Positions 1 to 64,000 of a stretch of DNA of 64,000 nucleotides are shown here, piece after piece; the stretch's first letter is position 1; each line of letters opens with the position of its first letter. Where the stretch lies: positions 3,504,001 through 3,568,000 of the forward strand of contig NZ_SOAU01000001.1 in assembly GCF_004364865.1 (NCBI RefSeq), given 5' to 3'. This stretch comes from Ilumatobacter fluminis (GTDB lineage: Bacteria; Actinomycetota; Acidimicrobiia; Acidimicrobiales; Ilumatobacteraceae). Both the position numbers and the translations under genes were made by a program. The notes beneath the pieces are model-generated. The model had not been told where the DNA came from. It searched no databases and saw only the letters and a list, made by a program, of their open reading frames with translations.

Positions 1-236
1 TCGGTGGCGAGGGTCGCGACCGCCACCTCGATCAGGCGACGCTTGCCGACGTACTTCGGCGCGATCACCGTGCCGTCGGGCAGGGTGCCGCCCATCAGGT
101 ACTCGACGACTGCCCACGGCGACAGCCGCCAGTTGGGCGGCCGCTCCCGATCGTCGTGCTCGGCCAGCGCCGCCAACTCGTCGGCGTACTGCACCTCGGC
201 GTGCGGCCGCAACACATCCCGGTCGTTCTCACCCAT
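1..236 (-). CDS. MoxR-type AAA ATPase, N-terminal part only
   Basis: Only about the first 78 residues are in the window; the gene runs off the left edge. The protein starts MGENDRDVLRPHAEVQYADE and continues into a Pro/Trp-rich stretch (PPNWRLSPWAVVEYLMGG) and IAPKYVGKRRLIEVAVATLAT, which resembles the region just before the Walker A motif of MoxR-like ATPases found beside SWIM and DUF5691 genes. The Walker motifs themselves are outside the window. The ATG is preceded by TAGCGT 8 nt upstream. The SWIM and DUF5691 genes lie on the same strand further right, so this is probably the third member of that set. Family is inferred from a short N-terminus and context. Confidence 0.6.
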   Translation of the reverse strand, partial: MGENDRDVLRPHAEVQYADELAALAEHDDRERPPNWRLSPWAVVEYLMGGTLPDGTVIAPKYVGKRRLIEVAVATLAT

Positions 237-244
237 CGCTCCCG

Positions 245-250
245 ACGCTA
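245..250 (-). promoter_or_regulatory. -10 element, leaderless start of the AAA ATPase gene
   Basis: TAGCGT lies 8 nt before the ATG at 236, with no ribosome binding site between them. It fits the TANNNT pattern seen at many starts in this window. Confidence 0.4.
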
Positions 251-283
251 CCCAAGGGGTGTCACAGATGGGGTCGAGCGAAT

Positions 284-350
284 GGGGTCGGATACGTTTC
301 GTCGACCGCTCGGTCCACGAGGTGCTGGCCGACGAAACGTATCCGACCCC
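284..350. repeat. Inverted repeat, family D (copy 1)
   Basis: Two perfect 21-nt inverted arms (284-304 and 330-350) beginning GGGGTCGGATACGTTTCGTC surround a 25-nt spacer. The same arms recur at 44984-45053 around an unrelated spacer. Unlike families A-C the single arm is not self-palindromic. This copy sits between two divergent genes (ATPase and YjbR protein), so it is not simply a terminator. Confidence 0.85.
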
Positions 351-375
351 GTTCGGCGTGGGGCATGCTGGGGGG

Positions 376-717
376 ATGATCGAGGAGTTGGAGGAGCTCG
401 CGCTGTCGTTCCCGGAGGCGTGGCCCGACGAGCCGTGGGGTGACCGGGTGGTGAAGGTCGGCAAGAAGATCTTCGTCTTCCTCGGCGACACCGATCGACC
501 GGTCGTGACCGTCAAGCTGCCCGAGTCGCGAGACCACGCGCTCTCGTTCCCCGAGGCCTTCCCCACCCGCTACGGCCTCGGCAAACACGGCTGGGTCACG
601 ATCTTCGTCGACGTCGTTCCGGAGGAGGAGCGAGACGTCCTGTTCGATTTCGTCGAGGAGTCGTACCGCGCCGTCGCCACCAAGACCCTCGTCAAACGCC
701 TCGACGCCCAGACCTGA
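376..717 (+). CDS. MmcQ/YjbR family protein
   Basis: A 113-residue protein starting MIEELEELALSFPEAWPDEPWG. The spacing of conserved elements (LSFPEAxxDxPWG near the N-terminus, VGKKIFVFLG around residue 30, the K-L-P stretch around 52, the aromatic GLGKHGWVTI around 70 and the C-terminal SYRAVATKTLVKRL) is that of the MmcQ/YjbR (DUF419) fold, a small CyaY-like DNA-binding domain of unknown physiological role. The peptide ALSFPEA occurs twice (residues 8-14 and 56-62). It begins 25 nt after the family D repeat and together with the next gene interrupts a minus-strand gene set. The ATG at 376 follows GGGGGG; longer upstream reading would enter the repeat. Confidence 0.8.
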   Translation: MIEELEELALSFPEAWPDEPWGDRVVKVGKKIFVFLGDTDRPVVTVKLPESRDHALSFPEAFPTRYGLGKHGWVTIFVDVVPEEERDVLFDFVEESYRAVATKTLVKRLDAQT

Positions 718-755
718 CGGTCGAAACCTCTGGCGATCAGCGCTCACCGCGTCAC

Positions 756-761
756 TACCGT
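756..761 (+). promoter_or_regulatory. -10 element, leaderless start of GNAT gene
   Basis: TACCGT ends 7 nt before the ATG at 769; no ribosome binding site is present. Confidence 0.45.
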
Positions 762-768
762 CGTCGGT

Positions 769-1761
769 ATGCATCTGGCGGAGCGGTTGTCACTTCCGGA
801 GGGGTACGCGGCTCGGCCGTATGCCGGCGCAGCCGACCATGCGGCGATGGCGGCACTGCTCACCGAGTACCGGCTCGTCACGGGCGACCCCGAGACGGTC
901 ACCACCGAGCAACTCGACCAGAGCTACGCCCATCTCACCGATTGCGACCCCGACCTCGACATCGCCCTCGTCGAACGCGACGGAACGCTGGTCGCCTACA
1001 CCCGGCCGGTCCACCACGACCTCGAACAGACGACCGACCTGATCGTGTTCGTCCCGACCCTGCCGACGCACTTCGGTGCCGACCTCTTCCACGGGCTCGC
1101 CGACGGCTGCGAGGCGCACCTCCGCAAATGGATCACCGAGCGACCCGCCCGCTACCGCGGCTACGCCGACCATCCCGGCCCCGGCGTCACGCCGACCGAC
1201 GGTGAGGCGGCCTGGCTCGAAGCACGCGGCTACGAACCGACCGAATGGAGCGCCTCGCTCCGTCGGCCGAACCTCGACGACATCCCCGACCTGCCCCTGC
1301 CCGACGGGATCGAGGTCCGGCCGGTGCAACCGGAGCAGATGCGTGAGATCGTCGCCGCCCACCACGAGTGCTTCCGAGGCGAATGGGACTTCACCGAGAT
1401 CACCGAGCGCGAGTTCGCCCACGTCATCGACGATCCGAGCCGCGACGAGACCCTGTGGCAGGTGGCGTGGGACGGCGACACCATCGTCGGCCAGGTGAAG
1501 CCCTTCATCAACCCAGAGGAGAACGCAGCGCGCGGCTACCGGCGCGGCTACACCGAGTACATCTCGACGCACCGCGACTACCGCAACCGCGGCATCGCCG
1601 GTGCACTCCTCGCCCGGGCGCTGGTCGCCGTTCGCGACCGCGGCATGACCGAAGCGGTGCTCGGCGTCGACACCAACAATCCCGGTGGTGCCTTCCAGCT
1701 CTACACCAAGCTCGGCTTCGAGCTCCAGACCTACGAAGCCATCTACACCAAGCCTGCCTGA
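769..1761 (+). CDS. GNAT family N-acetyltransferase, two-domain
   Basis: A 330-residue protein, about twice the length of a single GNAT domain. The C-terminal half (about 185-330) carries the acetyl-CoA binding signature, with Tyr-Ile-Ser-Thr followed by YRNRGIAGALLARAL near residue 270 and the later GVDTNNPGGAFQLYTKLGF element typical of the last GNAT strands. The N-terminal half looks like a degenerate GNAT lobe. Substrate is unknown. The stop codon TGA (1759-1761) lies at the left edge of the family B repeat. The gene sits convergent to DUF5691. Confidence 0.85.
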   Translation: MHLAERLSLPEGYAARPYAGAADHAAMAALLTEYRLVTGDPETVTTEQLDQSYAHLTDCDPDLDIALVERDGTLVAYTRPVHHDLEQTTDLIVFVPTLPTHFGADLFHGLADGCEAHLRKWITERPARYRGYADHPGPGVTPTDGEAAWLEARGYEPTEWSASLRRPNLDDIPDLPLPDGIEVRPVQPEQMREIVAAHHECFRGEWDFTEITEREFAHVIDDPSRDETLWQVAWDGDTIVGQVKPFINPEENAARGYRRGYTEYISTHRDYRNRGIAGALLARALVAVRDRGMTEAVLGVDTNNPGGAFQLYTKLGFELQTYEAIYTKPA

Positions 1762-1847
1762 ACAGAAGGGGTCAGGCACCTTCTGTTCAGATTGCTCGGA
1801 GCCCCACCACCCAGCACGAACAGAAGGTGCCTGACCCCTTCTGTTCA
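1759..1847. repeat. Composite palindromic repeat, family B (copy 1)
   Basis: Left unit 1760-1788 and right unit 1818-1846 are exact reverse complements (29 nt each), separated by a 29-nt spacer. Each unit has 10-bp arms (GAACAGAAGG and its complement) around a 9-nt loop containing GTCAGG or its complement. The TGA stops of both convergent genes (GNAT at 1759-1761 and DUF5691 at 1845-1847 complement) overlap the ends of the element. It could act as a bidirectional terminator. The same pair recurs at 60564-60655. Confidence 0.9.
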
Positions 1848-2630
1848 TTCGAGTTCGGTGAGCATGCGGTGGCGGAGGCGGGCGAGGTCGGCGAGGGCGA
1901 GGGCCTGGCCGACACCGGTGCCCTGCAGTGACGCGGCGACCTCGAGCAGGACGGCGGGACGGCAGCGGGCGAGCAGGTTGACGAGCACGGCACGATCGGG
2001 GGCCCCGAACCGTCCCTGCTCGAACCCACCCGCCAGTCGGCGGCTCACCGTCAAAGCGTCGAGCGACCGCAACTCGTCGAGGTCGGGTGGCATCGGGAGC
2101 TCGGGCAGTGATGCCACCGCCTCGGCACTCACGCGGCGCTGCGATCCGGCGCCGAGCTCCGGCACGTGACCGACGAGCCACGGGGCGACCGATCCGCCCG
2201 CCAGCATCGTGCGCGCCCGTCGTACACCGTCGTTGCGGTGGCGGGCGAGCGCCTCGACCAGCACATCGGGCGACAGTCGGAAACCACGCTCGATCACGGT
2301 CAGCATCCACTCGTCCTCGAGCACCGACCATTCGGCGACGATCTGACGCCACGTCGTTGCGGCGGACGGCGGGCACAGTGGCCGGTCGTCGGGTTCGGGC
2401 CGCTGCAGTGCGTCGGCGGACGGCCCCGGCACGAACGCCGCCCGCCGGGCTGCCGCCACCGCCGCGACCGTGGCGAGCATGCGCGACCCCGGGTCGGGAC
2501 GGAGTGCGTCGGCGACCAGGTCGGCCACCGGACCGTCGGGTGGACAGGGCGGCTCGCGACGATCGGTGCCGAGCATCGCCGCCGTGACGAGTTCTCGCCA
2601 GTAGTCGTGCAGATCGGTCGCGCCGCTCAC
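1845..2630 (-). CDS. DUF5691 family protein
   Basis: A 261-residue protein of unknown function (MSGATDLHDYWRELVTAAMLGTDRR at the N-terminus). The start region with the LGTDR motif, the Ala-rich helical middle and the position directly after a SWIM zinc-finger gene match DUF5691 proteins of actinobacteria. The start is a GTG lying in a 38-bp tandem duplication of the SWIM 3' end. In other genomes (family knowledge) SWIM, DUF5691 and MoxR-type ATPase genes stand together. Here the ATPase is separated by about 1.6 kb of opposite-strand genes. The stop lies in repeat B. Confidence 0.7.
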   Translation of the reverse strand: MSGATDLHDYWRELVTAAMLGTDRREPPCPPDGPVADLVADALRPDPGSRMLATVAAVAAARRAAFVPGPSADALQRPEPDDRPLCPPSAATTWRQIVAEWSVLEDEWMLTVIERGFRLSPDVLVEALARHRNDGVRRARTMLAGGSVAPWLVGHVPELGAGSQRRVSAEAVASLPELPMPPDLDELRSLDALTVSRRLAGGFEQGRFGAPDRAVLVNLLARCRPAVLLEVAASLQGTGVGQALALADLARLRHRMLTELE

Positions 2631-2694
2631 GTGTCTCCCCCGAAGCTCGGATCGGCCGCGCCCCTCACGTCGCCCCCACGAAGCTCGGATCGGC
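2626..2694. repeat. 38-bp tandem duplication at the SWIM/DUF5691 junction
   Basis: The words CTCACGT (2626 and 2664) and CGAAGCTCGGATCGGC (2641 and 2679) each recur exactly 38 bp apart, with differences between them. One copy encodes the end of the SWIM protein including its TGA; the other contains the GTG start of DUF5691. The two genes may once have overlapped by GTGA and been separated by this duplication (inference). Confidence 0.75.
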
Positions 2695-4071
2695 GCGCGG
2701 GCCGATGTCGATCGCTCGATCGTCGAGGTGGACGGTGAGCGGCTGCAGCCCCCACGGCGTCCACTCGACCGTGACGGTCGCAGCCGAGCCTGCCGACGCA
2801 GCGAGCAGGGTGGCGAGCGAACGCTTCGGCCCGATCAGCGGCAGCGTGCCGGTGTCGTCGACGAGCACCCAGCGCCCGTCGAGCACCGTCGGCGTGGCGC
2901 GCACCGTGGCCGGGAAGCGTTCGAGCCACGGCTCGGCAGCGACCGCAACACCGATCTGGTCGCAGGCCTCCCCCAGGCTCGACGCGACCGGTTCGACGAA
3001 CGGCAACGGGTCGGCGTACCGCTCCCCCGCCAGCGCCCGCAGTGCTCCGCCCGGGTACCGGTGCAGGTCGGCGTGGACGACGGTGCCGACGGTGAACGAG
3101 TCGTCGAGCACCTGCTGGTAGGCGGCGAACGAGAGCAGCATCGCCCACCGCTTGGTCGTAGTGCCGTAGAGCCACAGGCGTCGCACCTCGATGCGGTCTT
3201 CGCGGACGTCGCTGCGACCGGCGACGAACCACTCGTCGGTGTCGGGAACACCCCCGAGCACGTCGGCCCGCTTGACCTGCCAACCGGACGACACGGCCAC
3301 GGCGTCGGCGAGCGGCCCCGGCAACTCGGGCAGGTGGCGACCGGCCCGGGCCAACAGGTGCAGCATGCCGAGTTCGACGAGGACGTCGCTGTGCCAGTCG
3401 GGTGACGAGCCGACGAGTCCGGCGAGTCGACGGACCCGGTTGGCGAGCGCGCCGGCACGTGCGTCGACCAGGCGTGCGGCGAGTGCGTCCCACGTGTCGT
3501 AGCGGGCGAGCGCCGGGTCGGCGAGCCCGGTGCGCATCCGGTCGTCGAGCCATCGGTCGAGTTCGGTCAGCCCCTCGAGCATCCGGGCGATGCGCTCGTC
3601 GCGCGAACGGTCGAGTTCGTCGCGGTCGGGCGGTGCGGGTTCGTCGGCATCGGCGGCTTCGTCGCGCCCGTCGGACGCCGGATCGCTCGTCGCTCCGGCA
3701 TCGTCGCCGGCACCGCCGCCCGCCCCCGGGGCAGGCTTCGAGCGCCGGTCGCGCTGCTCGACCCAGCTCGCGACCGCGGCGGGCGCCGCCCCGTCGGGGA
3801 CACCGCCGCGAAGCCACAGCAGCAGGAGCGCCACTGCGTGTTTGCAGGGCAGCTTGCGGCTGGGGCACGTGCACCGCCATGCCGCCTCGACGTGGTCGAC
3901 CATCGTGTCGTACGGCTCGGCGCCCGATCCCCGGCACCGGCCCCACAGCGCTCGATCGTCGACGCCCAACGCCGACCAGCGCGCCGTGACGGCGAGCGGT
4001 TCGGCCGCGGCGACCGCACGCGGCGACGGCGCGACTGCCGCCACCTGCTCGACGGTCCACGCTTCGGCCAC
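2665..4071 (-). CDS. SWIM zinc-finger protein
   Basis: A 468-residue protein. Residues around 70-85 read WRCTCPSRKLPCKHAVALLLL, a SWIM zinc finger (CxCx(n)CxH) expected to bind one zinc ion and nucleic acid or protein partners. An acidic, Ala/Asp-rich linker follows (about 115-150), then a long region with no motif I can name. SWIM proteins of this type are encoded with DUF5691 and MoxR-type ATPases; their joint function is not established. GTG start at 4071 with TACGGT 6 nt upstream. Divergent from the SRPBCC gene. Confidence 0.85.
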   Translation of the reverse strand: MAEAWTVEQVAAVAPSPRAVAAAEPLAVTARWSALGVDDRALWGRCRGSGAEPYDTMVDHVEAAWRCTCPSRKLPCKHAVALLLLWLRGGVPDGAAPAAVASWVEQRDRRSKPAPGAGGGAGDDAGATSDPASDGRDEAADADEPAPPDRDELDRSRDERIARMLEGLTELDRWLDDRMRTGLADPALARYDTWDALAARLVDARAGALANRVRRLAGLVGSSPDWHSDVLVELGMLHLLARAGRHLPELPGPLADAVAVSSGWQVKRADVLGGVPDTDEWFVAGRSDVREDRIEVRRLWLYGTTTKRWAMLLSFAAYQQVLDDSFTVGTVVHADLHRYPGGALRALAGERYADPLPFVEPVASSLGEACDQIGVAVAAEPWLERFPATVRATPTVLDGRWVLVDDTGTLPLIGPKRSLATLLAASAGSAATVTVEWTPWGLQPLTVHLDDRAIDIGPRADPSFVGAT

Positions 4072-4077
4072 GGCGCC

Positions 4078-4083
4078 ACCGTA
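4078..4083 (-). promoter_or_regulatory. -10 element, leaderless start of SWIM gene
   Basis: TACGGT ends 6 nt before the GTG at 4071. Confidence 0.45.
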
Positions 4084-4109
4084 CCGAGGGGGTGTCGCGA
4101 TGTGCGGAG

Positions 4110-4115
4110 TACCAT
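4110..4115 (+). promoter_or_regulatory. -10 element, leaderless start of SRPBCC gene
   Basis: TACCAT ends 6 nt before the ATG at 4122. It supports this ATG over an upstream in-frame alternative at 4092. Confidence 0.45.
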
Positions 4116-4121
4116 CGGGTC

Positions 4122-4583
4122 ATGGCTGACGTGACGAAGGCGACCGTCGACCGCGAGGCCCAGCAGGTGTCGGGCTCGCGCGTCGTGGATGCGACACCCG
4201 AGCAGATCTTCGACCTGCTCACCGACCCGACCCGCCACGGCGAGATCGACGGGTCGGGCATGGTGCAGCAGGCACGCGGCGACACCGCTCGCCTCGAAAT
4301 GGGCACCAGGTTCGGTATGGACATGAAGATGGGGCCGCTCCCGTACCGCATCACCAACACGGTGGTCGAGTACGAGGAGAACCGGCTGATCGCATGGCAG
4401 CACCTCGGTAAGCACCGCTGGCGCTACGAGCTCGAGCCGGTCGACGGCGGCACCCTCGTGACCGAGACGTTCGACTACTCGACGGCGGTGTCGTCGAAGG
4501 GCATCGAGCTCATGGGCTACCCGAAGAAGCACTGCGCCAACATCGACGCCACCCTCGAGCGCCTCGCCGACCTGTTCGCCTGA
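4122..4583 (+). CDS. SRPBCC (START-like) family protein
   Basis: A 153-residue protein. Its pattern is that of polyketide-cyclase/START-type ligand-binding folds: VSGSRVVDATPEQIFDLLTDPTRHGEIDGSG near the N-terminus (first strand and helix, with the loop after DPTRH), alternating strands in the middle, and a long C-terminal helix starting near YPKKHCANIDATLERLADLF. Such proteins bind hydrophobic ligands; the ligand is not predictable. No signal peptide. Start chosen by the leaderless -10 at 4110. Divergent from the SWIM gene and followed after 55 bp by the glutaredoxin gene. Confidence 0.8.
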   Translation: MADVTKATVDREAQQVSGSRVVDATPEQIFDLLTDPTRHGEIDGSGMVQQARGDTARLEMGTRFGMDMKMGPLPYRITNTVVEYEENRLIAWQHLGKHRWRYELEPVDGGTLVTETFDYSTAVSSKGIELMGYPKKHCANIDATLERLADLFA

Positions 4584-4638
4584 CGCGGGCCGTCGCGGTC
4601 GGGAACAGACCGACGCCCACGCTGGTTGCACCACCACG

Positions 4639-4962
4639 ATGACCACGGCGATGACCCCCGACAGCGTGAACTACTACTGGCGCCCCGGCTGCCCGTTCTG
4701 CACGATGCTCCGACGCGGACTCGACAAGGCTGGCATCCAGACGGTCGACCACAACATCTGGGACGATCCCGAGGCAGCGGCCGTCGTCCGCGAGCACGCC
4801 GGCGGGAACGAGACGGTGCCGACGGTCGTGATCGACGGCGTGGCGATGGTGAACCCGAGCGCATCCGACGTCGCCGAGTACCTGATGAAGACGGCGCCGC
4901 ACCTGCTCCCCGACGATTTCGAACCGCCCGAACCCGGCCTCCTCCGCAAGATCTTCGGCTGA
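4639..4962 (+). CDS. Mycoredoxin-like glutaredoxin
   Basis: A 107-residue thioredoxin-fold protein. The active site is CPFC (WRPGCPFCTMLRRGL, about residues 16-26), the cis-Pro loop is ETVPTVVIDG around 60, and the C-terminal NPSASDV resembles mycoredoxin-1. Mycobacterial mycoredoxins usually have CGYC rather than CPFC. It probably reduces mixed disulfides with mycothiol or another low-molecular-weight thiol in the cytosol (inference). Its TGA directly abuts the stop codon of the convergent YibE/F gene, leaving no room for a separate terminator. Confidence 0.85.
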   Translation: MTTAMTPDSVNYYWRPGCPFCTMLRRGLDKAGIQTVDHNIWDDPEAAAVVREHAGGNETVPTVVIDGVAMVNPSASDVAEYLMKTAPHLLPDDFEPPEPGLLRKIFG

Positions 4963-6183
4963 CTACACACGATCGTCGGCCGGGTCACCGTCGAGACCGA
5001 CGGTGGGATCGCCCTCGACCGGCGAAGGACCGGCTGTCGACGACACGGCCAGCGCCGCCAACCAGGTCGCGATCGGTACCGATGCGACCAGGCCGATCGA
5101 CCCGACCAGCGTGCGGACGATCTCGACCGCGACCAGTTCGCGTGTGAGCACCGAGCCGACGCTCTGCTGGGCGCTCGTGAACAGCAGCAGCAACGGCAGC
5201 GCCGTACCGGCGTAGGCGAGGAACAAGGTGTTGACCGTCGACGAGATGTGATCGCGCCCGATCCGCATCGCCCGGCCGGCGAGTTCGCGTGTCGGCAGCT
5301 CGCGCTGCACCGACTTGAGCTGCCACACCGCCGACACCTGGGTGACCGTCACGTCGTCGAGCACGCCGAGCGAGCCGATCACGATCCCGGCGAGCAGGAT
5401 GCCGCGGGCGTCGACCCCTTCGCCGAGGCCGAACAGCAGCAGGCTGTTGTCGTCGCTGAGGCCGGTCAGGTTCGTGAACCCCACGAACAGCTGTGCCAAC
5501 ACCACGGTGATCAGCAGGCTGGCCAGGGTCGCGAGCAGTGCGATGGCGGTCGAGGGGTGGAAGCCGTGCGCGAGGAACAGCGCCACGTAGGCGATCGCCG
5601 CGGCGGCGACGACGGCGATCAGCACGGCGTCGGTGCCGTCGAGGATCGCCGGGAGCGCGAAGACGACGATGACGAACAGGCTCACGGCGAGCCCGGCCAA
5701 CGCTCCGACGCCACGCCATCGTCCGAGCGCTATCACGGCGACCGCGAACAGCGCGACCAGCACCCAGAGCGCCGTGGAGCGTTGGAAGTCGTAGAAGTCG
5801 AACACGAGCCGCCCGGCCTCGGTCTCGAAGACGGTGAGCAGGATCGCGTCGCCCTCGCGGACCCGCGAGTCGGCCGGCAGCTCGATCGACGCCGACTCTC
5901 CCTCGTACGGACCGTCGGTCATCTCGAACTCGATCCAGCGACAGTCGCCGACGCCGCTGGAGCAGGTGATCAGCCGATCGTCGACCACGTCCGCAGCGAC
6001 GGGATCGGCGTCGAGCAGCAAGGGATCGTCGACCGTTTCGTCGTCGCCGAGCGGCCAGAGCACCGCCATCGCGATCACGACGACGACACCGAGACCGATC
6101 AGGACCGGCCAGAGCCACGCCAACCACCGCGGATCGACGACGACGTCGTCGTCGCCGGACGCGTGCCCGTGCCCGTGGCTCAT
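4963..6183 (-). CDS. YibE/F-like multi-pass membrane protein
   Basis: A 406-residue membrane protein. The N-terminus is His-rich (MSHGHGHASGDDD) and followed by a transmembrane helix (about 20-42). An extracytoplasmic domain of about 100 residues with an RVREGDAILL stretch comes next, then at least six hydrophobic helices from about residue 140. The middle GLGEGVDARGILLAGIVIGSLGVLDDVTVTQVSAVW is characteristic of the YibE/F family, whose function is unknown. The start was placed at the ATG before the His-rich segment, as an in-frame extension upstream looks non-conserved. Divergent from the cystathionine beta-synthase gene with 174 bp between. Confidence 0.85.
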   Translation of the reverse strand: MSHGHGHASGDDDVVVDPRWLAWLWPVLIGLGVVVVIAMAVLWPLGDDETVDDPLLLDADPVAADVVDDRLITCSSGVGDCRWIEFEMTDGPYEGESASIELPADSRVREGDAILLTVFETEAGRLVFDFYDFQRSTALWVLVALFAVAVIALGRWRGVGALAGLAVSLFVIVVFALPAILDGTDAVLIAVVAAAAIAYVALFLAHGFHPSTAIALLATLASLLITVVLAQLFVGFTNLTGLSDDNSLLLFGLGEGVDARGILLAGIVIGSLGVLDDVTVTQVSAVWQLKSVQRELPTRELAGRAMRIGRDHISSTVNTLFLAYAGTALPLLLLFTSAQQSVGSVLTRELVAVEIVRTLVGSIGLVASVPIATWLAALAVSSTAGPSPVEGDPTVGLDGDPADDRV

Positions 6184-6343
6184 GCGTGGTCGTCCGTGTC
6201 GTGGGGCTGGATCACGACGTCCACGGTGCCACACCCACCCCGGGCCGGCCGGTCATGCCCGCTGGTGTCGCGACGTCGCTGCCCGTCACGGCCCGTCACG
6301 GCCCGTCGATCGACTCCGCAGGGGAATCTTCGGTCCGGCCCAC

Positions 6344-6349
6344 TACGTT
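6344..6349 (+). promoter_or_regulatory. -10 element, leaderless start of cystathionine beta-synthase
   Basis: TACGTT ends 8 nt before the ATG at 6358. Upstream, CCCGTCACGG is tandemly repeated around 6284-6305. Confidence 0.45.
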
Positions 6350-6357
6350 GCCTGGTC

Positions 6358-7764
6358 ATGGCCGACCCACGACTGGCGGGCACGTCCATCGCCGATTCGG
6401 TGATCGATGTGTTCGGCAACACGCCCATCGTCCGACTCGACCGCATGATGGAGGTCGAACAGATCCCATCGGTGCTGGCGATGAAGATGGAGACCACCAA
6501 CCCCGGTGGCTCCGCGAAGGACCGCCCGGCGCTCGAGATGATCCTCGCCGCCGAACGGTCCGGTGAGCTGAAACCTGGCGGCACGATCGTCGAGCCGACG
6601 AGCGGCAACACCGGTGTCGGTCTCGCCATCGTCGCGGCGCAGCGTGGCTACCAGTGCGTGTTCGTGATGACCGACAAGAACGGCCAGGAGAAGATCGACC
6701 TCCTGAAGGCGTACGGCGCCGAGGTCGTGGTGTGCCCCGTCGCCGTCGCACCCGACGACCCGCGCAGCTACTACAAGGTCGCCGAACGGCTCACCCACGA
6801 ACGCAACGCCTACCGCCCGAACCAGTACGGCAACCCCGACAACCCCGAGGCGCATTACAAAACGACCGGCCCCGAGATCTGGGAGCAGACCGCCGGCCGG
6901 ATCACGCACTTCGTGGCGGGCGCCGGCACGTGCGGCACGATCACCGGCACCGCCCGGTACCTCAAGGAACAGAACGCCGACATCCAGATCGTCGCGGCCG
7001 ACCCCGAGGGTTCGGTGTTCTCGGGTGGCACGGGCCGCCCCTACCTCGTCGAAGGCGTCGGTGAAGACTTCTTCCCGAACGCCTGGCGCCCCGACCTCTA
7101 CGACGAGGTGATCCCCGTCAGCGACGCCGACAGCTTCGCGATGGCCCGCCACGTGAGCCGCACCGAGGGCATCCTGATCGGTGGCTCGGGCGGCCTCGCA
7201 GTCGCCGCTGCGATCCAGGTCGCCAAGCGTGCGAAGCCCGACGATCTCGTCGTCGTCCTCAACCCCGACTCGGGTCGCGGCTACCTGTCGCGCATCTTCA
7301 ACGAGGACTGGATGGTCAACTTCGGCTTCGTCACCGAGTGCGAGCAGTGCGTCGGCGCCGTGCTCGACGCCCGTGGTGACGATCTCGACAAGCTGCTCTA
7401 TGTCAACCCGACCGACACGGTGCGTCAGGCGGTCGAGCGGATGCGCGAGCACGGCATCAGCCAGCTCCCGGTGTGCAAGAACACGCCGCCGTTCGCCAAC
7501 GCCGAGGTCGCGGGCTCGGTCGACGAGCTCGAACTGATGGAGCGCATCGCCGCCGATCCCGGCTCGATGGACCTGCCCGTCGAAGACGTCATGGGCGCGC
7601 CCCTGCCGACGGTCGGCATCGGGCAGAAGATCGAGTTCGCGTTGGAACAACTCCACACCGCCCCGGCGTTGTTGGTGCTGTCGGGCGGACGCCCGCTCAG
7701 CGTCTTGAGCCGCACCGACGTCCTGACCTACTTCCAGCAACGAGCGGAGGCCTCCCATGGGTGA
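6358..7764 (+). CDS. Cystathionine beta-synthase
   Basis: A 468-residue PLP enzyme that condenses serine and homocysteine to cystathionine. The PLP lysine is K54 in NPGGSAKDR. The substrate loop TSGNTG is at 81-86, and the phosphate-binding loop GAGTCGTITG is around 185. After about residue 330 there are two CBS domains (LLYVNPTDTVRQAVERMREHGISQLPV and a second one ending at the C-terminus), as in actinobacterial Cbs proteins; these may bind adenosyl ligands. O-acetylserine sulfhydrylase is the alternative, but the CBS domains and the following gene favour transsulfuration. It overlaps the next gene by 8 bp, indicating one operon. Confidence 0.92.
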   Translation: MADPRLAGTSIADSVIDVFGNTPIVRLDRMMEVEQIPSVLAMKMETTNPGGSAKDRPALEMILAAERSGELKPGGTIVEPTSGNTGVGLAIVAAQRGYQCVFVMTDKNGQEKIDLLKAYGAEVVVCPVAVAPDDPRSYYKVAERLTHERNAYRPNQYGNPDNPEAHYKTTGPEIWEQTAGRITHFVAGAGTCGTITGTARYLKEQNADIQIVAADPEGSVFSGGTGRPYLVEGVGEDFFPNAWRPDLYDEVIPVSDADSFAMARHVSRTEGILIGGSGGLAVAAAIQVAKRAKPDDLVVVLNPDSGRGYLSRIFNEDWMVNFGFVTECEQCVGAVLDARGDDLDKLLYVNPTDTVRQAVERMREHGISQLPVCKNTPPFANAEVAGSVDELELMERIAADPGSMDLPVEDVMGAPLPTVGIGQKIEFALEQLHTAPALLVLSGGRPLSVLSRTDVLTYFQQRAEASHG

Positions 7765-8920
7765 GATCGAAGAACAAGCAGGCTGGGGGTTCGAGACCCT
7801 CGCCATCCACGCCGGACAGCCGGCCGACCCGTCGACCGGTGCCGTCGTCACCCCGATCTCGCTGTCGACGACGTTCGCCCAGTCAGAGGTCGGCGTCCAC
7901 CAGGGGTACGAGTACTCCCGGTCGGGCAACCCGACCCGCACCGCCGTCGAACAGCAGGTCGCCGCGCTCGAGCACGCGAAACACGGTCTCGCTTTCGCCA
8001 GCGGGCTCGCGGCCGAGGACAACATCCTCCGCCTGCTCCAACCGGGCCAGCGCATCTTGCTCGGCAACGACGCCTACGGCGGCACCTTCCGGCTGATCTC
8101 GAAGGTCTGGACCCCGCTCGGTCTCGACTGGACCGCGGTCGACCTGTCCGACCTCGACGCCGTCGCTGCCTCGTGGCCCGACGACGTCGGCATGGTCTGG
8201 CTCGAGACGCCGACCAACCCGTTGCTGACCTGCTTCGACATCGAGGCGATCGCCGAGATGGCGCACGAGCGCGACGCGCTGGTCGTGGTCGACAACACCT
8301 TCGCGACTCCCTACCTGCAGCAACCGATCACGCTCGGCGCCGACATCGTCGTCCACTCGGCGACGAAGTACCTCGGCGGTCACAGCGACGTGGTCGGCGG
8401 CTTCGTGGCCGTCGACGATGACGAGCTCGCCGAGCGAATCCGCTTCACCCAGAACGCGGCCGGTGCCGTCCCGTCACCGTTCGACTGCTACCTGGTGCTG
8501 CGGGGTGTCAAGACGCTGGGTGTCCGGATGGACCGTCACTGCGAGAACGCTCGGGCGATCGTCGACCTGCTGTCGGGCCATCGTGCGGTCGAGCGTGTGC
8601 TCTACCCGCAGCTGCCCGATCACCCGGGCCACGAGGCGGCCGCCAAGCAGATGCGCGACTACGGCGGCATGGTGAGCTTCACCCTGAAAGCCGGTGAAGC
8701 TGCGGCTCGCCGGGTGGCGGCGTCCACCGAACTCTTTACGTTGGCCGAGTCGCTCGGCGCCGTCGAGAGCCTGATCGAACACCCGGGCGCGATGACCCAC
8801 GCGAGCGCGGCCGGGTCGCCGCTCGAGGTGCCCGACAACCTCGTCCGGCTGTCGGTCGGGATCGAGCACGCCGCCGATCTCGTGGCCGACCTCGAACAGG
8901 CACTCGACACCGCTCCGTAA
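7757..8920 (+). CDS. Cystathionine gamma-synthase / gamma-lyase
   Basis: A 387-residue PLP enzyme of the Cys/Met metabolism family. The N-terminus ETLAIHAGQPADPSTGAVVTPI, the YEYSRSGNPTR segment near 50 and the PLP-lysine motif SATKYLGGHSD (K204) are diagnostic. With the upstream beta-synthase it forms a transsulfuration unit. Sequence alone does not decide between synthase (from O-acyl-homoserine) and lyase (to cysteine); next to a beta-synthase the lyase direction is plausible. ATG overlaps the upstream gene (ATGGGTGA), so translation is probably coupled. Confidence 0.92.
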   Translation: MGEIEEQAGWGFETLAIHAGQPADPSTGAVVTPISLSTTFAQSEVGVHQGYEYSRSGNPTRTAVEQQVAALEHAKHGLAFASGLAAEDNILRLLQPGQRILLGNDAYGGTFRLISKVWTPLGLDWTAVDLSDLDAVAASWPDDVGMVWLETPTNPLLTCFDIEAIAEMAHERDALVVVDNTFATPYLQQPITLGADIVVHSATKYLGGHSDVVGGFVAVDDDELAERIRFTQNAAGAVPSPFDCYLVLRGVKTLGVRMDRHCENARAIVDLLSGHRAVERVLYPQLPDHPGHEAAAKQMRDYGGMVSFTLKAGEAAARRVAASTELFTLAESLGAVESLIEHPGAMTHASAAGSPLEVPDNLVRLSVGIEHAADLVADLEQALDTAP

Positions 8921-8975
8921 CCGCGACGTGACCGGGGCGTCACCCGCTCGGGGGTTTGCCGTCCACTGGCGCGGG

Positions 8976-8981
8976 TAACGT
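8976..8981 (+). promoter_or_regulatory. -10 element, leaderless start of otsA
   Basis: TAACGT ends 7 nt before the GTG at 8989 and supports that start rather than a TTG at 8956. Confidence 0.45.
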
Positions 8982-8988
8982 CGGACAC

Positions 8989-10371
8989 GTGGCTCCCACC
9001 GAACGTCCCCTGGTCGTCGCAGCGAACCGTCTTCCGCTCGCCCGAGCCGAAGACGGCAGTTGGACCACCAGTCCGGGCGGCCTGGTCCGAGCGCTGCTGC
9101 CCACCGTGCAGGAGACCAAGGGCAGTTGGGTCGGCTGGACCGGCGAACGCGATGGACAGGCCGAGGTGGTGCACGCCGACGGGATCGATCTGTACCCGGT
9201 GCCGATCACGAGCGACGAGGTCGACCGGTACTACGAAGGGTTTTCGAACGGGACCCTCTGGCCGCTCTACCACGACGCGATCCGAGAGTCGAACTACCGC
9301 TCCGACGAATGGGACAGCTACGTCGACGTCAACCAGCGGTTCGCGATCCAGATCGCCAACATCGCCCCGCCCCACGCCGCCGTATGGGTGCACGACTACC
9401 ACTTACAGCTCGTCCCCGGGTTGCTGCGCGAACTCCGCAACGACGTCCGGATCGGGTGGTTCAACCACATCCCGTTCCCGCCGCTCGAACTGTTCCAGCG
9501 GCTGCCATGGCGGAGCGAGATCATCAAGGGCCTCCTCGGCGCCGACGTGCTCGGCTTCCAGCGCCGACAGGGCGCGCACAACTTCATGTCCGCCGCCCAG
9601 AACCTGCTCGACGCGACCGAGCTCGACGAGGGTCTGGTCCACTACGAGGGACGCAACGTCAACGTCGGCGCCTACCCGATCTCGATCGACGTCGAAGACT
9701 TCGAGCTGCAGGCGAGCGGACGTGCGACGCGCCAGCGCACGGCTCAGATCCGGAGCCGCCTCGGCGACCCGGAGGTGATCCTGCTCGGCGTCGACCGGCT
9801 CGACTACACGAAGGGCATCGGCAACCGGCTGCAGGCGTTCGGTGAACTGCTCGACCAGGGGCGTCTCGACCCCGAGCGTCACGTGCTCGTGCAGGTGGCC
9901 ACGCCCACCCGCGAGGGTGTCGAGCAGTACCAGGACGAGCGTCGTGAGATCGAACAGATCGTCGGGGAGATCAACGGGCGCCATTCCCGCCTGGGCTTCC
10001 CCGTCATCCACTACCTGTACCAGTCGCTCCCGCTCGACGAGCTGATCCCGCTCTACAGAGCCGGCGACGTCATGCTGGTGACCCCGTTCCGCGACGGCAT
10101 GAACCTCGTCGCCAAGGAGTACGTCGCCGCCCACGTCGACGGCGACGGCGTGCTGGTGCTGTCCGAGTTCACCGGTGCCGCCGACGAGCTGGGCGAGGCC
10201 CTGCTCGTCAACCCGCACGACGACCATGCGCTCCAGAACACCATCGTGCGCGCCGTCGAGATGCACCGCCACGAGCGGCGTCCGCGAATGGAAGCGATGC
10301 GGAAGCGACTCGAGACGTCGACCGTGTCGGATTGGGCGAAGTCGTTCCTCGATGTGCTGATCGACTCGTGA
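8989..10371 (+). CDS. otsA: Alpha,alpha-trehalose-phosphate synthase (UDP/GDP-forming)
   Basis: A 460-residue glycosyltransferase family 20 enzyme that makes trehalose-6-phosphate from a nucleoside-diphosphate glucose and glucose-6-phosphate. Visible motifs are [10 protein letters not shown] at the N-terminus, the SPGGLVRAL loop, the [15 protein letters not shown] segment near residue 130, HIPFPP, the [11 protein letters not shown] element near 265 and the C-terminal [15 protein letters not shown] with its nucleotide-binding residues. Length is normal for bacterial OtsA. Start chosen by the -10 at 8976. It overlaps otsB by one base (TGATG). Confidence 0.95.
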
Positions 10372-11105
10372 TGCCCGCGGTCGACATCACGCCCGAGCGG
10401 TTGGCCGCCGAGGTCGCACCGCTGCTCGGTTCGGCGCTGGTCGGGTTCGACGTCGACGGCGTGCTCGCCCCGATCGTCGAGAAGGCGCACGACGCTGCGC
10501 TGAGTCCGGGCGTGCTCGACGAGCTCGAACGCTTGGCGATGCGGGCCCGCGTCGTGATCGTGTCCGGCCGCTCGGTCGGCGACCTCGATCGGTTCGACTT
10601 CCCGCCCACGCTCGAAGTGGTCGGCAGCCACGGCCTCGAACGCCGCGGCATGCCGCCGTTGGCGCTCGACGACGACGAGCAGTACACGTTCGAACAGCTC
10701 GAACTGCTGGCCACCCGAGCCGTCGACGCGGCGGGCGACGGCGCCTGGCTCGAGTACAAGCCGGCCAGTGTCGTGATCCATGTGCGCGAAGCCGACCGCA
10801 CACTCGCCGAGCGGGCGATCGCGGCCGTCGAGAACCTGGCGAGCATGATCGACGGCGCCCACGTCAAGCACGGCCACATGGTGTGCGAGCTGCTCGCCCG
10901 CACGGGCAGCAAGGGCGAGACGATCACCGAGCTACGCGAGCCGGGTCAGCCGGTCGTGTTCCTCGGCGACGACGTCACCGACGAGAGCGTGTTCGAGGCC
11001 ATGGTCGACGGCGACCTCGGTATCCGCGTCGGCGACGGCGACACCGCAGCCGGCTACCGACTCGCCGGCCCCGACGCCGTCGTCCAGTTCCTCCACCGCC
11101 TCTGA
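10371..11105 (+). CDS. otsB: Trehalose-6-phosphate phosphatase
   Basis: A 244-residue HAD-superfamily phosphatase. Motif I is [10 protein letters not shown] near residue 24, with the Asp nucleophile and DxD arrangement. Motif II is [10 protein letters not shown], and the late motif is [15 protein letters not shown] near 198. The cap region is between, with GSHGLE. It dephosphorylates trehalose-6-phosphate made by the preceding enzyme. The ATG overlaps the otsA stop, so the two are translationally coupled. A long perfect hairpin follows 12 bp after the stop. Confidence 0.93.
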
Positions 11106-11116
11106 CCCCGCCGAAG

Positions 11117-11157
11117 GCGTGAACAAACTGCGGAACTATTCCGCAGTTTGTTCACGC
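11117..11157. terminator. Perfect 19-bp hairpin after otsB
   Basis: Arms of 19 nt (GCGTGAACAAACTGCGGAA and its exact complement) flank a 3-nt loop (CTA). There is no T-tract. The stem is as precise as families A-C and may be another repeat family, but no second copy is in the window. Terminator function is inferred from position between otsA-otsB and the next gene. Confidence 0.7.
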
Positions 11158-11204
11158 ATTGCCCGGGTGGGGGTGGGCGGAGGTGGGTCTGGGAGAATCG
11201 GGGG

Positions 11205-12215
11205 ATGAGTGGCAACACGCAGGTGCTCCTGACCGAACGGCCGAGCGGGAAGCTCGAGACGTCGAACTTCACGATCCGCGACGGCGACATGCCGACCGTC
11301 GGCGACGGCGAGGTGCTCGTGCGGAGCGTGTTGTTGTCGATCGACGCCGCCAACCGGGCGTGGATGCAGGGGGCCACCTACAAGTCGGCCGTCGAAGAAG
11401 GCGACGTGATGCACGGTGGCGCGATCGCCGAGGTGCTCGAGTCGCGCAGCGATCGCTTCGCCGAGGGCGACCTGGTGTGGGGCGAGGTCGGCTGGCAGGA
11501 GTACGCGGCGCTCGACGCCCGCCACCTGGCACCGGTCGGCGACCATCGTCCCCTCACCCACCATCTGTCGGTGCTGGGCGTCGCCGGGCTCACCGCGTAC
11601 CACGGGCTGCTCGACGTCGTCGGGATCGAGGCCGGCGAAACCTTGCTGGTGTCGGCCGCTGCCGGTTCCGTCGGCTCGCTCGTCGGCCAGATCGGGAAGA
11701 TCGCTGGCGCCCGGGTCGTCGGCATCGCCGGCGGGCCGGAGAAGTGCCAGTGGGTCGTCGACGAGCTCGGCTTCGACGCCTGCATCGACTACCGGGGCGA
11801 GAAGCTGTCGCGGGCACTGCGTGAGCACTGCCCCGACGGTGTCGACGTGTACTTCGACAACGTCGGCGGGCCGATCCTCGAAGCGGCCCTGTTCGCGATG
11901 AACCTGCACGGACGCATCTCGTGCTGCGGCGCCGTGTCGCAGTACGACTCCGACGCCCCGACCGGTCCGCGTGGCGTGCCGGGTCTGATCGTGACGAAGC
12001 GGCTGACGATGAAGGGCTTCATCGTCATGGACTACGCCGATCAGCAGGAGCGCGCGATCGCCGATCTGTCGGCGTGGGCCGCCGATGGCCGGCTGACCGT
12101 GGTCGAGGACGTGATCGACGGCCTCGAGGCAGCGCCCGACGCCCTCGTCGGCCTGCTCGCCGGCCAGAACCGAGGCAAGCGCATGGTCCGCGTCTCCCCC
12201 GACCCGGTCGGTTGA
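11205..12215 (+). CDS. Zinc-free NADP-dependent alcohol dehydrogenase-like oxidoreductase (CurA/PTGR type)
   Basis: A 336-residue medium-chain reductase. The N-terminal half has the degenerate GroES-like fold of prostaglandin-reductase/CurA proteins (VLLSIDAANRAWM, about 40-53). The Rossmann motif is LLVSAAAGSVGSLVGQIGKIAGARVVGIAGG (about 145-175), followed by DVYFDNVGGPILEAAL and the GAVSQYD loop. No structural or catalytic zinc cysteines are present. The substrate, probably an alpha,beta-unsaturated carbonyl, is unknown. The last residues Pro-Val-Gly and the TGA (12213-12215) are encoded by the left unit of the family A repeat. Confidence 0.85.
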   Translation: MSGNTQVLLTERPSGKLETSNFTIRDGDMPTVGDGEVLVRSVLLSIDAANRAWMQGATYKSAVEEGDVMHGGAIAEVLESRSDRFAEGDLVWGEVGWQEYAALDARHLAPVGDHRPLTHHLSVLGVAGLTAYHGLLDVVGIEAGETLLVSAAAGSVGSLVGQIGKIAGARVVGIAGGPEKCQWVVDELGFDACIDYRGEKLSRALREHCPDGVDVYFDNVGGPILEAALFAMNLHGRISCCGAVSQYDSDAPTGPRGVPGLIVTKRLTMKGFIVMDYADQQERAIADLSAWAADGRLTVVEDVIDGLEAAPDALVGLLAGQNRGKRMVRVSPDPVG

Positions 12216-12289
12216 TGTCAGACATCAACCGACCTCGCAGCGGTTGCGCATGGCCGAACTGGTCGGTTGATGTCTGACATCAACCGACC
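12206..12289. repeat. Composite palindromic repeat, family A (copy 1)
   Basis: Left unit 12207-12233 has 12-bp arms (GTCGGTTGATGT and complement) around loop CAG. Right unit 12262-12288 is its exact reverse complement, with loop CTG. The spacer is 28 nt. It lies between convergent genes; the plus-strand gene stops inside the left unit and the minus-strand gene stops 4 nt beyond the right unit. It may terminate transcription from both sides. Confidence 0.9.
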
Positions 12290-12292
12290 GAC

Positions 12293-14530
12293 TCAGCGGT
12301 CGACGGTGCTGAGGGTGGAGTAGCACATCTCGTCCTCGGTGCCCTCGTTCCACGTGATGTGACGTGGCTCGGGCATCGGGGCGAGTGAGCGGTCCCACGT
12401 GCACTCGACGCGGATGACGTCGCCCGGTCCGACGACGATCGTGTCGATCGGTCGGTAGTCGAACTGCCACTCGAACGCCCAGTTCGGGATGTCGAGCAGG
12501 ATCTGCTCATCGGCCGTGCCCGGATTCAGCGTCATCCGGAACGTCTCGCCGAACTCGTGCATGTGTCCGAGCACACCGACGATCTCGCCGTAGGCACTGG
12601 CACGGTGATCACACGAGGCGTAGCCGACCCCGTCGGTGTCGGCCATCATCGCCTGCAGGTCGGCGCCGCACTGGGCGATGAGCCCGTCGGGGATGATCGC
12701 GGCGAAGTCGCCGAACTTGTCGCGGATGTCGGCGATCACCGTCGCACGGTCGCACAGCGGACCGCTCTCGTCGTCGCGACACGGGATCTCTGCGGGGGCG
12801 AGGTAGGTCGTGACGACGACGTCGTCGAACGCGCCGTCGGCGGCGGCGACCTGATCGGCATCGGCGAACTCGACGTCGAGGGCGGACTCGTCGGCGGGTG
12901 CGTCGTGGTCGTAGTGGTAGTGGATCTGGGTGACGAGGAAGTCGCCGGGTTCCATCCGGATGCCGGAGCCCTCGGCATACGTCTTGGGCTGCTGCCCCGG
13001 CGCCCAGCCACCGATCTGCTCGGTTCCACGCAAACCGGCGAGTCCGAAGCACGGCCAACCCGGGGCCTCGTCGCGTGCGTCGAGCGCTCGTGCGTCGTCC
13101 ATCACGGCAGCGTCGGCACGGAAGAAGATCGCGTGGTGGACGATCTCGACCTGGTCGGGGACGATCGTGTAGCCCGTGATCCAGCGGGTGTCGTCGGCGG
13201 GCGGCATCTCGTAGATCTGGCAGCGATAGTCGTCGCGCTGATCGACCGAGCCGGTGTACGGCTCGGCAGCCACGGTGACGTCGGCGTCGAGTGGGACGAC
13301 GATCGCATTACGCGGCTCCAACCCCGTCGACGGTTCGACGTCGACGGCACCGTCGGCCTCGGCCCACGCTGCGATCTCGGCGATCTGCTCGTCGGAGAGC
13401 GACCAGTCGTGTTCGAAGTCGACCGACAGGTCGCTGGCCGTCCACGGCGGCATGTAGCGCGACTCGGTGACGAGGGCGATGTCGGCAGCGACCGCTGCGA
13501 CGTCGGCGATGGTGGCGAACTCGACGGTTGCTGCGCCCGGTCCGCCAGGCACGTGGCACGAGGCGCAGTGGGTCTCGATGGTGGGGAGCACCGCCGCGGA
13601 GAAGCGCGCGGTGTCGTAGGCCGGCTCGACCGTGGTCGTCGGCGCTGCCGCGGCGTCGTCGGGCGCCGAGGTCGCAGCGGGTTGCGTGGTGTCGATCGGA
13701 GCGGGATCGCCGGCCAGCTCGAACTCGTCCAGCTCGTCGACGGCGCCGCTCGGTACGGCCACGAGGGAGAACGTGAGCTCGACCTCGTCGCTGGTCGACA
13801 CCAGCCCGGAGATCGCGATCGGCCCCACGTCGTAGGTCGACATCAGCGCCGTGGTCGACATCTCGGCGGTCAGCCGGTCGTCGTCGATGCGGACCCAGCC
13901 ACCGAACGTCTCGGTCGCCGTCGTCTCCTTCACGGTCAAATCGCCCGTGATCTCGACCGGGATGCGCTGACCGTCGGTCGATCGGTCGGGCAGGCCCTCG
14001 ACGCTGGTCGGGACGAAGGTGGCGTACGGGTACTCGGTCGATTCGAGGAAGTCGTGCCGGATCCGCTTGTCGCGCAGGGTGGAATCGGACTCGAACCGTT
14101 CGACGTTGACGACGATCGTGCCGAGCACGGAGTCGGACGGGGTCTCGCGGTCGACGGCGATCTCACCGGCCAACACCGTCGTGGTGCCGACCGCGGTCGA
14201 ATCGCTCCCGCCCAACCGCTCGTCGATGCGGTAGGTCACCTGCGACCCATCGACGAGCACGAACCGTTCCGACCCGTCGGCGACCTCGACGGGCGGGGCC
14301 TCGGCGCCGTCCGAGCGGACCGTGCCGTCGGCGAGCAGCCAGTCCCACTCGTCGGCGGTGAACCACGCGCCGAACGCCACCGCCGCGGCCACGACCGGCA
14401 CACCGAACATGAGGGCGGTCGGTGGGCGCGACGACGCCTCGCGATGCATCGCTCGCCACGACCACGCGAACGCCACGACGGCCGCGAGGATCAGGACGAC
14501 CACGATCAGGGTCGCCCAGTTCCACCCCAT
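12293..14530 (-). CDS. Membrane-anchored YceI / cytochrome c / copper type II monooxygenase-like fusion
   Basis: A 745-residue protein with, in order: one or two N-terminal transmembrane helices (about 3-25 and 38-55); a YceI-like domain (about 85-265, with TYRIDERLGG, RDKRIRHDFLESTEYPYATFV and the closing LTFSL strand); a Pro/Thr/Ala linker; a monoheme cytochrome-like segment with CASCH (C322, C325, H326) and a Met in ESRYMPPW; and a C-terminal region of about 350 residues with IVHHAIFF, QIHYHYDHD and GHMHEFGETF. The last is the pattern of PHM/DBM-type copper type II monooxygenases. Export and electron transfer to the copper domain are inference. GTG at 14554 is an alternative start giving 753 residues. 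Confidence 0.75.
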   Translation of the reverse strand: MGWNWATLIVVVLILAAVVAFAWSWRAMHREASSRPPTALMFGVPVVAAAVAFGAWFTADEWDWLLADGTVRSDGAEAPPVEVADGSERFVLVDGSQVTYRIDERLGGSDSTAVGTTTVLAGEIAVDRETPSDSVLGTIVVNVERFESDSTLRDKRIRHDFLESTEYPYATFVPTSVEGLPDRSTDGQRIPVEITGDLTVKETTATETFGGWVRIDDDRLTAEMSTTALMSTYDVGPIAISGLVSTSDEVELTFSLVAVPSGAVDELDEFELAGDPAPIDTTQPAATSAPDDAAAAPTTTVEPAYDTARFSAAVLPTIETHCASCHVPGGPGAATVEFATIADVAAVAADIALVTESRYMPPWTASDLSVDFEHDWSLSDEQIAEIAAWAEADGAVDVEPSTGLEPRNAIVVPLDADVTVAAEPYTGSVDQRDDYRCQIYEMPPADDTRWITGYTIVPDQVEIVHHAIFFRADAAVMDDARALDARDEAPGWPCFGLAGLRGTEQIGGWAPGQQPKTYAEGSGIRMEPGDFLVTQIHYHYDHDAPADESALDVEFADADQVAAADGAFDDVVVTTYLAPAEIPCRDDESGPLCDRATVIADIRDKFGDFAAIIPDGLIAQCGADLQAMMADTDGVGYASCDHRASAYGEIVGVLGHMHEFGETFRMTLNPGTADEQILLDIPNWAFEWQFDYRPIDTIVVGPGDVIRVECTWDRSLAPMPEPRHITWNEGTEDEMCYSTLSTVDR

Positions 14531-14576
14531 CGACGACGTCAGGTGTGCCAGCACCCGGACGACGTTAGTGGAGCCG

Positions 14577-14715
14577 GTCGGATGAGGTCAGACCCCAACC
14601 GACCACCCGATGGCGTGGGTCCGAGCATCCGTGTCGGATGAGGTCAGACCCCAACCGACCACCCGATGGCGTGGGTCCGAGCATCCGTGTCGGTTGGGGT
14701 CTGACCTCATCCGAC
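14577..14715. repeat. Repeat array, family C (copy 1, three units)
   Basis: Two direct units (14577-14603 and 14633-14659) are followed by an inverted unit (14689-14715), all 56 bp apart, with two identical 29-nt spacers (14604-14632 and 14660-14688). Each unit begins GTCGGATGAGGT and keeps the GTCAGAC core, but its arms pair imperfectly. The RNase HII stop codon abuts the last unit. Family C differs from family A at a few arm positions and is clearly related. Confidence 0.9.
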
Positions 14716-15390
14716 TCAGAACAGGGTGGGTTGCTCCGGGCGGAAGACCCGCTCGACGCCGGGCCAGCGGACGTAGTTGTCCATGAACACCCACGTGCGG
14801 CGGTGGATCGCCGACGGGCCGTAACCCTGGAGCGCCGCCTTGTGCTTGGGGCACGGGTAGCCCTTGTTGGTGTCGAACGACCAGTTCGGGTAGCTCTCCG
14901 ACAGTCGCCGCATCTCTCGGTCGCGGACGACCTTCGCGAGGATGCTCGCCGCTGCCACGCTCAGGCAGTGGCGGTCGGCCTTGACCCGCATCTCGACCTC
15001 GGCGACGCAGGGTGTCACGAAGTCCCACTTGCCGTCGCTGACGGCCACGTCGGGCACGACCTCGAGCCCCTCGACCGCCCGGCGACAGGCGAGCCGTTGC
15101 GCGTCGGCCATCCCCATCTCGTCGCACTCTTCCTGGCTCACCGCCCCGACCGACCAGGTGATGCACCAGTCGGCGATGCGGTCGAACAGGCGCTCGCGGT
15201 CGGCCTCGGTGAGCATCTTCGAGTCGCGAACGCCCTGGATACGCTTGTCGCGCGGCAGGATCGCGGCACCGACCATCAGCGGCCCGGCCCAGGCGCCCCG
15301 GCCGACCTCGTCGATCCCGACGACCGTCTCGTGGCCGTGTGCCCACAGCTCCTGTTCGATCTTGCGCGTCGGCGCCTTGCCACGGGCCAT
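14716..15390 (-). CDS. rnhB: Ribonuclease HII
   Basis: A 224-residue enzyme that nicks the RNA strand of RNA/DNA hybrids and removes misincorporated ribonucleotides. The catalytic signature GIDEVGRGAWAGPL (about residues 25-38, Asp and Glu) and the later RDSKMLTEADRERL and HCLSVAAASILAKVVRDREM segments are clear. The C-terminal NKGYPCPKHKAAL and GPSAIHRRTWV match RNase HII. The start was placed at the ATG with TAGCGT 8 nt upstream; a long in-frame extension upstream is antisense to the next gene and rejected. Confidence 0.95.
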   Translation of the reverse strand: MARGKAPTRKIEQELWAHGHETVVGIDEVGRGAWAGPLMVGAAILPRDKRIQGVRDSKMLTEADRERLFDRIADWCITWSVGAVSQEECDEMGMADAQRLACRRAVEGLEVVPDVAVSDGKWDFVTPCVAEVEMRVKADRHCLSVAAASILAKVVRDREMRRLSESYPNWSFDTNKGYPCPKHKAALQGYGPSAIHRRTWVFMDNYVRWPGVERVFRPEQPTLF

Positions 15391-15398
15391 CACCGGCG

Positions 15399-15404
15399 AC
15401 GCTA
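15399..15404 (-). promoter_or_regulatory. -10 element, leaderless start of rnhB
   Basis: TAGCGT ends 8 nt before the ATG at 15390. Confidence 0.4.
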
Positions 15405-15478
15405 TCCGGGCACCGGTGACTCTGGTCCATTGCGTTCGGCGCCCGTGCGGCCGATGATGGAGTCGGAAAGAGGTCGAC

Positions 15479-16345
15479 ATGTCGCGCACACGGTTCCACA
15501 CGGTGCTCCGCACCCTCATCGGCGGATCGGTGGTGATGTCGCTCGCTGCCGCGTGCGGTGACGATGCCGTGTCGACCCCGACGTCGACGACGGCCATCAC
15601 GACGACACCCACCACCGCACCGACCACGACGCCCGAGACGACGCCCACCACCGCACCGACCACGGTGCCCGAGACGACGATGCCGGCCACGACAGCCCCA
15701 CCCACGACAGCCGCGCCGACCACCGTCGCTCCCACGACCGTCGTCCCGACGACCACACCGCCGACGACCGTTCCGGTCGTCGAGCCGGTCGTCGCGGTCT
15801 GGCCTGCCGCCGAGGTCGTGTTCGACACTCCCGAGGAAGCAGCGTCCGACTTCATCGAGCAGGTCTTCGGCGTCGAACCGCTGATCGGCGAGTTCATGCA
15901 GGGCGACGGTCGCAGCGGCGAGATCGAGGTCCTGAGCCCGCTCGACGACGACGACCCGGCGACCACACGGCCGACGGGCGTGATCCTGTTCATGCGCCAG
16001 CTCGGCGCCGACGACGGCTGGTTCGTCCTGTCGGCGACGAGTGAGGGTGTCACGATCGACGTGCCCGAGTTCGGCGACGAGGTCACCGCAGGCGACCTCA
16101 CGGTCGACGGCCTCGGCCGCGGCTTCGAGGGCACGGTCGTCGTGCGGGCGCTGATACCGGCCGATCCGCCGGAGGTGCTCGATTTCGAGATCACGGCGAC
16201 CGACTGGACGACACCGGTGCCCTACACCGCCACCCTCGATCTGAGCGCGACCTCGCCCGGTGACGTCGTCACGATCGTCGCGGTCGGCGACACCGGCATC
16301 GCTGCCACCGGCGAGTTCGCCGCGACCGCGGTCGTCGTCGGTTGA
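15479..16345 (+). CDS. Secreted lipoprotein with Thr/Pro linker and Gmad2-like domain
   Basis: A 288-residue protein with a signal peptide ending in lipobox LAAAC (Cys about residue 26), then about 75 residues almost entirely Thr, Pro and Ala. A globular domain of about 180 residues ends with an immunoglobulin-like region (SGEIEVLSPL near 140, then alternating strands). The end resembles Gmad2-type domains of spore and cell-envelope lipoproteins, but that assignment is tentative. Probably anchored on the outer face of the membrane. The last codons GTC GGT TGA match the family A repeat over nine bases, followed by a hairpin. Confidence 0.7.
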   Translation: MSRTRFHTVLRTLIGGSVVMSLAAACGDDAVSTPTSTTAITTTPTTAPTTTPETTPTTAPTTVPETTMPATTAPPTTAAPTTVAPTTVVPTTTPPTTVPVVEPVVAVWPAAEVVFDTPEEAASDFIEQVFGVEPLIGEFMQGDGRSGEIEVLSPLDDDDPATTRPTGVILFMRQLGADDGWFVLSATSEGVTIDVPEFGDEVTAGDLTVDGLGRGFEGTVVVRALIPADPPEVLDFEITATDWTTPVPYTATLDLSATSPGDVVTIVAVGDTGIAATGEFAATAVVVG

Positions 16346-16378
16346 GCGTCGGTGCGGCCACCTCGTCCGCACCGACGC
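16346..16378. terminator. Bidirectional hairpin terminator
   Basis: Perfect 12-bp stem (GCGTCGGTGCGG and complement, 16346-16357 and 16367-16378) with a 9-nt loop, directly after the lipoprotein stop. It lies between convergent genes. No T-tract is present. Confidence 0.65.
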
Positions 16379-16394
16379 CGGCTTGGGTCGTCGG

Positions 16395-16739
16395 CTATGC
16401 AGCGGTGAACTGCTCGAGGGCCGCGAGGGCCTCCGAGCCGTAGACGACCGAGGGTCCACCGCCCATCATGACGGCGACGCCGATGGTCTCGACGATCTCA
16501 CCTCGGCCGGCACCGGCTTCGAGGACGTCCTTGACGTGGAACGCGATGCAGCCGTCGCACCGAACCGTGATCGCGATGGCGAGCGCCATCAGCTCCTTCG
16601 TGCGCTTCGACAACGCACCGTCGGCGGTCGCCGCCTGGTGCAGGCCCATGAACGAGTTCATGACCTCGGGTGCCTCCGTGCCCAAGGCACCCATGCCGGA
16701 CATGACCTCGCCCTGGATCTCGACGAAGTTCTTGCTCAT
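16395..16739 (-). CDS. Carboxymuconolactone decarboxylase (AhpD-like) family protein
   Basis: A 114-residue helical protein. The CxxC pair C61 and C64 with H68 (RCDGCIAFH) is the thiol centre of AhpD-like alkylhydroperoxidases, which are peroxidatic or disulfide-reducing. The N-terminal FMGLHQAATADGALSKRTKELMALAIAI and the GxGxxEIVETIGVAVMMGGGPSVVYG stretch complete the family pattern. A redox role is more likely than decarboxylation because the two cysteines are present. A monocistronic gene, convergent with the upstream lipoprotein. Confidence 0.88.
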   Translation of the reverse strand: MSKNFVEIQGEVMSGMGALGTEAPEVMNSFMGLHQAATADGALSKRTKELMALAIAITVRCDGCIAFHVKDVLEAGAGRGEIVETIGVAVMMGGGPSVVYGSEALAALEQFTAA

Positions 16740-16828
16740 CGTGCCCCTCCTCGCGTGCTCGACGTCTGCTGCCTCCCACCCAAGGTCAACCAGGGCGTGA
16801 ACGCCAGATTCGAAAGTCCCCTCCGGCC

Positions 16829-16834
16829 TACGCT
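16829..16834 (+). promoter_or_regulatory. -10 element, leaderless start of small membrane protein
   Basis: TACGCT ends 6 nt before the ATG at 16841 and supports this short gene being real. Confidence 0.4.
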
Positions 16835-16840
16835 GGCCGC

Positions 16841-17035
16841 ATGGACGACGACTCGTGGGGCCCTGGACGCGATCCGGCGTCGCGGTGGCGGTGGCCCGGC
16901 GGACACAACAGCCCGCGACTCACCGGCGGTGAACCCGACGGTGTCGGCGGACGGACGGTCCGGCCGGCCGTGCTGGTCGGCACGGTCGTGCTCGTGCTCG
17001 GCGCCGTCTTCGTGGCGCTGGTCGCGTTCGGCTGA
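16841..17035 (+). CDS. Small single-pass membrane protein, function unknown
   Basis: A 64-residue protein. The first 40 residues are charged and Gly/Pro-rich (MDDDSWGPGRDPASRW), and the last 20 form one hydrophobic helix (VLVGTVVLVLGAVFVALVAF). I do not recognise it. The leaderless -10, the clean transmembrane C-terminus and the absence of a competing gene argue that it is expressed. It ends 10 bp before the convergent selD stop. Confidence 0.55.
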   Translation: MDDDSWGPGRDPASRWRWPGGHNSPRLTGGEPDGVGGRTVRPAVLVGTVVLVLGAVFVALVAFG

Positions 17036-17045
17036 AGCCCGTCGG

Positions 17046-18068
17046 TCAGCGCAGGACGAGTCGGGCGTCGCCGGCCTCGACGACGCCGACGCGCCAGAAG
17101 CCCTGGGCCTCGAGGTCGGACGCCGCTGCGGCGTCGACGGCCGCGAGCAGCCCGCCGGAGGTCTGCGGATCGAAGCACAACGCCTCGGGTCCGGGCGCCG
17201 CCGACGAGTCGAGGTGTCCGGCGAGGTAGTCGCGGTTGCGCGGGTCGCCGCCGGTGCGCTGGCCGTCGTTCGCCGCCTCGAGCGCGCCCGGGTACGTGAC
17301 GATGCCGGCGGTGTCGACGACGGCGCGGACGCCGGAACGCTCGGCCATCTCCCAGCTGTGGCCGGCCAAGCCGTATCCGGTCACGTCGGTGACGGCGTGC
17401 ACGGCCCCGTCGAGGGCACGCAACGCCTCGGCAGCGGCACGGTTGATCGTCGTCATGCCGTCGATCGCCACCCGCTTGTCGGCCTCCGTCCCACACGCCA
17501 GCGTGAGGCCGGTGCCGACCGGCTTCGACAGCAGCAGCACGTCGCCCGGGCGTGCGCCGGCCTTGCGGAAGATCTTGTCGGGGTGGACGACGCCTTGCAC
17601 GGCGAGGCCGTAGATGGGCTCGGGGTTGCGGATCGTGTGTCCACCGGCGACGGCGCCGCCCGCCTCGGCCACGACGCGAGCGCCAGCCTCGAAGATCGAG
17701 ACGATCGCCTCGCGCGGGAAGTCCTCGGGGAACGCTGCGACGTTGATCGCCATGACGACCGAGCCGCCCATCGCGAACACGTCGCTGCACGCGTTGGCGG
17801 CGGCGATGGCACCGAAGTCGGCCGGATGGTCGACGAGGGGCGGGAAGAAGTCGGTGGTCGACACCATGGCGACGTCGTCGGACACCTTGTAGATCGCGGC
17901 ATCGTCGAACGGCGCCAGACCGACCATGAGCGACGGGTCGGTGGGCGCCGGGAACTCGGCGACCAGGTCTTTCAGGAGTGCGGCACCCCACTTGGCGGCG
18001 CATCCGCCGCACGAGGTCCACTCGGTGAGCTTGAGCGAGTCGAGCGAGGGCAGATCGGTGAGCGCCAT
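17046..18068 (-). CDS. selD: Selenide, water dikinase
   Basis: A 340-residue enzyme that makes selenophosphate from selenide and ATP. The active-site segment TSCGGCAAKWG (C20, C23, K26) has cysteine where some homologues use selenocysteine. The ATP-binding Asp residues in DDAAIYKVSDDVAMVSTTDFF, the SDVFAMGG motif, the GGHTI loop near 145 and the C-terminal QTSGGLL are present. No selA, selB, tRNA-Sec or ybbB-like gene is in the window, so whether the product feeds selenocysteine or selenouridine cannot be said. Start supported by TAGGCT 6 nt upstream. Confidence 0.93.
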   Translation of the reverse strand: MALTDLPSLDSLKLTEWTSCGGCAAKWGAALLKDLVAEFPAPTDPSLMVGLAPFDDAAIYKVSDDVAMVSTTDFFPPLVDHPADFGAIAAANACSDVFAMGGSVVMAINVAAFPEDFPREAIVSIFEAGARVVAEAGGAVAGGHTIRNPEPIYGLAVQGVVHPDKIFRKAGARPGDVLLLSKPVGTGLTLACGTEADKRVAIDGMTTINRAAAEALRALDGAVHAVTDVTGYGLAGHSWEMAERSGVRAVVDTAGIVTYPGALEAANDGQRTGGDPRNRDYLAGHLDSSAAPGPEALCFDPQTSGGLLAAVDAAAASDLEAQGFWRVGVVEAGDARLVLR

Positions 18069-18074
18069 GAATGC

Positions 18075-18080
18075 AGCCTA
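18075..18080 (-). promoter_or_regulatory. -10 element, leaderless start of selD
   Basis: TAGGCT ends 6 nt before the ATG at 18068. Confidence 0.45.
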
Positions 18081-18115
18081 GGGCCGACCCACCGCAGGGG
18101 TGCCGTCGGGTCGGG

Positions 18116-19318
18116 TCAGGAGAACGAGCCGCCCTGATCGTCGGGTTGCACCGACGTCGACGTGTGACCGGACCCGTTCGGCGGCGCCGCCCACAAACCC
18201 TCACCCGACGGCTCGGCGGTGGCCCAGTCGGGATCCATCACGGGTGCGGTGAGTCGGACCGGCTCGCCGGTCTGCTCCCACAGCACCGCCGGTCGCTCGC
18301 CGTGCCAGCGCAGCGCGAACGACACCGTGCTGCCGGCGGCGGTCGGCACGCCGTAGACCTCGACCGACTGGCCGAGCCACGCGTCCGGCAATCCGAACGG
18401 GAGCAGTGCGCCGCCGACGGCGAACGACGACTCGAGCCACGCCACGGCCGCGATGCCGTCGGGTGGCGTCGTCGGCCGCTCCGAGGCGACCCGTGATGCC
18501 ACGCTCTTCGCGAGGTCGCGCCGCGCTCGGTCCTCGCCGGCCGCGGCGAGGACCCGGTCGGTCGCCACGAGCGCGGCGTCGGTGGTCCACGTCGTGCGGT
18601 CGGCGAACTGTTCGACGGCACGCACCAACTCCTCCAGCCACGGTCCGGGCTGCTCCCCCATCCGGACGAGTTCGCCGAGCGCGAGCGCGAACGCCTCGGG
18701 TTCGTCGTCGGCATCGGGTATCGCCCCGAGCGCCAGCTCGCACCGCAGTGCCGTCACCGTGGCTGCCAGCGACGCGCCGCGTTCGCCGTCGGGCAGCACG
18801 AACCGGCTCGCACGCTCCGTCGTCGTGAGCCAGCCGTTCGCGACCTGACGAGCCGCCGGCACGTCCGGCAGACGCTCTGGGGCCGTGCCGTGCGGGATCC
18901 CGACGCGCACCGTCGCCTTGTGTCCGAGCGGCAGCACGAACGAGCCGGCGGGCAGTTCGATCCCTTCGATGGGGATGTCGGCAACGGGTCGTTCGGTGAC
19001 GACGTCGGAGCGGTCGAACGCGACCGCCACCGGGAGCGTCGACTCGTTCTCGACCTCGACGATCGTGAACCCACCGGCGTCGGGCACGCTGTAGACCCGC
19101 TGGACGACATCACCGTTCGGGACGCGGACGCGCGTCTCGGTGACCGGCGTACCGTCGATCCGCTGCTGGCGCACGGTCGGCTCGTCGGCGGGCACGTGCC
19201 AACGATCGTCGGCCGCGACGAACCAGTCGAGCGGACGGTCGTCGTCCCACGGCTCGATCCGCCCCCACGGCGAGATGGAGGCGCGCCAGGCCGAACCGGT
19301 GATACCCGTGGTGATCAT
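18116..19318 (-). CDS. Conserved hypothetical protein, cytosolic
   Basis: A 400-residue soluble protein that I cannot assign. The N-terminal third looks beta-rich, with WGRIEPWDDDRPLDWFVAADDRWHVPADEP and repeated short strands. The second half is Ala-rich helical, with no catalytic motif I can name. The start was placed at the ATG at 19318, where AGGAG lies 8 nt upstream. A longer in-frame extension overlaps gpsA and is Arg/Ala-rich shadow sequence. It follows gpsA by 61 bp and may be cotranscribed with it. Confidence 0.65.
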   Translation of the reverse strand: MITTGITGSAWRASISPWGRIEPWDDDRPLDWFVAADDRWHVPADEPTVRQQRIDGTPVTETRVRVPNGDVVQRVYSVPDAGGFTIVEVENESTLPVAVAFDRSDVVTERPVADIPIEGIELPAGSFVLPLGHKATVRVGIPHGTAPERLPDVPAARQVANGWLTTTERASRFVLPDGERGASLAATVTALRCELALGAIPDADDEPEAFALALGELVRMGEQPGPWLEELVRAVEQFADRTTWTTDAALVATDRVLAAAGEDRARRDLAKSVASRVASERPTTPPDGIAAVAWLESSFAVGGALLPFGLPDAWLGQSVEVYGVPTAAGSTVSFALRWHGERPAVLWEQTGEPVRLTAPVMDPDWATAEPSGEGLWAAPPNGSGHTSTSVQPDDQGGSFS

Positions 19319-19379
19319 CGAAGCTCCTCGGCGCTGGTGTCGGGGCGCCGCACCCGTGTCGTCAGGGGGTCGGGGACGA

Positions 19380-20384
19380 TCAGTCGAACTCGCTCTTGTT
19401 GCTGCGCGCCATGACGGCAGCGAGCGCATCGCGTGCGCTGCGGCCCTCGTGGCACACGGCGACGACCTGTTCGGTGATCGGCATCTCGACACCGTATCGG
19501 CGAGCCAGCTCGAGCACGCTGGGCGAACTCTTGACGCCCTCGGCGACCATGTTCATCGAGTCGAGGATCTCCTCGATCGACTTGCCTCGACCGAGTTGCA
19601 GCCCGACCGAGTTGTTGCGGCTCTGGCTCGACGAGCAGGTGGCGATCAGGTCACCCATGCCGGCGAGCCCGGCAAAGGTGTACGGGTCACCGCCCATCGC
19701 CACCCCGAGGCGTGACATCTCGGCCAGTCCGCGCGTGATCAGCGTGGCGCGGGAGTTGTCGCCGAACTCCATCCCCTCGATCATGCCGGCGGCGATGGCG
19801 ATCACGTTCTTCACCACGCCTGCCACCTCACAGCCGACGACGTCGGGGTTCGTGTAGACACGCAGACTCGGCTGGCTCAGGATCCGTTGGAGTTCGACGG
19901 CGATCGTGCTGTCGGGGATGGCCACGACGCTGGCGGCGGGCTGGCCGGCCATGATCTCCTTGGCCAGGTTCGGCCCGGTCATCAACCCGGCAGGACGACC
20001 GGGCATCTCGTCGCCGATGATCTCGGTCATCCGTTTCAGGGTGTCGCGCTCGAGCCCCTTCGACAGGCTGACCACCGGGACCCACGGCCGGATGGACCCT
20101 GCCGCCTCGGCGGCGATATCGCGGAAGCCGTGCGACGGCACGGCCATCACCAGCACGTCGGCCGACCCGACCGCCTCCTCCATCGAATCGGTGACCTCGA
20201 GCTCGTCGGGCAGCCTGAAGCCGGCGAGATAGTCGGGGTTCTCGCGCGTCGACCGCATCGTCTCGACCAGATCGCCGCGGCGAGCCCACAGCGTCGTGGG
20301 CGTGTTGACGGCGGCGAGCGATGCGACGGTGGTCCCCCAAGAACCGGCCCCGATCACGGCCACCCGAATCTCGGGAGCGCGCAT
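19380..20384 (-). CDS. gpsA: NAD(P)+-dependent glycerol-3-phosphate dehydrogenase
   Basis: A 334-residue enzyme that reduces dihydroxyacetone phosphate to sn-glycerol-3-phosphate for phospholipid synthesis. The Rossmann motif VAVIGAGSWGTTVASL is at the N-terminus. SLSKGLERDTLKRMTEII and MTGPNLAKEIM lie near 105-140, and the substrate Lys is in CEVAGVVKNVIAIAAGMIEGMEFGDNSRATLITRG (about 185-215). The C-terminal domain with GLAGMGDLIATCSSSQSRN is complete. Length is normal. Start supported by TACAGT 6 nt upstream. Confidence 0.95.
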   Translation of the reverse strand: MRAPEIRVAVIGAGSWGTTVASLAAVNTPTTLWARRGDLVETMRSTRENPDYLAGFRLPDELEVTDSMEEAVGSADVLVMAVPSHGFRDIAAEAAGSIRPWVPVVSLSKGLERDTLKRMTEIIGDEMPGRPAGLMTGPNLAKEIMAGQPAASVVAIPDSTIAVELQRILSQPSLRVYTNPDVVGCEVAGVVKNVIAIAAGMIEGMEFGDNSRATLITRGLAEMSRLGVAMGGDPYTFAGLAGMGDLIATCSSSQSRNNSVGLQLGRGKSIEEILDSMNMVAEGVKSSPSVLELARRYGVEMPITEQVVAVCHEGRSARDALAAVMARSNKSEFD

Positions 20385-20390
20385 GGCGGC

Positions 20391-20396
20391 ACTGTA
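20391..20396 (-). promoter_or_regulatory. -10 element, leaderless start of gpsA
   Basis: TACAGT ends 6 nt before the ATG at 20384. Confidence 0.45.
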
Positions 20397-20434
20397 GTTG
20401 CGGCTCGACCGTCGTGAACAGACGACGCGCCGCC

Positions 20435-20440
20435 TAGGGT
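20435..20440 (+). promoter_or_regulatory. -10 element, leaderless start of cofC
   Basis: TAGGGT ends 7 nt before the GTG at 20448. Confidence 0.45.
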
Positions 20441-20447
20441 TCGGCGT

Positions 20448-21044
20448 GTGGAAGCGGCCGTGCTGGTGCCGATCAAGGCGTTCCGGAACGCCAAGGGCCG
20501 CCTGGCCCCGTCGGTGTCACCCGTCGCCCGCGCCGATCTCGCACGGATGATGGCTGCACGCGTCCTCGATGCGGCCCGGCCGTTCACCCCGTTCGTGGTG
20601 TGCGACGACGACGAGGTCGCCGACTGGGCCGGGCGTCAGGGCGCGGAGGTGTTGTGGACGCCGGGGCTCGGCCTGAACGGCGCCGTCGACCACGCTTCGG
20701 CCGTCGTGGCGGGCAAGGGCTTCGACCACGTGGTGATCGCACACGGCGATCTGCCGCTCGCGACCGGCTTCGAGCACCTGATCGCCGACGGCGTCGTCAC
20801 CCTCGTTCCCGACCATCGCCTCGACGGGACGAACGTCCAGACACGGCCGGCGTCGACCGACCTCCCCGCCATGTACGGCGCCGGGAGCTTCCGGCATCAC
20901 CTGGCCGCCGCGCTCGAACGCGATCTCGAGGTCCGGGTCGTCACCGACCCGCGGCTCGCTCGTGACGTCGACACGATCACCGATCTCGACGAGCTCGGGA
21001 TCGGGCTCGGTGCCGACGGCAACTGGACCGGGCCGGACCGATGA
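20448..21044 (+). CDS. cofC: 2-phospho-L-lactate / phosphoenolpyruvate guanylyltransferase
   Basis: A 198-residue nucleotidyltransferase of coenzyme F420 synthesis (CofC, FbiD in mycobacteria). It activates phospholactate or phosphoenolpyruvate with GTP. The N-terminal VLVPIKAFRNAKGRLAPSVSP (lysine and GTP loop), the GLGLNGAVDHA segment near 74, the HGDLPLA metal-binding motif near 100 and the final DVDTITDLDELG are characteristic. GTG start with a -10 element 7 nt upstream. The next gene overlaps by four bases (ATGA). It implies that the organism makes F420. Confidence 0.9.
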   Translation: MEAAVLVPIKAFRNAKGRLAPSVSPVARADLARMMAARVLDAARPFTPFVVCDDDEVADWAGRQGAEVLWTPGLGLNGAVDHASAVVAGKGFDHVVIAHGDLPLATGFEHLIADGVVTLVPDHRLDGTNVQTRPASTDLPAMYGAGSFRHHLAAALERDLEVRVVTDPRLARDVDTITDLDELGIGLGADGNWTGPDR

Positions 21045-21808
21045 GCACGAACGAGCCCGGCCAACCGCCCATCACCAGCACCTCGTGGACGTCGGCGCTC
21101 GACACACCGAGGGTCGCGCTGGCGATCGGCGCACACCCCGACGACGTCGAGTTCGGCGCCGGTGGCACGCTCGCGAAGTGGGCCGACCACGGGTGCGTGG
21201 TGCATCACGTGGTGTGCACCGACGGTTCGAAGGGCACGTGGGACGTCGAAGCCGATCTGCCCTCGCTCGTCGAGCGGCGTCAGGGCGAACAACGCGAAGC
21301 GGGCCGACGCCTGTCGGGCGAGCGCGCTGGCGAGGTGCGTTTCCTCGGCGCCGTCGACGGCGAACTCGAGCCGACGGTCGAGCACCGGATCGGCATCGTG
21401 CGTGCGATCCGCGAGCTCCGACCCGACGTCGTCCTCGGGCACGACCCGTGGAAGCGATACCGGCTGCACCCCGACCACCGGGCCGCCGGGCTGCTCACGT
21501 GCGACGCCGTCGTCGCCGCTCGCGACCCACACTTCTTTCCCGACGTCGGCCCGTCACATCATCGCCCGTCGCACCTGTTCCTCTTCGAAGCCGACGAGCC
21601 CGACCACGTCGAGGACGTGACCGCCTCGGTCGGCCGCAAGCTCGACGCACTGCACGCCCACGAGAGCCAGTTCGAGTCGACGATGCACGCCGCCGACGCC
21701 GCGGAGCTGGCGGCGTTCGACGAGCGCATCACGGCACGACTCGCCGAACTCGGCGCGCCTCACGGCGTCGAGCTGGCCGAGGTGTTCAAGCGGATCTCCG
21801 ACTTGTGA
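21041..21808 (+). CDS. PIG-L family deacetylase
   Basis: A 255-residue zinc-dependent deacetylase of the LmbE/PIG-L fold. The metal-binding motif AHPDDVEFGAGGTLAKW is near residues 32-48, and the third ligand lies in HPDHRAAGLLTCDAV near 145. Relatives act on N-acetylglucosaminyl lipids or thiols (MshB, Mca). A mycothiol-related role is possible given the mycoredoxin-like gene, but the substrate cannot be read from sequence. Translation is coupled to cofC by ATGA. The 3' end overlaps the convergent VTC-domain gene by 23 bp. Confidence 0.88.
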   Translation: MSTNEPGQPPITSTSWTSALDTPRVALAIGAHPDDVEFGAGGTLAKWADHGCVVHHVVCTDGSKGTWDVEADLPSLVERRQGEQREAGRRLSGERAGEVRFLGAVDGELEPTVEHRIGIVRAIRELRPDVVLGHDPWKRYRLHPDHRAAGLLTCDAVVAARDPHFFPDVGPSHHRPSHLFLFEADEPDHVEDVTASVGRKLDALHAHESQFESTMHAADAAELAAFDERITARLAELGAPHGVELAEVFKRISDL

Positions 21809-22562
21809 CCATCGAGTCGTCGGGCACGACGTAGCGATCGATCACCCGATGCCACTTGTTCCGTGGCAGTGTCGGCTTCGACATCGCGAGGCCGAGCGCG
21901 AACTTGCTGATCGTGAGCGGCCGCCGACCGAGCCGCCAGAGTGCGCGGTCGACGGTGCCCGGTCCGCCCGGCGACTTCGTCTCGACCACGAACCGGTCGC
22001 CGATCCCGAACGCCTGGCCGGTCAGGTCGTCGCATCGGAGGTCGGCGTCGATCGTGATCCGCTGATCGCCGACCACGAGGGTCGTCCGGCGGTACCGGGT
22101 GCGGAGTACCGGTTCGAGCCGGTCGGCGGTCGCCGGGTCGACCGTCGCCGCGACGAAGGCGAGTGCATCCGGGGTGAGTCGATCGGCGTCCGCCGGGTCG
22201 TGACGACGACGCACCTTCTCGTTCTGGCCACGCCGCGTCCGTGTCTTCACTTCCACCCAGCAGGTGTCCTGGTCGACGTAGCGACGCGTCCGAACCTTGA
22301 ACCGATCGGGACGACGACGCGCAGCACCAAGGTACGAGTCGAGTTCGGGGGTGTCGAAGTAGATCGACTCGTACCCGAAACTGCGCTTGCCGTCGATCTC
22401 GAGCACACGGACCGAGGGTCCGAGTTCGCACAACAGCGCAGCGACGTCGCCGGGTTCGAGGACGTACTTGCGGTCGGTTCGGGTCATCAGGGCCGATCCC
22501 GAGAGGATCTCGTCGAGGCCGACGGCGTCGGTCCCCCCGACCAGGGCGTCGAGCGGGGTCAC
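21786..22562 (-). CDS. VTC-domain (polyphosphate polymerase-like) protein
   Basis: A 258-residue protein with the tunnel-fold VTC domain. The pattern includes MTRTDRKYVLEPGDVAALL near 25, YESIYFDTPELDSYLGA (about 65-80), FKVRTRRYVDQDTCWVEVKTR (about 88-108) and the closing VETKSPGG. Basic and acidic residues alternate as in metal/triphosphate tunnels. Bacterial members are found with DUF4956 and CotH-type genes; whether they make polyphosphate is not known. It overlaps DUF4956 by four bases. The final residues overlap the PIG-L gene on the opposite strand. Confidence 0.85.
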   Translation of the reverse strand: MTPLDALVGGTDAVGLDEILSGSALMTRTDRKYVLEPGDVAALLCELGPSVRVLEIDGKRSFGYESIYFDTPELDSYLGAARRRPDRFKVRTRRYVDQDTCWVEVKTRTRRGQNEKVRRRHDPADADRLTPDALAFVAATVDPATADRLEPVLRTRYRRTTLVVGDQRITIDADLRCDDLTGQAFGIGDRFVVETKSPGGPGTVDRALWRLGRRPLTISKFALGLAMSKPTLPRNKWHRVIDRYVVPDDSMVTSRRSA

Positions 22563-23146
22563 GCCGACACCTCGAACTCGGCACGGTGGTACGCCTGGTC
22601 CTGGTCGGCTTCCTGGAAGGCGACATCGACCAGGGTCGTGTCGTTCACCAGGTCGACCTTGCGCACGACGACGCGATGCACCGTGCCGCCGAGCAACGCC
22701 TCGACGTGTGCCCGGGCACCGGCCTCGGTCGGATGTGCCCGATCGAGCGTCATGAGTTGCTGTCGGTAGCTGCCGAGCAGTCGTCGATGATCACCGATGA
22801 AGACGGCGGCCACGACGGCGGCCATCAGCGCCGGGCTGAGCCAGCCGGGATCGACGGGAAAGCCGCCGAGGAGGCCGAGCGCCAACGCGGCGAAGTAGTA
22901 GGCGACGTCGTGCTGGGGCATCTCGTTCGAGCGCAGACGGATGATCGACAACACCCCGAACAGGCCGAGTCCGAGTCCGGCGCCGACTTCGGCCGACGAC
23001 AACGCCTGGGTGAGGGCGAGCACGCCGATGTTGATCACGAGCAGTGCCAGGACCATCTCCCGGCGGCGGTGACGCGGGAAGTACAGACCACCGACGAGGA
23101 CGGTGATCGCAACGAGATCGGCGGCGAAGAGGAGTGGGAGTGACAC
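22559..23146 (-). CDS. DUF4956 membrane protein
   Basis: A 195-residue protein with about four transmembrane helices in the first 120 residues (LLFAADLVAITVLVGGLYF, MVLALLVINIGVLALTQAL, GLGLGLFGVLSIIRLRS and ALALGLLGGFPV). A cytoplasmic alpha/beta domain of about 70 residues follows. The SIIRLRSNEMPQHDVAYYF segment is the family hallmark. It is probably an inner-membrane partner of the VTC protein; ATGA overlap indicates an operon. Divergent from the CotH gene across a 180-bp region that holds a candidate response-regulator box. Confidence 0.85.
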   Translation of the reverse strand: MSLPLLFAADLVAITVLVGGLYFPRHRRREMVLALLVINIGVLALTQALSSAEVGAGLGLGLFGVLSIIRLRSNEMPQHDVAYYFAALALGLLGGFPVDPGWLSPALMAAVVAAVFIGDHRRLLGSYRQQLMTLDRAHPTEAGARAHVEALLGGTVHRVVVRKVDLVNDTTLVDVAFQEADQDQAYHRAEFEVSA

Positions 23147-23262
23147 GGTGGTCTCCAGAAGGGTCTGAGCGGCCGTCGGGCCGGCTGAACGGAAGGTTGC
23201 GACCAGGTGTACGCAACGAACCTGGCAGTTGACCGAGAATCACCCCACAGTTCGGCAGGAAC

Positions 23263-23281
23263 GTTCACGGGAGACTCACAG
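23263..23281. promoter_or_regulatory. Candidate OmpR-type operator upstream of CotH gene
   Basis: GTTCACGGGAGACTCACAG contains TTCAC and CTCAC half-sites with an 11-bp period, the spacing used by OmpR/PhoB dimers. A similar site lies before the response regulator gene (24841-24859); the two fit GTTCACNNNRRACTCMCAG. It lies in the divergent region and could serve both the CotH and the DUF4956/VTC genes. Confidence 0.45.
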
Positions 23282-23326
23282 CGACGTCGCAGCCGGCTCG
23301 CATCCGCCGTCGCTTGCATCGTCACC

Positions 23327-24811
23327 ATGTTCGACATCCCCACTTCCCCCCTGCGCCGCGCCGCGGCAGCCGCACTCGCGTTGATCGTGCTGGCCGGCTG
23401 CAGCACGGCCGATGTCGCCGCCGACGACGTGACGTCGGGCGCCGCCACGTCCGACGATGCGACGGCAACCACCGACGAGAACGACGGAGCCGACGACGCA
23501 GACGTCGTCGTCTCGACCGGCTCGTTCGGTGCCGTCGGCACGCTCGACAGCGCGACCGCCCACTCGATCGAGCTCGAGTTCGACGACGACGACTACTCGG
23601 CCATGCTGGCGACCTACACATCGACCGGCGACAAGGAATGGATCGAGGCGACGATCACGATCGACGGTGAAACGTACGAGCAGGTCGGGATCCGGCTCAA
23701 GGGCAACTCGTCGCTCCGAGCGGTGGGCTCCGACGACGACCCGGCCACGATCCCGTGGCTGATCAAGCTCGACAAACTCGTCGACGGCCAGAACCACGAC
23801 GGCCTCACCGACCTCGTGGTCCGGTCGAACTCCACCGAGACGGCGATCAACGAGGCCGTCGCGCTCGAACTGCTGGAGGCCGCCGGACTCGCATCCCAGG
23901 ATGCGATCTCGGTCGCGTTCAGTGTCAACGGCGGCGATGCGGCGCTCCGACTCGTCATCGAGCATCCGGACGACACCTGGATGTCCGAGGAGTTCGGCGA
24001 CGACGGAGCGTTGTACAAGGCGGAGAGCACCGGCGACTACTCGTACCGAGGCAACGATCCCGACGCCTACGACGACGTGTTCGACCAGGAGGCGGGCGAC
24101 GACAACGCCGATCTCGACCCACTGATCGACTTCCTGCAGTTCGTGAACGAGAGCGACGACGAGACCTTCGCCGCCGAGCTGGACGACTGGCTCGACGTGG
24201 ATGCGTTCGCGACGTACCTGGCAATGCAGGACCTGATCGGCAACTTCGACGACATCGACGGCCCCGGGAACAACTCGTATCTGTTCTACGACACCGAGGC
24301 GGAACGGTTCACCGTCGTCGCCTGGGACCACAACCTCGCCTTCGGCGTCCAGAACGTGGGGGACGGTGGCCCCGGCCAGATGCCCGGGGGAGGCGAACGA
24401 CCCGGCACGGGCGATCTGCCCGAACCCGGCGACATGCCCGGCATGGGCGATCTGCCCGATCCCGGCGACATGCCCGACGTGCGCGATCTGCCCGATCCCG
24501 GCGATCTGCCCGACATGGGTGATCTGCCCGACATGGGTGACCGCCCGCAACGGCCCGGCGGCGAGACAGGGGCCGGCGGTGGCGACCCGATGGGCGGCTC
24601 GAACGTCCTCGTCGAGCGGTTCACCGCCGTCGACGACTGGAGCCGGCTCGTCGACGAACGAACCACCGAGCTACGAGCGGCGCTGTACGACAGCGGACTC
24701 GCCGCCGACATCGTCGCCACGTGGACGGAGACCGTCGTGTCGACCGGTCTCGTCGACCAGGCGACGGCAGACGCCGACGCGGCACAGATCCTCGCGATGG
24801 TCGGGTCATGA
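23327..24811 (+). CDS. CotH-kinase family lipoprotein
   Basis: A 494-residue protein with a signal peptide and lipobox VLAGC (Cys about 25), then an Asp/Thr-rich linker. The CotH-kinase-like domain follows (about 65-420), with VGIRLKGNSSLRAV, LIKLDKLVDGQ and the C-terminal lobe NFDDIDGPGNNSYLFYDTEAERFTVVAWDHNLAFG. CotH proteins are atypical kinases known from spore coats and other surfaces; substrates here are unknown. Near 355-410 there is a low-complexity block of about nine Gly-Asp-(Leu/Met)-Pro units. It ends ATGA over an alternative start of the response regulator, so CotH, RR and HK are one transcription unit. Confidence 0.85.
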   Translation: MFDIPTSPLRRAAAAALALIVLAGCSTADVAADDVTSGAATSDDATATTDENDGADDADVVVSTGSFGAVGTLDSATAHSIELEFDDDDYSAMLATYTSTGDKEWIEATITIDGETYEQVGIRLKGNSSLRAVGSDDDPATIPWLIKLDKLVDGQNHDGLTDLVVRSNSTETAINEAVALELLEAAGLASQDAISVAFSVNGGDAALRLVIEHPDDTWMSEEFGDDGALYKAESTGDYSYRGNDPDAYDDVFDQEAGDDNADLDPLIDFLQFVNESDDETFAAELDDWLDVDAFATYLAMQDLIGNFDDIDGPGNNSYLFYDTEAERFTVVAWDHNLAFGVQNVGDGGPGQMPGGGERPGTGDLPEPGDMPGMGDLPDPGDMPDVRDLPDPGDLPDMGDLPDMGDRPQRPGGETGAGGGDPMGGSNVLVERFTAVDDWSRLVDERTTELRAALYDSGLAADIVATWTETVVSTGLVDQATADADAAQILAMVGS

Positions 24812-24840
24812 ACACGTCACTCGCAGTCCGTCCCGAGGCA

Positions 24841-24859
24841 GTTCACAGCGAACTCCCAG
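24841..24859. promoter_or_regulatory. Candidate OmpR-type operator upstream of response regulator
   Basis: GTTCACAGCGAACTCCCAG carries TTCAC and CTCCC with an 11-bp period and matches the box before the CotH gene at 13 fixed positions. It suggests autoregulation, and supports translation starting at 24883 rather than 24808. Confidence 0.4.
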
Positions 24860-24882
24860 ACTCGCGTGCCACAGTGAACGAC

Positions 24883-25566
24883 ATGCCCGGTCACCACCTG
24901 CTCGTCGTCGACGACGAGGACAATCTTCGTTCGATGCTCGCGGCTGCCCTCCAGCACCACGGTTTCGACGTGTCCGAGGCGGCGAACGGACGGGAGGCCC
25001 TCGAGGTGATCCCCGCCCGACGGCCCGATCTGATCCTGCTCGACGTCATGATGCCCGAGCTCGACGGGTTCGAGGTGTGCCGGCGCCTGCGAGCCGACGG
25101 TGACCGCACGCCGGTGCTGTTCCTCACCGCCCGCGACGCCACGGAGGACAAGGTCCGCGGGCTGACCCTCGGCGGCGACGACTACCTCGAGAAGCCGTTC
25201 AGCCTCGACGAGCTGGTCGCCCGCACCGAGGCCGTGCTCCGTCGGACGAGCGCCGACAAGTCGCTCGACCGGATCCACCAGTGCGCCGACCTGCGCATGG
25301 ACGAGGACGCCCACCGAGTCAGTCGTGGCGGCGTCGACGTGGCGCTGTCGCCCACCGAGTACAACCTCCTCCGGTACCTGCTGGTGAACCAGGGTCGGGT
25401 GCTCTCGAAAGCCCAGATCCTCGATCACGTCTGGAAGTACGACTTCGGCGGCGACGGCGGTGTGGTCGAGACCTACATCGGCTATCTACGCCGCAAGCTC
25501 GACGACACCGAGCCGAAGCTCATCCACACGATCCGAGGCGTGGGCTACACCCTCCGCGACCATTGA
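24883..25566 (+). CDS. OmpR/PhoB-family response regulator
   Basis: A 227-residue two-domain regulator. The receiver domain (about 1-120) has the acidic pocket D10, D11, phosphoacceptor D54 in LILLDVMMP, Thr in VLFLTARDA and K in YLEKPF. The C-terminal winged helix (about 130-225) has LSPTEYNLLRYLLVNQGRVLSKAQIL, VVETYIGYLRRKL and IRGVGY. ATG at 24808 overlapping the CotH stop would add 25 non-conserved residues. I prefer 24883 because it gives the usual short lead before the first strand. It overlaps the kinase gene by one base. Two boxes in the region suggest that it controls the CotH/VTC genes and itself. Confidence 0.9.
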   Translation: MPGHHLLVVDDEDNLRSMLAAALQHHGFDVSEAANGREALEVIPARRPDLILLDVMMPELDGFEVCRRLRADGDRTPVLFLTARDATEDKVRGLTLGGDDYLEKPFSLDELVARTEAVLRRTSADKSLDRIHQCADLRMDEDAHRVSRGGVDVALSPTEYNLLRYLLVNQGRVLSKAQILDHVWKYDFGGDGGVVETYIGYLRRKLDDTEPKLIHTIRGVGYTLRDH

Positions 25567-26984
25567 TGAACCTGTCGCTCCGTTCGCGTCTGCTCGTCGG
25601 TATCGCCGCCGTCGCCGTCGTTCTCCTGGCCGTCTCGGTGGTCGTCACACGCACGACGCGCGACCAGCTGGTCGAACAGGTCGACGACCGGCTGGCAGCG
25701 CTCAGCCCGCAGTACGGCGAGCGTTCCGATCCACTCGGTGGCTATCAGCCTCGGCCGGCACAGCCGCCACCGTCGGACTACCGCGAGCGGGTCAGCGACG
25801 TCTTCGAAGGGTTCGTGGGCGACAACGGCGAACTGCAGGAGTTCTACCGGCCGACGGCCGGCGACTTCGGCGCGCCGATCATCGACGCCGACGACTTGCC
25901 CGAAACGGGCGGCTCGTACTTCTCGGTCGACTCGACGGCGAGCGGCTCGACCTACCGTGTGTACGCACAGCGCGGCGCCGACGGTGTCCTGATCACCGCC
26001 GTGCCGATCGACGACCTCGAGGCGACGATCGACCGACTCGTCCTCGTCGAAGTGCTCGGATCACTCGCGATCCTCGGCTCACTCGGGCTCGTCGGGTGGT
26101 GGGTGCTCCGCCTCGGTATCCGCCCGATCAAGGACATGACCGAGTCGGCGGAGCGGATCGCCGACGGCGACCTGACCGAGCGGGTTCCCGAAGGCGCTCC
26201 CGGCACCGAGGCCGGACAGCTCGCCGACGCGCTCAACCAGATGCTGACGACGATCGAGCGGTCGGTGTCCGATCAGGCGGCGTCGGAGGCCCGACTCCGA
26301 CGCTTCGTCGCCGATGCATCACACGAACTCCGCACACCGGTCACCACGATCCGCGGCTACGCCGAGCTGTACCGGCACGGCGGACTGGCCGACCAGGAAC
26401 GGCTCGACGACGCGATGAGGCGGACCGAGCAGGAGGCGGCGCGGATGGCCCGCCTCGTCGAGGACATGCTGACCCTCGCCAAGCTCGACGAGCACCGCCC
26501 GCTCGCATTCACGGACATCGACCTCGCGACGATCGGGAGCGACGCCGCCCACGACGGCCGGATCGTCGCCCCCGAGCGGACCTTCGACGTCGAGGCGTCC
26601 GGCGACACGACGGTCGTGGGCGACGACGACCGCGTCCGACAGGTCGTCGCCAACGTCGTCGGCAACGCCATCGTGCACACCGATCCCGGGGTCACGATTC
26701 ACATCTCCGCCGTCGGCGACGATGCAGGAGCGACGTTGACGGTGCGCGACGAAGGGGGCGGCATGCCGCAGGAGATCGCCGACCGGGTGACGGAGCGCTT
26801 CTTCCGCGCCGATCCCTCACGAACCCGTCATCGCGGCGGGAGCGGCCTCGGGCTGGCGATCGTCGACGCGACGGTCGCCGCACACGGCGGCACGGTGACG
26901 ATCGAGTCGGAGCCGGGCGTCGGCACCGCGGTCGCGCTGTGGTTCCCACGTTCGCGACCGACCGAGGCCGAGACCGCGCCGTGA
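25566..26984 (+). CDS. Sensor histidine kinase
   Basis: A 472-residue membrane kinase. There are two transmembrane helices (about 12-32 and 158-180) around a periplasmic sensor of about 125 residues, with no domain that I recognise. A HAMP domain follows (about 181-233). The dimerisation/phosphoacceptor segment is ASHELRTP (H253), and the ATPase domain has NVVGNAIVHTDPG (N box), DEGGGM, ERFFR and GGSGLGLAIV. Paired with the upstream regulator (TGATG overlap). A strong hairpin lies 20 bp after the stop. Confidence 0.92.
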   Translation: MNLSLRSRLLVGIAAVAVVLLAVSVVVTRTTRDQLVEQVDDRLAALSPQYGERSDPLGGYQPRPAQPPPSDYRERVSDVFEGFVGDNGELQEFYRPTAGDFGAPIIDADDLPETGGSYFSVDSTASGSTYRVYAQRGADGVLITAVPIDDLEATIDRLVLVEVLGSLAILGSLGLVGWWVLRLGIRPIKDMTESAERIADGDLTERVPEGAPGTEAGQLADALNQMLTTIERSVSDQAASEARLRRFVADASHELRTPVTTIRGYAELYRHGGLADQERLDDAMRRTEQEAARMARLVEDMLTLAKLDEHRPLAFTDIDLATIGSDAAHDGRIVAPERTFDVEASGDTTVVGDDDRVRQVVANVVGNAIVHTDPGVTIHISAVGDDAGATLTVRDEGGGMPQEIADRVTERFFRADPSRTRHRGGSGLGLAIVDATVAAHGGTVTIESEPGVGTAVALWFPRSRPTEAETAP

Positions 26985-27004
26985 AGACGGCCCCGTAGAC
27001 GCGA

Positions 27005-27034
27005 CGACGGGGGCGGCTGACGCCGCCCCCGTCG
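27005..27034. terminator. Bidirectional hairpin terminator
   Basis: A perfect 13-bp GC-rich stem with a 4-nt loop (TGAC) lies between the histidine kinase and the convergent H1-like gene. No T-tract on either side. Confidence 0.75.
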
Positions 27035-27056
27035 AGGTGCCCGAGTCGGTATCGGG

Positions 27057-27569
27057 TTACTGCTTCTTGTTGGCCGTCCGCTTGGCGGGGGCCTTCTTCT
27101 TGGCAGCTGCCTTCTTCTTGGCCGGTGCCTTGCGGGCAGGGGCCTTCTTCGCAGCTGCCTTCTTCTTGGCCGGCGTCTTCTTGGCGGCGGCCTTCTTGGC
27201 GGCAGCCTTCTTCTTCGCCGGGGCCTTCTTGGCAGCTGCCTTCTTCTTGGCCGGCGCCTTGCGGGCGGGGGCCTTCTTCGCAGCTGCCTTCTTCTTGGCG
27301 GCGGCCTTCTTCTTGGCCGGCGCCTTCTTCGCCGCCGCCTTCTTCTTGACGGCAGCCTTCTTCTTCGCAGGGGCCTTCTTGGCAGCGGCCTTCTTCGCGG
27401 CAGCCTTCTTCTTCGCAGGCGCCTTGGCGGCAGCCTTCTTCTTGGCGGCGGCCTTCTTCTTGGCCGGCGCCTTCTTGGCCGCAGGCTTCTTGGCCGCGGC
27501 TTTCTTCTTCGCTGGTGCCTTCTTGGCGGGCGCCTTCTTCTTGGCTGCCGCCTTCTTCGTCGCTGCCAT
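27057..27569 (-). CDS. Histone H1-like Lys/Ala-rich nucleoid protein
   Basis: A 170-residue protein made almost entirely of Lys, Ala and Pro, in irregular AAKK/APAKK repeats. It resembles the C-terminal tail of actinobacterial HupB and eukaryotic H1; such tails bind DNA non-specifically. The ATG lies 7 nt after the HU stop codon in a different frame, so the tail is encoded as a separate protein rather than a fused domain. The repeats make slippage and length variation likely. Assignment rests on composition and context. Confidence 0.8.
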   Translation of the reverse strand: MAATKKAAAKKKAPAKKAPAKKKAAAKKPAAKKAPAKKKAAAKKKAAAKAPAKKKAAAKKAAAKKAPAKKKAAVKKKAAAKKAPAKKKAAAKKKAAAKKAPARKAPAKKKAAAKKAPAKKKAAAKKAAAKKTPAKKKAAAKKAPARKAPAKKKAAAKKKAPAKRTANKKQ

Positions 27570-27576
27570 CAGCCGG

Positions 27577-27858
27577 TCACTTCTTGCCGTTGAGCGTGGT
27601 CTTGAGCGTCGAGCTGGCGGTGAACTTCATCGCCTTCGACGCCTTGATCTTCACGGGCTCGCCGGTCTGGGGGTTGCGGCCGGTGCGAGCGGCGCGCTTC
27701 GACAGGCTGAACGAGCCGATGCCCGGCCACGACACCTTGTCGTCCTTCTTGACGGTCTTGACGACCGTGTCCCAGTACGCATCGATCGTGCGCTCGGCGT
27801 CGGCCTTGGTGACGTCGGCTGCCTTGGCGACGGCCTCGACGAGTTCTGCCTTGGTCAT
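27577..27858 (-). CDS. hup: HU family DNA-binding protein
   Basis: A 93-residue HU protein. The N-terminal TKAELVEAVAKAADVTKADAERTIDAYWDTV helices, the VSWPGIGSFSLSKRAARTGRNPQTGEPVKI DNA-arm region with the RxGRNPQTG motif, and the KASKAMKFTASSTLK end make a complete HU fold without the basic tail found in mycobacterial HupB. ATG chosen because AAAAGGA lies 6 nt upstream; a 15-residue extension looks spurious. Followed after 7 nt by the H1-like gene. Confidence 0.92.
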   Translation of the reverse strand: MTKAELVEAVAKAADVTKADAERTIDAYWDTVVKTVKKDDKVSWPGIGSFSLSKRAARTGRNPQTGEPVKIKASKAMKFTASSTLKTTLNGKK

Positions 27859-28023
27859 GTGAATTCCTTTTCGGGTCGGTGACGGGGAGCGGTACTTCCA
27901 CATCCCCGTGCCCCTCGGGCATGGCCCATCAAACGCTTCAAACTACATCCCTGCAACTATCGATGTCGTTGCAGATGCAATCTGTCAATCGTGGGAGCCT
28001 TCCCCCGCAACGGTCTGGCGGCG

Positions 28024-28458
28024 TCACCCGTGTGGAAAATCGGCGAGCCCACGGCGCAGTTCGGCTGCTGTCGCAACCGCCTGACCTGGCTCGTACCGAC
28101 GACGCGGCCAGAAGAAGCCACGCAGCCCGTCGCCCTTCGAGCGCGGCACCACGTGCACGTGCAGATGGGCGACGCTCTGGCTCACGGTGTTGTTGTTCGC
28201 GACGAAGGTGCCCTGTGCTCCGAGCAGCTCAGGCAACCGGGCCGAGACGTGCTGGACACGCCGGTAGAACGGCCCGACGAGATCGTCCGGCAGATCGGCG
28301 AGCGTCACCACGTGCGTCGCCGGCACCATCAGGACGTGCCCGACGAACAGCGGCGAATGGTCGAGGAAGCCCACGGCGACGTCGTCGCGATACACCACGA
28401 CGTCCTCGTCGCTCCCCCCGATGATCCCGCAGAACACACATGCCGAGGTCGTCCCCAC
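28024..28458 (-). CDS. HIT family hydrolase
   Basis: A 144-residue histidine-triad protein. The N-terminal CVFCGIIGG resembles the zinc-binding C-x-x-C of HinT/AP4A-type enzymes. The middle FLDHSPLFVGHVLMVPATHV and the catalytic HLHVHVVPRSKGDG (HxHxHxx) near residue 100 are diagnostic. It probably cleaves nucleoside phosphoramidates or dinucleoside polyphosphates; the substrate is not known. GTG start at 28458 has TACGGT 8 nt upstream. The 165-bp stretch between this gene's stop and the HU start contains only the HU promoter region. Confidence 0.9.
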   Translation of the reverse strand: MGTTSACVFCGIIGGSDEDVVVYRDDVAVGFLDHSPLFVGHVLMVPATHVVTLADLPDDLVGPFYRRVQHVSARLPELLGAQGTFVANNNTVSQSVAHLHVHVVPRSKGDGLRGFFWPRRRYEPGQAVATAAELRRGLADFPHG

Positions 28459-28466
28459 GACCGTGC

Positions 28467-28472
28467 ACCGTA
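28467..28472 (-). promoter_or_regulatory. -10 element, leaderless start of HIT gene
   Basis: TACGGT ends 8 nt before the GTG at 28458. Confidence 0.4.
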
Positions 28473-28615
28473 CCGTCGGCCATCGCCCCAGGTCAGGGCA
28501 CAATCTCGATCGATCCACCGATCGGTCGCGGCGAGCCTGCTACAACTGGCCCCGTTGATGGGACCAGCTCTCTCCACGCAGGGACATCCGCCTGCATGAC
28601 CAGTCAGGGGTAACC

Positions 28616-29986
28616 GTGACCGACCTCCTTGGGCATGACCACGCCGCGCACGCCGTGGAGGAGGTGACCAGTCCCCCCACCACGAGGATCGTCTTCGACA
28701 CCTCGGTCCTGGTGGCCGATCCGCACTGCGTGCAGGCCTACGCCGACCAGGCGATCGTCATCCCCCTCACCGTCGTCGAGGAGCTCGACGGGCTCAAGAC
28801 CCGCCCCGACGACGTCGGCCGCGCCGCACGCACGGCGCTGCGCACGCTCGAGGAACTGCGGGTGCAGCACGGAGGTTCGCTCGCCGATCCGGTGCCGCTC
28901 AACGGCGGCACCCTCCAGATCGAGATCAACGGGATCCAGAAGCACCTCCTCGTCGAGCACGGGCTCGACCCGGCCGTCCCCGACAACCGGATCATCGGCG
29001 CCGCGCTGGGCCAGCGCAACCACGGGCCGACCACGATCATCTCGAACGACGCAGCACTCCGGATCAAGGCCGCTCACCTGGGCGTCGATGCCGCGGCCCA
29101 CGAGCCGGCTCGGGCCCGCACCGATCGCCCGAGCGGTTGGACGGTCCTCGACGTCAACTACGAGGTCGTCGACTGTCTCTACGCCGCGAACGCGGTCGAG
29201 GCCGAGGCGCTGGGCGACGACGCCGACCTCGTCAGCGAGAACGAGTTCGCCGTCGTCCGGTCGGGTTCGCAGTCGGCGCTCGCCCGTCGCATGGGCGACG
29301 ACCTCCGCCTGCTCGCTCATGCCACGCCCGAGCCGTGGGGTCTCCACCCCCGCAACAAGGAGCAGCGGTTCGCGCTCGAACTGTTGCTCGACCCCGACAT
29401 CTCGGTGGTCGCGCTCGACGGTCGTGCCGGCACCGGCAAGACGATCCTGGCGATCGCCGCCGCACTCGAACAGGTCGTCGAGCAGCGCCTGTACGAGCGG
29501 GTCGCGATCTACCGCCCCCTCGTCCCGGTCGGTCGGGCCGACGTCGGGTTCCTCCCCGGCGGGCTCGAGGAGAAGCTCGACCCGTGGATGTCGGCGATCC
29601 ACGACGCCATCGTCGCCCTCACCGATCGCAACAGCAGCCACGACGCCAAGCGCTTGATCGACGACCTCACCGCTCGCGGCCAGCTGAGCCTCGAGTCGGT
29701 CACCTTCCTGCGCGGCCGATCGCTCCAGCGTCAGATCGTCGTCATCGACGAGGCTCAGAACCTCGAACCGACCACACTGCGGACGATCCTCACCCGGATC
29801 GGCGACGGCACGAAGGTCGTGTTCACCGGCGATACCAGCCAGATCGACGCGCCATACCTCGGCGAGACGAACAACGCCCTGGCCGTCCTGACGAACGCAT
29901 TCGGCGGTCAGCCGTGTTTCGGACACATCACCTTGACGGCGTGCGAACGCAGCAGCGTCGCCAGCCTCGCGGCCGAGCTGCTCTGA
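28616..29986 (+). CDS. PhoH-like ATPase with N-terminal PIN domain (PhoH2)
   Basis: A 456-residue two-domain protein. The PIN-like ribonuclease domain (about 22-165) has FDTSVLVADP, VVEELDGLK and later acidic residues (DNRIIGAAL, SNDAALRIKA). The PhoH-type helicase/ATPase domain (about 230-456) has Walker A DGRAGTGKTI, Walker B IVVIDEAQNL and FTGDTSQID. Known PhoH2 proteins are RNA helicase/RNases. GTG start preceded by AGGGG. The 157-bp leader upstream is long and may be regulatory, but I recognise no riboswitch in it. Confidence 0.92.
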   Translation: MTDLLGHDHAAHAVEEVTSPPTTRIVFDTSVLVADPHCVQAYADQAIVIPLTVVEELDGLKTRPDDVGRAARTALRTLEELRVQHGGSLADPVPLNGGTLQIEINGIQKHLLVEHGLDPAVPDNRIIGAALGQRNHGPTTIISNDAALRIKAAHLGVDAAAHEPARARTDRPSGWTVLDVNYEVVDCLYAANAVEAEALGDDADLVSENEFAVVRSGSQSALARRMGDDLRLLAHATPEPWGLHPRNKEQRFALELLLDPDISVVALDGRAGTGKTILAIAAALEQVVEQRLYERVAIYRPLVPVGRADVGFLPGGLEEKLDPWMSAIHDAIVALTDRNSSHDAKRLIDDLTARGQLSLESVTFLRGRSLQRQIVVIDEAQNLEPTTLRTILTRIGDGTKVVFTGDTSQIDAPYLGETNNALAVLTNAFGGQPCFGHITLTACERSSVASLAAELL

Positions 29987-30024
29987 CTGCTCCGACCGGC
30001 CGGGGTGATGTCACACCCTCCGGT

Positions 30025-30030
30025 TAGGTT
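30025..30030 (+). promoter_or_regulatory. -10 element, leaderless start of exonuclease gene
   Basis: TAGGTT ends 7 nt before the GTG at 30038. Confidence 0.45.
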
Positions 30031-30037
30031 GGACGGC

Positions 30038-30640
30038 GTGGTGACCGCCGATGACCGCCCCGACGAACCGTCGAGCGTCGACGGCGCGCTGCCGGTCTTC
30101 TCGGTCGTCGACATCGAGACCTCCGGGCTGTCGACCAGCCGGCACCGCATCCTGCAGATCGCCGTGGCCCGCGTCGACGACGGCGAGGTCGTCGACGAAT
30201 GGTCGTCGCTGGTGAAGCTCAAGTGGCCGTGGCAGCGGGTCGGCCCACGGCGGGTGCACGGCATCTCCCGGCGCGACCTCAAGGGTGCACCCGACGCCAC
30301 CTCGGTGCTCGCCGAGTTCGCCGCACGCACCGACGGCACGGTGCTCGTCGCGCACAACATGAGCTTCGACTGGGGCTTCATCGAGCGCGCCGCCCGGGCG
30401 TACCGGGTCGATCTCACACCACCGCCGCGGGTGTGCACCCTGTGGCTCTCGCGGCGCCTCGACCCCGACCGCCGGCAGTCGCACCGGCTCGCCGACCTCT
30501 GCGACCGGTACGGCATCGACAACGACCGCCCTCACGACGCACGATTCGACGCACGCGCCACGGCACTCGTGCTCCCCAAGCTGCTGGCCGACCACGGCAT
30601 CACCGACGCCCACGGCCTTGCGCCGTTCTACGAGCGATAG
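30038..30640 (+). CDS. DEDDh 3'-5' exonuclease (DNA polymerase III epsilon-like)
   Basis: A 200-residue exonuclease. Exo I is SVVDIETSGLSTSRHRILQIAV (Asp and Glu near residue 25), Exo II is VLVAHNMSFDWGFI near 106, and Exo III-epsilon is RPHDARFDARATALVLPKLL near 170 (His and Asp). It probably acts in DNA repair or proofreading as a free-standing subunit. Upstream ATGs at 30005-30008 lie before the leaderless -10 and are less likely. The last 13 bp overlap the convergent pafC gene. Confidence 0.88.
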   Translation: MVTADDRPDEPSSVDGALPVFSVVDIETSGLSTSRHRILQIAVARVDDGEVVDEWSSLVKLKWPWQRVGPRRVHGISRRDLKGAPDATSVLAEFAARTDGTVLVAHNMSFDWGFIERAARAYRVDLTPPPRVCTLWLSRRLDPDRRQSHRLADLCDRYGIDNDRPHDARFDARATALVLPKLLADHGITDAHGLAPFYER

Positions 30641-31575
30641 CGCGCCAGCACGCTGCGGGCGGCCTCGCGCACGGCGTCGGCCAGGTCGGCCGGCTCGACG
30701 ATCTCGGCGCCCGGCCCCAGACGCAGCATCGTCCGCACGAACCAGCGCAGGCTGGCGACGGGCAGGGTCGCCTCGACCCAGCCGTCCGCGTCGGGTTCAC
30801 CGACGGCGTCGAACGGATATCGCTCCACGATCCAGAGAGCGTCCGGAGCGAGCCGCACGATCGCACGCGGGATGTCGGCGTCGACGAACCACTCGCCGGG
30901 CGTCGGGAGCGCTCCGTCGCCGGCGACGCCGGTCTCACCCGTCGACTCGACCGACTCGATCCGGTCGATCCGGAACGTCCGCACCTCGCCCGACCGATCG
31001 TCGTCGGCGCTCACGTACCACTCGCCCCGATCCGTGAACAGCTGACGGGGGACGATCGATCGCTCGGTGACCTCGTCGCGCGAGGCGCTCCAGTAGTCGA
31101 TCCGGAGTCGCTCGGCAGCGGCGATCGCGTCGGCGAGCCGATCCGCCGACTCGGGCCGCTCGAGCTCGACACGGATCCGGTTCGTGTCGTCCTCGCCGAG
31201 GGCACGGGCCAGCTTGTCGAGTCCTCGGCCGAGCGGGCCGTCGGGATCGGCCCCGGGCAGTTGCATCGCCGCACGTCCGGCCGCGAGCAGCTCCCAGGCC
31301 TCGACCGAGTTCAGACGCAATGGCCGCGTGAACAGGCGCGGCACGCCGACCCAGATCATTCCGTCGTCGATGAAGACGTCGATCATTTCGTCGACGAACG
31401 GAGGGAGACCACACATCGCTGCGAGCTCGAGGTCGCGGGCGACGTCGTTCTCACTCAGGCCGAAGTGGTCGGCGGCCTCCGCCACGGGCACCTCGCCGCG
31501 CTCCATCAGCCACGGCAGCATGACGAGCAACCGACGAAGTCGATCTTCGGCCCCACGTGGCCCTCGTCGGCTCAT
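30628..31575 (-). CDS. pafC: WYL-domain transcriptional regulator PafC
   Basis: A 315-residue regulator. The N-terminal winged helix has LRRLLVMLPWLMERGEVPVAEAADHFGLSENDV (about 10-45). The WYL domain (about 145-230) has LRIDYWSASRDEVTERSIVPRQLFTDRGEWYVSADDDRSGEVRTFRIDRIES, and the WYL C-terminal extension follows. PafB and PafC form a heterodimer that senses DNA damage (single-stranded DNA) and activates repair genes in actinobacteria. ATG overlaps the pafB stop (ATGA), fixing the start and the pairing. Usually linked to the Pup-proteasome locus; no such genes are in this window. Confidence 0.88.
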   Translation of the reverse strand: MSRRGPRGAEDRLRRLLVMLPWLMERGEVPVAEAADHFGLSENDVARDLELAAMCGLPPFVDEMIDVFIDDGMIWVGVPRLFTRPLRLNSVEAWELLAAGRAAMQLPGADPDGPLGRGLDKLARALGEDDTNRIRVELERPESADRLADAIAAAERLRIDYWSASRDEVTERSIVPRQLFTDRGEWYVSADDDRSGEVRTFRIDRIESVESTGETGVAGDGALPTPGEWFVDADIPRAIVRLAPDALWIVERYPFDAVGEPDADGWVEATLPVASLRWFVRTMLRLGPGAEIVEPADLADAVREAARSVLARYRS

Positions 31576-32501
31576 GCCATCGCCTCCAGCCATCCGATCA
31601 CGTCGGCTCGCACGTCGTCCGGGCCGAGGACTTCTGCGTGGTCGACGAATCCGAGCACCCACGACCGAAACGCCGGGAGGTTCGCACACGGCACGCGGAC
31701 GACGACCGCGCCGTCGTCGGTGCGGTCGAGCACTCGATCGTCGCCGAGTTCGCGGATCACGGTCGCGGCACGTCCGACGTCGATCCGGACCGTCGCCTCG
31801 GTCACGTCACCGGACGCCCCGATCAGCTTCGGATCGTCGGGCACGGCGTCGCGCGGGTCGAAGTCGTCCGGCCGGGTGACCGTGGCCGGCCCGTCGAGCG
31901 TCACGTCGCCGACGATCCGGTCGATCCGGTACGTTCGGCGGGCGTCCCGCTCGTGATCGTGTCCGACCAGGTACCAGAAGCCCGAACGGAGCAGCACGCC
32001 CCACGGGTCGACCCGACGGTCGACGTCGCGGTACCGGAACCGGACCGACGAGCCGCCCGACACCGCTTCGCGCAGTGCCGGGAGTGCTGCGGCGTCGGGC
32101 ACGACGGCGGCGACGGCTGCCCCGCTGTCGAGCACACCGCCGCCGATCTTCCACATCGCCTCCTGGCCGCTCGACGATCCGGGGCGGGTCGCGGCCATCG
32201 CCACCTGGAGCGCCCGGGTCTCGTCGGGGTCGAGTTCGAGGCCCTGGAGCTCGTAGCGGTCACGGTCGATCCAGTAGCGGGTCTGGCCGGCTTGATCGGT
32301 GCCGCTCAGGATCTCCTGCTCGATCGGCACGCCGATGTCGCGCAGCGCCGCCTTGTCACGCTCGAACGCGCCACGTCGTGCGCCGGCCTTGTCGGGATAC
32401 TGCCCGACGAGTTCGTCGGCGATCTGGGTGAGGCTCAACGGTTGGCGCGTCTCGAGGAGCAGCGCCAACAGGTTGGTCAGACGTTCGACTCGGTCGGCCA
32501 T
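31572..32501 (-). CDS. pafB: WYL-domain transcriptional regulator PafB
   Basis: A 309-residue regulator with an N-terminal helix-turn-helix (RLTNLLALLLETRQPLSLTQIADELVGQYPDKAGARRGAFERDKAALRDIG, about 6-60). The WYL domain (about 145-230) includes RFRYRDVDRRVDPWGVLLRSGFWYLVGHDHERDARRTYRIDRI. The KAGARRGAFERDKAALRD segment is typical of PafB. It is the first gene of the pafBC operon. TAGACA and a GGGGG ribosome site precede the ATG. Divergent from the large BTAD regulator, with 57 bp shared between the two promoters. Confidence 0.88.
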   Translation of the reverse strand: MADRVERLTNLLALLLETRQPLSLTQIADELVGQYPDKAGARRGAFERDKAALRDIGVPIEQEILSGTDQAGQTRYWIDRDRYELQGLELDPDETRALQVAMAATRPGSSSGQEAMWKIGGGVLDSGAAVAAVVPDAAALPALREAVSGGSSVRFRYRDVDRRVDPWGVLLRSGFWYLVGHDHERDARRTYRIDRIVGDVTLDGPATVTRPDDFDPRDAVPDDPKLIGASGDVTEATVRIDVGRAATVIRELGDDRVLDRTDDGAVVVRVPCANLPAFRSWVLGFVDHAEVLGPDDVRADVIGWLEAMA

Positions 32502-32558
32502 GGCCCCCTTTGTCTAGCGGGTCGAACCGACCCACCGCACCGTGCTAGAACCGGAGGG

Positions 32559-35500
32559 ATGCCAGTGGCGGCTGCATGGCCGCAGCTGACGGTCCTGAGC
32601 GGACCGTCGGGTGCGGGGAAGACCCACCTCGCGCGCGCCTCGGTCCGGGCCGATCGGTCGGTCACCGTGTCGCTCCGGCGGCTCCACGACGGCTCCGAAC
32701 TCCCGCCGATCATCGTGCAGGCGCTCAAGGCGCGGGTGCCGTCGCTCCCCGGCTGGTTGTCGGCCGCGGTCGGGCCGTCGTGCGGCCCCGTCAGCGACAC
32801 GGCACCGCAACGACGGTTCGAACAGCTCGGGGCCCTCATCGGGCAGGAGCTGCAACACCACCTGCACCGTCCGACCACCCTCGTCATCGACGAGCTCGAG
32901 CACGCCGACGCCGACATCGGTGCGATGCGATTCATCGAGACGATCGTCCGGACGGCCCCTGCCGCGCTGTCGATCGTGCTGATCACCCGGACCGACATCC
33001 CGTTCTCGGTGAAGCGTCTCAGCGCCGACGACCGGGTGCTCGAGATCGGCCCCGACGACCTCCGCCTCGGCGACGACGAGCTGGCGGCGATCGTGACCGA
33101 TCGCCGGCCCGATCTGGACGCGTACGCGACGGAGATCGCCGCGCTCTCGGCCGGCCGACCCGGCCTGGCCCTCGCCGGTGGGGCCCTCCTCGCCGCCCTG
33201 CCCCCCGACGAACGGGCTGCGGCGCTGCGGGCCGTCGCCGCTGCCGACGATGTGGAACACGAGCTCACCGTCCGCCAGATGGCCGTGCTCGACGACGAGC
33301 GCCGCCGGATCCTGGGCGACGTCTGGGTGCTGGGAAGCGCCACCGCCGACGAACTCACCCGGGCGGGCGACGCCGACGCAGCGAAACTCCTGCCGTCGCT
33401 GCTCGACGATGCGCTCGTCGAGCGGACGTTCGAAGTAGGCGAGCGGGTCAGGCCGAGCCGGCGCGTCGAGCCGTTCGTCCGGCCCGGCGCCGCTCGGCGC
33501 GTCGAACTCGCCGACACCGCCGTCCACATCGCCGTCGGTCGAGGCGATGCCGTCGCCGCGCTCCGGATCGCACGCCGGGCCGGCGACGACGCCGTCCTCC
33601 GCGACACCGTGTCCCGGTTCGGCCTGGCCGCCGTCGACGCCGGCGGCGGTCGTCTCGTGCTCGACACGATCGACCGCCTCGACGATCCGACCCTGAGCGG
33701 GATCGCCGGCCGAGCCGCCCAAGCGCTCGGCGACTGGAGCCGCGCCGTCGACGAGTACGAGCGAGCCGCAGCGGTCGCCGTCCGGCCCGGCGACGCCTGG
33801 CGACACGGGCTGATCTCGCACTTCCGCGGCGATTCGAGAACGGCCGGTGCCGTGTATCAGCGTGGCATCGGCGTCGCCCTCCCCGACGACGACCCCGCCG
33901 AGCTCGCCCGCTTGATCGGGTACGGCGGTTCGGTGTCGTGGCTCGCCGGCGACGTCGAGTCGGCCCGATCCGCCGCCGAGGAGTCCCTGGAGCTCGCGAC
34001 GTCGGTCGGTGACGACGGTGCCTTGGCCGTCGCCTACACGCTGGCGGCGATGGTGTCGGCGAGCGACGGCGACCGGGTGAGCAACGATTGGCACTATGTC
34101 CGGGCACTCCAACACGCCGAGCGGGCCCCCGACCTGCTCCAGATCGCCCGTATCCGCTCCAACCGGGGCTCACGGCTCATGGAGGAGGGCGAGTACGAAG
34201 CAGCCCTCGACGAACTCGACGAGGCGGTGCGCTACGCCGAGGCCGGCGGCTTCGACGGCATGCTGGCACTCGCGCTGACGAACCGAGGAGAGGTCACGAC
34301 CAAGCTGGGTCGCCTCGACGACGCACGGAACGATCTCACGGTCGCGTCGGAGCACCTCCAGCGGCACGGCACCCCGATGGTGGCCTACCCGCTCGTCCAG
34401 CTCGCCCGGCTGTACACGATCCGGGGCGATCTCGAGCAGGCACGCGGGGCGTGCGAACGGGCCCTGGCGCTGACCGAAGGAACCGACGACCTGCAGATCG
34501 AAGTGGCCGCGCTGAACCAGCTCGCCTCGACGCTCGCCACGATCGACCCCGATGCGGCGTGGGAGCACGCGCAGCGCGCCACGAGCATCGCGCCGGTCTC
34601 GCTCGACGCCGCCGAGGCCTGGACCGTGTTGGCTCGCCTCGCCGTGGCCCGCGACGACGTCGACACCGCCCGACAGGCAGCCGAACGCGCCGCCGAGCTC
34701 GCACGCAACCGCCGGGATCGCTACGTGCTCGGGATCGCGCTCGAGACACAGGCCACCGTCGAAAGCGATCCGGCGGCGCGACGGCGCCTGCTCGACGAGG
34801 CCTTCAACCTGTTCGACGAACTCGGTTGTCCGATCGAGAGCGGCCGGGTCGAGCTCGGTCTCGCCGAGCTGCGCCTCGACGCGCTCGCCGTGGCCCGGGT
34901 GGCGGCGGTCGCCGAGCAAGCACGACGGATCGGGGCGCGTCCACTCCTGGCCCAGGCCGAAGATCTGCTCGACCGACACGACTCGGCGACCGACAGTGCG
35001 CTCTCGGTCACGGCACTGGGGACGTTCTCGGTGGCGCTGCGGGGCGAACCGATCCCGGTGAAGCGCTGGCAGTCGAAGAAGGCTCGCGATCTGTTCAAGA
35101 TGCTCGTGTGCCTCCGGGGCCGGCCGCTCCCCCGCGACATCGCGCTCGAGCGCCTGTGGCCCGACGACGACCCGGCGAAGGCGTCGAGCAAGCTGTCGGT
35201 CGCGCTGGCGACGATGCGGTCGGTGCTCGACCCCGACAAGGAGTTCGGCGCCGACCACTATGTCCGCGCCGAGGGCGATGCGATCGTGCTCGATCCCGAC
35301 ACGGTCCCGACCGACATCGACCAGTTCCTGGCCGGGGCATCGACGGCGCTCGCCGAACTCCGTCGCCAGCGTGGTGAACGCACCGTGGCGATGCTGGCCA
35401 CGGTCGAGGCGAGGTACCAGGGCGACGTGTTCGAGGACGACCCCTACGTCGACTGGTTCGTGCCCCTGCGCGAAGAGGCACGCGCGGTCTACCTGAACGT

Positions 35501-35741
35501 CACACGGGAGCTGGCGGCGATCCGCGCCGCGTCCGACGATCTCGACGACGCCATCCGGCTGTATCTCCGACTGCTCGAGCGGGAGCCCTACGACGAAGCC
35601 GCCCACGTCGACCTCGTCCGGGCGCTGTCGAAGGTCGGGCGACACGGTGACGCTCGTCGGCGCTACCAGCACTACGCCGACCGGATGCGCGAACTCGACC
35701 TCGAGCCGCGCAGTTTCGCCGCCGCCATCGGTGGCGAGTGA
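32559..35741 (+). CDS. Large NTPase/TPR regulator with C-terminal BTAD domain
   Basis: A 1060-residue protein. Walker A GPSGAGKTH is near residue 14, and the ATPase/STAND-like domain (about 1-290) has LVIDELEHAD as Walker B. A long tetratricopeptide-like helical region follows (about 330-790). At about 814-905 there is a Trans_reg_C winged helix (VTALGTFSVALRGEPIPVKRWQSKKARDLFKML, LERLWPDD and SSKLSVALATMRSVL), and a BTAD domain comes last (about 908-1055). In SARP regulators such as AfsR the winged helix and BTAD are at the N-terminus; here the order is reversed. Targets are unknown. GGAGGG precedes the ATG. Confidence 0.85.
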   Translation: MPVAAAWPQLTVLSGPSGAGKTHLARASVRADRSVTVSLRRLHDGSELPPIIVQALKARVPSLPGWLSAAVGPSCGPVSDTAPQRRFEQLGALIGQELQHHLHRPTTLVIDELEHADADIGAMRFIETIVRTAPAALSIVLITRTDIPFSVKRLSADDRVLEIGPDDLRLGDDELAAIVTDRRPDLDAYATEIAALSAGRPGLALAGGALLAALPPDERAAALRAVAAADDVEHELTVRQMAVLDDERRRILGDVWVLGSATADELTRAGDADAAKLLPSLLDDALVERTFEVGERVRPSRRVEPFVRPGAARRVELADTAVHIAVGRGDAVAALRIARRAGDDAVLRDTVSRFGLAAVDAGGGRLVLDTIDRLDDPTLSGIAGRAAQALGDWSRAVDEYERAAAVAVRPGDAWRHGLISHFRGDSRTAGAVYQRGIGVALPDDDPAELARLIGYGGSVSWLAGDVESARSAAEESLELATSVGDDGALAVAYTLAAMVSASDGDRVSNDWHYVRALQHAERAPDLLQIARIRSNRGSRLMEEGEYEAALDELDEAVRYAEAGGFDGMLALALTNRGEVTTKLGRLDDARNDLTVASEHLQRHGTPMVAYPLVQLARLYTIRGDLEQARGACERALALTEGTDDLQIEVAALNQLASTLATIDPDAAWEHAQRATSIAPVSLDAAEAWTVLARLAVARDDVDTARQAAERAAELARNRRDRYVLGIALETQATVESDPAARRRLLDEAFNLFDELGCPIESGRVELGLAELRLDALAVARVAAVAEQARRIGARPLLAQAEDLLDRHDSATDSALSVTALGTFSVALRGEPIPVKRWQSKKARDLFKMLVCLRGRPLPRDIALERLWPDDDPAKASSKLSVALATMRSVLDPDKEFGADHYVRAEGDAIVLDPDTVPTDIDQFLAGASTALAELRRQRGERTVAMLATVEARYQGDVFEDDPYVDWFVPLREEARAVYLNVTRELAAIRAASDDLDDAIRLYLRLLEREPYDEAAHVDLVRALSKVGRHGDARRRYQHYADRMRELDLEPRSFAAAIGGE

Positions 35742-35808
35742 CCGCACGATCCCGGCCGCCCGAAACTCGTTCCAAGATCACCCGAAGGTGGATCGCGAGA
35801 GTGGTGAC

Positions 35809-35985
35809 GTGCATACGTTCGTCGTCCGCATCGCCCCGGCCACCGATCCCGCCGACGCATGGCACGGTGTCGTTCGTCGAGTCGCCGACGGCGAGGAGAC
35901 GCCGTTCCACGGCGCCGACGAACTGCTGGCGCTGATGAGCGCCGACCGGGAGCCCCCCGACCCGCGCACCGACAGCGTCGGTTGA
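35809..35985 (+). CDS. Small hypothetical protein downstream of the BTAD regulator
   Basis: A 58-residue protein beginning with GTG (VHTFVVRIAPATDPADAWHGV) and containing VRRVADGEETPFHGADELLALM. I do not recognise the family, but the compact beta-strand and helix pattern looks real. It lies 67 bp after the large regulator. A GTG at 35788 is an alternative start. The last codons GTC GGT TGA (Val-Gly-stop) come from the left unit of the family A repeat, so the original C-terminus may have been replaced. Confidence 0.55.
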   Translation: MHTFVVRIAPATDPADAWHGVVRRVADGEETPFHGADELLALMSADREPPDPRTDSVG

Positions 35986-36070
35986 TGTCAGACATCAACC
36001 GACTGATCGGCGGGTCACACCCTCGACGACCTGGTCGGTTGATGTCTGACATCAACCGACATCAACCGAC
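35977..36070. repeat. Composite palindromic repeat, family A (copy 2)
   Basis: Left unit 35977-36003 and right unit 36034-36060 are exact reverse complements, with a 30-nt spacer. The last ten bases (ATCAACCGAC) are repeated once more at 36061-36070. The spacer matches that of copy 3 (36999-37028) at 27 of 30 positions. Lies between convergent genes. Confidence 0.9.
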
Positions 36071-36078
36071 CGGCGGGA

Positions 36079-36942
36079 TCAGCGGGCGTAGTCGTAGAAG
36101 CCGCGGCCGGCCTTGCGACCGAGCAAGCCGGCGTCGACCATGCGCGACAGCAGCGGCGGCGGGGCGTAGAGCGGCTCCTTGAACTCCTCGTAGAGGCTCT
36201 CGGCGACCGCCAGCGTCGTGTCGAGGCCGATCAGGTCGGTCAGGCGCAGCGGTCCCATCGGATGGCTGCAGCCCTCGACCATGCCGGTGTCGATGTCTTC
36301 TTTCGACGCGAAGCCCGACTCCATCATGCGGATCGCCGACAGGAGGTACGGGATAAGCAGGGCGTTCACGATGAAGCCGGCGCGATCTTGGCTCTGCACG
36401 ACGTGCTTGTCGAGGACGTCGGTGGCGAAACGCTCCGATCGCTCGGTCGTGTCGGGGCTGGTCATCAGGCTGGTCACGAGTTCGACGAGCTTGAGGACCG
36501 GCACCGGGTTGAAGAAGTGGATCCCGATGACCTGTTCCGGGCGGCTCGTGGCCGTGCCGAGCTTCATGATCGGGATCGAGCTCGTGTTGCTGGCGAGGAT
36601 CGCATCGTCGGCGGCGAGCACGGCGTCGAGCTGCTTGAAGATGTCGACCTTCATCGCCTCGTCCTCGACGACCGCCTCGACGACGAGCTGGCGGTCGGCG
36701 AGTTCGGCCATCTCGGTGGTGAAGCCGAGTCGGGCGACGGCGCCGTCGCGCTCGTCCTCGGTCAGCTTGCCGGCGCTCAGACCACGGTCGAGCGACTTCA
36801 CGAGTCGGGCCCGGCCGGCCTCGGCCGCTTCCTGGGTCACCTCGCGCACCATCACGTCGAGCCCGGCCCGCGCACACACCTCGGCGATACCGGATCCCAT
36901 CAGGCCGCAGCCGACCACACCAACACGTTCGATCGTCGTCAT
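36079..36942 (-). CDS. 3-hydroxybutyryl-CoA / 3-hydroxyacyl-CoA dehydrogenase
   Basis: A 287-residue NAD-dependent enzyme oxidising 3-hydroxyacyl-CoA in fatty acid or butyrate metabolism. The Rossmann motif VGVVGCGLMGSGIAEVCARAG is at the N-terminus. ASNTSSIPIMKLG and the catalytic HFFNPVPVLKLVELV (His) are near 115-140. The C-terminal domain with DRAGFIVNALLIPYLLSAIRMME and GCSHPMGPLRLTDLIGLD is complete. The start was set at ATG 36942; an upstream frame enters the repeat. Family A composites with nearly identical spacers flank the gene in the same orientation. Confidence 0.92.
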   Translation of the reverse strand: MTTIERVGVVGCGLMGSGIAEVCARAGLDVMVREVTQEAAEAGRARLVKSLDRGLSAGKLTEDERDGAVARLGFTTEMAELADRQLVVEAVVEDEAMKVDIFKQLDAVLAADDAILASNTSSIPIMKLGTATSRPEQVIGIHFFNPVPVLKLVELVTSLMTSPDTTERSERFATDVLDKHVVQSQDRAGFIVNALLIPYLLSAIRMMESGFASKEDIDTGMVEGCSHPMGPLRLTDLIGLDTTLAVAESLYEEFKEPLYAPPPLLSRMVDAGLLGRKAGRGFYDYAR

Positions 36943-36971
36943 ACCCCCGATTGAACCACGGTTTGCCCGCG

Positions 36972-37055
36972 GTCGGTTGATGTCAGACATCAACCGACCG
37001 ATCGGCGGGTCTCACCCTCGACGAACTGGTCGGTTGATGTCTGACATCAACCGAC
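36972..37055. repeat. Composite palindromic repeat, family A (copy 3)
   Basis: Left unit 36972-36998 and right unit 37029-37055 are exact reverse complements with a 30-nt spacer nearly identical to that of copy 2. This copy lies between divergent starts (dehydrogenase and the secreted repeat protein), so it cannot be a terminator for either. Confidence 0.9.
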
Positions 37056-37092
37056 CATGCTCGAGATCGCGGGCGGACGGGTGTCCTCGGGT

Positions 37093-37098
37093 TAGCTT
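37093..37098 (+). promoter_or_regulatory. -10 element, leaderless start of the triple-repeat protein
   Basis: TAGCTT ends 7 nt before the GTG at 37106 and fixes the start after the family A repeat. Confidence 0.45.
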
Positions 37099-37105
37099 CG
37101 CCGCC

Positions 37106-39055
37106 GTGGGTGGAAAGCTCGTTGGTTGGTTGGTCGCCGTCACGCTGGTGTGCACGTCGTCGGGGTTGGTCGAGGCGGGACCGAGTGGTGGAGCACTCCC
37201 GCCGCAACTCGTCCAGGTACTCCAGGTCGCCGGGAACCACGGGGTACCGAACGACGCCGAGATGGTCGCCGTCAACATCACCGCCGTCGCACCCGCCGAA
37301 GCCGGCCACATCACCGCATACCCGTGCGACCAAGACCTCCCCACCGTCTCCAACCTGAACTACGGCCCCGACGACGTCGTCCCCAACCTCGCACTGGTCC
37401 GCATCGCCGACGACGGCTCGATCTGCATCGCGACGCACGCCGTGGTCGACCTCGTCGTCGACGTCGTCGGCTACGTGCCCGCAGGATCGACGATCACCGC
37501 CCTCGACACACCTCGTCGCGTGACCGACACGCGCGCCTCGCGCCGGCTGGCCGGCGGCGATCGCCTGCAGATCGAACTCGATCGGTTCGTCCCGGACGAC
37601 ACCAGGCTCGCGATGTTCAACCTCACCAGCGTCGGCGCAACCGCCCCAGGCCACACGACCGTCTTCCCGTGCACCGACGACGTGCCGGCCACGTCGTCGC
37701 TCAACTTCGAGCCGGGACGTACCGTCGCCAACTTCGTCATCGCCCGTCTGTCCCCGGACGGACGCGTCTGCCTCCACACTCATGCGGCGAGCCACTTCGT
37801 CGTCGACCTCGTCGCGTACTCGAGCGGAGGCATGACCACGCTCGACCGGCCGCGGCGCATCCACGACTCCCGCGCAACGGGGCGACCCGTCTCCGGAGGC
37901 GACACGCTGCGCCTCGACGTCACCGACCTGCGCTCGATCCCCGACTCCGCTACCGCCGCCGTCTACAACCTCACTGCGGCTGCACCCGCCGCCCCCGGCC
38001 ACGCCACGAGCTACCCGTGCGACACCCGACGTCTCGAGGCGTCGAACCTCAACTACCGGCCAGGACGGAACTCGGCCAACGCCACGATCACCAAGCTCTC
38101 GGCGACGGGCGAACTCTGCATCCATACACTCGCCACGACCCATCTCGTCGTCGACCTCATCGGCTACACGACTGATACGAACGACTACGTCCCGCTCACC
38201 CCAGAGCGCATCGAGGACACCCGTAGGGGCTGGCGACCGACGTGTGATCTGGCAATCGTCGAATCGGCGATCCGAGGAGATCGACTGGTCGATCGAAGTG
38301 GCGAGACGGTGAGCGAACTCGCCCTCACCAGCCTGCCGGACGATGCCCAGCTCGAAATCCACCCGGACTGCGAGTCGTTGATCGTGCTGGACGCCGAGGC
38401 GGTCCACCGCTTCGAATGGTCGACGAATCGCATGACGACGATCAGCACCGAGCACCATTCGCACGTCAACGTGCTCGGTGATGGCACGATCGTCGGCTAC
38501 CGCAGTGAGTTCGAGGACGGATGGCCGACCGGGCGACAGATCGGCGAGAACATCGAGACCGGCGAACCGATGGTCACGTTCGTCCCCGGCGACGAGTCCT
38601 TCGACGAGCGGTGGGCTGTGCCCGGGTCGCACGGAGCGCCGACGCTGAGCGACGACCGGGCTGTCTTCGCGTATCGCGGCGAGGTGACGCATCTCTCGAC
38701 CGGCGACGTCGTACAGTTCGGGCAGGGTCAACTCTCGCCGAATGGCGCGCTGGTGCTCGGCAAGGCACGGCGAGCGACGATCGGTCCTGAGCCGGACGGA
38801 CCTCCCGTCGGCACGACGAGCATCCATGTGCAGTGCGACGTCAGCACGTCATGGGGTGATCACGTGACGACGATCGACGTCGAGATCCCGTCGCAGTACG
38901 CATGGTGGTTCGAAATTTGTGCCTGGGCCAGCGACGGCAGGGTGATCGTCGGCGGCGACGGCTCGTGGTACTCGGTCGATCTGTACGGGCCTCAACGTTC
39001 GGTGTTCGAGACATTGGACCGCGCCGACAGCTGGTTGCTCCATCACTATCGCTGA
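37106..39055 (+). CDS. Secreted protein with three 116-residue repeats
   Basis: A 649-residue protein with an N-terminal signal peptide (about 1-25: LVGWLVAVTLVCTSSGLVEAG). Three tandem repeats start near residues 53, 169 and 285, exactly 116 residues apart. Each has N-x-T, GH-x-T, PC, a Leu-Asn-(Tyr/Phe) core, a central C-(I/L)-x-T-(H/L) and a closing VVD(L/V) segment. Each holds two conserved Cys that could pair after export. The remaining 290 residues have short beta-like repeats, possibly a propeller. I do not know the family or ligand; an adhesion or surface role is plausible. Repeat A copy 3 lies upstream and a degenerate repeat lies just after the stop. Confidence 0.7.
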   Translation: MGGKLVGWLVAVTLVCTSSGLVEAGPSGGALPPQLVQVLQVAGNHGVPNDAEMVAVNITAVAPAEAGHITAYPCDQDLPTVSNLNYGPDDVVPNLALVRIADDGSICIATHAVVDLVVDVVGYVPAGSTITALDTPRRVTDTRASRRLAGGDRLQIELDRFVPDDTRLAMFNLTSVGATAPGHTTVFPCTDDVPATSSLNFEPGRTVANFVIARLSPDGRVCLHTHAASHFVVDLVAYSSGGMTTLDRPRRIHDSRATGRPVSGGDTLRLDVTDLRSIPDSATAAVYNLTAAAPAAPGHATSYPCDTRRLEASNLNYRPGRNSANATITKLSATGELCIHTLATTHLVVDLIGYTTDTNDYVPLTPERIEDTRRGWRPTCDLAIVESAIRGDRLVDRSGETVSELALTSLPDDAQLEIHPDCESLIVLDAEAVHRFEWSTNRMTTISTEHHSHVNVLGDGTIVGYRSEFEDGWPTGRQIGENIETGEPMVTFVPGDESFDERWAVPGSHGAPTLSDDRAVFAYRGEVTHLSTGDVVQFGQGQLSPNGALVLGKARRATIGPEPDGPPVGTTSIHVQCDVSTSWGDHVTTIDVEIPSQYAWWFEICAWASDGRVIVGGDGSWYSVDLYGPQRSVFETLDRADSWLLHHYR

Positions 39056-39057
39056 CT

Positions 39058-39153
39058 GTCGGACATCGTCCGACGACACCATCCGAGCGGCCCCGAGCCA
39101 CGCACCCTGCCGACTGGTCGGTTGCTGTCTGACATCGACCGAGACATCAACCG
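39058..39153. repeat. Degenerate family A remnants
   Basis: A short hairpin (GTCGGAC, loop ATC, GTCCGAC, 39058-39074) is followed at 39117-39153 by a mutated A unit with two arm changes, then an extra ACATCAACCG. The pgi stop codon (39147-39149) lies inside the last piece. The convergent 3' ends flank it. Confidence 0.7.
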
Positions 39154-40667
39154 CTCGTCGAGCGGCGGGCGCGGTACCAGGCGATGGCGTTGTTGGTGCT
39201 GGTGTCGTGCTGGGTCGGGTCGGGGTCGCCGGTGAGTTCGGGGGTGATGCGGTTGGCGAGTTCCTTGCCGAGTTCGACGCCCCACTGGTCGAAGCTGTTG
39301 ATGCCCCACACCGTTCCCTGCACGAACACGATGTGCTCGTAGAGGGCGATCAGCTGCCCGAGCACCGACGGGGTCAGCCGGTCGGCGAGGATCAGGGTGC
39401 TCGGCCGGTCGCCCGGGAAGTTGCGGTGCGGCTCGTCGGGGTTCCGACGCCCGAACGCCAACGCCTCGGCCTGCGCGAACAGGTTGCTCATCAAGAGGTC
39501 GTGGTGGTTGCGGTAGGGGTGATTCGGCGTGGCGAAGCCGATGAAGTCGACCGGCACGATCCGGGTGCCCTGATGGAGCAGCTGGTAGAACGCGTGCTGC
39601 CCGTTGGTGCCCGGTTCGCCCCACACGATCGGACCGGTGTCGCCGGCCACGAGATCACCGTCGAGGGTGACCTGCTTGCCATTCGACTCCATGTCGAGTT
39701 GCTGGAGGTAGGCCGGGAAGCGGGCGAGTTCCTGCGCGTACGGCAGCACCGCCTTGGTGTCGCGGCCGAGATCGTCGCTGTGGTGGATGCCGATCATGCC
39801 GAGCAGCACGGGCGCGTTCTGTTCGAGCGGTGCGGTGCGGAAATGCTCGTCGATCGTGTGGAAGCCGTCGAGGAACGCTCGGAAGCCGTCGGGCCCGATC
39901 AGGATCATGAGCGACAGACCGATCGCCGAGTCGACCGAGTAGCGCCCGCCGACCCAATCCCAGAACCCGAACATGTTGGCGGTGTCGATGCCGAACTCCG
40001 CGACCCGTTCCGCGTTGGTCGACACGGCGACGAAGTGGTCGGCCACGGCATCGTCGCCCAGGGCCTCGACGAGCCACGACCGTGCCGTCCGGGCGTTGGT
40101 CAGGGTCTCGATCGTGCCGAACGTCTTCGATGCCACGATGAACAGGGTCGATGCGGGTTCGACGCGCTGCAGCGTGCGGTGGATGTCGGCACCGTCGACG
40201 TTCGAGACGAAGTGGCACGTGATCCGCGGGTGGCCGAACGCCTCGAGCGCCTGCGCCGCCATGGCCGGACCGAGGTCGGAGCCGCCGATGCCGATGTTGA
40301 CGACGTCGGTGATGCGATCGTCGGCTCGCACCCGATCGGCGAATGCCGACATCGCGTCGAGCACCTCGTGCACGTCCGGGACGACGTTCTCGCCGTCCGC
40401 CTCGACCACGGCGTCGCGGGGCGCACGCAGGGCCGTGTGCAGCACGGCACGATCTTCGGTGACGTTGATGTGCTCACCGGCGAACATCGCGTCGCGCCGT
40501 GACTCGACACCGGCATCGCGAGCCCGTTCGAGCAGGTCGGCGAGGACGTCGTCGTTCAGCGGCTGCTTGGAGTAGTCGATGCGGAGGTCGCCCGCCTCGA
40601 CCACGTACCGCTCGGCGCGGCCCGGGTCGTCGGCGAACAGGTCGGAGAGGGGAGGCGTGCCGATCAC
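39147..40667 (-). CDS. pgi: Glucose-6-phosphate isomerase
   Basis: A 506-residue enzyme interconverting glucose-6-phosphate and fructose-6-phosphate. [43 protein letters not shown] and the two signature blocks [15 protein letters not shown] and [16 protein letters not shown] are present. GTG at 40667 lies 11 bp after the pgl stop; an upstream frame runs through pgl and is rejected. The N-terminus starts directly at [15 protein letters not shown] and is about 25 residues shorter than most homologues. The TGA is contributed by a degenerate family A unit. Confidence 0.94.
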
Positions 40668-40678
40668 GGACGGGAACG

Positions 40679-41332
40679 CTAGTGGAGCGGCGCGTCGGGT
40701 GCGGCCGCTGCGTCGAGGTAGACCCAGGTGTCGGACCGTCGCACGCGTGTGATCGGGAGGTCGTCGTCGCCGAGCAGCCACCGTTCGATCATCGGCCGCT
40801 TCCGCTCCCCCGTTGCCAGGACGACCCGGGCACGGGCCGCTCCGACGACCGGCTGGGTCAGGGTCATGCGTGGCAGCCCGTTGAACTCGTCGACGAGTTC
40901 GACCGGGCGGTCCGAGGTCGGGATCGCCGGCCGACCCGGCGGCCATGACGCCGTGTGTCCGTCGTCGCCGACACCGAGGTGGACGACGTCGAAGCGGTCG
41001 GGCAGTCCGGCGGCGTACCGCCGGGCCGCCGCACGCAGGTCGGCGGCCGTGACCGGCATGGCGTGAACGCGACAACGCTCGGCGAGGCCGGTGAGCTGGT
41101 TCGCGTTGCGGGCGTCGTCGCCGTCGGGTGCGACCCGTTCGTCGACCTGCCACACGGCGACGTCGTTCCACGGCACGTCGAAGTCGAGCAGTGCCTCGAA
41201 CATCGGCGGCGCCGTGCCCCCACCGCTCACTGCCAGCGACGCCGATCCCCGTCGCCGGACGGCATCACGCAGGCGTGTAGCCAGCTTCGAGGCGGCCTCG
41301 ACGGCGGGGCGTTCGCTGACGCTGATCTCCAC
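40679..41332 (-). CDS. pgl: 6-phosphogluconolactonase
   Basis: A 217-residue hydrolase of 6-phosphogluconolactone in the pentose phosphate pathway. [18 protein letters not shown] near residue 32, the [20 protein letters not shown] block (about 60-80) and the [10 protein letters not shown] motif (about 122-131) are diagnostic. GTG start. It forms an operon with pgi (11-bp gap), so this locus handles glucose-6-phosphate. Divergent from the lipoprotein gene; the 107 bp between them hold only promoter sequence. Confidence 0.92.
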
Positions 41333-41439
41333 CCGACCAGTCTGTCACGAAGATATTTCCAGGGTCGGCCGAAGCCGATCTGCCACAGTGGTACATCCGG
41401 GGTGTGCAAGCGGGCACGCCCGGCGGAAAGGAATCACCC

Positions 41440-41766
41440 ATGAAATCACGTTTGTTCGCCACCCTCTCGGTCGCTGCGCTGGCCCTCGCTGCCTGCGGCG
41501 GCGACGACGACGGTGGCGGCTCCCCCCAAGATCAGGTCGCCGACATGATGATCGATGCTCTCAACGAAGAAGACATGGAAGGCGTCGAGATCGACGAGGA
41601 CTGTGTCCGTGACCAGATCGGTGAGCTCAGCGACTCCGACGCGGAACTGATCCTCGAGGCCGGCCCCGACGGTGACCCCGAGGGCCTGAGCACCGACGCC
41701 GAGTCGATCGGCATGGCGATGCTCGACTGTGTCGACATCGACGTGTCGGCGGTCCTCGACGAGTGA
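41440..41766 (+). CDS. Small acidic lipoprotein, function unknown
   Basis: A 108-residue exported protein. The signal peptide MKSRLFATLSVAALALAAC has lipobox LAAC (Cys 19), and the acidic mature part contains two further Cys (DEDC and MLDC) that may form a disulfide. I do not recognise the family. The ATG at 41440 is chosen because AAAGGA lies 8-13 nt upstream; an ATG at 41404 would add 12 residues. Only 7 bp separate its stop from the convergent TetR gene. Confidence 0.65.
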   Translation: MKSRLFATLSVAALALAACGGDDDGGGSPQDQVADMMIDALNEEDMEGVEIDEDCVRDQIGELSDSDAELILEAGPDGDPEGLSTDAESIGMAMLDCVDIDVSAVLDE

Positions 41767-41773
41767 TCGGTCG

Positions 41774-42397
41774 CTAGACCCGGGTATTGAGCAGCGAGCC
41801 GTCGAGGAAGCGTTCGAGCACCTCGACGGCCGCTGTGTATCTCGACGCGTCGCCTGCGGCGTGTGACATGCGGGCCAGGCCGGTCATCACCGACCCGAGC
41901 AGGTCGGTGAGGGCGCGCAGATCGAGATCGGGAGCGAGTTCACCGCGTTCGTGAGCCGCCTCGACCAGACCGGCGAAGAAGCGGGCGTGGCGCCCGCGCT
42001 GGGGCGTCATCAGCGCCAGCAGATCGGGGTGACGGCGGGTCTCTTCGGTCACCGCCACGATGAAGCCCGTGATCGACGGATCGTCGAGCGAGAGTTCGGC
42101 GGCGCGCCGTAGGACCGCTCCGTACTGGTCGAACAGGGTGTCGTGTTCGGATGCCGCCTGTTCGAACTCGCTGTAGAGATGGTCGACGGTGCTGCAGTAG
42201 ACGTCGGCGTACAGTTCGGCTTTCGATTCGACGTAGTGGTAGATCGCGCCGGAGGTGATGCCGGCGTCCTGCGCGATCATCCGGTTCGTGGTCGCCCGGA
42301 ACCCGTCGCGGGCGAAGCGGACGCGCGCCGCCCGCAGGATCTTCCGTCGGGTTTCGGCCGAGTCGCCGTCACGTGGTCTGCCCACCTTGCTGGACAT
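41774..42397 (-). CDS. TetR family transcriptional regulator
   Basis: A 207-residue regulator. The N-terminal helix-turn-helix is RRKILRAARVRFARDGFRATTNRMIAQDAGITSGAIYHYVESKAELYADV (about 19-68). The C-terminal ligand-binding domain has no identifiable ligand. An upstream extension of 10 residues looks non-conserved; TACGTT lies 6 nt before the chosen ATG. Divergent from the DUF305 membrane protein, which is a possible target by location only. Confidence 0.88.
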   Translation of the reverse strand: MSSKVGRPRDGDSAETRRKILRAARVRFARDGFRATTNRMIAQDAGITSGAIYHYVESKAELYADVYCSTVDHLYSEFEQAASEHDTLFDQYGAVLRRAAELSLDDPSITGFIVAVTEETRRHPDLLALMTPQRGRHARFFAGLVEAAHERGELAPDLDLRALTDLLGSVMTGLARMSHAAGDASRYTAAVEVLERFLDGSLLNTRV

Positions 42398-42403
42398 GTG
42401 ACG

Positions 42404-42409
42404 AACGTA
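42404..42409 (-). promoter_or_regulatory. -10 element, leaderless start of TetR gene
   Basis: TACGTT ends 6 nt before the ATG at 42397. Confidence 0.45.
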
Positions 42410-42475
42410 ACAGCGACGACCGACCAACGACCCATCGGAGGCCCGCTCTCAGCAACGTCGTGGCACACTTGAACC

Positions 42476-43237
42476 ATGGAGCGGAGTTCAGCCGACCTCA
42501 GCGATCTCTCCCTCGACCAACTCGTCGAGCTCGAGCGTCGCGCCGACGAGCGGGCCGAGGCCGACGAGGCAGCCGCTCGGGAGTCGGACACCGCCGACGA
42601 CGAGCTCCTGTTGCCCTGGTGGCAACGTCCGTTCAACATCGTGGTGCTCGTCGTGACCGGCGCACTGCTCGCCGGCATCGTGGGGTGGGCGATCGGCGAC
42701 TCCGGTGACGTCCCGGCACACAACGAGGTCGACACCGGCTTCCTCCAGGACATGCGCGTGCACCACGAGCAGGCGGTGCTGATGAGTGTGATCTACCGCT
42801 CCCGGCCCGACATCGACCCCGGCATGAACACCGTGGCCCGCAGCATCATCCAGGGGCAGAACATCGAGATCGGCCGCATGATCCAGATGCTGCGGACGCT
42901 CGGCGAGGCCGAGGCCAACGAGTCGGGCACCTCGATGCTGTGGATGTCGATGGTGGCCGAGGACGACCAGATGCCCGGCATGGCGAGCGAGGCCGAACTC
43001 GACGAGCTGGCGGCGTCGGAGGGTCGGGTCGCCGACATCATGTTCGCCGACCTCATGATCGAGCACCACTTCGGGGGCATCGAGATGGCGGAGTTCGCGG
43101 TGCAGAACGCCGAGTACGACGAGGTGCTCTTGTTCGCCGAGTCGATGGCACACGCCCAGGAGTCCGAGATCCGCGAGATGCTCGACGTCATCGCGGCGGG
43201 CATGGACGAGGTCGAGGTCCAAGAGGGCCAGGGCTAA
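42476..43237 (+). CDS. DUF305 family membrane protein
   Basis: A 253-residue protein. The N-terminal 45 residues are acidic with a coiled-coil-like run, and one transmembrane helix lies near 52-70 (FNIVVLVVTGALLAGIVGWAIG). A ferritin-like four-helix DUF305 domain of about 170 residues follows, with FLQDMRVHHEQAVLM and MFADLMIEHHFGGIEMA. These His pairs are the putative metal ligands of the family, whose function is unknown. The HH motifs resemble copper- or iron-handling exported proteins. Divergent from the TetR gene. Confidence 0.88.
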   Translation: MERSSADLSDLSLDQLVELERRADERAEADEAAARESDTADDELLLPWWQRPFNIVVLVVTGALLAGIVGWAIGDSGDVPAHNEVDTGFLQDMRVHHEQAVLMSVIYRSRPDIDPGMNTVARSIIQGQNIEIGRMIQMLRTLGEAEANESGTSMLWMSMVAEDDQMPGMASEAELDELAASEGRVADIMFADLMIEHHFGGIEMAEFAVQNAEYDEVLLFAESMAHAQESEIREMLDVIAAGMDEVEVQEGQG

Positions 43238-43281
43238 GACCTTCCTGAGAGCGACGATCCGCCGCCTCGGGCACCCACACC

Positions 43282-43287
43282 TATCAT
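43282..43287 (+). promoter_or_regulatory. -10 element, leaderless start of metallopeptidase gene
   Basis: TATCAT ends 7 nt before the GTG at 43295. Confidence 0.45.
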
Positions 43288-43294
43288 CGACCAC

Positions 43295-44959
43295 GTGAAG
43301 AGGCCGACCGCTGCGATCGCGTCACTCGTGACCCTGTCGATCGTCGGCGCCGCGTGTGCGAACGACAGTGGCGTGCGGGTCCAGTCGGCGGTCCCGCTGG
43401 TGACCGAACCGGCGCCGTCGTCGAGCGCACCGACCGTCGACACCACGCCCGACACGTCGACGGCCGACACGACGATGCCGTCGACGATCCCACCGGCGAC
43501 AGTGCCACCGACCACGGCGGCCGACGTCACCGAACCGTTGGTGATCGAGCCCGAGCTCAACGCCTCGGTGCCGTTCGCCGACGTCTTCGACGTCGACCCG
43601 AATCGCATCCCGAACGAGCACGACGAGTTCGCTGCGGTGGCGTTCACCGACGTCGAGCGGTGGTGGACCGAGGTGTTCCCCGAGGTCTACGGGGAGCCGT
43701 TCGAACCGTTGCGCGGCGGGGTGTACGTCGGGTCGCCGACCCGCACGACACCGATCCCCGGATGCGGCGAGCCCGAGACCGACTACGACGAGCTCCAGCT
43801 GTTCGTCGCGTTCTACTGCAACATCGGCGACTTCATGGCCTACGACGAGGGCGCCGACCCGGCGGTCAGCCTCCTGACCCCGTTGGCCGATGCGTTCGGC
43901 AGCTCGGTGCTCGGCGTCGTCCTGGCGCACGAGTACGGCCACACGATCCAGGAGCGGATTGGCGCCTTCGAACGCCCACTCGCCACGATCCTCACCGAGC
44001 AGCAGGCCGACTGCTTCGCCGGGGCCTGGACGGGGCAGGCCTACCGAGGCGAATCACCCCTGCTGCGGCTCGGCGACACCGACGTCCGCGCCGGCCTGCT
44101 GGCGATGCTCGAGGTCCGCGACCCGGTGGGCACCAACCAGTTCACACCGGGCGGCCACGGCTCGGCGTTCGATCGGGTCGGCGCATTCCAGGTCGGGTTC
44201 CTCGAGGGACCCGCCCGCTGCGCCGAACTGCTCGACGACCCGCTCCCCCTCATGCCGAACGAGTTCCAGCAGTTCAGCGCCGACGAGTTCTTCGAAGGGA
44301 ATGCGCCGTACGACTGCGACGCCCTCGATCCCGAGCTTCGCCAACAGATCTTCGGCGACGACTGCTCGTCGGCCCCCGAGTTCCTCGCGGCCGATCTGAT
44401 CAACTTCTGGCAGCTGTTGTTCCAGGACGAGCTCGGCGAGACCTTCGAACCGTTCACCGTGGCGACGACGACCGATCTGTCGACCGTCACCTGCGCCGAC
44501 GCTCGGAACCTGACGCCGCAGGTCACCGTGTGCCCGGCCGAGCGGGTCGTGGTCTACGACGAGCCCGAGGTGGTCCAGCTGTACGACGAGTTCGGCGACT
44601 TCACCCTCGGCTACGTGTACGGGATCGCCGCCGCCGAGCTCGTCCAGCTCGATCTCGGTTCCGATCTGACCGGCGAGGCGCGGGCACTGCTGAACGACTG
44701 CTACACCGGGGCATGGGTTCGCGACATCACGCCCGACGACAACGGCGCCACACCGCGCAACCAGCGTGACGACGACGGTGACGGCGTCGCCGAGTCGACG
44801 GTGGCAACGTCGCCGGGCGATCTCGACGAGGCGATCCGCATGACGATCCTGCTGGGTGACATCGGCGTGAACGTCGACCAGATCGGCACCGCGTTCGAGA
44901 AGATCGACGCCTTCCGCACCGGCGTCCTCGGCGGCCTCACCTCCTGCTCGGCTGGCTGA
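43295..44959 (+). CDS. Lipoprotein zinc metallopeptidase
   Basis: A 554-residue protein. Signal peptide with lipobox VGAAC (Cys about 20), a Thr/Pro-rich linker to about 75, then a metallopeptidase domain. The zinc-binding motif is VLAHEYGHTIQERIG (HExxH, about 211-225), and EQQADCFAGAWTGQAY after it carries the third ligand (Glu/Asp). This is the neutral zinc metallopeptidase pattern (YpfJ-like). The C-terminal half repeats similar segments with several Cys. It is probably anchored outside the cell membrane. Convergent with the L,D-transpeptidase gene across repeat D. Confidence 0.85.
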   Translation: MKRPTAAIASLVTLSIVGAACANDSGVRVQSAVPLVTEPAPSSSAPTVDTTPDTSTADTTMPSTIPPATVPPTTAADVTEPLVIEPELNASVPFADVFDVDPNRIPNEHDEFAAVAFTDVERWWTEVFPEVYGEPFEPLRGGVYVGSPTRTTPIPGCGEPETDYDELQLFVAFYCNIGDFMAYDEGADPAVSLLTPLADAFGSSVLGVVLAHEYGHTIQERIGAFERPLATILTEQQADCFAGAWTGQAYRGESPLLRLGDTDVRAGLLAMLEVRDPVGTNQFTPGGHGSAFDRVGAFQVGFLEGPARCAELLDDPLPLMPNEFQQFSADEFFEGNAPYDCDALDPELRQQIFGDDCSSAPEFLAADLINFWQLLFQDELGETFEPFTVATTTDLSTVTCADARNLTPQVTVCPAERVVVYDEPEVVQLYDEFGDFTLGYVYGIAAAELVQLDLGSDLTGEARALLNDCYTGAWVRDITPDDNGATPRNQRDDDGDGVAESTVATSPGDLDEAIRMTILLGDIGVNVDQIGTAFEKIDAFRTGVLGGLTSCSAG

Positions 44960-44983
44960 ACCGGGCGGAACCAGCGTCCGAAC

Positions 44984-45053
44984 GGGGTCGGATACGTTTC
45001 GTCGCCGACCGCCTCGCCACTTACCCCGACTCCGACGAAACGTATCCGACCCC
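44984..45053. repeat. Inverted repeat, family D (copy 2)
   Basis: The same 21-nt arms as copy 1 at 284-350, with a 28-nt spacer (45005-45032). It lies between convergent genes, 24 bp after the metallopeptidase stop and 11 bp before the L,D-transpeptidase stop. Confidence 0.85.
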
Positions 45054-45064
45054 CTTTCGGCGGG

Positions 45065-46294
45065 TCAGTCGTCGGTGTCGGGTTCTTCGGCGGCGGGGGC
45101 GACCGTGGTCGACGTGGTGGAGGTCGTCGACGTGGTGGTGGTCGTCGGCGGCTTCGTCGTGGTGGTCGTAACCGGTGCCGGCGCCTCGGTGGTGGTCGTC
45201 GTGGCCTCGGGGACCGTCGTCGTCGTCGAGGTGGTGGTGGTCGTCGTCGACGTGGTGGTCGTCGTGGCGTTCGGATCCGGGTAGTCGAAGCGCATCTGCA
45301 TGGCCTGCTCCGTCTGGTTCCACGGGTCGACCTGACCGTCGTAGATCAGCACCTGATCACCGATGTCGATCATGCCCTGCAGCTTCTCGCCCAGGTACTG
45401 CGACACGCGGATGCAGCCGTGCGACGCGGGCTGCAGCGGCACCGTGAGCGCGCCGTGGATGGCGATGCCCTGGTTGATGTAGATCGGGTCGTACATGCCG
45501 CCGAGCGCGCTCTGACGACGACCCTCGATCATCTTGTACGCCTTGAAGACGCCGGGCGGCGTGTAGGAGCGACCGCAGCGGGCCTCTTCGACCGGCTCCT
45601 CGAGCGGCACGCCCTGGTTGTTCGTGTCGATCGTCACGACCTCGCAGTACTCGGCCGCGATCTGGTCGAAGTCGTTCCACGGGGTGTCTTCGGTGACGTT
45701 CGGCGCCAGCTCGCCGGTGGAGATGTGGGTGATGACCGCCGGTTCGTCACCGTGGAACACGACCATGACCTGCTCCTGCAGGTAGATCTCGACGTGGTCG
45801 GCCAACCCGCCACTCGGGGCCCGCGGCTTGACCTTGATCGGGTCTTGCATGCGGTCCCACATCTCGGGGGTGACGCGGCCGGTCGCCTGAGCACGTGGCG
45901 TGCCGAGCACGAGCTTCTCGAACGCCCACACCGACTGGATGGTGAGACCGCCGTAGACGCCGTCGGTCGGGCCCGGATCGAAGCCGAGCTCGACGAGGCG
46001 CTCCTGCACCATCTGGACCTCGCTGCCGGCCATGCCGTTCGACAGGGTCTGGCTGAGCGTTGTCTTGGCGATCGTCGACCCCTCGTTCACGACCTGATCT
46101 TCGGGGGCCACGGTCACTGCCGGTTGGGTGTTGACCGTCTCGACGGGTGCGGCCGTGGCGAACGTCGTCGATGCCGACGTCTCGCCTCCGCCGCTGCCCG
46201 AGATCACGCCGGCCGCGACGACCGCGGCGAGCAGGCCACCCGCAGCGGCGGCGGGCAACCATTTCGAGAGGGGACTGGACTGAGCGGCGTTCAC
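45065..46294 (-). CDS. L,D-transpeptidase with peptidoglycan-binding domain
   Basis: A 409-residue exported enzyme that forms 3-3 crosslinks in peptidoglycan. N-terminal signal anchor (about 12-35), then a peptidoglycan-binding domain (about 85-145: GSEVQMVQERLVELGFDPGPTDGVYGGLT). The YkuD catalytic domain (about 165-315) ends in IHGALTVPLQPASHGCIRVSQ, with catalytic Cys 294. The last 65 residues are almost all Thr, Pro, Glu and Ala, an unusual wall-spanning tail. GTG start overlaps the stop of a 12-residue leader reading frame (GTGA). Confidence 0.9.
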   Translation of the reverse strand: MNAAQSSPLSKWLPAAAAGGLLAAVVAAGVISGSGGGETSASTTFATAAPVETVNTQPAVTVAPEDQVVNEGSTIAKTTLSQTLSNGMAGSEVQMVQERLVELGFDPGPTDGVYGGLTIQSVWAFEKLVLGTPRAQATGRVTPEMWDRMQDPIKVKPRAPSGGLADHVEIYLQEQVMVVFHGDEPAVITHISTGELAPNVTEDTPWNDFDQIAAEYCEVVTIDTNNQGVPLEEPVEEARCGRSYTPPGVFKAYKMIEGRRQSALGGMYDPIYINQGIAIHGALTVPLQPASHGCIRVSQYLGEKLQGMIDIGDQVLIYDGQVDPWNQTEQAMQMRFDYPDPNATTTTTSTTTTTTSTTTTVPEATTTTTEAPAPVTTTTTKPPTTTTTSTTSTTSTTVAPAAEEPDTDD

Positions 46295-46329
46295 GAGATG
46301 ACGAGGTCGGTGGGGGTGGTGAGAGTCAT
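46291..46329 (-). other. Possible 12-codon leader peptide before L,D-transpeptidase
   Basis: ATG followed by Thr-Leu-Thr-Thr-Pro-Thr-Asp-Leu-Val-Ile-Ser and TGA. The stop overlaps the GTG start of the L,D-transpeptidase (GTGA), which would couple translation. No family is known; it may be fortuitous. Confidence 0.3.
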
Positions 46330-46330
46330 G

Positions 46331-46356
46331 GGTGCGGTGTGGTCCGCACCAGGCTA
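46331..46356 (-). promoter_or_regulatory. Candidate -10 and operator palindrome for L,D-transpeptidase
   Basis: On the minus strand TAGCCT (46351-46356) is followed directly by a 7-bp perfect inverted repeat (GGTGCGG, 6-nt loop, CCGCACC, 46331-46350) where transcription would begin. It could be a repressor site or a 5' hairpin. Confidence 0.35.
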
Positions 46357-46441
46357 CAAGGAGACAACCCCTCCCCCGGCCGCGCGATTCCCTGGTCGCG
46401 TCGTTATTTCAGCCGGTGGGCAGCGCTCTGACGAGACAGCA

Positions 46442-47212
46442 TCAGCGGACGCGTTCGACCTGGTCGAGATCGGCCCGCAACGACCACATCTCCTTCAGGA
46501 TCGTGCCGATCACGCCCGGTGAGCTGAGGGTCGACTCTCCGCGCGTGCGGGGGAAGTAGTCGACGCCCATCTGCATGATCTCGTACCCCATGCGGGTCGC
46601 CCGGATGACGAGCTCGGCGTCGATGAACGAGCCTTCCGACTTGAGCTCGATGTGGTCGAAGATGCGTGCCCGGCACAGCTTGAAGGCGAAGTTGATGTCG
46701 CGAACCTTGACGCCGAACAGCGCCTTGATGAGCCCGTTGTAGACGAAGGTGTAGACCGCCCGCAGCGTGCCCTCGCCCGTGCGGTCGAAGCGGTACGCCG
46801 AGATGATGTCGACGTCGTACTCGCGCAGGATGCGGACCGCTCGCGGCAACTCGTTCATGTCGAACGGCAGGTCGGCGTCGGTGTAGAGGATCAGGTCGCC
46901 GGTCGCTGCCGCGAACCCGGTCTTCATGGAGCCGCCGAGCTTGCGGTTGCGTTCGTGGTGGATGACCCGGATGTGCGGGTCGCCAGCGGCGAGCGCATCG
47001 GCGAGTTCGGGCGTGCGGTCGGTCGACTTGTCGTCGATGACGATCAGCTCGTAGTCCTGGATGTCACCCCGTTCGACCAGGCCCTCGCAGGCCCGCTTCC
47101 CGAACGCGAGGGCGCGTTCGATGTAGTCCTCCTCGTTCCACATCGGGTAGAAGACCGAGAGCTTCTGGAAGGTCGGGCCGGTCGGTCCGGCTGAGTTGGT
47201 CGTATCCGCCAC
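46442..47212 (-). CDS. Family 2 glycosyltransferase
   Basis: A 256-residue cytosolic GT-A enzyme. The donor-binding segment LSVFYPMWNEEDYIERAL, the acidic LIVIDDKSTDRTPELADAL, and the DXD-like LILYTDADLPFDM are present. The later YRFDRTGEGTLRAVYTFVYNGLIKALFGVKVRDINFAFKLCRARIF resembles dolichol-phosphate or polyprenyl-phosphate sugar transferases, with no C-terminal membrane helices. It may transfer a sugar to undecaprenyl phosphate. GTG start supported by TACTGT 8 nt upstream; an upstream extension looks like shadow sequence. Confidence 0.88.
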   Translation of the reverse strand: MADTTNSAGPTGPTFQKLSVFYPMWNEEDYIERALAFGKRACEGLVERGDIQDYELIVIDDKSTDRTPELADALAAGDPHIRVIHHERNRKLGGSMKTGFAAATGDLILYTDADLPFDMNELPRAVRILREYDVDIISAYRFDRTGEGTLRAVYTFVYNGLIKALFGVKVRDINFAFKLCRARIFDHIELKSEGSFIDAELVIRATRMGYEIMQMGVDYFPRTRGESTLSSPGVIGTILKEMWSLRADLDQVERVR

Positions 47213-47220
47213 GAGCAGCG

Positions 47221-47226
47221 ACAGTA
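47221..47226 (-). promoter_or_regulatory. -10 element, leaderless start of glycosyltransferase
   Basis: TACTGT ends 8 nt before the GTG at 47212. Confidence 0.4.
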
Positions 47227-47284
47227 ACCGGAAGCGAGCTGAGAGCCACAGCACGCCCGCCGGGGCACCGGCGGAGCGACCCCG

Positions 47285-47290
47285 TAGAGT
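47285..47290 (+). promoter_or_regulatory. -10 element, leaderless start of membrane protein gene
   Basis: TAGAGT ends 6 nt before the GTG at 47297. Confidence 0.45.
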
Positions 47291-47296
47291 CGTCGT

Positions 47297-49152
<1,856 letters not shown>

Positions 49153-49166
49153 CGAACTCGCACCTG

Positions 49167-49248
49167 GTCGGTTGATGTCAGACATCAACCGACCGGTCTG
49201 CGACGGCCACCCGCCTTGCTGGTCGGTTGATGTCTGACATCAACCGAC
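49167..49248. repeat. Composite palindromic repeat, family A (copy 5)
   Basis: Left unit 49167-49193 and right unit 49222-49248 are exact reverse complements, with a 28-nt spacer unrelated to those of other copies. It lies between two genes on the same strand (argG and the quinone oxidoreductase). Confidence 0.9.
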
Positions 49249-49263
49249 GTCGACCCGGTCACC

Positions 49264-49269
49264 TAGTGT
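49264..49269 (+). promoter_or_regulatory. -10 element, leaderless start of quinone oxidoreductase
   Basis: TAGTGT ends 8 nt before the ATG at 49278, excluding the in-frame start inside the repeat. Confidence 0.45.
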
Positions 49270-49277
49270 CTGCGTCC

Positions 49278-50252
49278 ATGAAGGCTGTGGTGTGTCATGC
49301 GTTCGGGGCTCCTGAGGATCTGACGGTCGACGAGCTCGACGATCCGGTGGCGGGCGAGGGCGAACTCGTCATCGACGTGAAGGCGGCGGCGGTCACGTTC
49401 CCCGACACCTTGATGCTCGAGGACAAGTACCAGTTCCACCCGACGCCGCCGTACATCCCCGGCGCCGAGGGTGCGGGCGTGGTGTCCGAGGTGGGCCCCG
49501 GGGTCGACGGCTGGCAGGTCGGTGACCGGGTCGTCGGCGGCCTCGGCACGACCGGTGCGTACGCCGAGAAGATGGTGATCCCCGCCCTCGCCGCGAAGCG
49601 CCTCCCCGACGGGGTCGACTTCGAGGTCGTCACCGGCCTCAACTACGCCTACGGCACCACGCTCTACGGCCTGAAATATCGCGGCGAACTGCAGCCCGGC
49701 GAGACGATGCTCGTCACCGGTGCCGGCGGCGCCGTCGGCCTGTCGGCGGTCGAGATCGGCAAGCTGATGGGTGCCCGCGTGATCGCCGCGGCGTCGAGCG
49801 AGGAGAAGCTCGAGCTGTGCCGCCAGCGCGGTGCCGACGAGACGATCAACTACGCGACCGAGAACCTCAAGGACCGCGCCAAGGAACTCACGAACGGCAA
49901 CGGCGTCGACGTGGTCTACGACTGCGTCGGCGGTGACAAGGCCGAACTGGCCCTGCGGGCGATCGGGTGGGAAGGCCGCTTCCTGGTGATCGGGTTCACG
50001 GCCGGCATCCCGGCCATCCCGCTCAACCTGGCGCTGTTGAAGAGCTGCCAGATCATCGGGGTGTTCTACGGCGCGATGACGATGCGCGAGCCGGACAAGA
50101 ACGCCGCCATCAGCCAGCAGTTGATCGACTGGGTCGCGAGCGGCGACCTGGCGCCGCACGTGTCGGAGCGCTTCCCGCTCGACCGGGCCGGCGAGGCGAT
50201 GCGGGCCCTGATGGACCGCAAGGCGCTCGGCAAGCTCGTCGTCACGCCGTAG
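49278..50252 (+). CDS. NADPH:quinone oxidoreductase-like medium-chain reductase
   Basis: A 324-residue zinc-free medium-chain reductase. The N-terminal MKAVVCHAFGAPEDLTVDEL and the YIPGAEGAGVVSEVGPGVDGWQVGDRV block (about 65-92) are typical of quinone oxidoreductases. The Rossmann motif MLVTGAGGAVGLSAVEIGKLMGARVIAAASS (about 146-176) and DVVYDCVGGDKAELALRAIG follow. Substrate is uncertain. The start is fixed by a leaderless -10 at 49264, just after the family A repeat. Confidence 0.88.
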   Translation: MKAVVCHAFGAPEDLTVDELDDPVAGEGELVIDVKAAAVTFPDTLMLEDKYQFHPTPPYIPGAEGAGVVSEVGPGVDGWQVGDRVVGGLGTTGAYAEKMVIPALAAKRLPDGVDFEVVTGLNYAYGTTLYGLKYRGELQPGETMLVTGAGGAVGLSAVEIGKLMGARVIAAASSEEKLELCRQRGADETINYATENLKDRAKELTNGNGVDVVYDCVGGDKAELALRAIGWEGRFLVIGFTAGIPAIPLNLALLKSCQIIGVFYGAMTMREPDKNAAISQQLIDWVASGDLAPHVSERFPLDRAGEAMRALMDRKALGKLVVTP

Positions 50253-50274
50253 CCACGCCAGCGTCACCCCATCG

Positions 50275-51354
50275 TCACGGCGCCGGGATCCGCTCCAGGA
50301 TCCCGCGCAGCAGCGCCACGCGAGCCGGCAGCGTCGATGCGTCGACCCACTCGTGATCGGCGTGGGCGCCGCCGCCGACGGCCCCGAGGCCGTCGAGCGT
50401 CGGGACGCCGAGCGCAGCGGTGAAGTTGCCGTCGCTCGCCCCACCGACGGCGACGCCGACCACACCGGGATCGGCTTGCTGCGCGAGCGGGAAGAGGGTG
50501 GCCGACGCCGACTCCGGCATCGGTGGGCGCCCGATCCGGCCGAGCACCTCGATCGTGGCACGCTCGTCGACCGGGGTGAGCGCCGCCATCGCCGCCTCGA
50601 CGCGGTCCTTCTCCTCCGGCCCGGTGACGCGCACGTCGACGCGGACGCGGGTCTCGGCGGGCACGACGTTGTCGGCGGTGCCGGCCTTCGCGACGGTCGG
50701 CGTGACCGTGGTGCCGGCCGCGGCGTCGCCGATCGAGGCGATCACGAGCACCTGGTGTGCCGCCTCGATCAGGGAGTTGATCCCGGCATCGGGGTCGAGC
50801 CCGGCATGCGACGCACGGCCGTGCACGACGACTTCGAAGGTGCCGGCGCCCTTGCGGCCGGTCTTGATGGCGCCACCGTCGCCGCTCGGTTCGAGCACGA
50901 GCACGTTGCCGCACGCCTGTGCCCGCTCCTCGAGCAGGTCACGTGACGCAGCGGAGCCGACCTCCTCGTCGGCGGTGAACAGCATCTCCACGCCCGACGC
51001 GTCGTCGAGTTCGGCGACGGCATGGATCGCCTGCACGATGCCCGCCTTCATGTCGAACACGCCGGGACCCGTGAGTTTGCCGTCGGCGTGACGGAACGGA
51101 CGCTCGGCCAGAGCACCCAGCGGGAACACCGTGTCGTGGTGACCGAGGATCAGCACCGACGGCTCGCCGCCGCCCGACCAGTGCACGTGCGGACCGACCG
51201 GACTGTCGATCAACGACGCCGCTCGACCGGTGCGCTCCTCGATCAGCGCCGCGAGGTTCTCCGCCGACGCCGTGCAGGCGTCGACGTCGAGCGACGGTGA
51301 CTCCACCTCCACCAGACGTCGGACGTCGTCGACCAGGACTTCGAGTTCTGCCAC
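50275..51354 (-). CDS. M20 family metallopeptidase
   Basis: A 359-residue zinc exopeptidase/deacylase. GHHDTVFPLG near 75, GVFDMKAGIVQAI near 98, TADEEVGSAASRDLLE near 125 and the dimerisation domain with GRASHAGLDPDAGINSLIEA near 175 follow the M20 order. The C-terminal GGASDGNFTAALGVPTLDGLGAVGGGAHADHEWV supplies the last metal ligand and His. It may be a glutamate carboxypeptidase-like enzyme. GTG at 51354 has TACGGT 7 nt upstream; a GTG three codons earlier is possible. Divergent from the CocE gene. Confidence 0.9.
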   Translation of the reverse strand: MAELEVLVDDVRRLVEVESPSLDVDACTASAENLAALIEERTGRAASLIDSPVGPHVHWSGGGEPSVLILGHHDTVFPLGALAERPFRHADGKLTGPGVFDMKAGIVQAIHAVAELDDASGVEMLFTADEEVGSAASRDLLEERAQACGNVLVLEPSGDGGAIKTGRKGAGTFEVVVHGRASHAGLDPDAGINSLIEAAHQVLVIASIGDAAAGTTVTPTVAKAGTADNVVPAETRVRVDVRVTGPEEKDRVEAAMAALTPVDERATIEVLGRIGRPPMPESASATLFPLAQQADPGVVGVAVGGASDGNFTAALGVPTLDGLGAVGGGAHADHEWVDASTLPARVALLRGILERIPAP

Positions 51355-51361
51355 GGCGGCC

Positions 51362-51367
51362 ACCGTA
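51362..51367 (-). promoter_or_regulatory. -10 element, leaderless start of M20 peptidase
   Basis: TACGGT ends 7 nt before the GTG at 51354. Confidence 0.4.
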
Positions 51368-51390
51368 CCGGGCGGCCAAGATGGTGGACC

Positions 51391-53769
51391 ATGCGGCGCA
51401 CCGCCATCGTCATCGCATTCGCCTCCGTCGTCGCCGCGTGTAGCGGCGGCGACGTCACCAGCACCCCGGTCGACACCGGACCGGAGCCGTCGGCGTTCAT
51501 CCCACCCAGCAGCACGACTGCACCGGACGCGAACGACGGTGACGCCGGCAACGGTGGCGACGGGAACGGGGACGACGGCGAGGTGCTCCCGACGGTGCCG
51601 CCCGCGCCGACGACCCGACCCGCACCGACGACGTTGCCGCCGTCGCCCGAGGTCAGGGCGACGTTCTCGGTGTCGCCGGGCATCGAGCAGGTGACCGTGC
51701 GCGGCGCCGAGCCCGACACCCTGCTCACCCTCGTCGATCGGGACGGATCGACGCTCGCCGCTTTTCCGACCGACGCCAACGGAGCGCTGATCTTCCGTGA
51801 CCTCGACGGCGGAACGATCGTGCGCGTTCGCGACGAGGCGTCGGTCTCGTCGGAGGTCAAGGTGATCGGGTTCGGCGACACCCCGACGCCGTCGTTCTAC
51901 GCCGAACAGCGCCTGCCGACCGACGGGCTCGGCTACATCACCACCCGTGACGGCACGACGCTGTCGGCGAGCGTGTGGCTCCCGGGCGAACCGGGCGACG
52001 GGCCGTACCCGACCGTGGTCGAATACTCCGGCTACACGCCGAGCGACCCCGGATCGACGGGCTTCCCCGACCTGTTCAACGCGCTCGGGTACGCCTACGT
52101 CGGTGTCAACATGCGCGGCACCGGATGCTCCGGCGGCTCGTTCCGCTACTTCGAACACGCCCAGAGCACCGACGGGTACGACGCGATCGAGGTCGTCGCC
52201 GCCCAACCGTGGGCGCTCGGCGGCCGGGTCGGCATGGTCGGGGTGTCGTATCCCGGCATCAGCCAGCTGTTCGTCGCCCGAACGCAACCGCCGAGCCTCG
52301 CGGCGATCACCCCGTTCAGCGTCATCGCCGACAGCTACGCCTCGACCCTGTACCCGGGCGGCATCCTCAACACCGGCTTCGCCGTCCCGTGGAGCGAGGC
52401 CCGTGAGGCCGACGCCGAACCCGAAGGCCAGGCCTGGGCCGCCGCCCGCATCGCCGCGGGTGACGACACGTGCACCGACAACCAGCTGCTCCGGCTCCAG
52501 AACGTCGACCAGACGGCCGTGATCCTCGACAACCCGTTCTGGACCGAAGCGACCTCCGGCGAGGTCGCGCCCCGGACGTTCGTCGACGAGATCACCGTGC
52601 CGACGTTCGTCGCCGGGGCGTGGCAGGACGAGCAGACCGGCGGTCACTTCGCCACCATGCTCGACGGCTTCACCGGCACCGACGCCTTCTACGCCTCGCT
52701 GACGAACGGCCTCCACACCGAGTCGATCGGACCGGCGGTCTTCCCCCGGTTCGTCGAGTTCCTCGACCTGTACGTCGCCGAGCGGGTCCCGTCGCTCGAC
52801 GGCGCCCGAACGGTCGCGCCGCTGCTCGCCGCCGGCATCTTCGGGACCGACGCCGCCACGTTGCCCGATGGCGATCGCTTCGCCGGGATGACGTACGACG
52901 AGGCGCTGACCGCGTTCGAGGCCGAGCCCCCGATCGAGGTGTTGTTCGAGGAGGGTGCGGCCGACGGTCTGCCGCCGCTCACACCGCTCCCCCGCTACTC
53001 GGCCGGGTTCGACGCCTGGCCGATCCCGGACGCCCAGGCGACGGCGTGGTACCTGTCGGGTGACGGCGTGTCCGGTGGCGTGCTCGCGAGCGAGCCGACC
53101 GACGCCGAGCCGGCATCGACCACGTACCTGGCGCTGCCCGAGGCCATTCCGCAGACGTTCTACGAGGGGTCGAGCTCGAGTATCTGGACGGTCGACGTCA
53201 CCTATGACTGGCAGGAGTCGGGCCCCGGCACGTACGCCGGCTGGCTCACCGAACCGCTCGCCGAGGACGTCGCCGTGATCGGTTCGGGGTCGGTCGACCT
53301 CTTCCTCCAGTCGAACCTGGGCGACACCGACGTCGAGGTGACCCTCACCGAGGTTCGCCCCGATGGTCAGGAGCTGTACGTGCAGAGCGGTTGGCTGCGG
53401 GCCTCGCATCGCGCCCTCGACGAGGCTGCGTCGACCGAGCTGCGGCCGGTCGCCACCCACCTCGAGGCCGACGCGGCGCCGTTGCCCGACGGCGAGTTCG
53501 AACTCGTCCGGGTCGAGATCCTGCCGGTCGGGCACGTCTTCCGCGCCGGTTCGCAGCTGCGGCTCGTCGTCGACGCACCCGGCGGCAACCGCGCCGTCTG
53601 GGCGTTCGACACCACGATCGCCCAGGGCGAGCAGGTCACCATCGGTCACGACACGATCACCCCGTCTCGGCTCGTCCTCCCGGTCGTCGATGGCATCGAC
53701 GCACCCGATCCGGCGCCGGCCTGCGATTCGCTCCGCGGCCAACCGTGCCGCACCTACCGCGCCCCGTGA
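51391..53769 (+). CDS. CocE/NonD family hydrolase, lipoprotein
   Basis: A 792-residue exported alpha/beta hydrolase of the Xaa-Pro dipeptidyl-peptidase/CocE type. Lipobox VVAAC (Cys 17) and an Asp/Gly/Thr/Pro linker come first, then a short beta domain (about 85-165). The hydrolase domain has the nucleophile elbow GMVGVSYPGISQ (Ser near 285), and the C-terminal jelly-roll domain (about 600-775) ends VVDAPGGNRAVW. Natural substrates, acyl esters or amides, are unknown. A family C repeat begins 11 bp after the stop. Confidence 0.88.
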   Translation: MRRTAIVIAFASVVAACSGGDVTSTPVDTGPEPSAFIPPSSTTAPDANDGDAGNGGDGNGDDGEVLPTVPPAPTTRPAPTTLPPSPEVRATFSVSPGIEQVTVRGAEPDTLLTLVDRDGSTLAAFPTDANGALIFRDLDGGTIVRVRDEASVSSEVKVIGFGDTPTPSFYAEQRLPTDGLGYITTRDGTTLSASVWLPGEPGDGPYPTVVEYSGYTPSDPGSTGFPDLFNALGYAYVGVNMRGTGCSGGSFRYFEHAQSTDGYDAIEVVAAQPWALGGRVGMVGVSYPGISQLFVARTQPPSLAAITPFSVIADSYASTLYPGGILNTGFAVPWSEAREADAEPEGQAWAAARIAAGDDTCTDNQLLRLQNVDQTAVILDNPFWTEATSGEVAPRTFVDEITVPTFVAGAWQDEQTGGHFATMLDGFTGTDAFYASLTNGLHTESIGPAVFPRFVEFLDLYVAERVPSLDGARTVAPLLAAGIFGTDAATLPDGDRFAGMTYDEALTAFEAEPPIEVLFEEGAADGLPPLTPLPRYSAGFDAWPIPDAQATAWYLSGDGVSGGVLASEPTDAEPASTTYLALPEAIPQTFYEGSSSSIWTVDVTYDWQESGPGTYAGWLTEPLAEDVAVIGSGSVDLFLQSNLGDTDVEVTLTEVRPDGQELYVQSGWLRASHRALDEAASTELRPVATHLEADAAPLPDGEFELVRVEILPVGHVFRAGSQLRLVVDAPGGNRAVWAFDTTIAQGEQVTIGHDTITPSRLVLPVVDGIDAPDPAPACDSLRGQPCRTYRAP

Positions 53770-53779
53770 CCCGACGACG

Positions 53780-53966
53780 GTCGGATGAGGTCAGACCTCA
53801 TCCGACCGTCCTGCACGCTCGACCCTGCATCACAGGTCGGATGAGGTCTGACCTCGTCCGACCGTCCTGCACGCTCGACCCTGCATCACAGGTCGGATGA
53901 CGGGTGGGGGTGGCACCTGGCACCCGGGGGTGAGGATGTGGTCGACTGGGTCGGATGAGTCAGACG
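53780..53966. repeat. Repeat array, family C (copy 2, four units)
   Basis: Units start at 53780, 53836, 53892 and 53950, a period of 56-58 bp. The first (53780-53806) is a perfect 12-bp-arm hairpin. The second (53836-53862) is its inverse with one change. The third is cut to nine bases (GTCGGATGA), and the fourth (GTCGGATGAGTCAGAC) lacks one G. The two 29-nt spacers 53807-53835 and 53863-53891 are identical. The fourth unit contains the ATG of the XRE regulator. Between the third and fourth lies GGTGGCACCTGGCACC. Confidence 0.85.
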
Positions 53967-54788
53967 ACCGATCACCGCAGCGAACTCGCGGAGTTCCTGC
54001 GCGCTCGGCGTGACGCGGTCACCCCCGAGCAGGTCGGTCTGCCGCGAGGAGCGTCGCGGCGGCGCACGCCCGGCCTCCGGCGCGAAGAGGTGGCGATGCT
54101 CGCCGGTGTCTCACTCACGTGGTACACGTGGCTCGAGCAGGGGCGACGCATCAACGCCTCTGACGACGTGCTCGCCGCGATCGGTCGAGCTCTCAAGCTC
54201 GACGACGCCGGCATCGAGCACCTCCTGGCGATCGCGCAGCCCTCCGCCGCACCGGTCGAGGCACCCCAGGAGGCGCCGACGGCACTGGTCCGACTGATCG
54301 AGGCGCTCGACCCGGCACCCGCCTACGTGCTCGGACCGCGCTGGGAGTTCCTCGCGTGGAACGCAGCGCAGGCCCGCCTGTACCCGCGTATCGTCGAACT
54401 CGACGGCGTCGAGCGCAACCTGCTGTGGGTGCTGTTCGGCGACCCGGCGACGCGGGAGCTGATCGTCGACTGGGACATCCACGCCCGACAAGCACTCGCC
54501 GAGTTCCGTGCCGGCACCTCGACCCTGCGCGGCGACCCCGGCTTCGCCGAGCTCGTCGACCGGCTCCACGGCGTGAGTGACGACTTCGCCCGCTGGTGGC
54601 GCGAACACGACGTGTCCGGCTTCGAGACACGGATCCGACGGTTCCACCACCCGGCGGCGGGTGAGTTGACCTTCGAGTACCAGCAGTTGGCCCCGCTGGA
54701 GTGGCCGAGCCTGCGGGTGAACTGCCAGCTACCGGTGCCCGGCGACGACAGTGCCGAGCGGCTCGCCGTCCGGCACTATCTCGTCTGA
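53955..54788 (+). CDS. XRE-family regulator with MmyB-like ligand-binding domain
   Basis: A 277-residue regulator. The N-terminal helix-turn-helix (about 10-75) has RRRTPGLRREEVAMLAGVSLTWYTWLEQGRRINAS. The C-terminal domain (about 105-270) has WEFLAWNAAQARLYPRI, LLWVLFGDPATRELIVDWD and FHHPAAGELTFEYQQLAP, the pattern of the MmyB-like domain that binds a fatty acid-like ligand. The ATG at 53955 lies in a family C remnant (GTCGGATGAGTCAGAC). No in-frame start upstream of it is likely. Targets are unknown. Confidence 0.88.
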   Translation: MSQTTDHRSELAEFLRARRDAVTPEQVGLPRGASRRRTPGLRREEVAMLAGVSLTWYTWLEQGRRINASDDVLAAIGRALKLDDAGIEHLLAIAQPSAAPVEAPQEAPTALVRLIEALDPAPAYVLGPRWEFLAWNAAQARLYPRIVELDGVERNLLWVLFGDPATRELIVDWDIHARQALAEFRAGTSTLRGDPGFAELVDRLHGVSDDFARWWREHDVSGFETRIRRFHHPAAGELTFEYQQLAPLEWPSLRVNCQLPVPGDDSAERLAVRHYLV

Positions 54789-54847
54789 TCGCAGATCGGA
54801 AACACAGGGTTCACACGCCCGACCGGCCTCGTTCAAGTCGTGCCGTC

Positions 54848-55345
54848 ATGATCGTGGGCATGCACAACGAGGACACCGACACCGTCGAGGCCCTGATCGT
54901 CGCGGCCGACCATCCATCACTGGCCGGCGACATCGACGAGTTCCTCACCCGCTTGCAGGTCGAGCGTCGCTACTTCGGCCCGACCGCGAGCAGCCGTCCC
55001 AAGCCGACGCGGGCGTTGCTCGCGTCGCTCCGCCAGCGCGGCGGGTTCCGGATGGCGGTCTTCGTCGAAGCGCAGGTCGTCGGGTTGGCCCGCATCGACG
55101 GTGCCGGCGAACTCTTCCTCGCCGTCGCGCCCGAGTACCGCAACGAGGGCCTGGGCACCGAGCTCGGCCGGGCGATGGTCGAGCGGGCGCGGCAGCTGCA
55201 CTACACCCGTCTCGTGATGCGGTCGTCACACCGGTCGGGCGCGATCCGGCGGGTCGGTGACGAACTGGGGTGCATGGTCGTGGACGGCCATCACGGCCGG
55301 ACCGAGTTCATCCTCGATCTGCTGCCGTCCGAGGTCTCCGCCTGA
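54848..55345 (+). CDS. GNAT-fold acetyltransferase
   Basis: A 165-residue single-domain protein. The acetyl-CoA motif is FLAVAPEYRNEGLGTELGRAMVERARQL (about 96-125) with R-x-x-G-x-G/A in YRNEGLG. Before it there is a beta-rich lobe with FRMAVFVEAQVVGLARIDGAGELF. Substrate is unknown. ATG at 54848; a second ATG four codons later (MHNED) is an alternative. The gene is convergent to the PfkB kinase, and the 3' end is 6 bp from a partial family A unit. Confidence 0.82.
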   Translation: MIVGMHNEDTDTVEALIVAADHPSLAGDIDEFLTRLQVERRYFGPTASSRPKPTRALLASLRQRGGFRMAVFVEAQVVGLARIDGAGELFLAVAPEYRNEGLGTELGRAMVERARQLHYTRLVMRSSHRSGAIRRVGDELGCMVVDGHHGRTEFILDLLPSEVSA

Positions 55346-55351
55346 CACCCG

Positions 55352-55445
55352 GTCGGTTGATGGTCGGTTGATGTCAGACATCAACCGACCGACCCGGGCG
55401 TCGGGTCACACACACCCGGTCGGTTGATGTCTGACATCAACCGAC
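55352..55445. repeat. Composite palindromic repeat, family A (copy 6)
   Basis: A partial unit GTCGGTTGATG (55352-55362) precedes a complete left unit (55363-55389). A right unit (55419-55445) is its exact reverse complement, with a 29-nt spacer between. The stop codon of the convergent kinase gene lies in the right unit. Confidence 0.9.
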
Positions 55446-56324
55446 GACTTCCGGGCGGGTCGGCGGGTCGGCACCGCGGCGGGTACAGACGATCGCCGCG
55501 ACGCGGGCGCCGAACGCGGCGGCATCGGCCAGGCGGTCGAGATCGTCGAACGCCGTCAGGTCGCCGCCGTCGGCCCACGCGACCAGGAACCCGGCCCCGA
55601 ACGAGTCGCCCGCACCGACGGTGTCGACGACGTCGACCGGCATCGACGGCACGCGCCGCTCGCCTGATCCGGTCACGACGTGGGCGCCGTCCGCTCCGGC
55701 GGTGAGCAGCACCACCTTCGGCCCCCGCTCGAGCAGGCCGCGAGCGGCATCGAGCGGCGCCGCACCCGGGACGAGATAATCGAGGTCGTCGTCGCTCACC
55801 TTCACGACGTCGGTGTGGAGCAGGATGTCTCGAACCCGATCGACGTACCGCTGACGATCGGGGATGATGTGCGGCCGACAGTTGACGTCGACCATCGTCA
55901 TCCCGTCGAAACCGGCGACCGTCGCCGCGACCGTGTCGGCCATGGGTTCGAGGACGAGACCGAGACCGCCGGCGAACAGGACGTCGCCCGTCGTCGTCGG
56001 CGGCGCGTCGAGTGCCGGGGCCGTGGTGCCGGCGAAGTAGAAGCGGTACGACGCCGCGCCGTGTTCGTCGAGTTCGGCGGCGGCGAGCGTCGTCGGCAGG
56101 TCGACCCGTGGAGCGGTCGACGTGTCGACCCCGTCGTCGGCGAGACGACGTGCCAGCATCGTCCCGAACCGGTCGGTCCCGAGCGCGCCGGCGAACGCGA
56201 CGTCGCCACCGAGACGCCCCACCCCACGTGCGGTGTTGAACGGGGCGCCGCCGGCCGCTGCCTCCACCGACCCGTCCGGGTCGATCACGAGGTCGATCAG
56301 TGCTTCTCCGACGACGACGATCAC
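55437..56324 (-). CDS. PfkB family carbohydrate kinase (fructokinase-like)
   Basis: A 295-residue ribokinase-fold kinase. The N-terminal MIVVVGEALIDLV, GGAPFNTARGVGRLGGDVAFAGALGTDRFGTML (about 25-57) and the catalytic DVVDTVGAGDSFGAGFLVAWADGG near 230 (Asp base in GAGDS) are clear. The sugar, probably fructose, is not determined. GTG start at 56324. The last residues Val-Val-Gly and the stop are encoded by the right unit of the family A repeat, so the C-terminus may have been altered by it. Confidence 0.9.
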   Translation of the reverse strand: MIVVVGEALIDLVIDPDGSVEAAAGGAPFNTARGVGRLGGDVAFAGALGTDRFGTMLARRLADDGVDTSTAPRVDLPTTLAAAELDEHGAASYRFYFAGTTAPALDAPPTTTGDVLFAGGLGLVLEPMADTVAATVAGFDGMTMVDVNCRPHIIPDRQRYVDRVRDILLHTDVVKVSDDDLDYLVPGAAPLDAARGLLERGPKVVLLTAGADGAHVVTGSGERRVPSMPVDVVDTVGAGDSFGAGFLVAWADGGDLTAFDDLDRLADAAAFGARVAAIVCTRRGADPPTRPEVVG

Positions 56325-56430
56325 GGCATCGAGTGTGCCACACGGGCCACAACCCGATCCGTGTCGCCCGGAGGAGCGACATCGGGGTGTCGCGAATGAC
56401 GAGCGGCGCGAGTTGGGGCAGTATGAGGGT

Positions 56431-59400
56431 GTGACCGATACCGCACGACCGGACGTGTCCGCCTACGAGCTCGCCGACCGGTACCGCCGACAAGACGGCC
56501 GGGTCTTCGTCTCGGGACTCCAGGCGATCGCCCGTCTGCCACTCGACCAGCTGTTGATCGACCGGGCTGCCGGGCTGAACACCGCTGCGTTCATCAGCGG
56601 CTATCAGGGATCACCGGTCGGCGCCTACGGCGACGAGGTCGACCGGGCGATCAGGGCCGTGCCCGATCTGCCGATCGTCAACCAACGCGGCGTGAACGAA
56701 GAGCTCGGCGCGACGGCGGTGATGGGCAGCCAGCTCGCCGTCACCCTCGACGACTGCAAGTACGACGGCGTGCTCGGCATCTGGTACGGCAAGGCGCCCG
56801 GCCTCGACCGGGCGAGTGATGCGATCCGACACGGCGTGTTCGCCGGTGCCGCACCCAAGGGTGGCGTCGTCGCCGTGGTCGGCGACGATCCGAGTGCCAA
56901 GTCGTCGACCCTGCCGACGTCGAGCGACGCGACGTTGCACGACCTCCACATGCCGGTGCTGTACCCCGGTGACGCCCAGGAAGCGCTCGATCTCAGCCGT
57001 CACGCCGTCGCCGTGTCGCGGGCGTCGGGGATCTGGGCCGGACTGAAGGTGGTGACGGCGGTCGCCGACGGCACCGGCACGATCGACGTGCACCCCGAGC
57101 GCGTGACGCCGATCATCCCGGAATGGGAAGTCGACGGGAAGCCCTACGTGCCGCAGCCCAACGGCCGACTGATCACGCCGTACACGTTGGAGATGGAGCA
57201 GGAGTTCCACGAGGTTCGCACCCAGATCGCACGCGAGTACGCCGTGCTGAACCGGCTCAACCGGGCGACCGTCTACTCCGGCGACGACTGGGTCGGCATC
57301 GCGGCGTCCGGCCACACCTACCACGAACTGCGCGAGGCGCTCCGGCTGATCGGCCTCGACACCGACGACGACCTGCGCGCCGCGGGCATCCGGCTCGCGC
57401 AGCTGATGATGCCGCTCCCGCTCGACCGCCACGACGTGCGACGCTTCGCCCAGGGGCTGAGCGACGTGATCGTCGTCGAGGAGAAGAACCCGACCCTCGA
57501 ACTCCTCGTCCGCGACGCCCTCTACGACGTCCCGGACCGGCCGCGCGTCTGGGGCAAGATCGACGAGGAGGGTCGCTCCCTGCTCCCCTACAACGGCCTA
57601 CTCGACGCCACCACGATCGTCCCGGCGCTGCGCCACCACCTGTCGAAGCGGATCGCCGACCGACTCGCGCCCGAGCCGCCACCCGAACGCCAGCGCGACC
57701 TCATCCCACTCACCGTCAACCGTGCGCCGTTCTACTGCTCGGGGTGCCCGCACAACCGCAGCACCCGAACCGAGTCGGGCACCCTGGTCGGCGGCGGGAT
57801 CGGCTGCCACGGCATGATCGCGTTGATGGACCCCGAGCGGGTCGGCGACATGGTCGGCCTGACCTGCATGGGCAACGAGGGCACCCAGTGGATCGGCATG
57901 CAGCCGTTCGTCGAACGCGACCACCTGATCCAGAACCTCGGCGACGGCACGTTCTTCCACTCCGGCTCGCTGGCGATCCGGGCATCGGTCGCTGCCGGCA
58001 CCGACATCACCTACAAGCTGTTGCACAACGGCACCGTGGCGATGACCGGCGGCCAGGACGCAGCCGGCGCCGTCGACGTCCCCGAGATCGCGACGATGCT
58101 GAAGGCCGAGGGTGTCCGACGCATCATCGTGACCTCCGACGCCCCCGAGCGTTTCGACGGCGTCACGTTCCCCGCCGGCGTCGAGGTGTGGGACCGGGTC
58201 CGGTTCGACGAGGCCCAGACCACGCTCGCCGCGGTGAAGGGCACGACGGTCCTGATCCACGACCAGGGATGCGCGGCGGAGAAGCGGCGAGCCCGCAGCC
58301 GCGGCCTGATCGCCAAGCCGGGGTTCCGGGTCGTCATCAACGAGCGCATCTGCGAGGGTTGTGGCGACTGTGGCGACAAGTCGAACTGCTTGTCGGTCCA
58401 GCCGATCGACACCCCGTACGGCCGCAAGACCGCGATCCACCAGACCAGCTGCAACTTCGACATGACGTGCCTCGAGGGCGATTGCCCGGCGTTCGCGACC
58501 GTGAGCGTCGACCCCGACGCCCGACCCGAGGCGCGCGAGATCCCCGCCGCGCCGACCGAGTTCCCGACCCCGACGTGGTTGGTCGACCCGGACGAGTTCT
58601 CGCTCCGCCTCTCCGGTATCGGTGGCACCGGCGTGGTCACGGTCAGCCAGATCATCGGCACCGCGGCGATGCTCGACGGCTTCCACGTCCGCGGCCTCGA
58701 CCAGACCGGCCTCTCCCAGAAGGCCGGCACGGTCACGAGCGACGTCCGGGTGTCGCGGATCGCGCCGGCGTCGTCGAATCACGTCGTGCCGGGCGGGGTC
58801 GACTGCTACCTGTCGTTCGACCTGCTGTCGGGCGCCGGCGACAAGCATCTCGAAGGTGCCAGCCCCGACCGGACGGTCGTCGTCGGTTCGATCGACGCGG
58901 TCCCGACGGGCGAGATGGTCGTCGACCCGGGCGGCAAGCCGTTCCCGTCGTTCGACGTGTTGCGACGCCGCCTCGACCAGTCGTCACGGGCCGAACACAA
59001 CCGCTACGTCGACGCCGGTGCCGTCACCGGCGGCCTGTTCGGGAGCACCGCCACCGCCAACATCTTCGTACTCGGCGTGGCCGCTCAACTCGGTGCACTC
59101 CCGATCGCACCCGAGCACGTCGAACGGGCGATCGAACTCAACGGCGTCGCCGTCGACACCAACATCGCCTCGTTCCGGTACGGACGCCAGTGGGTCGTCG
59201 ACCCCGACGGTGTCGAGGCGATCGCCGGCATCACGACGCCTCGCGTCGAGACGCTCGACCAGCTCATCGACCGGCTGGCCGACGATCTCGCCGACTGGGG
59301 CGACCGCGGCGACGCCCGGCGGTTCCGGAAACAGATCGATCGGGTTCGCAGCGCCGAGCGACGCATCGACGAACACTCGACCGTCCTCACCGAGGCCGCC

Positions 59401-59868
59401 GCGCGCCACCTCCACAAGCTGATGGCGTACAAGGACGAGTACGAGGTCGCCCGCCTGGCACTGCTCGACGAGTCGCAGGCCCGTTACCGGGCCGTCGGTG
59501 GCGCCGACACGCGGGTCACCTACCATCTGCATCCGCCGATGCTGCGCGCGATGGGCATGCAGAAGAAGCTGAAGTTCGACAAGACCGGCGCCCCGTCGTT
59601 CAAGGCGCTCCGGGCGATGAAGCGACTCCGTGGCACCAAGCTCGACCCCTTCGGCTACGCCGAGGTCCGCAAGGTCGAGCGGGCGATGATCCCCGAGTTC
59701 GAGGCCGCGCTCGACACCATCGTCGCCGGGCTCGACGCCACCAACCTCGACGAGGCGGTGGCGATCGCCTCCCTCCCCGATCAGGTTCGCGGCTACGAGG
59801 ACATCAAGCTCCGGCGCGCCGAGGCGTACCGGGTCGAGCTGGCGGCCCGCGTCGCCGCCTTCGGCTGA
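56431..59868 (+). CDS. Indolepyruvate:ferredoxin oxidoreductase, fused alpha/beta
   Basis: A 1145-residue TPP-dependent enzyme that decarboxylates aryl pyruvates to acyl-CoA with reduced ferredoxin. Order: an alpha domain (NTAAFISGYQGSPVGAYGDEVDRA near 50) with QRGVNEELGATAVMGSQLA; the central NRAPFYCSGCPHNRSTRTES TPP segment (about 427-446); GMQPFVERDHLIQNLGDGTFFHSG; a ferredoxin-like ERICEGCGDCGDKSNCLS cluster (about 640); and a gamma-like domain (about 720-940: LRLSGIGGTGVVTVSQIIGTAAMLDGFHVRGLDQTGLSQKAG). A GTG start with a short TATGAG upstream is tentative. 20 bp upstream of the DtxR gene. Confidence 0.92.
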   Translation: MTDTARPDVSAYELADRYRRQDGRVFVSGLQAIARLPLDQLLIDRAAGLNTAAFISGYQGSPVGAYGDEVDRAIRAVPDLPIVNQRGVNEELGATAVMGSQLAVTLDDCKYDGVLGIWYGKAPGLDRASDAIRHGVFAGAAPKGGVVAVVGDDPSAKSSTLPTSSDATLHDLHMPVLYPGDAQEALDLSRHAVAVSRASGIWAGLKVVTAVADGTGTIDVHPERVTPIIPEWEVDGKPYVPQPNGRLITPYTLEMEQEFHEVRTQIAREYAVLNRLNRATVYSGDDWVGIAASGHTYHELREALRLIGLDTDDDLRAAGIRLAQLMMPLPLDRHDVRRFAQGLSDVIVVEEKNPTLELLVRDALYDVPDRPRVWGKIDEEGRSLLPYNGLLDATTIVPALRHHLSKRIADRLAPEPPPERQRDLIPLTVNRAPFYCSGCPHNRSTRTESGTLVGGGIGCHGMIALMDPERVGDMVGLTCMGNEGTQWIGMQPFVERDHLIQNLGDGTFFHSGSLAIRASVAAGTDITYKLLHNGTVAMTGGQDAAGAVDVPEIATMLKAEGVRRIIVTSDAPERFDGVTFPAGVEVWDRVRFDEAQTTLAAVKGTTVLIHDQGCAAEKRRARSRGLIAKPGFRVVINERICEGCGDCGDKSNCLSVQPIDTPYGRKTAIHQTSCNFDMTCLEGDCPAFATVSVDPDARPEAREIPAAPTEFPTPTWLVDPDEFSLRLSGIGGTGVVTVSQIIGTAAMLDGFHVRGLDQTGLSQKAGTVTSDVRVSRIAPASSNHVVPGGVDCYLSFDLLSGAGDKHLEGASPDRTVVVGSIDAVPTGEMVVDPGGKPFPSFDVLRRRLDQSSRAEHNRYVDAGAVTGGLFGSTATANIFVLGVAAQLGALPIAPEHVERAIELNGVAVDTNIASFRYGRQWVVDPDGVEAIAGITTPRVETLDQLIDRLADDLADWGDRGDARRFRKQIDRVRSAERRIDEHSTVLTEAAARHLHKLMAYKDEYEVARLALLDESQARYRAVGGADTRVTYHLHPPMLRAMGMQKKLKFDKTGAPSFKALRAMKRLRGTKLDPFGYAEVRKVERAMIPEFEAALDTIVAGLDATNLDEAVAIASLPDQVRGYEDIKLRRAEAYRVELAARVAAFG

Positions 59869-59876
59869 GGTTCACG

Positions 59877-59882
59877 TAGACT
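59877..59882 (+). promoter_or_regulatory. -10 element, leaderless start of the DtxR-family gene
   Basis: TAGACT ends 6 nt before the ATG at 59889, so the regulator can be transcribed separately from the preceding gene. Confidence 0.45.
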
Positions 59883-59888
59883 GACGAC

Positions 59889-60548
59889 ATGCCTGCGGCT
59901 GGTGAGCACCACCCGGCGTTCGAAGAGTACTGCGAGTGCATCTTCGAACTCGCTGAGGACGACCTCGACGTGATCCAGGCGCGGATCGCCGACCGACTGC
60001 AAGTCAGCCGGCCTGCGGTCAGCGAGATGATCCGACGCCTCGAGGGTGAGGGTCTGATCACGAACGAGGGCAAGATCTCGCTCACGCCGAAGGGCCTCGA
60101 GCTCGCGCAGCAGGTCGTGCGACGACACCGGCTCGCCGAGCGCTTCCTGACCGACGTGTTGCAGCTGTCGTGGGCCGAGGCGCACCACGAGGCGGGCAAG
60201 TGGGAACACGTGATCAGCGAGAACGTCGAGGTGGCGATGAACCGCCTGCTCGGCGATCCGACGACGTGTCCGCACGGCAACCCGATCCCGGGGAGTGACT
60301 ATGTCGAACTCGATCTGTCACCGCTGTCCGACCACCCGGTCGGTGAGCGGTTCACGGTCAAGCGCATCCCCGAAGAGCTCGAGTTCACACCCGGGTTGCT
60401 CGAGTTCCTCGAGCAGTCGTCGCTGCGTCCCGGCAGCTGCGGTGTCGTGACGGCGGCGTCACCCGACGGCACGTTGACGGTCGACATCGACGGTCAGGGC
60501 GTCGTCGGGGTCGGCTCCTTCGCCAGCGAACGCATCCTCGTCTCCTGA
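59889..60548 (+). CDS. DtxR/MntR family metal-dependent regulator
   Basis: A 219-residue regulator. The N-terminal winged helix (about 10-70) has FEEYCECIFELAEDDLDVIQARIADRLQVSRPAVSEMIRRLEGEGLI. The dimerisation/metal domain (about 72-140) has VRRHRLAERFLTDVL and HHEAGKWEHVISENVEVAMNRLLGDPTTCPHGNPIP, with Cys, His and Glu ligands of DtxR/IdeR. The C-terminal FeoA-like domain has residues 150-219. It senses Fe2+ or Mn2+ and represses metal-uptake genes. It directly follows an iron-sulfur enzyme, but the operon link is uncertain because a separate -10 is present. Confidence 0.92.
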   Translation: MPAAGEHHPAFEEYCECIFELAEDDLDVIQARIADRLQVSRPAVSEMIRRLEGEGLITNEGKISLTPKGLELAQQVVRRHRLAERFLTDVLQLSWAEAHHEAGKWEHVISENVEVAMNRLLGDPTTCPHGNPIPGSDYVELDLSPLSDHPVGERFTVKRIPEELEFTPGLLEFLEQSSLRPGSCGVVTAASPDGTLTVDIDGQGVVGVGSFASERILVS

Positions 60549-60563
60549 CGACGAACGGTGTCG

Positions 60564-60655
60564 GAACAGAAGGGGTCAGGCACCTTCTGTTCGAGACGTC
60601 ACGGTTGGCGCACCCCGCCCCTGTGAGAACAGAAGGTGCCTGACCCCTTCTGTTC
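60564..60655. repeat. Composite palindromic repeat, family B (copy 2)
   Basis: Left unit 60564-60592 and right unit 60627-60655 match family B copy 1 exactly, with a 34-nt spacer (60593-60626). It lies between convergent genes; the helicase stop codon (60654-60656 complement) is at the right edge. Confidence 0.9.
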
Positions 60656-62792
60656 AGGTGAGGGAAGCGGGGAGGCCGTCGGTGTGGACGATCGAGAGTC
60701 GCTGGGTGGGGCGGGTCAGGGCCACGTAGAGGGCTCGGAGGCCGTGCTCCTGATCGCTGACGATCCGCGCCGGCTCGACGACGATGACGGCGTCGAGCTC
60801 GAGACCCTTCACGACGCTCACCGGCACCACGGTCAGCAGCTGATCGAGTCCGGCGGTCGCCGCGCGGCCGTGCGGGTGCCCGGCCAGGACGAGCGCCTCG
60901 GACAGATCGTCGCACAGGTCGTCGGGGGCCACGATCGCGATCGAGGCCGTGGGCAGCTCGGCGCGCAACCGCTCGACCTCGGTGACCACACCGTCGTTGC
61001 GTGACGCCACCTGCTCGATCCGAGGTTCGGCGTCGCCGACCCGCACCGACTCGGGCGCACGCAGACCCGGCGTCGCCGCACGCATCACCCGGTTGGCGAG
61101 CGTCATGATCTGCGACGGGATGCGGTAACCGACGGAGAGACCGATGACGCGAGGCGGCTTGCGGTCGGGCAGGTACTCGAGCACGTCCTCCCAGCGATCG
61201 GGTGCCAGCGGGCCCGTCGCCTGGGCGATGTCGCCGACGACCGTCATCGACCCGTTGAGCGAACGACGCGTCGCCATCTTGAGCTGCATCGGCGTGAGGT
61301 CCTGGACCTCGTCGATGACGATGTGCCCGAACGTGCGGATCTCGTCCGCCTCGTCGATCTTGCCGCCCTTGCCGGGCTTCGGGCCGAGCACCTCGCGAGC
61401 GTCGTCGAGCAAGGCCACGTCGGCCGGCGTCCAGCGCACATCGTCGACGTGCTCGCTGCGTGCACGGTGCAGCGCCTTGTACTCGTGCTCGGCGAACACG
61501 TCGCCGGCGGCGAGTCGCAACAGCGCCATCGACCCGAAGAGGTCGTGCAACAGTTGGGCGGGCGTCAGGACCGGCCACATCCGGTCGAGCGCCTCGCGGA
61601 CCTCGGGCAGCGAGCGGATCTCGCCACGGACCTGCCGGGGCGAGACGTCGGCACGGGACGAATCGGCGAGCGCGTTGTAGAACTCGCCCTCGACCCAGCG
61701 CCGCGCCGCGTTGTGACGACGGAACCGGCGGCGTGCCTGCTTGACGATCCGGGCCGACTCCTCGGCACGGAGCCGGACGTAGCCGGCGCCGTAGGGCACG
61801 ACGAGGTCGTCGCGCAGCGGGCGCTCACGATCGTTGACGGCATGGTCGATGACGTCGCTCATGCGAGCGTCGCCCTTGATCTTCTGGGCGAGCGTCGAGT
61901 CGGTCGCCTCGTCGCGGGTCGCGAACCGCACGCCCGGCACGAGGTCGGCGAGGGTGACCTGGTCGATCCCGGCCTCGCCGAGGCTCGGCAGGACCTGCTC
62001 GATGTACTTGAGGAACACGCGGTTCGGCCCGATCACGAGGACGCCCTGGTCTTCGAGCGGGAACCGGTGGGTGTACAGCAGGTAGGCGGCTCGGTGGAGC
62101 GCCACGACCGTCTTGCCCGTGCCGGGACCACCCTGCACGACGAGGACGCCGGCCTGTGGCGATCGGATGATCTCGTCCTGCTCGCCCTGGATGGTGGCGA
62201 CGATGTCGCCGAGCGTGCCGGTACGGCCGCGCTCGAGTGACGCGATCAGCGTGCTGTAGCCCCGCAGGTTGGCGGCGCCGCCGGACGATTCCGCGAGGCC
62301 CTCGTCGTGGCCGAGGCCGAGGTGCCCGTCGCCGAAGAGCTCGTCCTCGATCCCCAGCAGCTTGCGTCCCTCGACGGCGAAGTGCCGACGCCTGGCGAGG
62401 CCCATCGGCTCACGGCCGGTGGCGCGGTAGAACGGTTCGGCGACCGGGGCCCGCCAGTCGATCACGACCGGTTCGGCGTTCGGGTCGGCCACGGCGAGGC
62501 GCCCGATGTGGAACGACTCGAGTTCGTCGGTCGGGGCACCGGCGTCGTCGGTGGCGTGACGGTCGATCCGACCGAAGACCAGTGCGGCATTGCCGAGGTC
62601 GAGATCGGTCAGTCGCTTGAGCAGGGCCTCGTCGAACGCATTGCGCTCGAACCGGGCCTGGAACGTGCCGCCGAGGTCGGCCTCGTTCAGGTCCCGCAGC
62701 TGCCAGGCAGCCTGCTTGCTCTGTTCGAGACAGTCGTACGCATGGTCGACGTACGCCTGCTCGTCGGGAAGATCAGGATGGTGTTGCGTCAT
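60654..62792 (-). CDS. HelD-like UvrD/Rep-family helicase
   Basis: A 712-residue superfamily 1 helicase related to HelD. The N-terminal region (about 1-170) with LEQSKQAAWQLRDL and RIDRHATDDAG is typical of HelD-type proteins that bind RNA polymerase. Walker A is VQGGPGTGKTVVALHRAAYLLY (about 215-236), motif II is HIVIDEVQDLTPMQLKM near 500, and motifs III to VI follow (SVGYRIPSQIMTL, VKGLELDAVIVVEP and ALTRPTQRLSIV). It may release RNA polymerase from DNA or remodel it; a DNA-repair helicase is the alternative. The TGA lies in family B repeat copy 2. Confidence 0.88.
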   Translation of the reverse strand: MTQHHPDLPDEQAYVDHAYDCLEQSKQAAWQLRDLNEADLGGTFQARFERNAFDEALLKRLTDLDLGNAALVFGRIDRHATDDAGAPTDELESFHIGRLAVADPNAEPVVIDWRAPVAEPFYRATGREPMGLARRRHFAVEGRKLLGIEDELFGDGHLGLGHDEGLAESSGGAANLRGYSTLIASLERGRTGTLGDIVATIQGEQDEIIRSPQAGVLVVQGGPGTGKTVVALHRAAYLLYTHRFPLEDQGVLVIGPNRVFLKYIEQVLPSLGEAGIDQVTLADLVPGVRFATRDEATDSTLAQKIKGDARMSDVIDHAVNDRERPLRDDLVVPYGAGYVRLRAEESARIVKQARRRFRRHNAARRWVEGEFYNALADSSRADVSPRQVRGEIRSLPEVREALDRMWPVLTPAQLLHDLFGSMALLRLAAGDVFAEHEYKALHRARSEHVDDVRWTPADVALLDDAREVLGPKPGKGGKIDEADEIRTFGHIVIDEVQDLTPMQLKMATRRSLNGSMTVVGDIAQATGPLAPDRWEDVLEYLPDRKPPRVIGLSVGYRIPSQIMTLANRVMRAATPGLRAPESVRVGDAEPRIEQVASRNDGVVTEVERLRAELPTASIAIVAPDDLCDDLSEALVLAGHPHGRAATAGLDQLLTVVPVSVVKGLELDAVIVVEPARIVSDQEHGLRALYVALTRPTQRLSIVHTDGLPASLT

Positions 62793-62892
62793 TCGTTCGG
62801 TGGAGACCGTGCGGCGGCCGCAACCGCCGTAATTGGGGGTCGATGTACTCTATCGGGCGATCTGCCGGGACACTTCGCGAGTTCCTCGCCGA

Positions 62893-62898
62893 TAGCGT
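62893..62898 (+). promoter_or_regulatory. -10 element, near-leaderless start of hemE
   Basis: TAGCGT ends 9 nt before the ATG at 62908; CAGGG lies between and could act as a weak ribosome site. Confidence 0.35.
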
Positions 62899-62907
62899 CG
62901 ACCAGGG

Positions 62908-63987
62908 ATGGAGCAGCGCAGCGACCACACCGACCGCCCCCGATCCGACGAGGCGACCGTCGCCCCGTTCCTCGCCGCCGCCCGGGGCGAACCGACCACC
63001 CACACGCCGGTCTGGTTCATGCGGCAGGCCGGACGGAGTCTTCCCGAGTACCGGGCCGTTCGCGGCGACGGATCGATCCTCGATGCGATCAAGCAGCCCG
63101 ACCTGTCGGCCGAGATCACCCTGCAGCCGGTCCGGCGGTACGGCGTCGACGCGGCGGTGCTCTACAGCGACATCGTCGTCCCCGCCCACGCCGTCGGCTT
63201 CGGGATCGATGTCGAACCGGGTCGCGGGCCGGTGGCCGACACGCCGCTGCGTTCGCGGGCCGACCTCGACCGTCTCCGCCCGCTCGAGGCCGACGACGTC
63301 GCGTACGTCACCGACACCGTCGATCTGCTCGTCGACGAGCTGCCGGCCACCGTGCCGCTGCTCGCCTTCGCCGGCGCTCCGTTCACGGTCGCGAGCTACC
63401 TGATCGAGGGGGCGCCGAGCCGCACCTATCAGCACACCAAGGCGCTGATGGCGACCGACGAGGTCTTGTGGCACGACGTGATGGACCGGCTCGCCTCCAG
63501 TGCGATCGAGTTCATCAGCGCCCAGCTCGCCCACGGCGCCGGCGCGTTCCAGTTGTTCGACTCGTGGGCCGGTGCGCTGTCGCGTGCCGACTACGAACGG
63601 TTCGTCCAGCCGCACTCGCGACGCGTGGTCGCCGAGTTGGGCGAGCGTCATCCCGGCGTCCCGTCGATCCACTTCGGGATCGGGTGCGACCACCTGCTCG
63701 AGTCGATGTATGCCTGCGGCGTCAGCGTGATCGGGCTCGACTGGCGCACCCGCATCGCCGACGCTCGTCGCCGGCTGGGTACCGACACCGCCGTCCAGGG
63801 CAACCTCGACCCGGCGCTCGTGCTGGCCGGCACCGACCCGGCGCTCGCCGGCGCCGCGGCCGTACTCGCCGACAACGCCGGGCACCCGGCGCACATCTTC
63901 AACCTCGGCCACGGCGTCCAACCCGACACCGACCCCGGTGTTCTCGAGGCCGTCACCCGGTTCGTCCAGGAGGAGACCCGTCGATGA
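62908..63987 (+). CDS. hemE: Uroporphyrinogen decarboxylase
   Basis: A 359-residue enzyme converting uroporphyrinogen III to coproporphyrinogen III in heme synthesis. The signature PVWFMRQAGRSLPEYR (about 34-49), the SDIVVPAHAVGFGIDVEPGRGP block (about 87-108), FAGAPFTVASYLIEGAPS (about 153-170) and the later LFDSWAGALSRADYERFVQP are diagnostic. The C-terminus is complete. The next gene overlaps by four bases (ATGA), so a heme operon continues to the right. Confidence 0.95.
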   Translation: MEQRSDHTDRPRSDEATVAPFLAAARGEPTTHTPVWFMRQAGRSLPEYRAVRGDGSILDAIKQPDLSAEITLQPVRRYGVDAAVLYSDIVVPAHAVGFGIDVEPGRGPVADTPLRSRADLDRLRPLEADDVAYVTDTVDLLVDELPATVPLLAFAGAPFTVASYLIEGAPSRTYQHTKALMATDEVLWHDVMDRLASSAIEFISAQLAHGAGAFQLFDSWAGALSRADYERFVQPHSRRVVAELGERHPGVPSIHFGIGCDHLLESMYACGVSVIGLDWRTRIADARRRLGTDTAVQGNLDPALVLAGTDPALAGAAAVLADNAGHPAHIFNLGHGVQPDTDPGVLEAVTRFVQEETRR

Positions 63988-64000
63988 CCACACGCACCGC
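63984..64000 (+). CDS. Start of the next gene, cut by the window edge
   Basis: ATG at 63984 overlaps the hemE stop as ATGA, and five codons (MTTRT) are visible. Too short to identify; in a heme operon a protoporphyrinogen or coproporphyrinogen oxidase is likely (inference from gene order). Confidence 0.5.

Follow-up and report, generated by a model that had tools for sequence, protein, structure and literature searches.

A single gene in the window (the whole 64,000-nucleotide stretch of DNA analysed here) encodes a chain that starts with a predicted membrane anchor and continues with a lipocalin domain of the YceI family, a c-type cytochrome domain for one heme and a dicopper monooxygenase core of the PHM/DBH type. 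The identities of the three domains are nearly certain. Their combination suggests an oxygenase with a built-in electron supply, and the reading that we prefer, to which we give a probability of about one half, is that of an extracytoplasmic, membrane-tethered type II copper monooxygenase of the PHM/DBH fold with its own electron feed, provided by heme c and, less surely, by quinol binding at YceI. The parts of the fusion are familiar but their arrangement is new, and no description of the YceI-cytochrome-PHM architecture was recognised in the open-access PMC literature among the matches listed.

The dicopper core is related to an enzyme that helps to make the peptide hormones of animals, and electron delivery to the CuH site in PHM/DBH enzymes has usually been studied with ascorbate. 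A natural heme fusion would render electron transfer to CuH directly visible by spectroscopy. YceI would acquire a set position in a redox pathway, something that the YceI-cytochrome protein Cbp2D of Cellvibrio has not settled, and the Acidimicrobiia, a group of little-studied bacteria that hosts the fusion, would gain an extracytoplasmic oxygenase linked to respiration.

Gene structure and domain organization

The reading frame is uninterrupted across 12293-14530 on the minus strand, and the positions of its motifs were confirmed from the DNA. The features are as follows.

12293..14530 (-): fusion gene, 745 amino acids, anchor - YceI - cytochrome c - PHM-like dicopper core; start uncertain
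14438..14518 (-): first of two hydrophobic helices predicted at the N-terminus, residues 5-31 (AF2 secondary structure and hydropathy); unusual among orthologues
14360..14416 (-): residues 39-57, predicted to anchor the protein in the membrane; equivalent to the one anchor that orthologues have
13745..14275 (-): YceI lipocalin domain, residues 86-262 (PF04264, fold and PDB profile)
13616..13744 (-): variable linker rich in Pro, Thr and Ala, residues 263-305 (mean identity to 26 orthologues 21%; 0/43 columns invariant)
13331..13615 (-): monoheme c-type cytochrome domain, residues 306-400 (PF13442 and weak PDB profile matches)
13553..13567 (-): CASCH heme attachment motif, residues 322-326
13451..13453 (-): Met360 of YMPPW, probable distal heme ligand
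12296..13288 (-): PHM/DBH-type dicopper monooxygenase core, residues 415-745 (PDB profile, Foldseek, VIA)
13133..13138 (-): His465-His466, CuH ligands (H107 and H108 of rat PHM)
12920..12922 (-): His537, third CuH ligand (H172 of rat PHM)
12914..12916 (-): His539, two positions downstream of His537 (Asn in heme-less relatives)
12557..12565 (-): His656-Met-His658, CuM ligands
12326..12328 (-): Met735 in DEMC, CuM ligand

Three start codons are candidates, at 14554 (GTG), 14530 (ATG) and 14449 (ATG), the last of which matches the orthologue starts in alignment A1. An upstream start is favoured because GC3 is high from about 14560 onward; it would give the protein two predicted N-terminal helices, whereas nearly all orthologues have one.

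A preliminary description of this DNA had placed YceI, cytochrome and copper domains in one protein, and Pfam, family profiles and modelled folds bear this out. The order that it gave, YceI - cytochrome - PHM, is conserved in 50 distinct fusion sequences. When each domain was searched by profile, as that description had proposed, YceI stood above its Pfam cut-off, and the copper and cytochrome domains were supported by family profiles. Pfam was dropped as the sole basis for the assignments since its scores for the copper and cytochrome domains are near their cut-offs or beneath them, and the family profiles were used instead. The AF2 model of the whole protein is of modest confidence (pLDDT 72, pTM 0.61).

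Orthologues, distribution and history

The contig scan returned 26 orthologues aligned across YceI, cytochrome and PHM, with 41-50% identity. The titles of 23 name Acidimicrobiia or a lower group (Acidimicrobiales, Acidimicrobiaceae, Microthrixaceae), and the other three read Actinomyces sp., Actinomycetota bacterium and bacterium. The contig scan, the genome searches and 60 fetched regions together gave 88 PHM-type frames, of which 59 are YceI-cytochrome-PHM (26 from contigs and 33 from regions), 13 are cytochrome-PHM and 16 are PHM only; 79 are distinct (50, 13 and 16, respectively). No frame with YceI and PHM but without the cytochrome was found among those fetched. The cytochrome c-PHM proteins, which are lipoprotein-like, and the heme-less PHM-like proteins come mostly from Acidimicrobiia and have the PHM subfamily in common with the fusion; the former differ in lacking YceI, the latter in lacking both YceI and cytochrome and in carrying Asn in place of His539.

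A profile of the PHM domain (A3, nine rows of the C-terminal domain) matched 55 of 395 genomes of the class and 15 of 396 in a sample of the phylum. Pfam PF01082 had been tried as a survey probe and was rejected: it matched 25/395 class genomes and missed the genome of the fusion gene itself (G000), which makes it a poor detector here, so A3 was used instead. In the genome search PF01082 also matched below cut-off in the E. coli control. The fusion was absent from 9/9 sampled genomes of the same genus, six of which matched in the YceI part alone, while the remaining three, which are 74-81% complete, gave no match. The fusion was surveyed within the Actinomycetota; cytochrome c-PHM proteins exist in other phyla.

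In a quick tree built from 78 PHM domains, a branch with full support sets the 15 heme-less proteins apart, and the 13 heme proteins without YceI are nested in the YceI-bearing group, which makes three changes in all. With the root placed on the heme-less side, this implies either two losses of YceI or a single loss followed by a regain in the group of the fusion gene; some of the branches behind this history have support of only 88-94.

Multiple copies also occur. One genome carries YceI-cytochrome-PHM genes in tandem (L127:6784-9048 and 9540-11762), and PHM-profile matches number two to five per genome in one family, f22 (G345, G422, G406 and G267). The f22 matches that were fetched are heme-less, suggesting an expansion of a secreted copper monooxygenase family.

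The copper monooxygenase core

Pfam recognises the C-terminal domain weakly. Against the whole protein, Cu2_monooxygen (PF01082) gives E 7.9e-6 and 26.5 bits for a cut-off of 30 bits (30.5 bits in the genome search), and Cu2_monoox_C (PF03712) gives E 0.15 and 12 bits for a cut-off of 23, a cut-off that three heme-less relatives pass and one cytochrome-PHM relative fails. The A3 profile matches rat PHM (E 7.8e-9) and human DBH (E 3.9e-6) in the PDB, and its alignment to rat PHM places the HH pair, the histidine of HY and the methionine of DEMC. Foldseek matched the whole-protein model to 1opm (E 1.2e-12), and VIA aligned residues 415-745 to PHM with Z 20.6 (254 residues, 2.8 A) and to DBH with Z 18.9, at about 16% identity to PHM structures.

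The likeness to PHM (part of PAM) and DBH extends over the fold of residues 415-745, the CuH pattern HH...H, the CuM pattern HxH...M, a set of conserved cysteines and predicted export. We take His656 and His658 to correspond to the CuM ligands H242 and H244 of rat PHM, and Met735 to M314. His537 and His656 are 119 residues apart, a longer spacing than in PHM, where it is presumably 70 residues between the corresponding histidines. On the CuH side, His465, His466 and His537 align with H107, H108 and H172, which are the CuH ligands of rat PHM according to PMC6123673. All six ligands (H465, H466, H537, H656, H658 and M735) are present in 87/87 complete frames, that is in 78/78 complete distinct sequences, and eight cysteines are likewise kept across these 78; the 88th frame (L174) is a fragment and keeps the three copper ligands within its span. 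The histidine-rich motifs of copper type II monooxygenases noted in the preliminary description are thus real and conserved. It had also considered that the C-terminal region might prove to be without copper ligands; alignment found them conserved, and the copper reading stands. PAL, DOMON and the other animal partner domains of PHM and DBH are missing from the protein's Pfam list, and no CBM or LPMO family was found in it by Pfam at E up to 1.

Several columns of the core distinguish heme-bearing from heme-less proteins. Position 539 is His in 63/63 distinct heme-bearing sequences and Asn in 15/15 complete heme-less ones; a heme-less Nonomuraea protein has Asn as well. Trp712 and Arg714 are fixed in the same 63/63 and changed in 15/15, Trp684 is fixed in 63/63 and changed in 14/15, and Trp688 is fixed in 63/63 and changed in at least 14/15. 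From their pattern in the alignment, His539 and the Trp and Arg columns would be natural candidates for a path from heme to CuH, and could equally reflect general divergence. Repeated co-evolution of His539 with the heme was considered and rejected: heme-bearing and heme-less proteins separate only once on the tree, and the correlations at His539 and the Trp columns therefore count as one event.

The cytochrome domain and cytochrome c maturation

The Cytochrome_CBB3 match of the whole protein is below the Pfam cut-off (E 7.4e-4). PF13442 matched the cytochrome region of 22/22 members at E <= 0.01, with a best value of 2.6e-8; the cytochrome of the fusion gene itself gave E 7e-6 and 26.7 bits, just short of the cut-off of 27. 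A cytochrome profile found weak matches to c-type cytochrome subunits in the PDB (E 1.8e-4 to 4.6e-3), bc1 cytochrome c subunits among them. C..CH is present in 72/72 cytochrome-bearing frames, so the CASCH motif pointed out in the preliminary description is conserved among orthologues, a matter on which that reading depended. The putative distal ligand Met360 is invariant in alignments A1 and A2; across the 72 frames the motif is MPPW in 69 and MPPF or MPPS in three, with the methionine in every one. As far as its motifs indicate, the domain is a His/Met c-type cytochrome. Modelled alone by AF2 it is poor (pLDDT 52), and only the order of its helices fits cytochrome c. The fold searches with the whole protein gave no cytochrome match among the matches listed, which is no evidence against the cytochrome identity.

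In 11 loci of a related group, a ccm block is followed immediately, on the same strand, by the fusion gene, with the YceI domain starting 164-266 bp past the end of the upstream TPR frame. The block contains CcmC, CcmE, CcmF, a CcmG-type redoxin and a TPR protein, some of which were unseen in some loci (Pfam names taken from L145, L130, L004 and L129). This adjacency supports true heme attachment. The fusion gene's own genome has one CcmE match and two Cytochrom_C_asm matches, from which it appears that heme can be attached there too. Co-occurrence with ccm at the level of genomes was rejected as a signal since CcmE is found in 355/395 class genomes, and only adjacency was used. Given this near-universal occurrence, and given a distance of about 160 kb between the fusion gene and the Cytochrom_C_asm genes in its own genome, the ccm system is not dedicated to the fusion protein.

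The YceI domain and the membrane anchor

YceI is the domain best recognised by Pfam, with a PF04264 match in the whole protein of E 2.6e-17 and 64 bits (cut-off 23.7). Its PDB profile matches 1y0g (8.6e-8) and 1wub (1.4e-6), and residues 88-266 of the AF2 model match the polyisoprenoid-binding protein TT1927b (1wub) with Z 18.3 and the Saccharophagus polyisoprenoid-binding domain 2x32 with Z 15.4. The likeness to TT1927b of Thermus, E. coli YceI and Saccharophagus X158 is thus one of fold (Z 15-18), and the stretch RD..(I/L)R..DFL...yP.a.F is common to polyisoprenoid-binding YceI proteins and the fusion; unlike the fusion, the matched chains are without a copper core. Mean identity to the 26 orthologues is 57% for YceI, 53% for the cytochrome, 49% for the copper core and 21-23% for the linkers, and invariant columns number 33/177 in YceI and 0/43 and 1/58 in the linkers. 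Judged on sequence conservation, all three modules are constrained.

The heme-copper core can do without YceI, since both the heme motif and the full set of copper ligands are retained in the group that lacks it. No separate YceI gene that could substitute for the missing domain was found with the YceI profile beside the 13 cytochrome-PHM genes in the fetched regions. A separate YceI protein was observed elsewhere, about 5 kb from the fusion gene of another locus and on the opposite strand (L018:14-961, minus).

The protein had also been described as membrane-anchored, and hydropathy and AF2 secondary structure agree in predicting an anchor, which is conserved. Stop-to-stop frames were also put through a simple test of hydropathy and sequence pattern, which is indicative only. 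It found a predicted hydrophobic helix before YceI in 57/59 YceI forms and a lipobox-like motif in 13/13 heme forms without YceI; of the 16 heme-less forms, 12 have a hydrophobic helix at the N-terminus that may be a signal peptide, and one has a lipobox-like match. The heme forms without YceI therefore look like lipoproteins on the pattern test. Nor is a lipid anchor confined to the heme forms, because the heme-less Nonomuraea protein has a lipobox-like start, as judged by eye.

Insights into function

The mechanism that we propose is a relay within one chain, from quinol or another donor to heme c, then to CuH and on to CuM. Heme c would pass electrons to CuH and so replace ascorbate, and CuM would activate O2 for hydroxylation of a substrate outside the membrane; we infer both steps fairly strongly. 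The transfer from heme to copper is well motivated, and we consider it rather probable. The first step is put forward more weakly: YceI, placed between anchor and heme in the chain, may bind a respiratory quinol or other polyisoprenoid in its cup at the membrane and feed the heme. That YceI is a quinol site is a tentative assignment, with the odds somewhat against it, and it is doubtful whether the protein is a fully self-sufficient PHM/DBH-type monooxygenase, in which the respiratory quinone pool would drive extracytoplasmic hydroxylation through YceI and heme c without ascorbate. The looser proposal of the preliminary description, that a bound isoprenoid or quinone is coupled to hydroxylation, is plausible by analogy.

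In PHM, ascorbate is the reductant and gives one reducing equivalent per copper, as described in PMC6123673; the fusion has a c-type cytochrome domain joined in the chain. By analogy, the nearest precedent appears to be Cbp2D of Cellvibrio japonicus. According to PMC8981238, Cbp2D and Cbp2E carry CBM2 and YceI/X158 domains, Cbp2D also the cytochromes X183 and X132, and isolated X183 reduces copper LPMOs, rather slowly. The YceI-like domain of Cbp2D is of a type crystallised with ubiquinone-8 (PMC8981238, PMC10154616). Cbp2D and the fusion thus resemble each other in having a YceI-like lipocalin and a c-type cytochrome in one secreted protein tied to a copper monooxygenase. As Cbp2D is described in PMC8981238, the LPMO is separate and there is a cellulose-binding module, whereas the fusion carries a PHM-type copper enzyme in the same chain. 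Being without CBM2 and a separate LPMO, the fusion is not classed with the Cbp2D-type donors, and the likeness is a comparison of how the proteins may work. The authors of deletion work in Cellvibrio propose, in PMC12542752, that Cbp2D and Cbp2E do more than electron transfer.

The preferred reading, a tethered copper monooxygenase with its own electron feed, is supported by the PHM and YceI folds, the cytochrome family profile, the kept copper ligands and heme motif, the adjacency to ccm in 11 loci and the membrane-tethered look of the heme forms. It is further supported by the His539 and Trp columns that mark the heme forms, by a conservation of YceI equal to or above that of the copper core, and by the precedent of Cbp2D, in which PMC8981238 describes a YceI-like domain with c-type cytochromes, one of them reducing copper LPMOs. 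We counted against it the modest confidence of the AF2 model, which yields no distance between heme and copper, the poor model of the cytochrome domain alone, the unrelated gene neighbours, the distant Cytochrom_C_asm genes, a CcmE that is not special to the fusion protein, correlations that come from a single split, and, from what is reported of Cbp2D and Cbp2E, the slow transfer from cytochrome to LPMO and the additional roles proposed. YceI is not the sole electron source across the family, because cytochrome-PHM members without it keep all else.

This optional occurrence also bears on two other views of YceI, both of which we consider unlikely. The domain may hold the substrate, not the reductant, presenting a polyisoprenoid lipid (a carotenoid, a polyprenol or a quinone side chain) to the PHM core for hydroxylation, with the heme fed by a bc1 branch or a soluble cytochrome. 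Known YceI proteins do bind polyisoprenoids (title of 1wub; PMC8981238, as far as that source describes them), bc1 cytochrome c subunits are among the weak matches of the cytochrome profile, and a substrate module could well be optional; yet the members without YceI retain the whole core, so that their substrate must reach the copper otherwise, and no isoprenoid-pathway gene was found among the annotated neighbour clusters, a subset. Alternatively, YceI may be a mere adaptor or spacer at the membrane surface, the working unit being a cytochrome c-PHM pair fed by general periplasmic carriers. In its favour, the fetched regions contain 62 PHM frames, and 13 of these pair the cytochrome with PHM but have no YceI; all 13 are lipobox-like, and they are nested inside the YceI-bearing group on the tree. 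A spacer should drift, however, as the linkers do, whereas YceI is at least as conserved as the catalytic domain (57% against 49%, with 33/177 columns invariant).

It is improbable that the protein is no monooxygenase at all, and that a redox or metal device (a copper or O2 sensor, a copper store, an electron-burning oxidase) has been built on the PHM scaffold. The low identity of the core to PHM structures (about 16%) and the absence of a known substrate would allow it, but six ligands and eight cysteines kept in 78 complete distinct sequences fit catalysis better. A merger of unrelated genes by a sequencing or assembly error can be dismissed: no point in its support was found, and the orthologues rule it out, since many assemblies yield the identical domain order, with 50 distinct fusion sequences in all.

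Gene neighbourhood in the window

The neighbours of the fusion gene in the window are, by Pfam, a trehalose-phosphate synthase and a trehalose-phosphate phosphatase, a zinc-type dehydrogenase, RNase HII, CMD and an AIR-synthase-type protein; they are unrelated to it and give no functional lead. A cluster of RCC1-repeat proteins stands beside the fusion gene in several related loci, and in one of them such proteins lie on either side of it (L012:3918-5645 and 7996-9576).

Between the fusion gene and RNase HII (window 14577-14715), the 24-mer GGTTGGGGTCTGACCTCATCCGAC occurs three times, in both orientations. The genome holds 64 copies with at most one mismatch, many of them paired in inverted orientation at a spacing of about 60 bp, and the reversed control gave 0; GGTTGGGGTCTGACCTCATCCGAC is a dispersed palindromic (REP/MITE-like) element. 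At 15479-16345 the window also encodes a protein that is rich in Thr and Pro and probably secreted; its Gmad2-like domain scores 25.3 bits, just short of the cut-off of 25.7.
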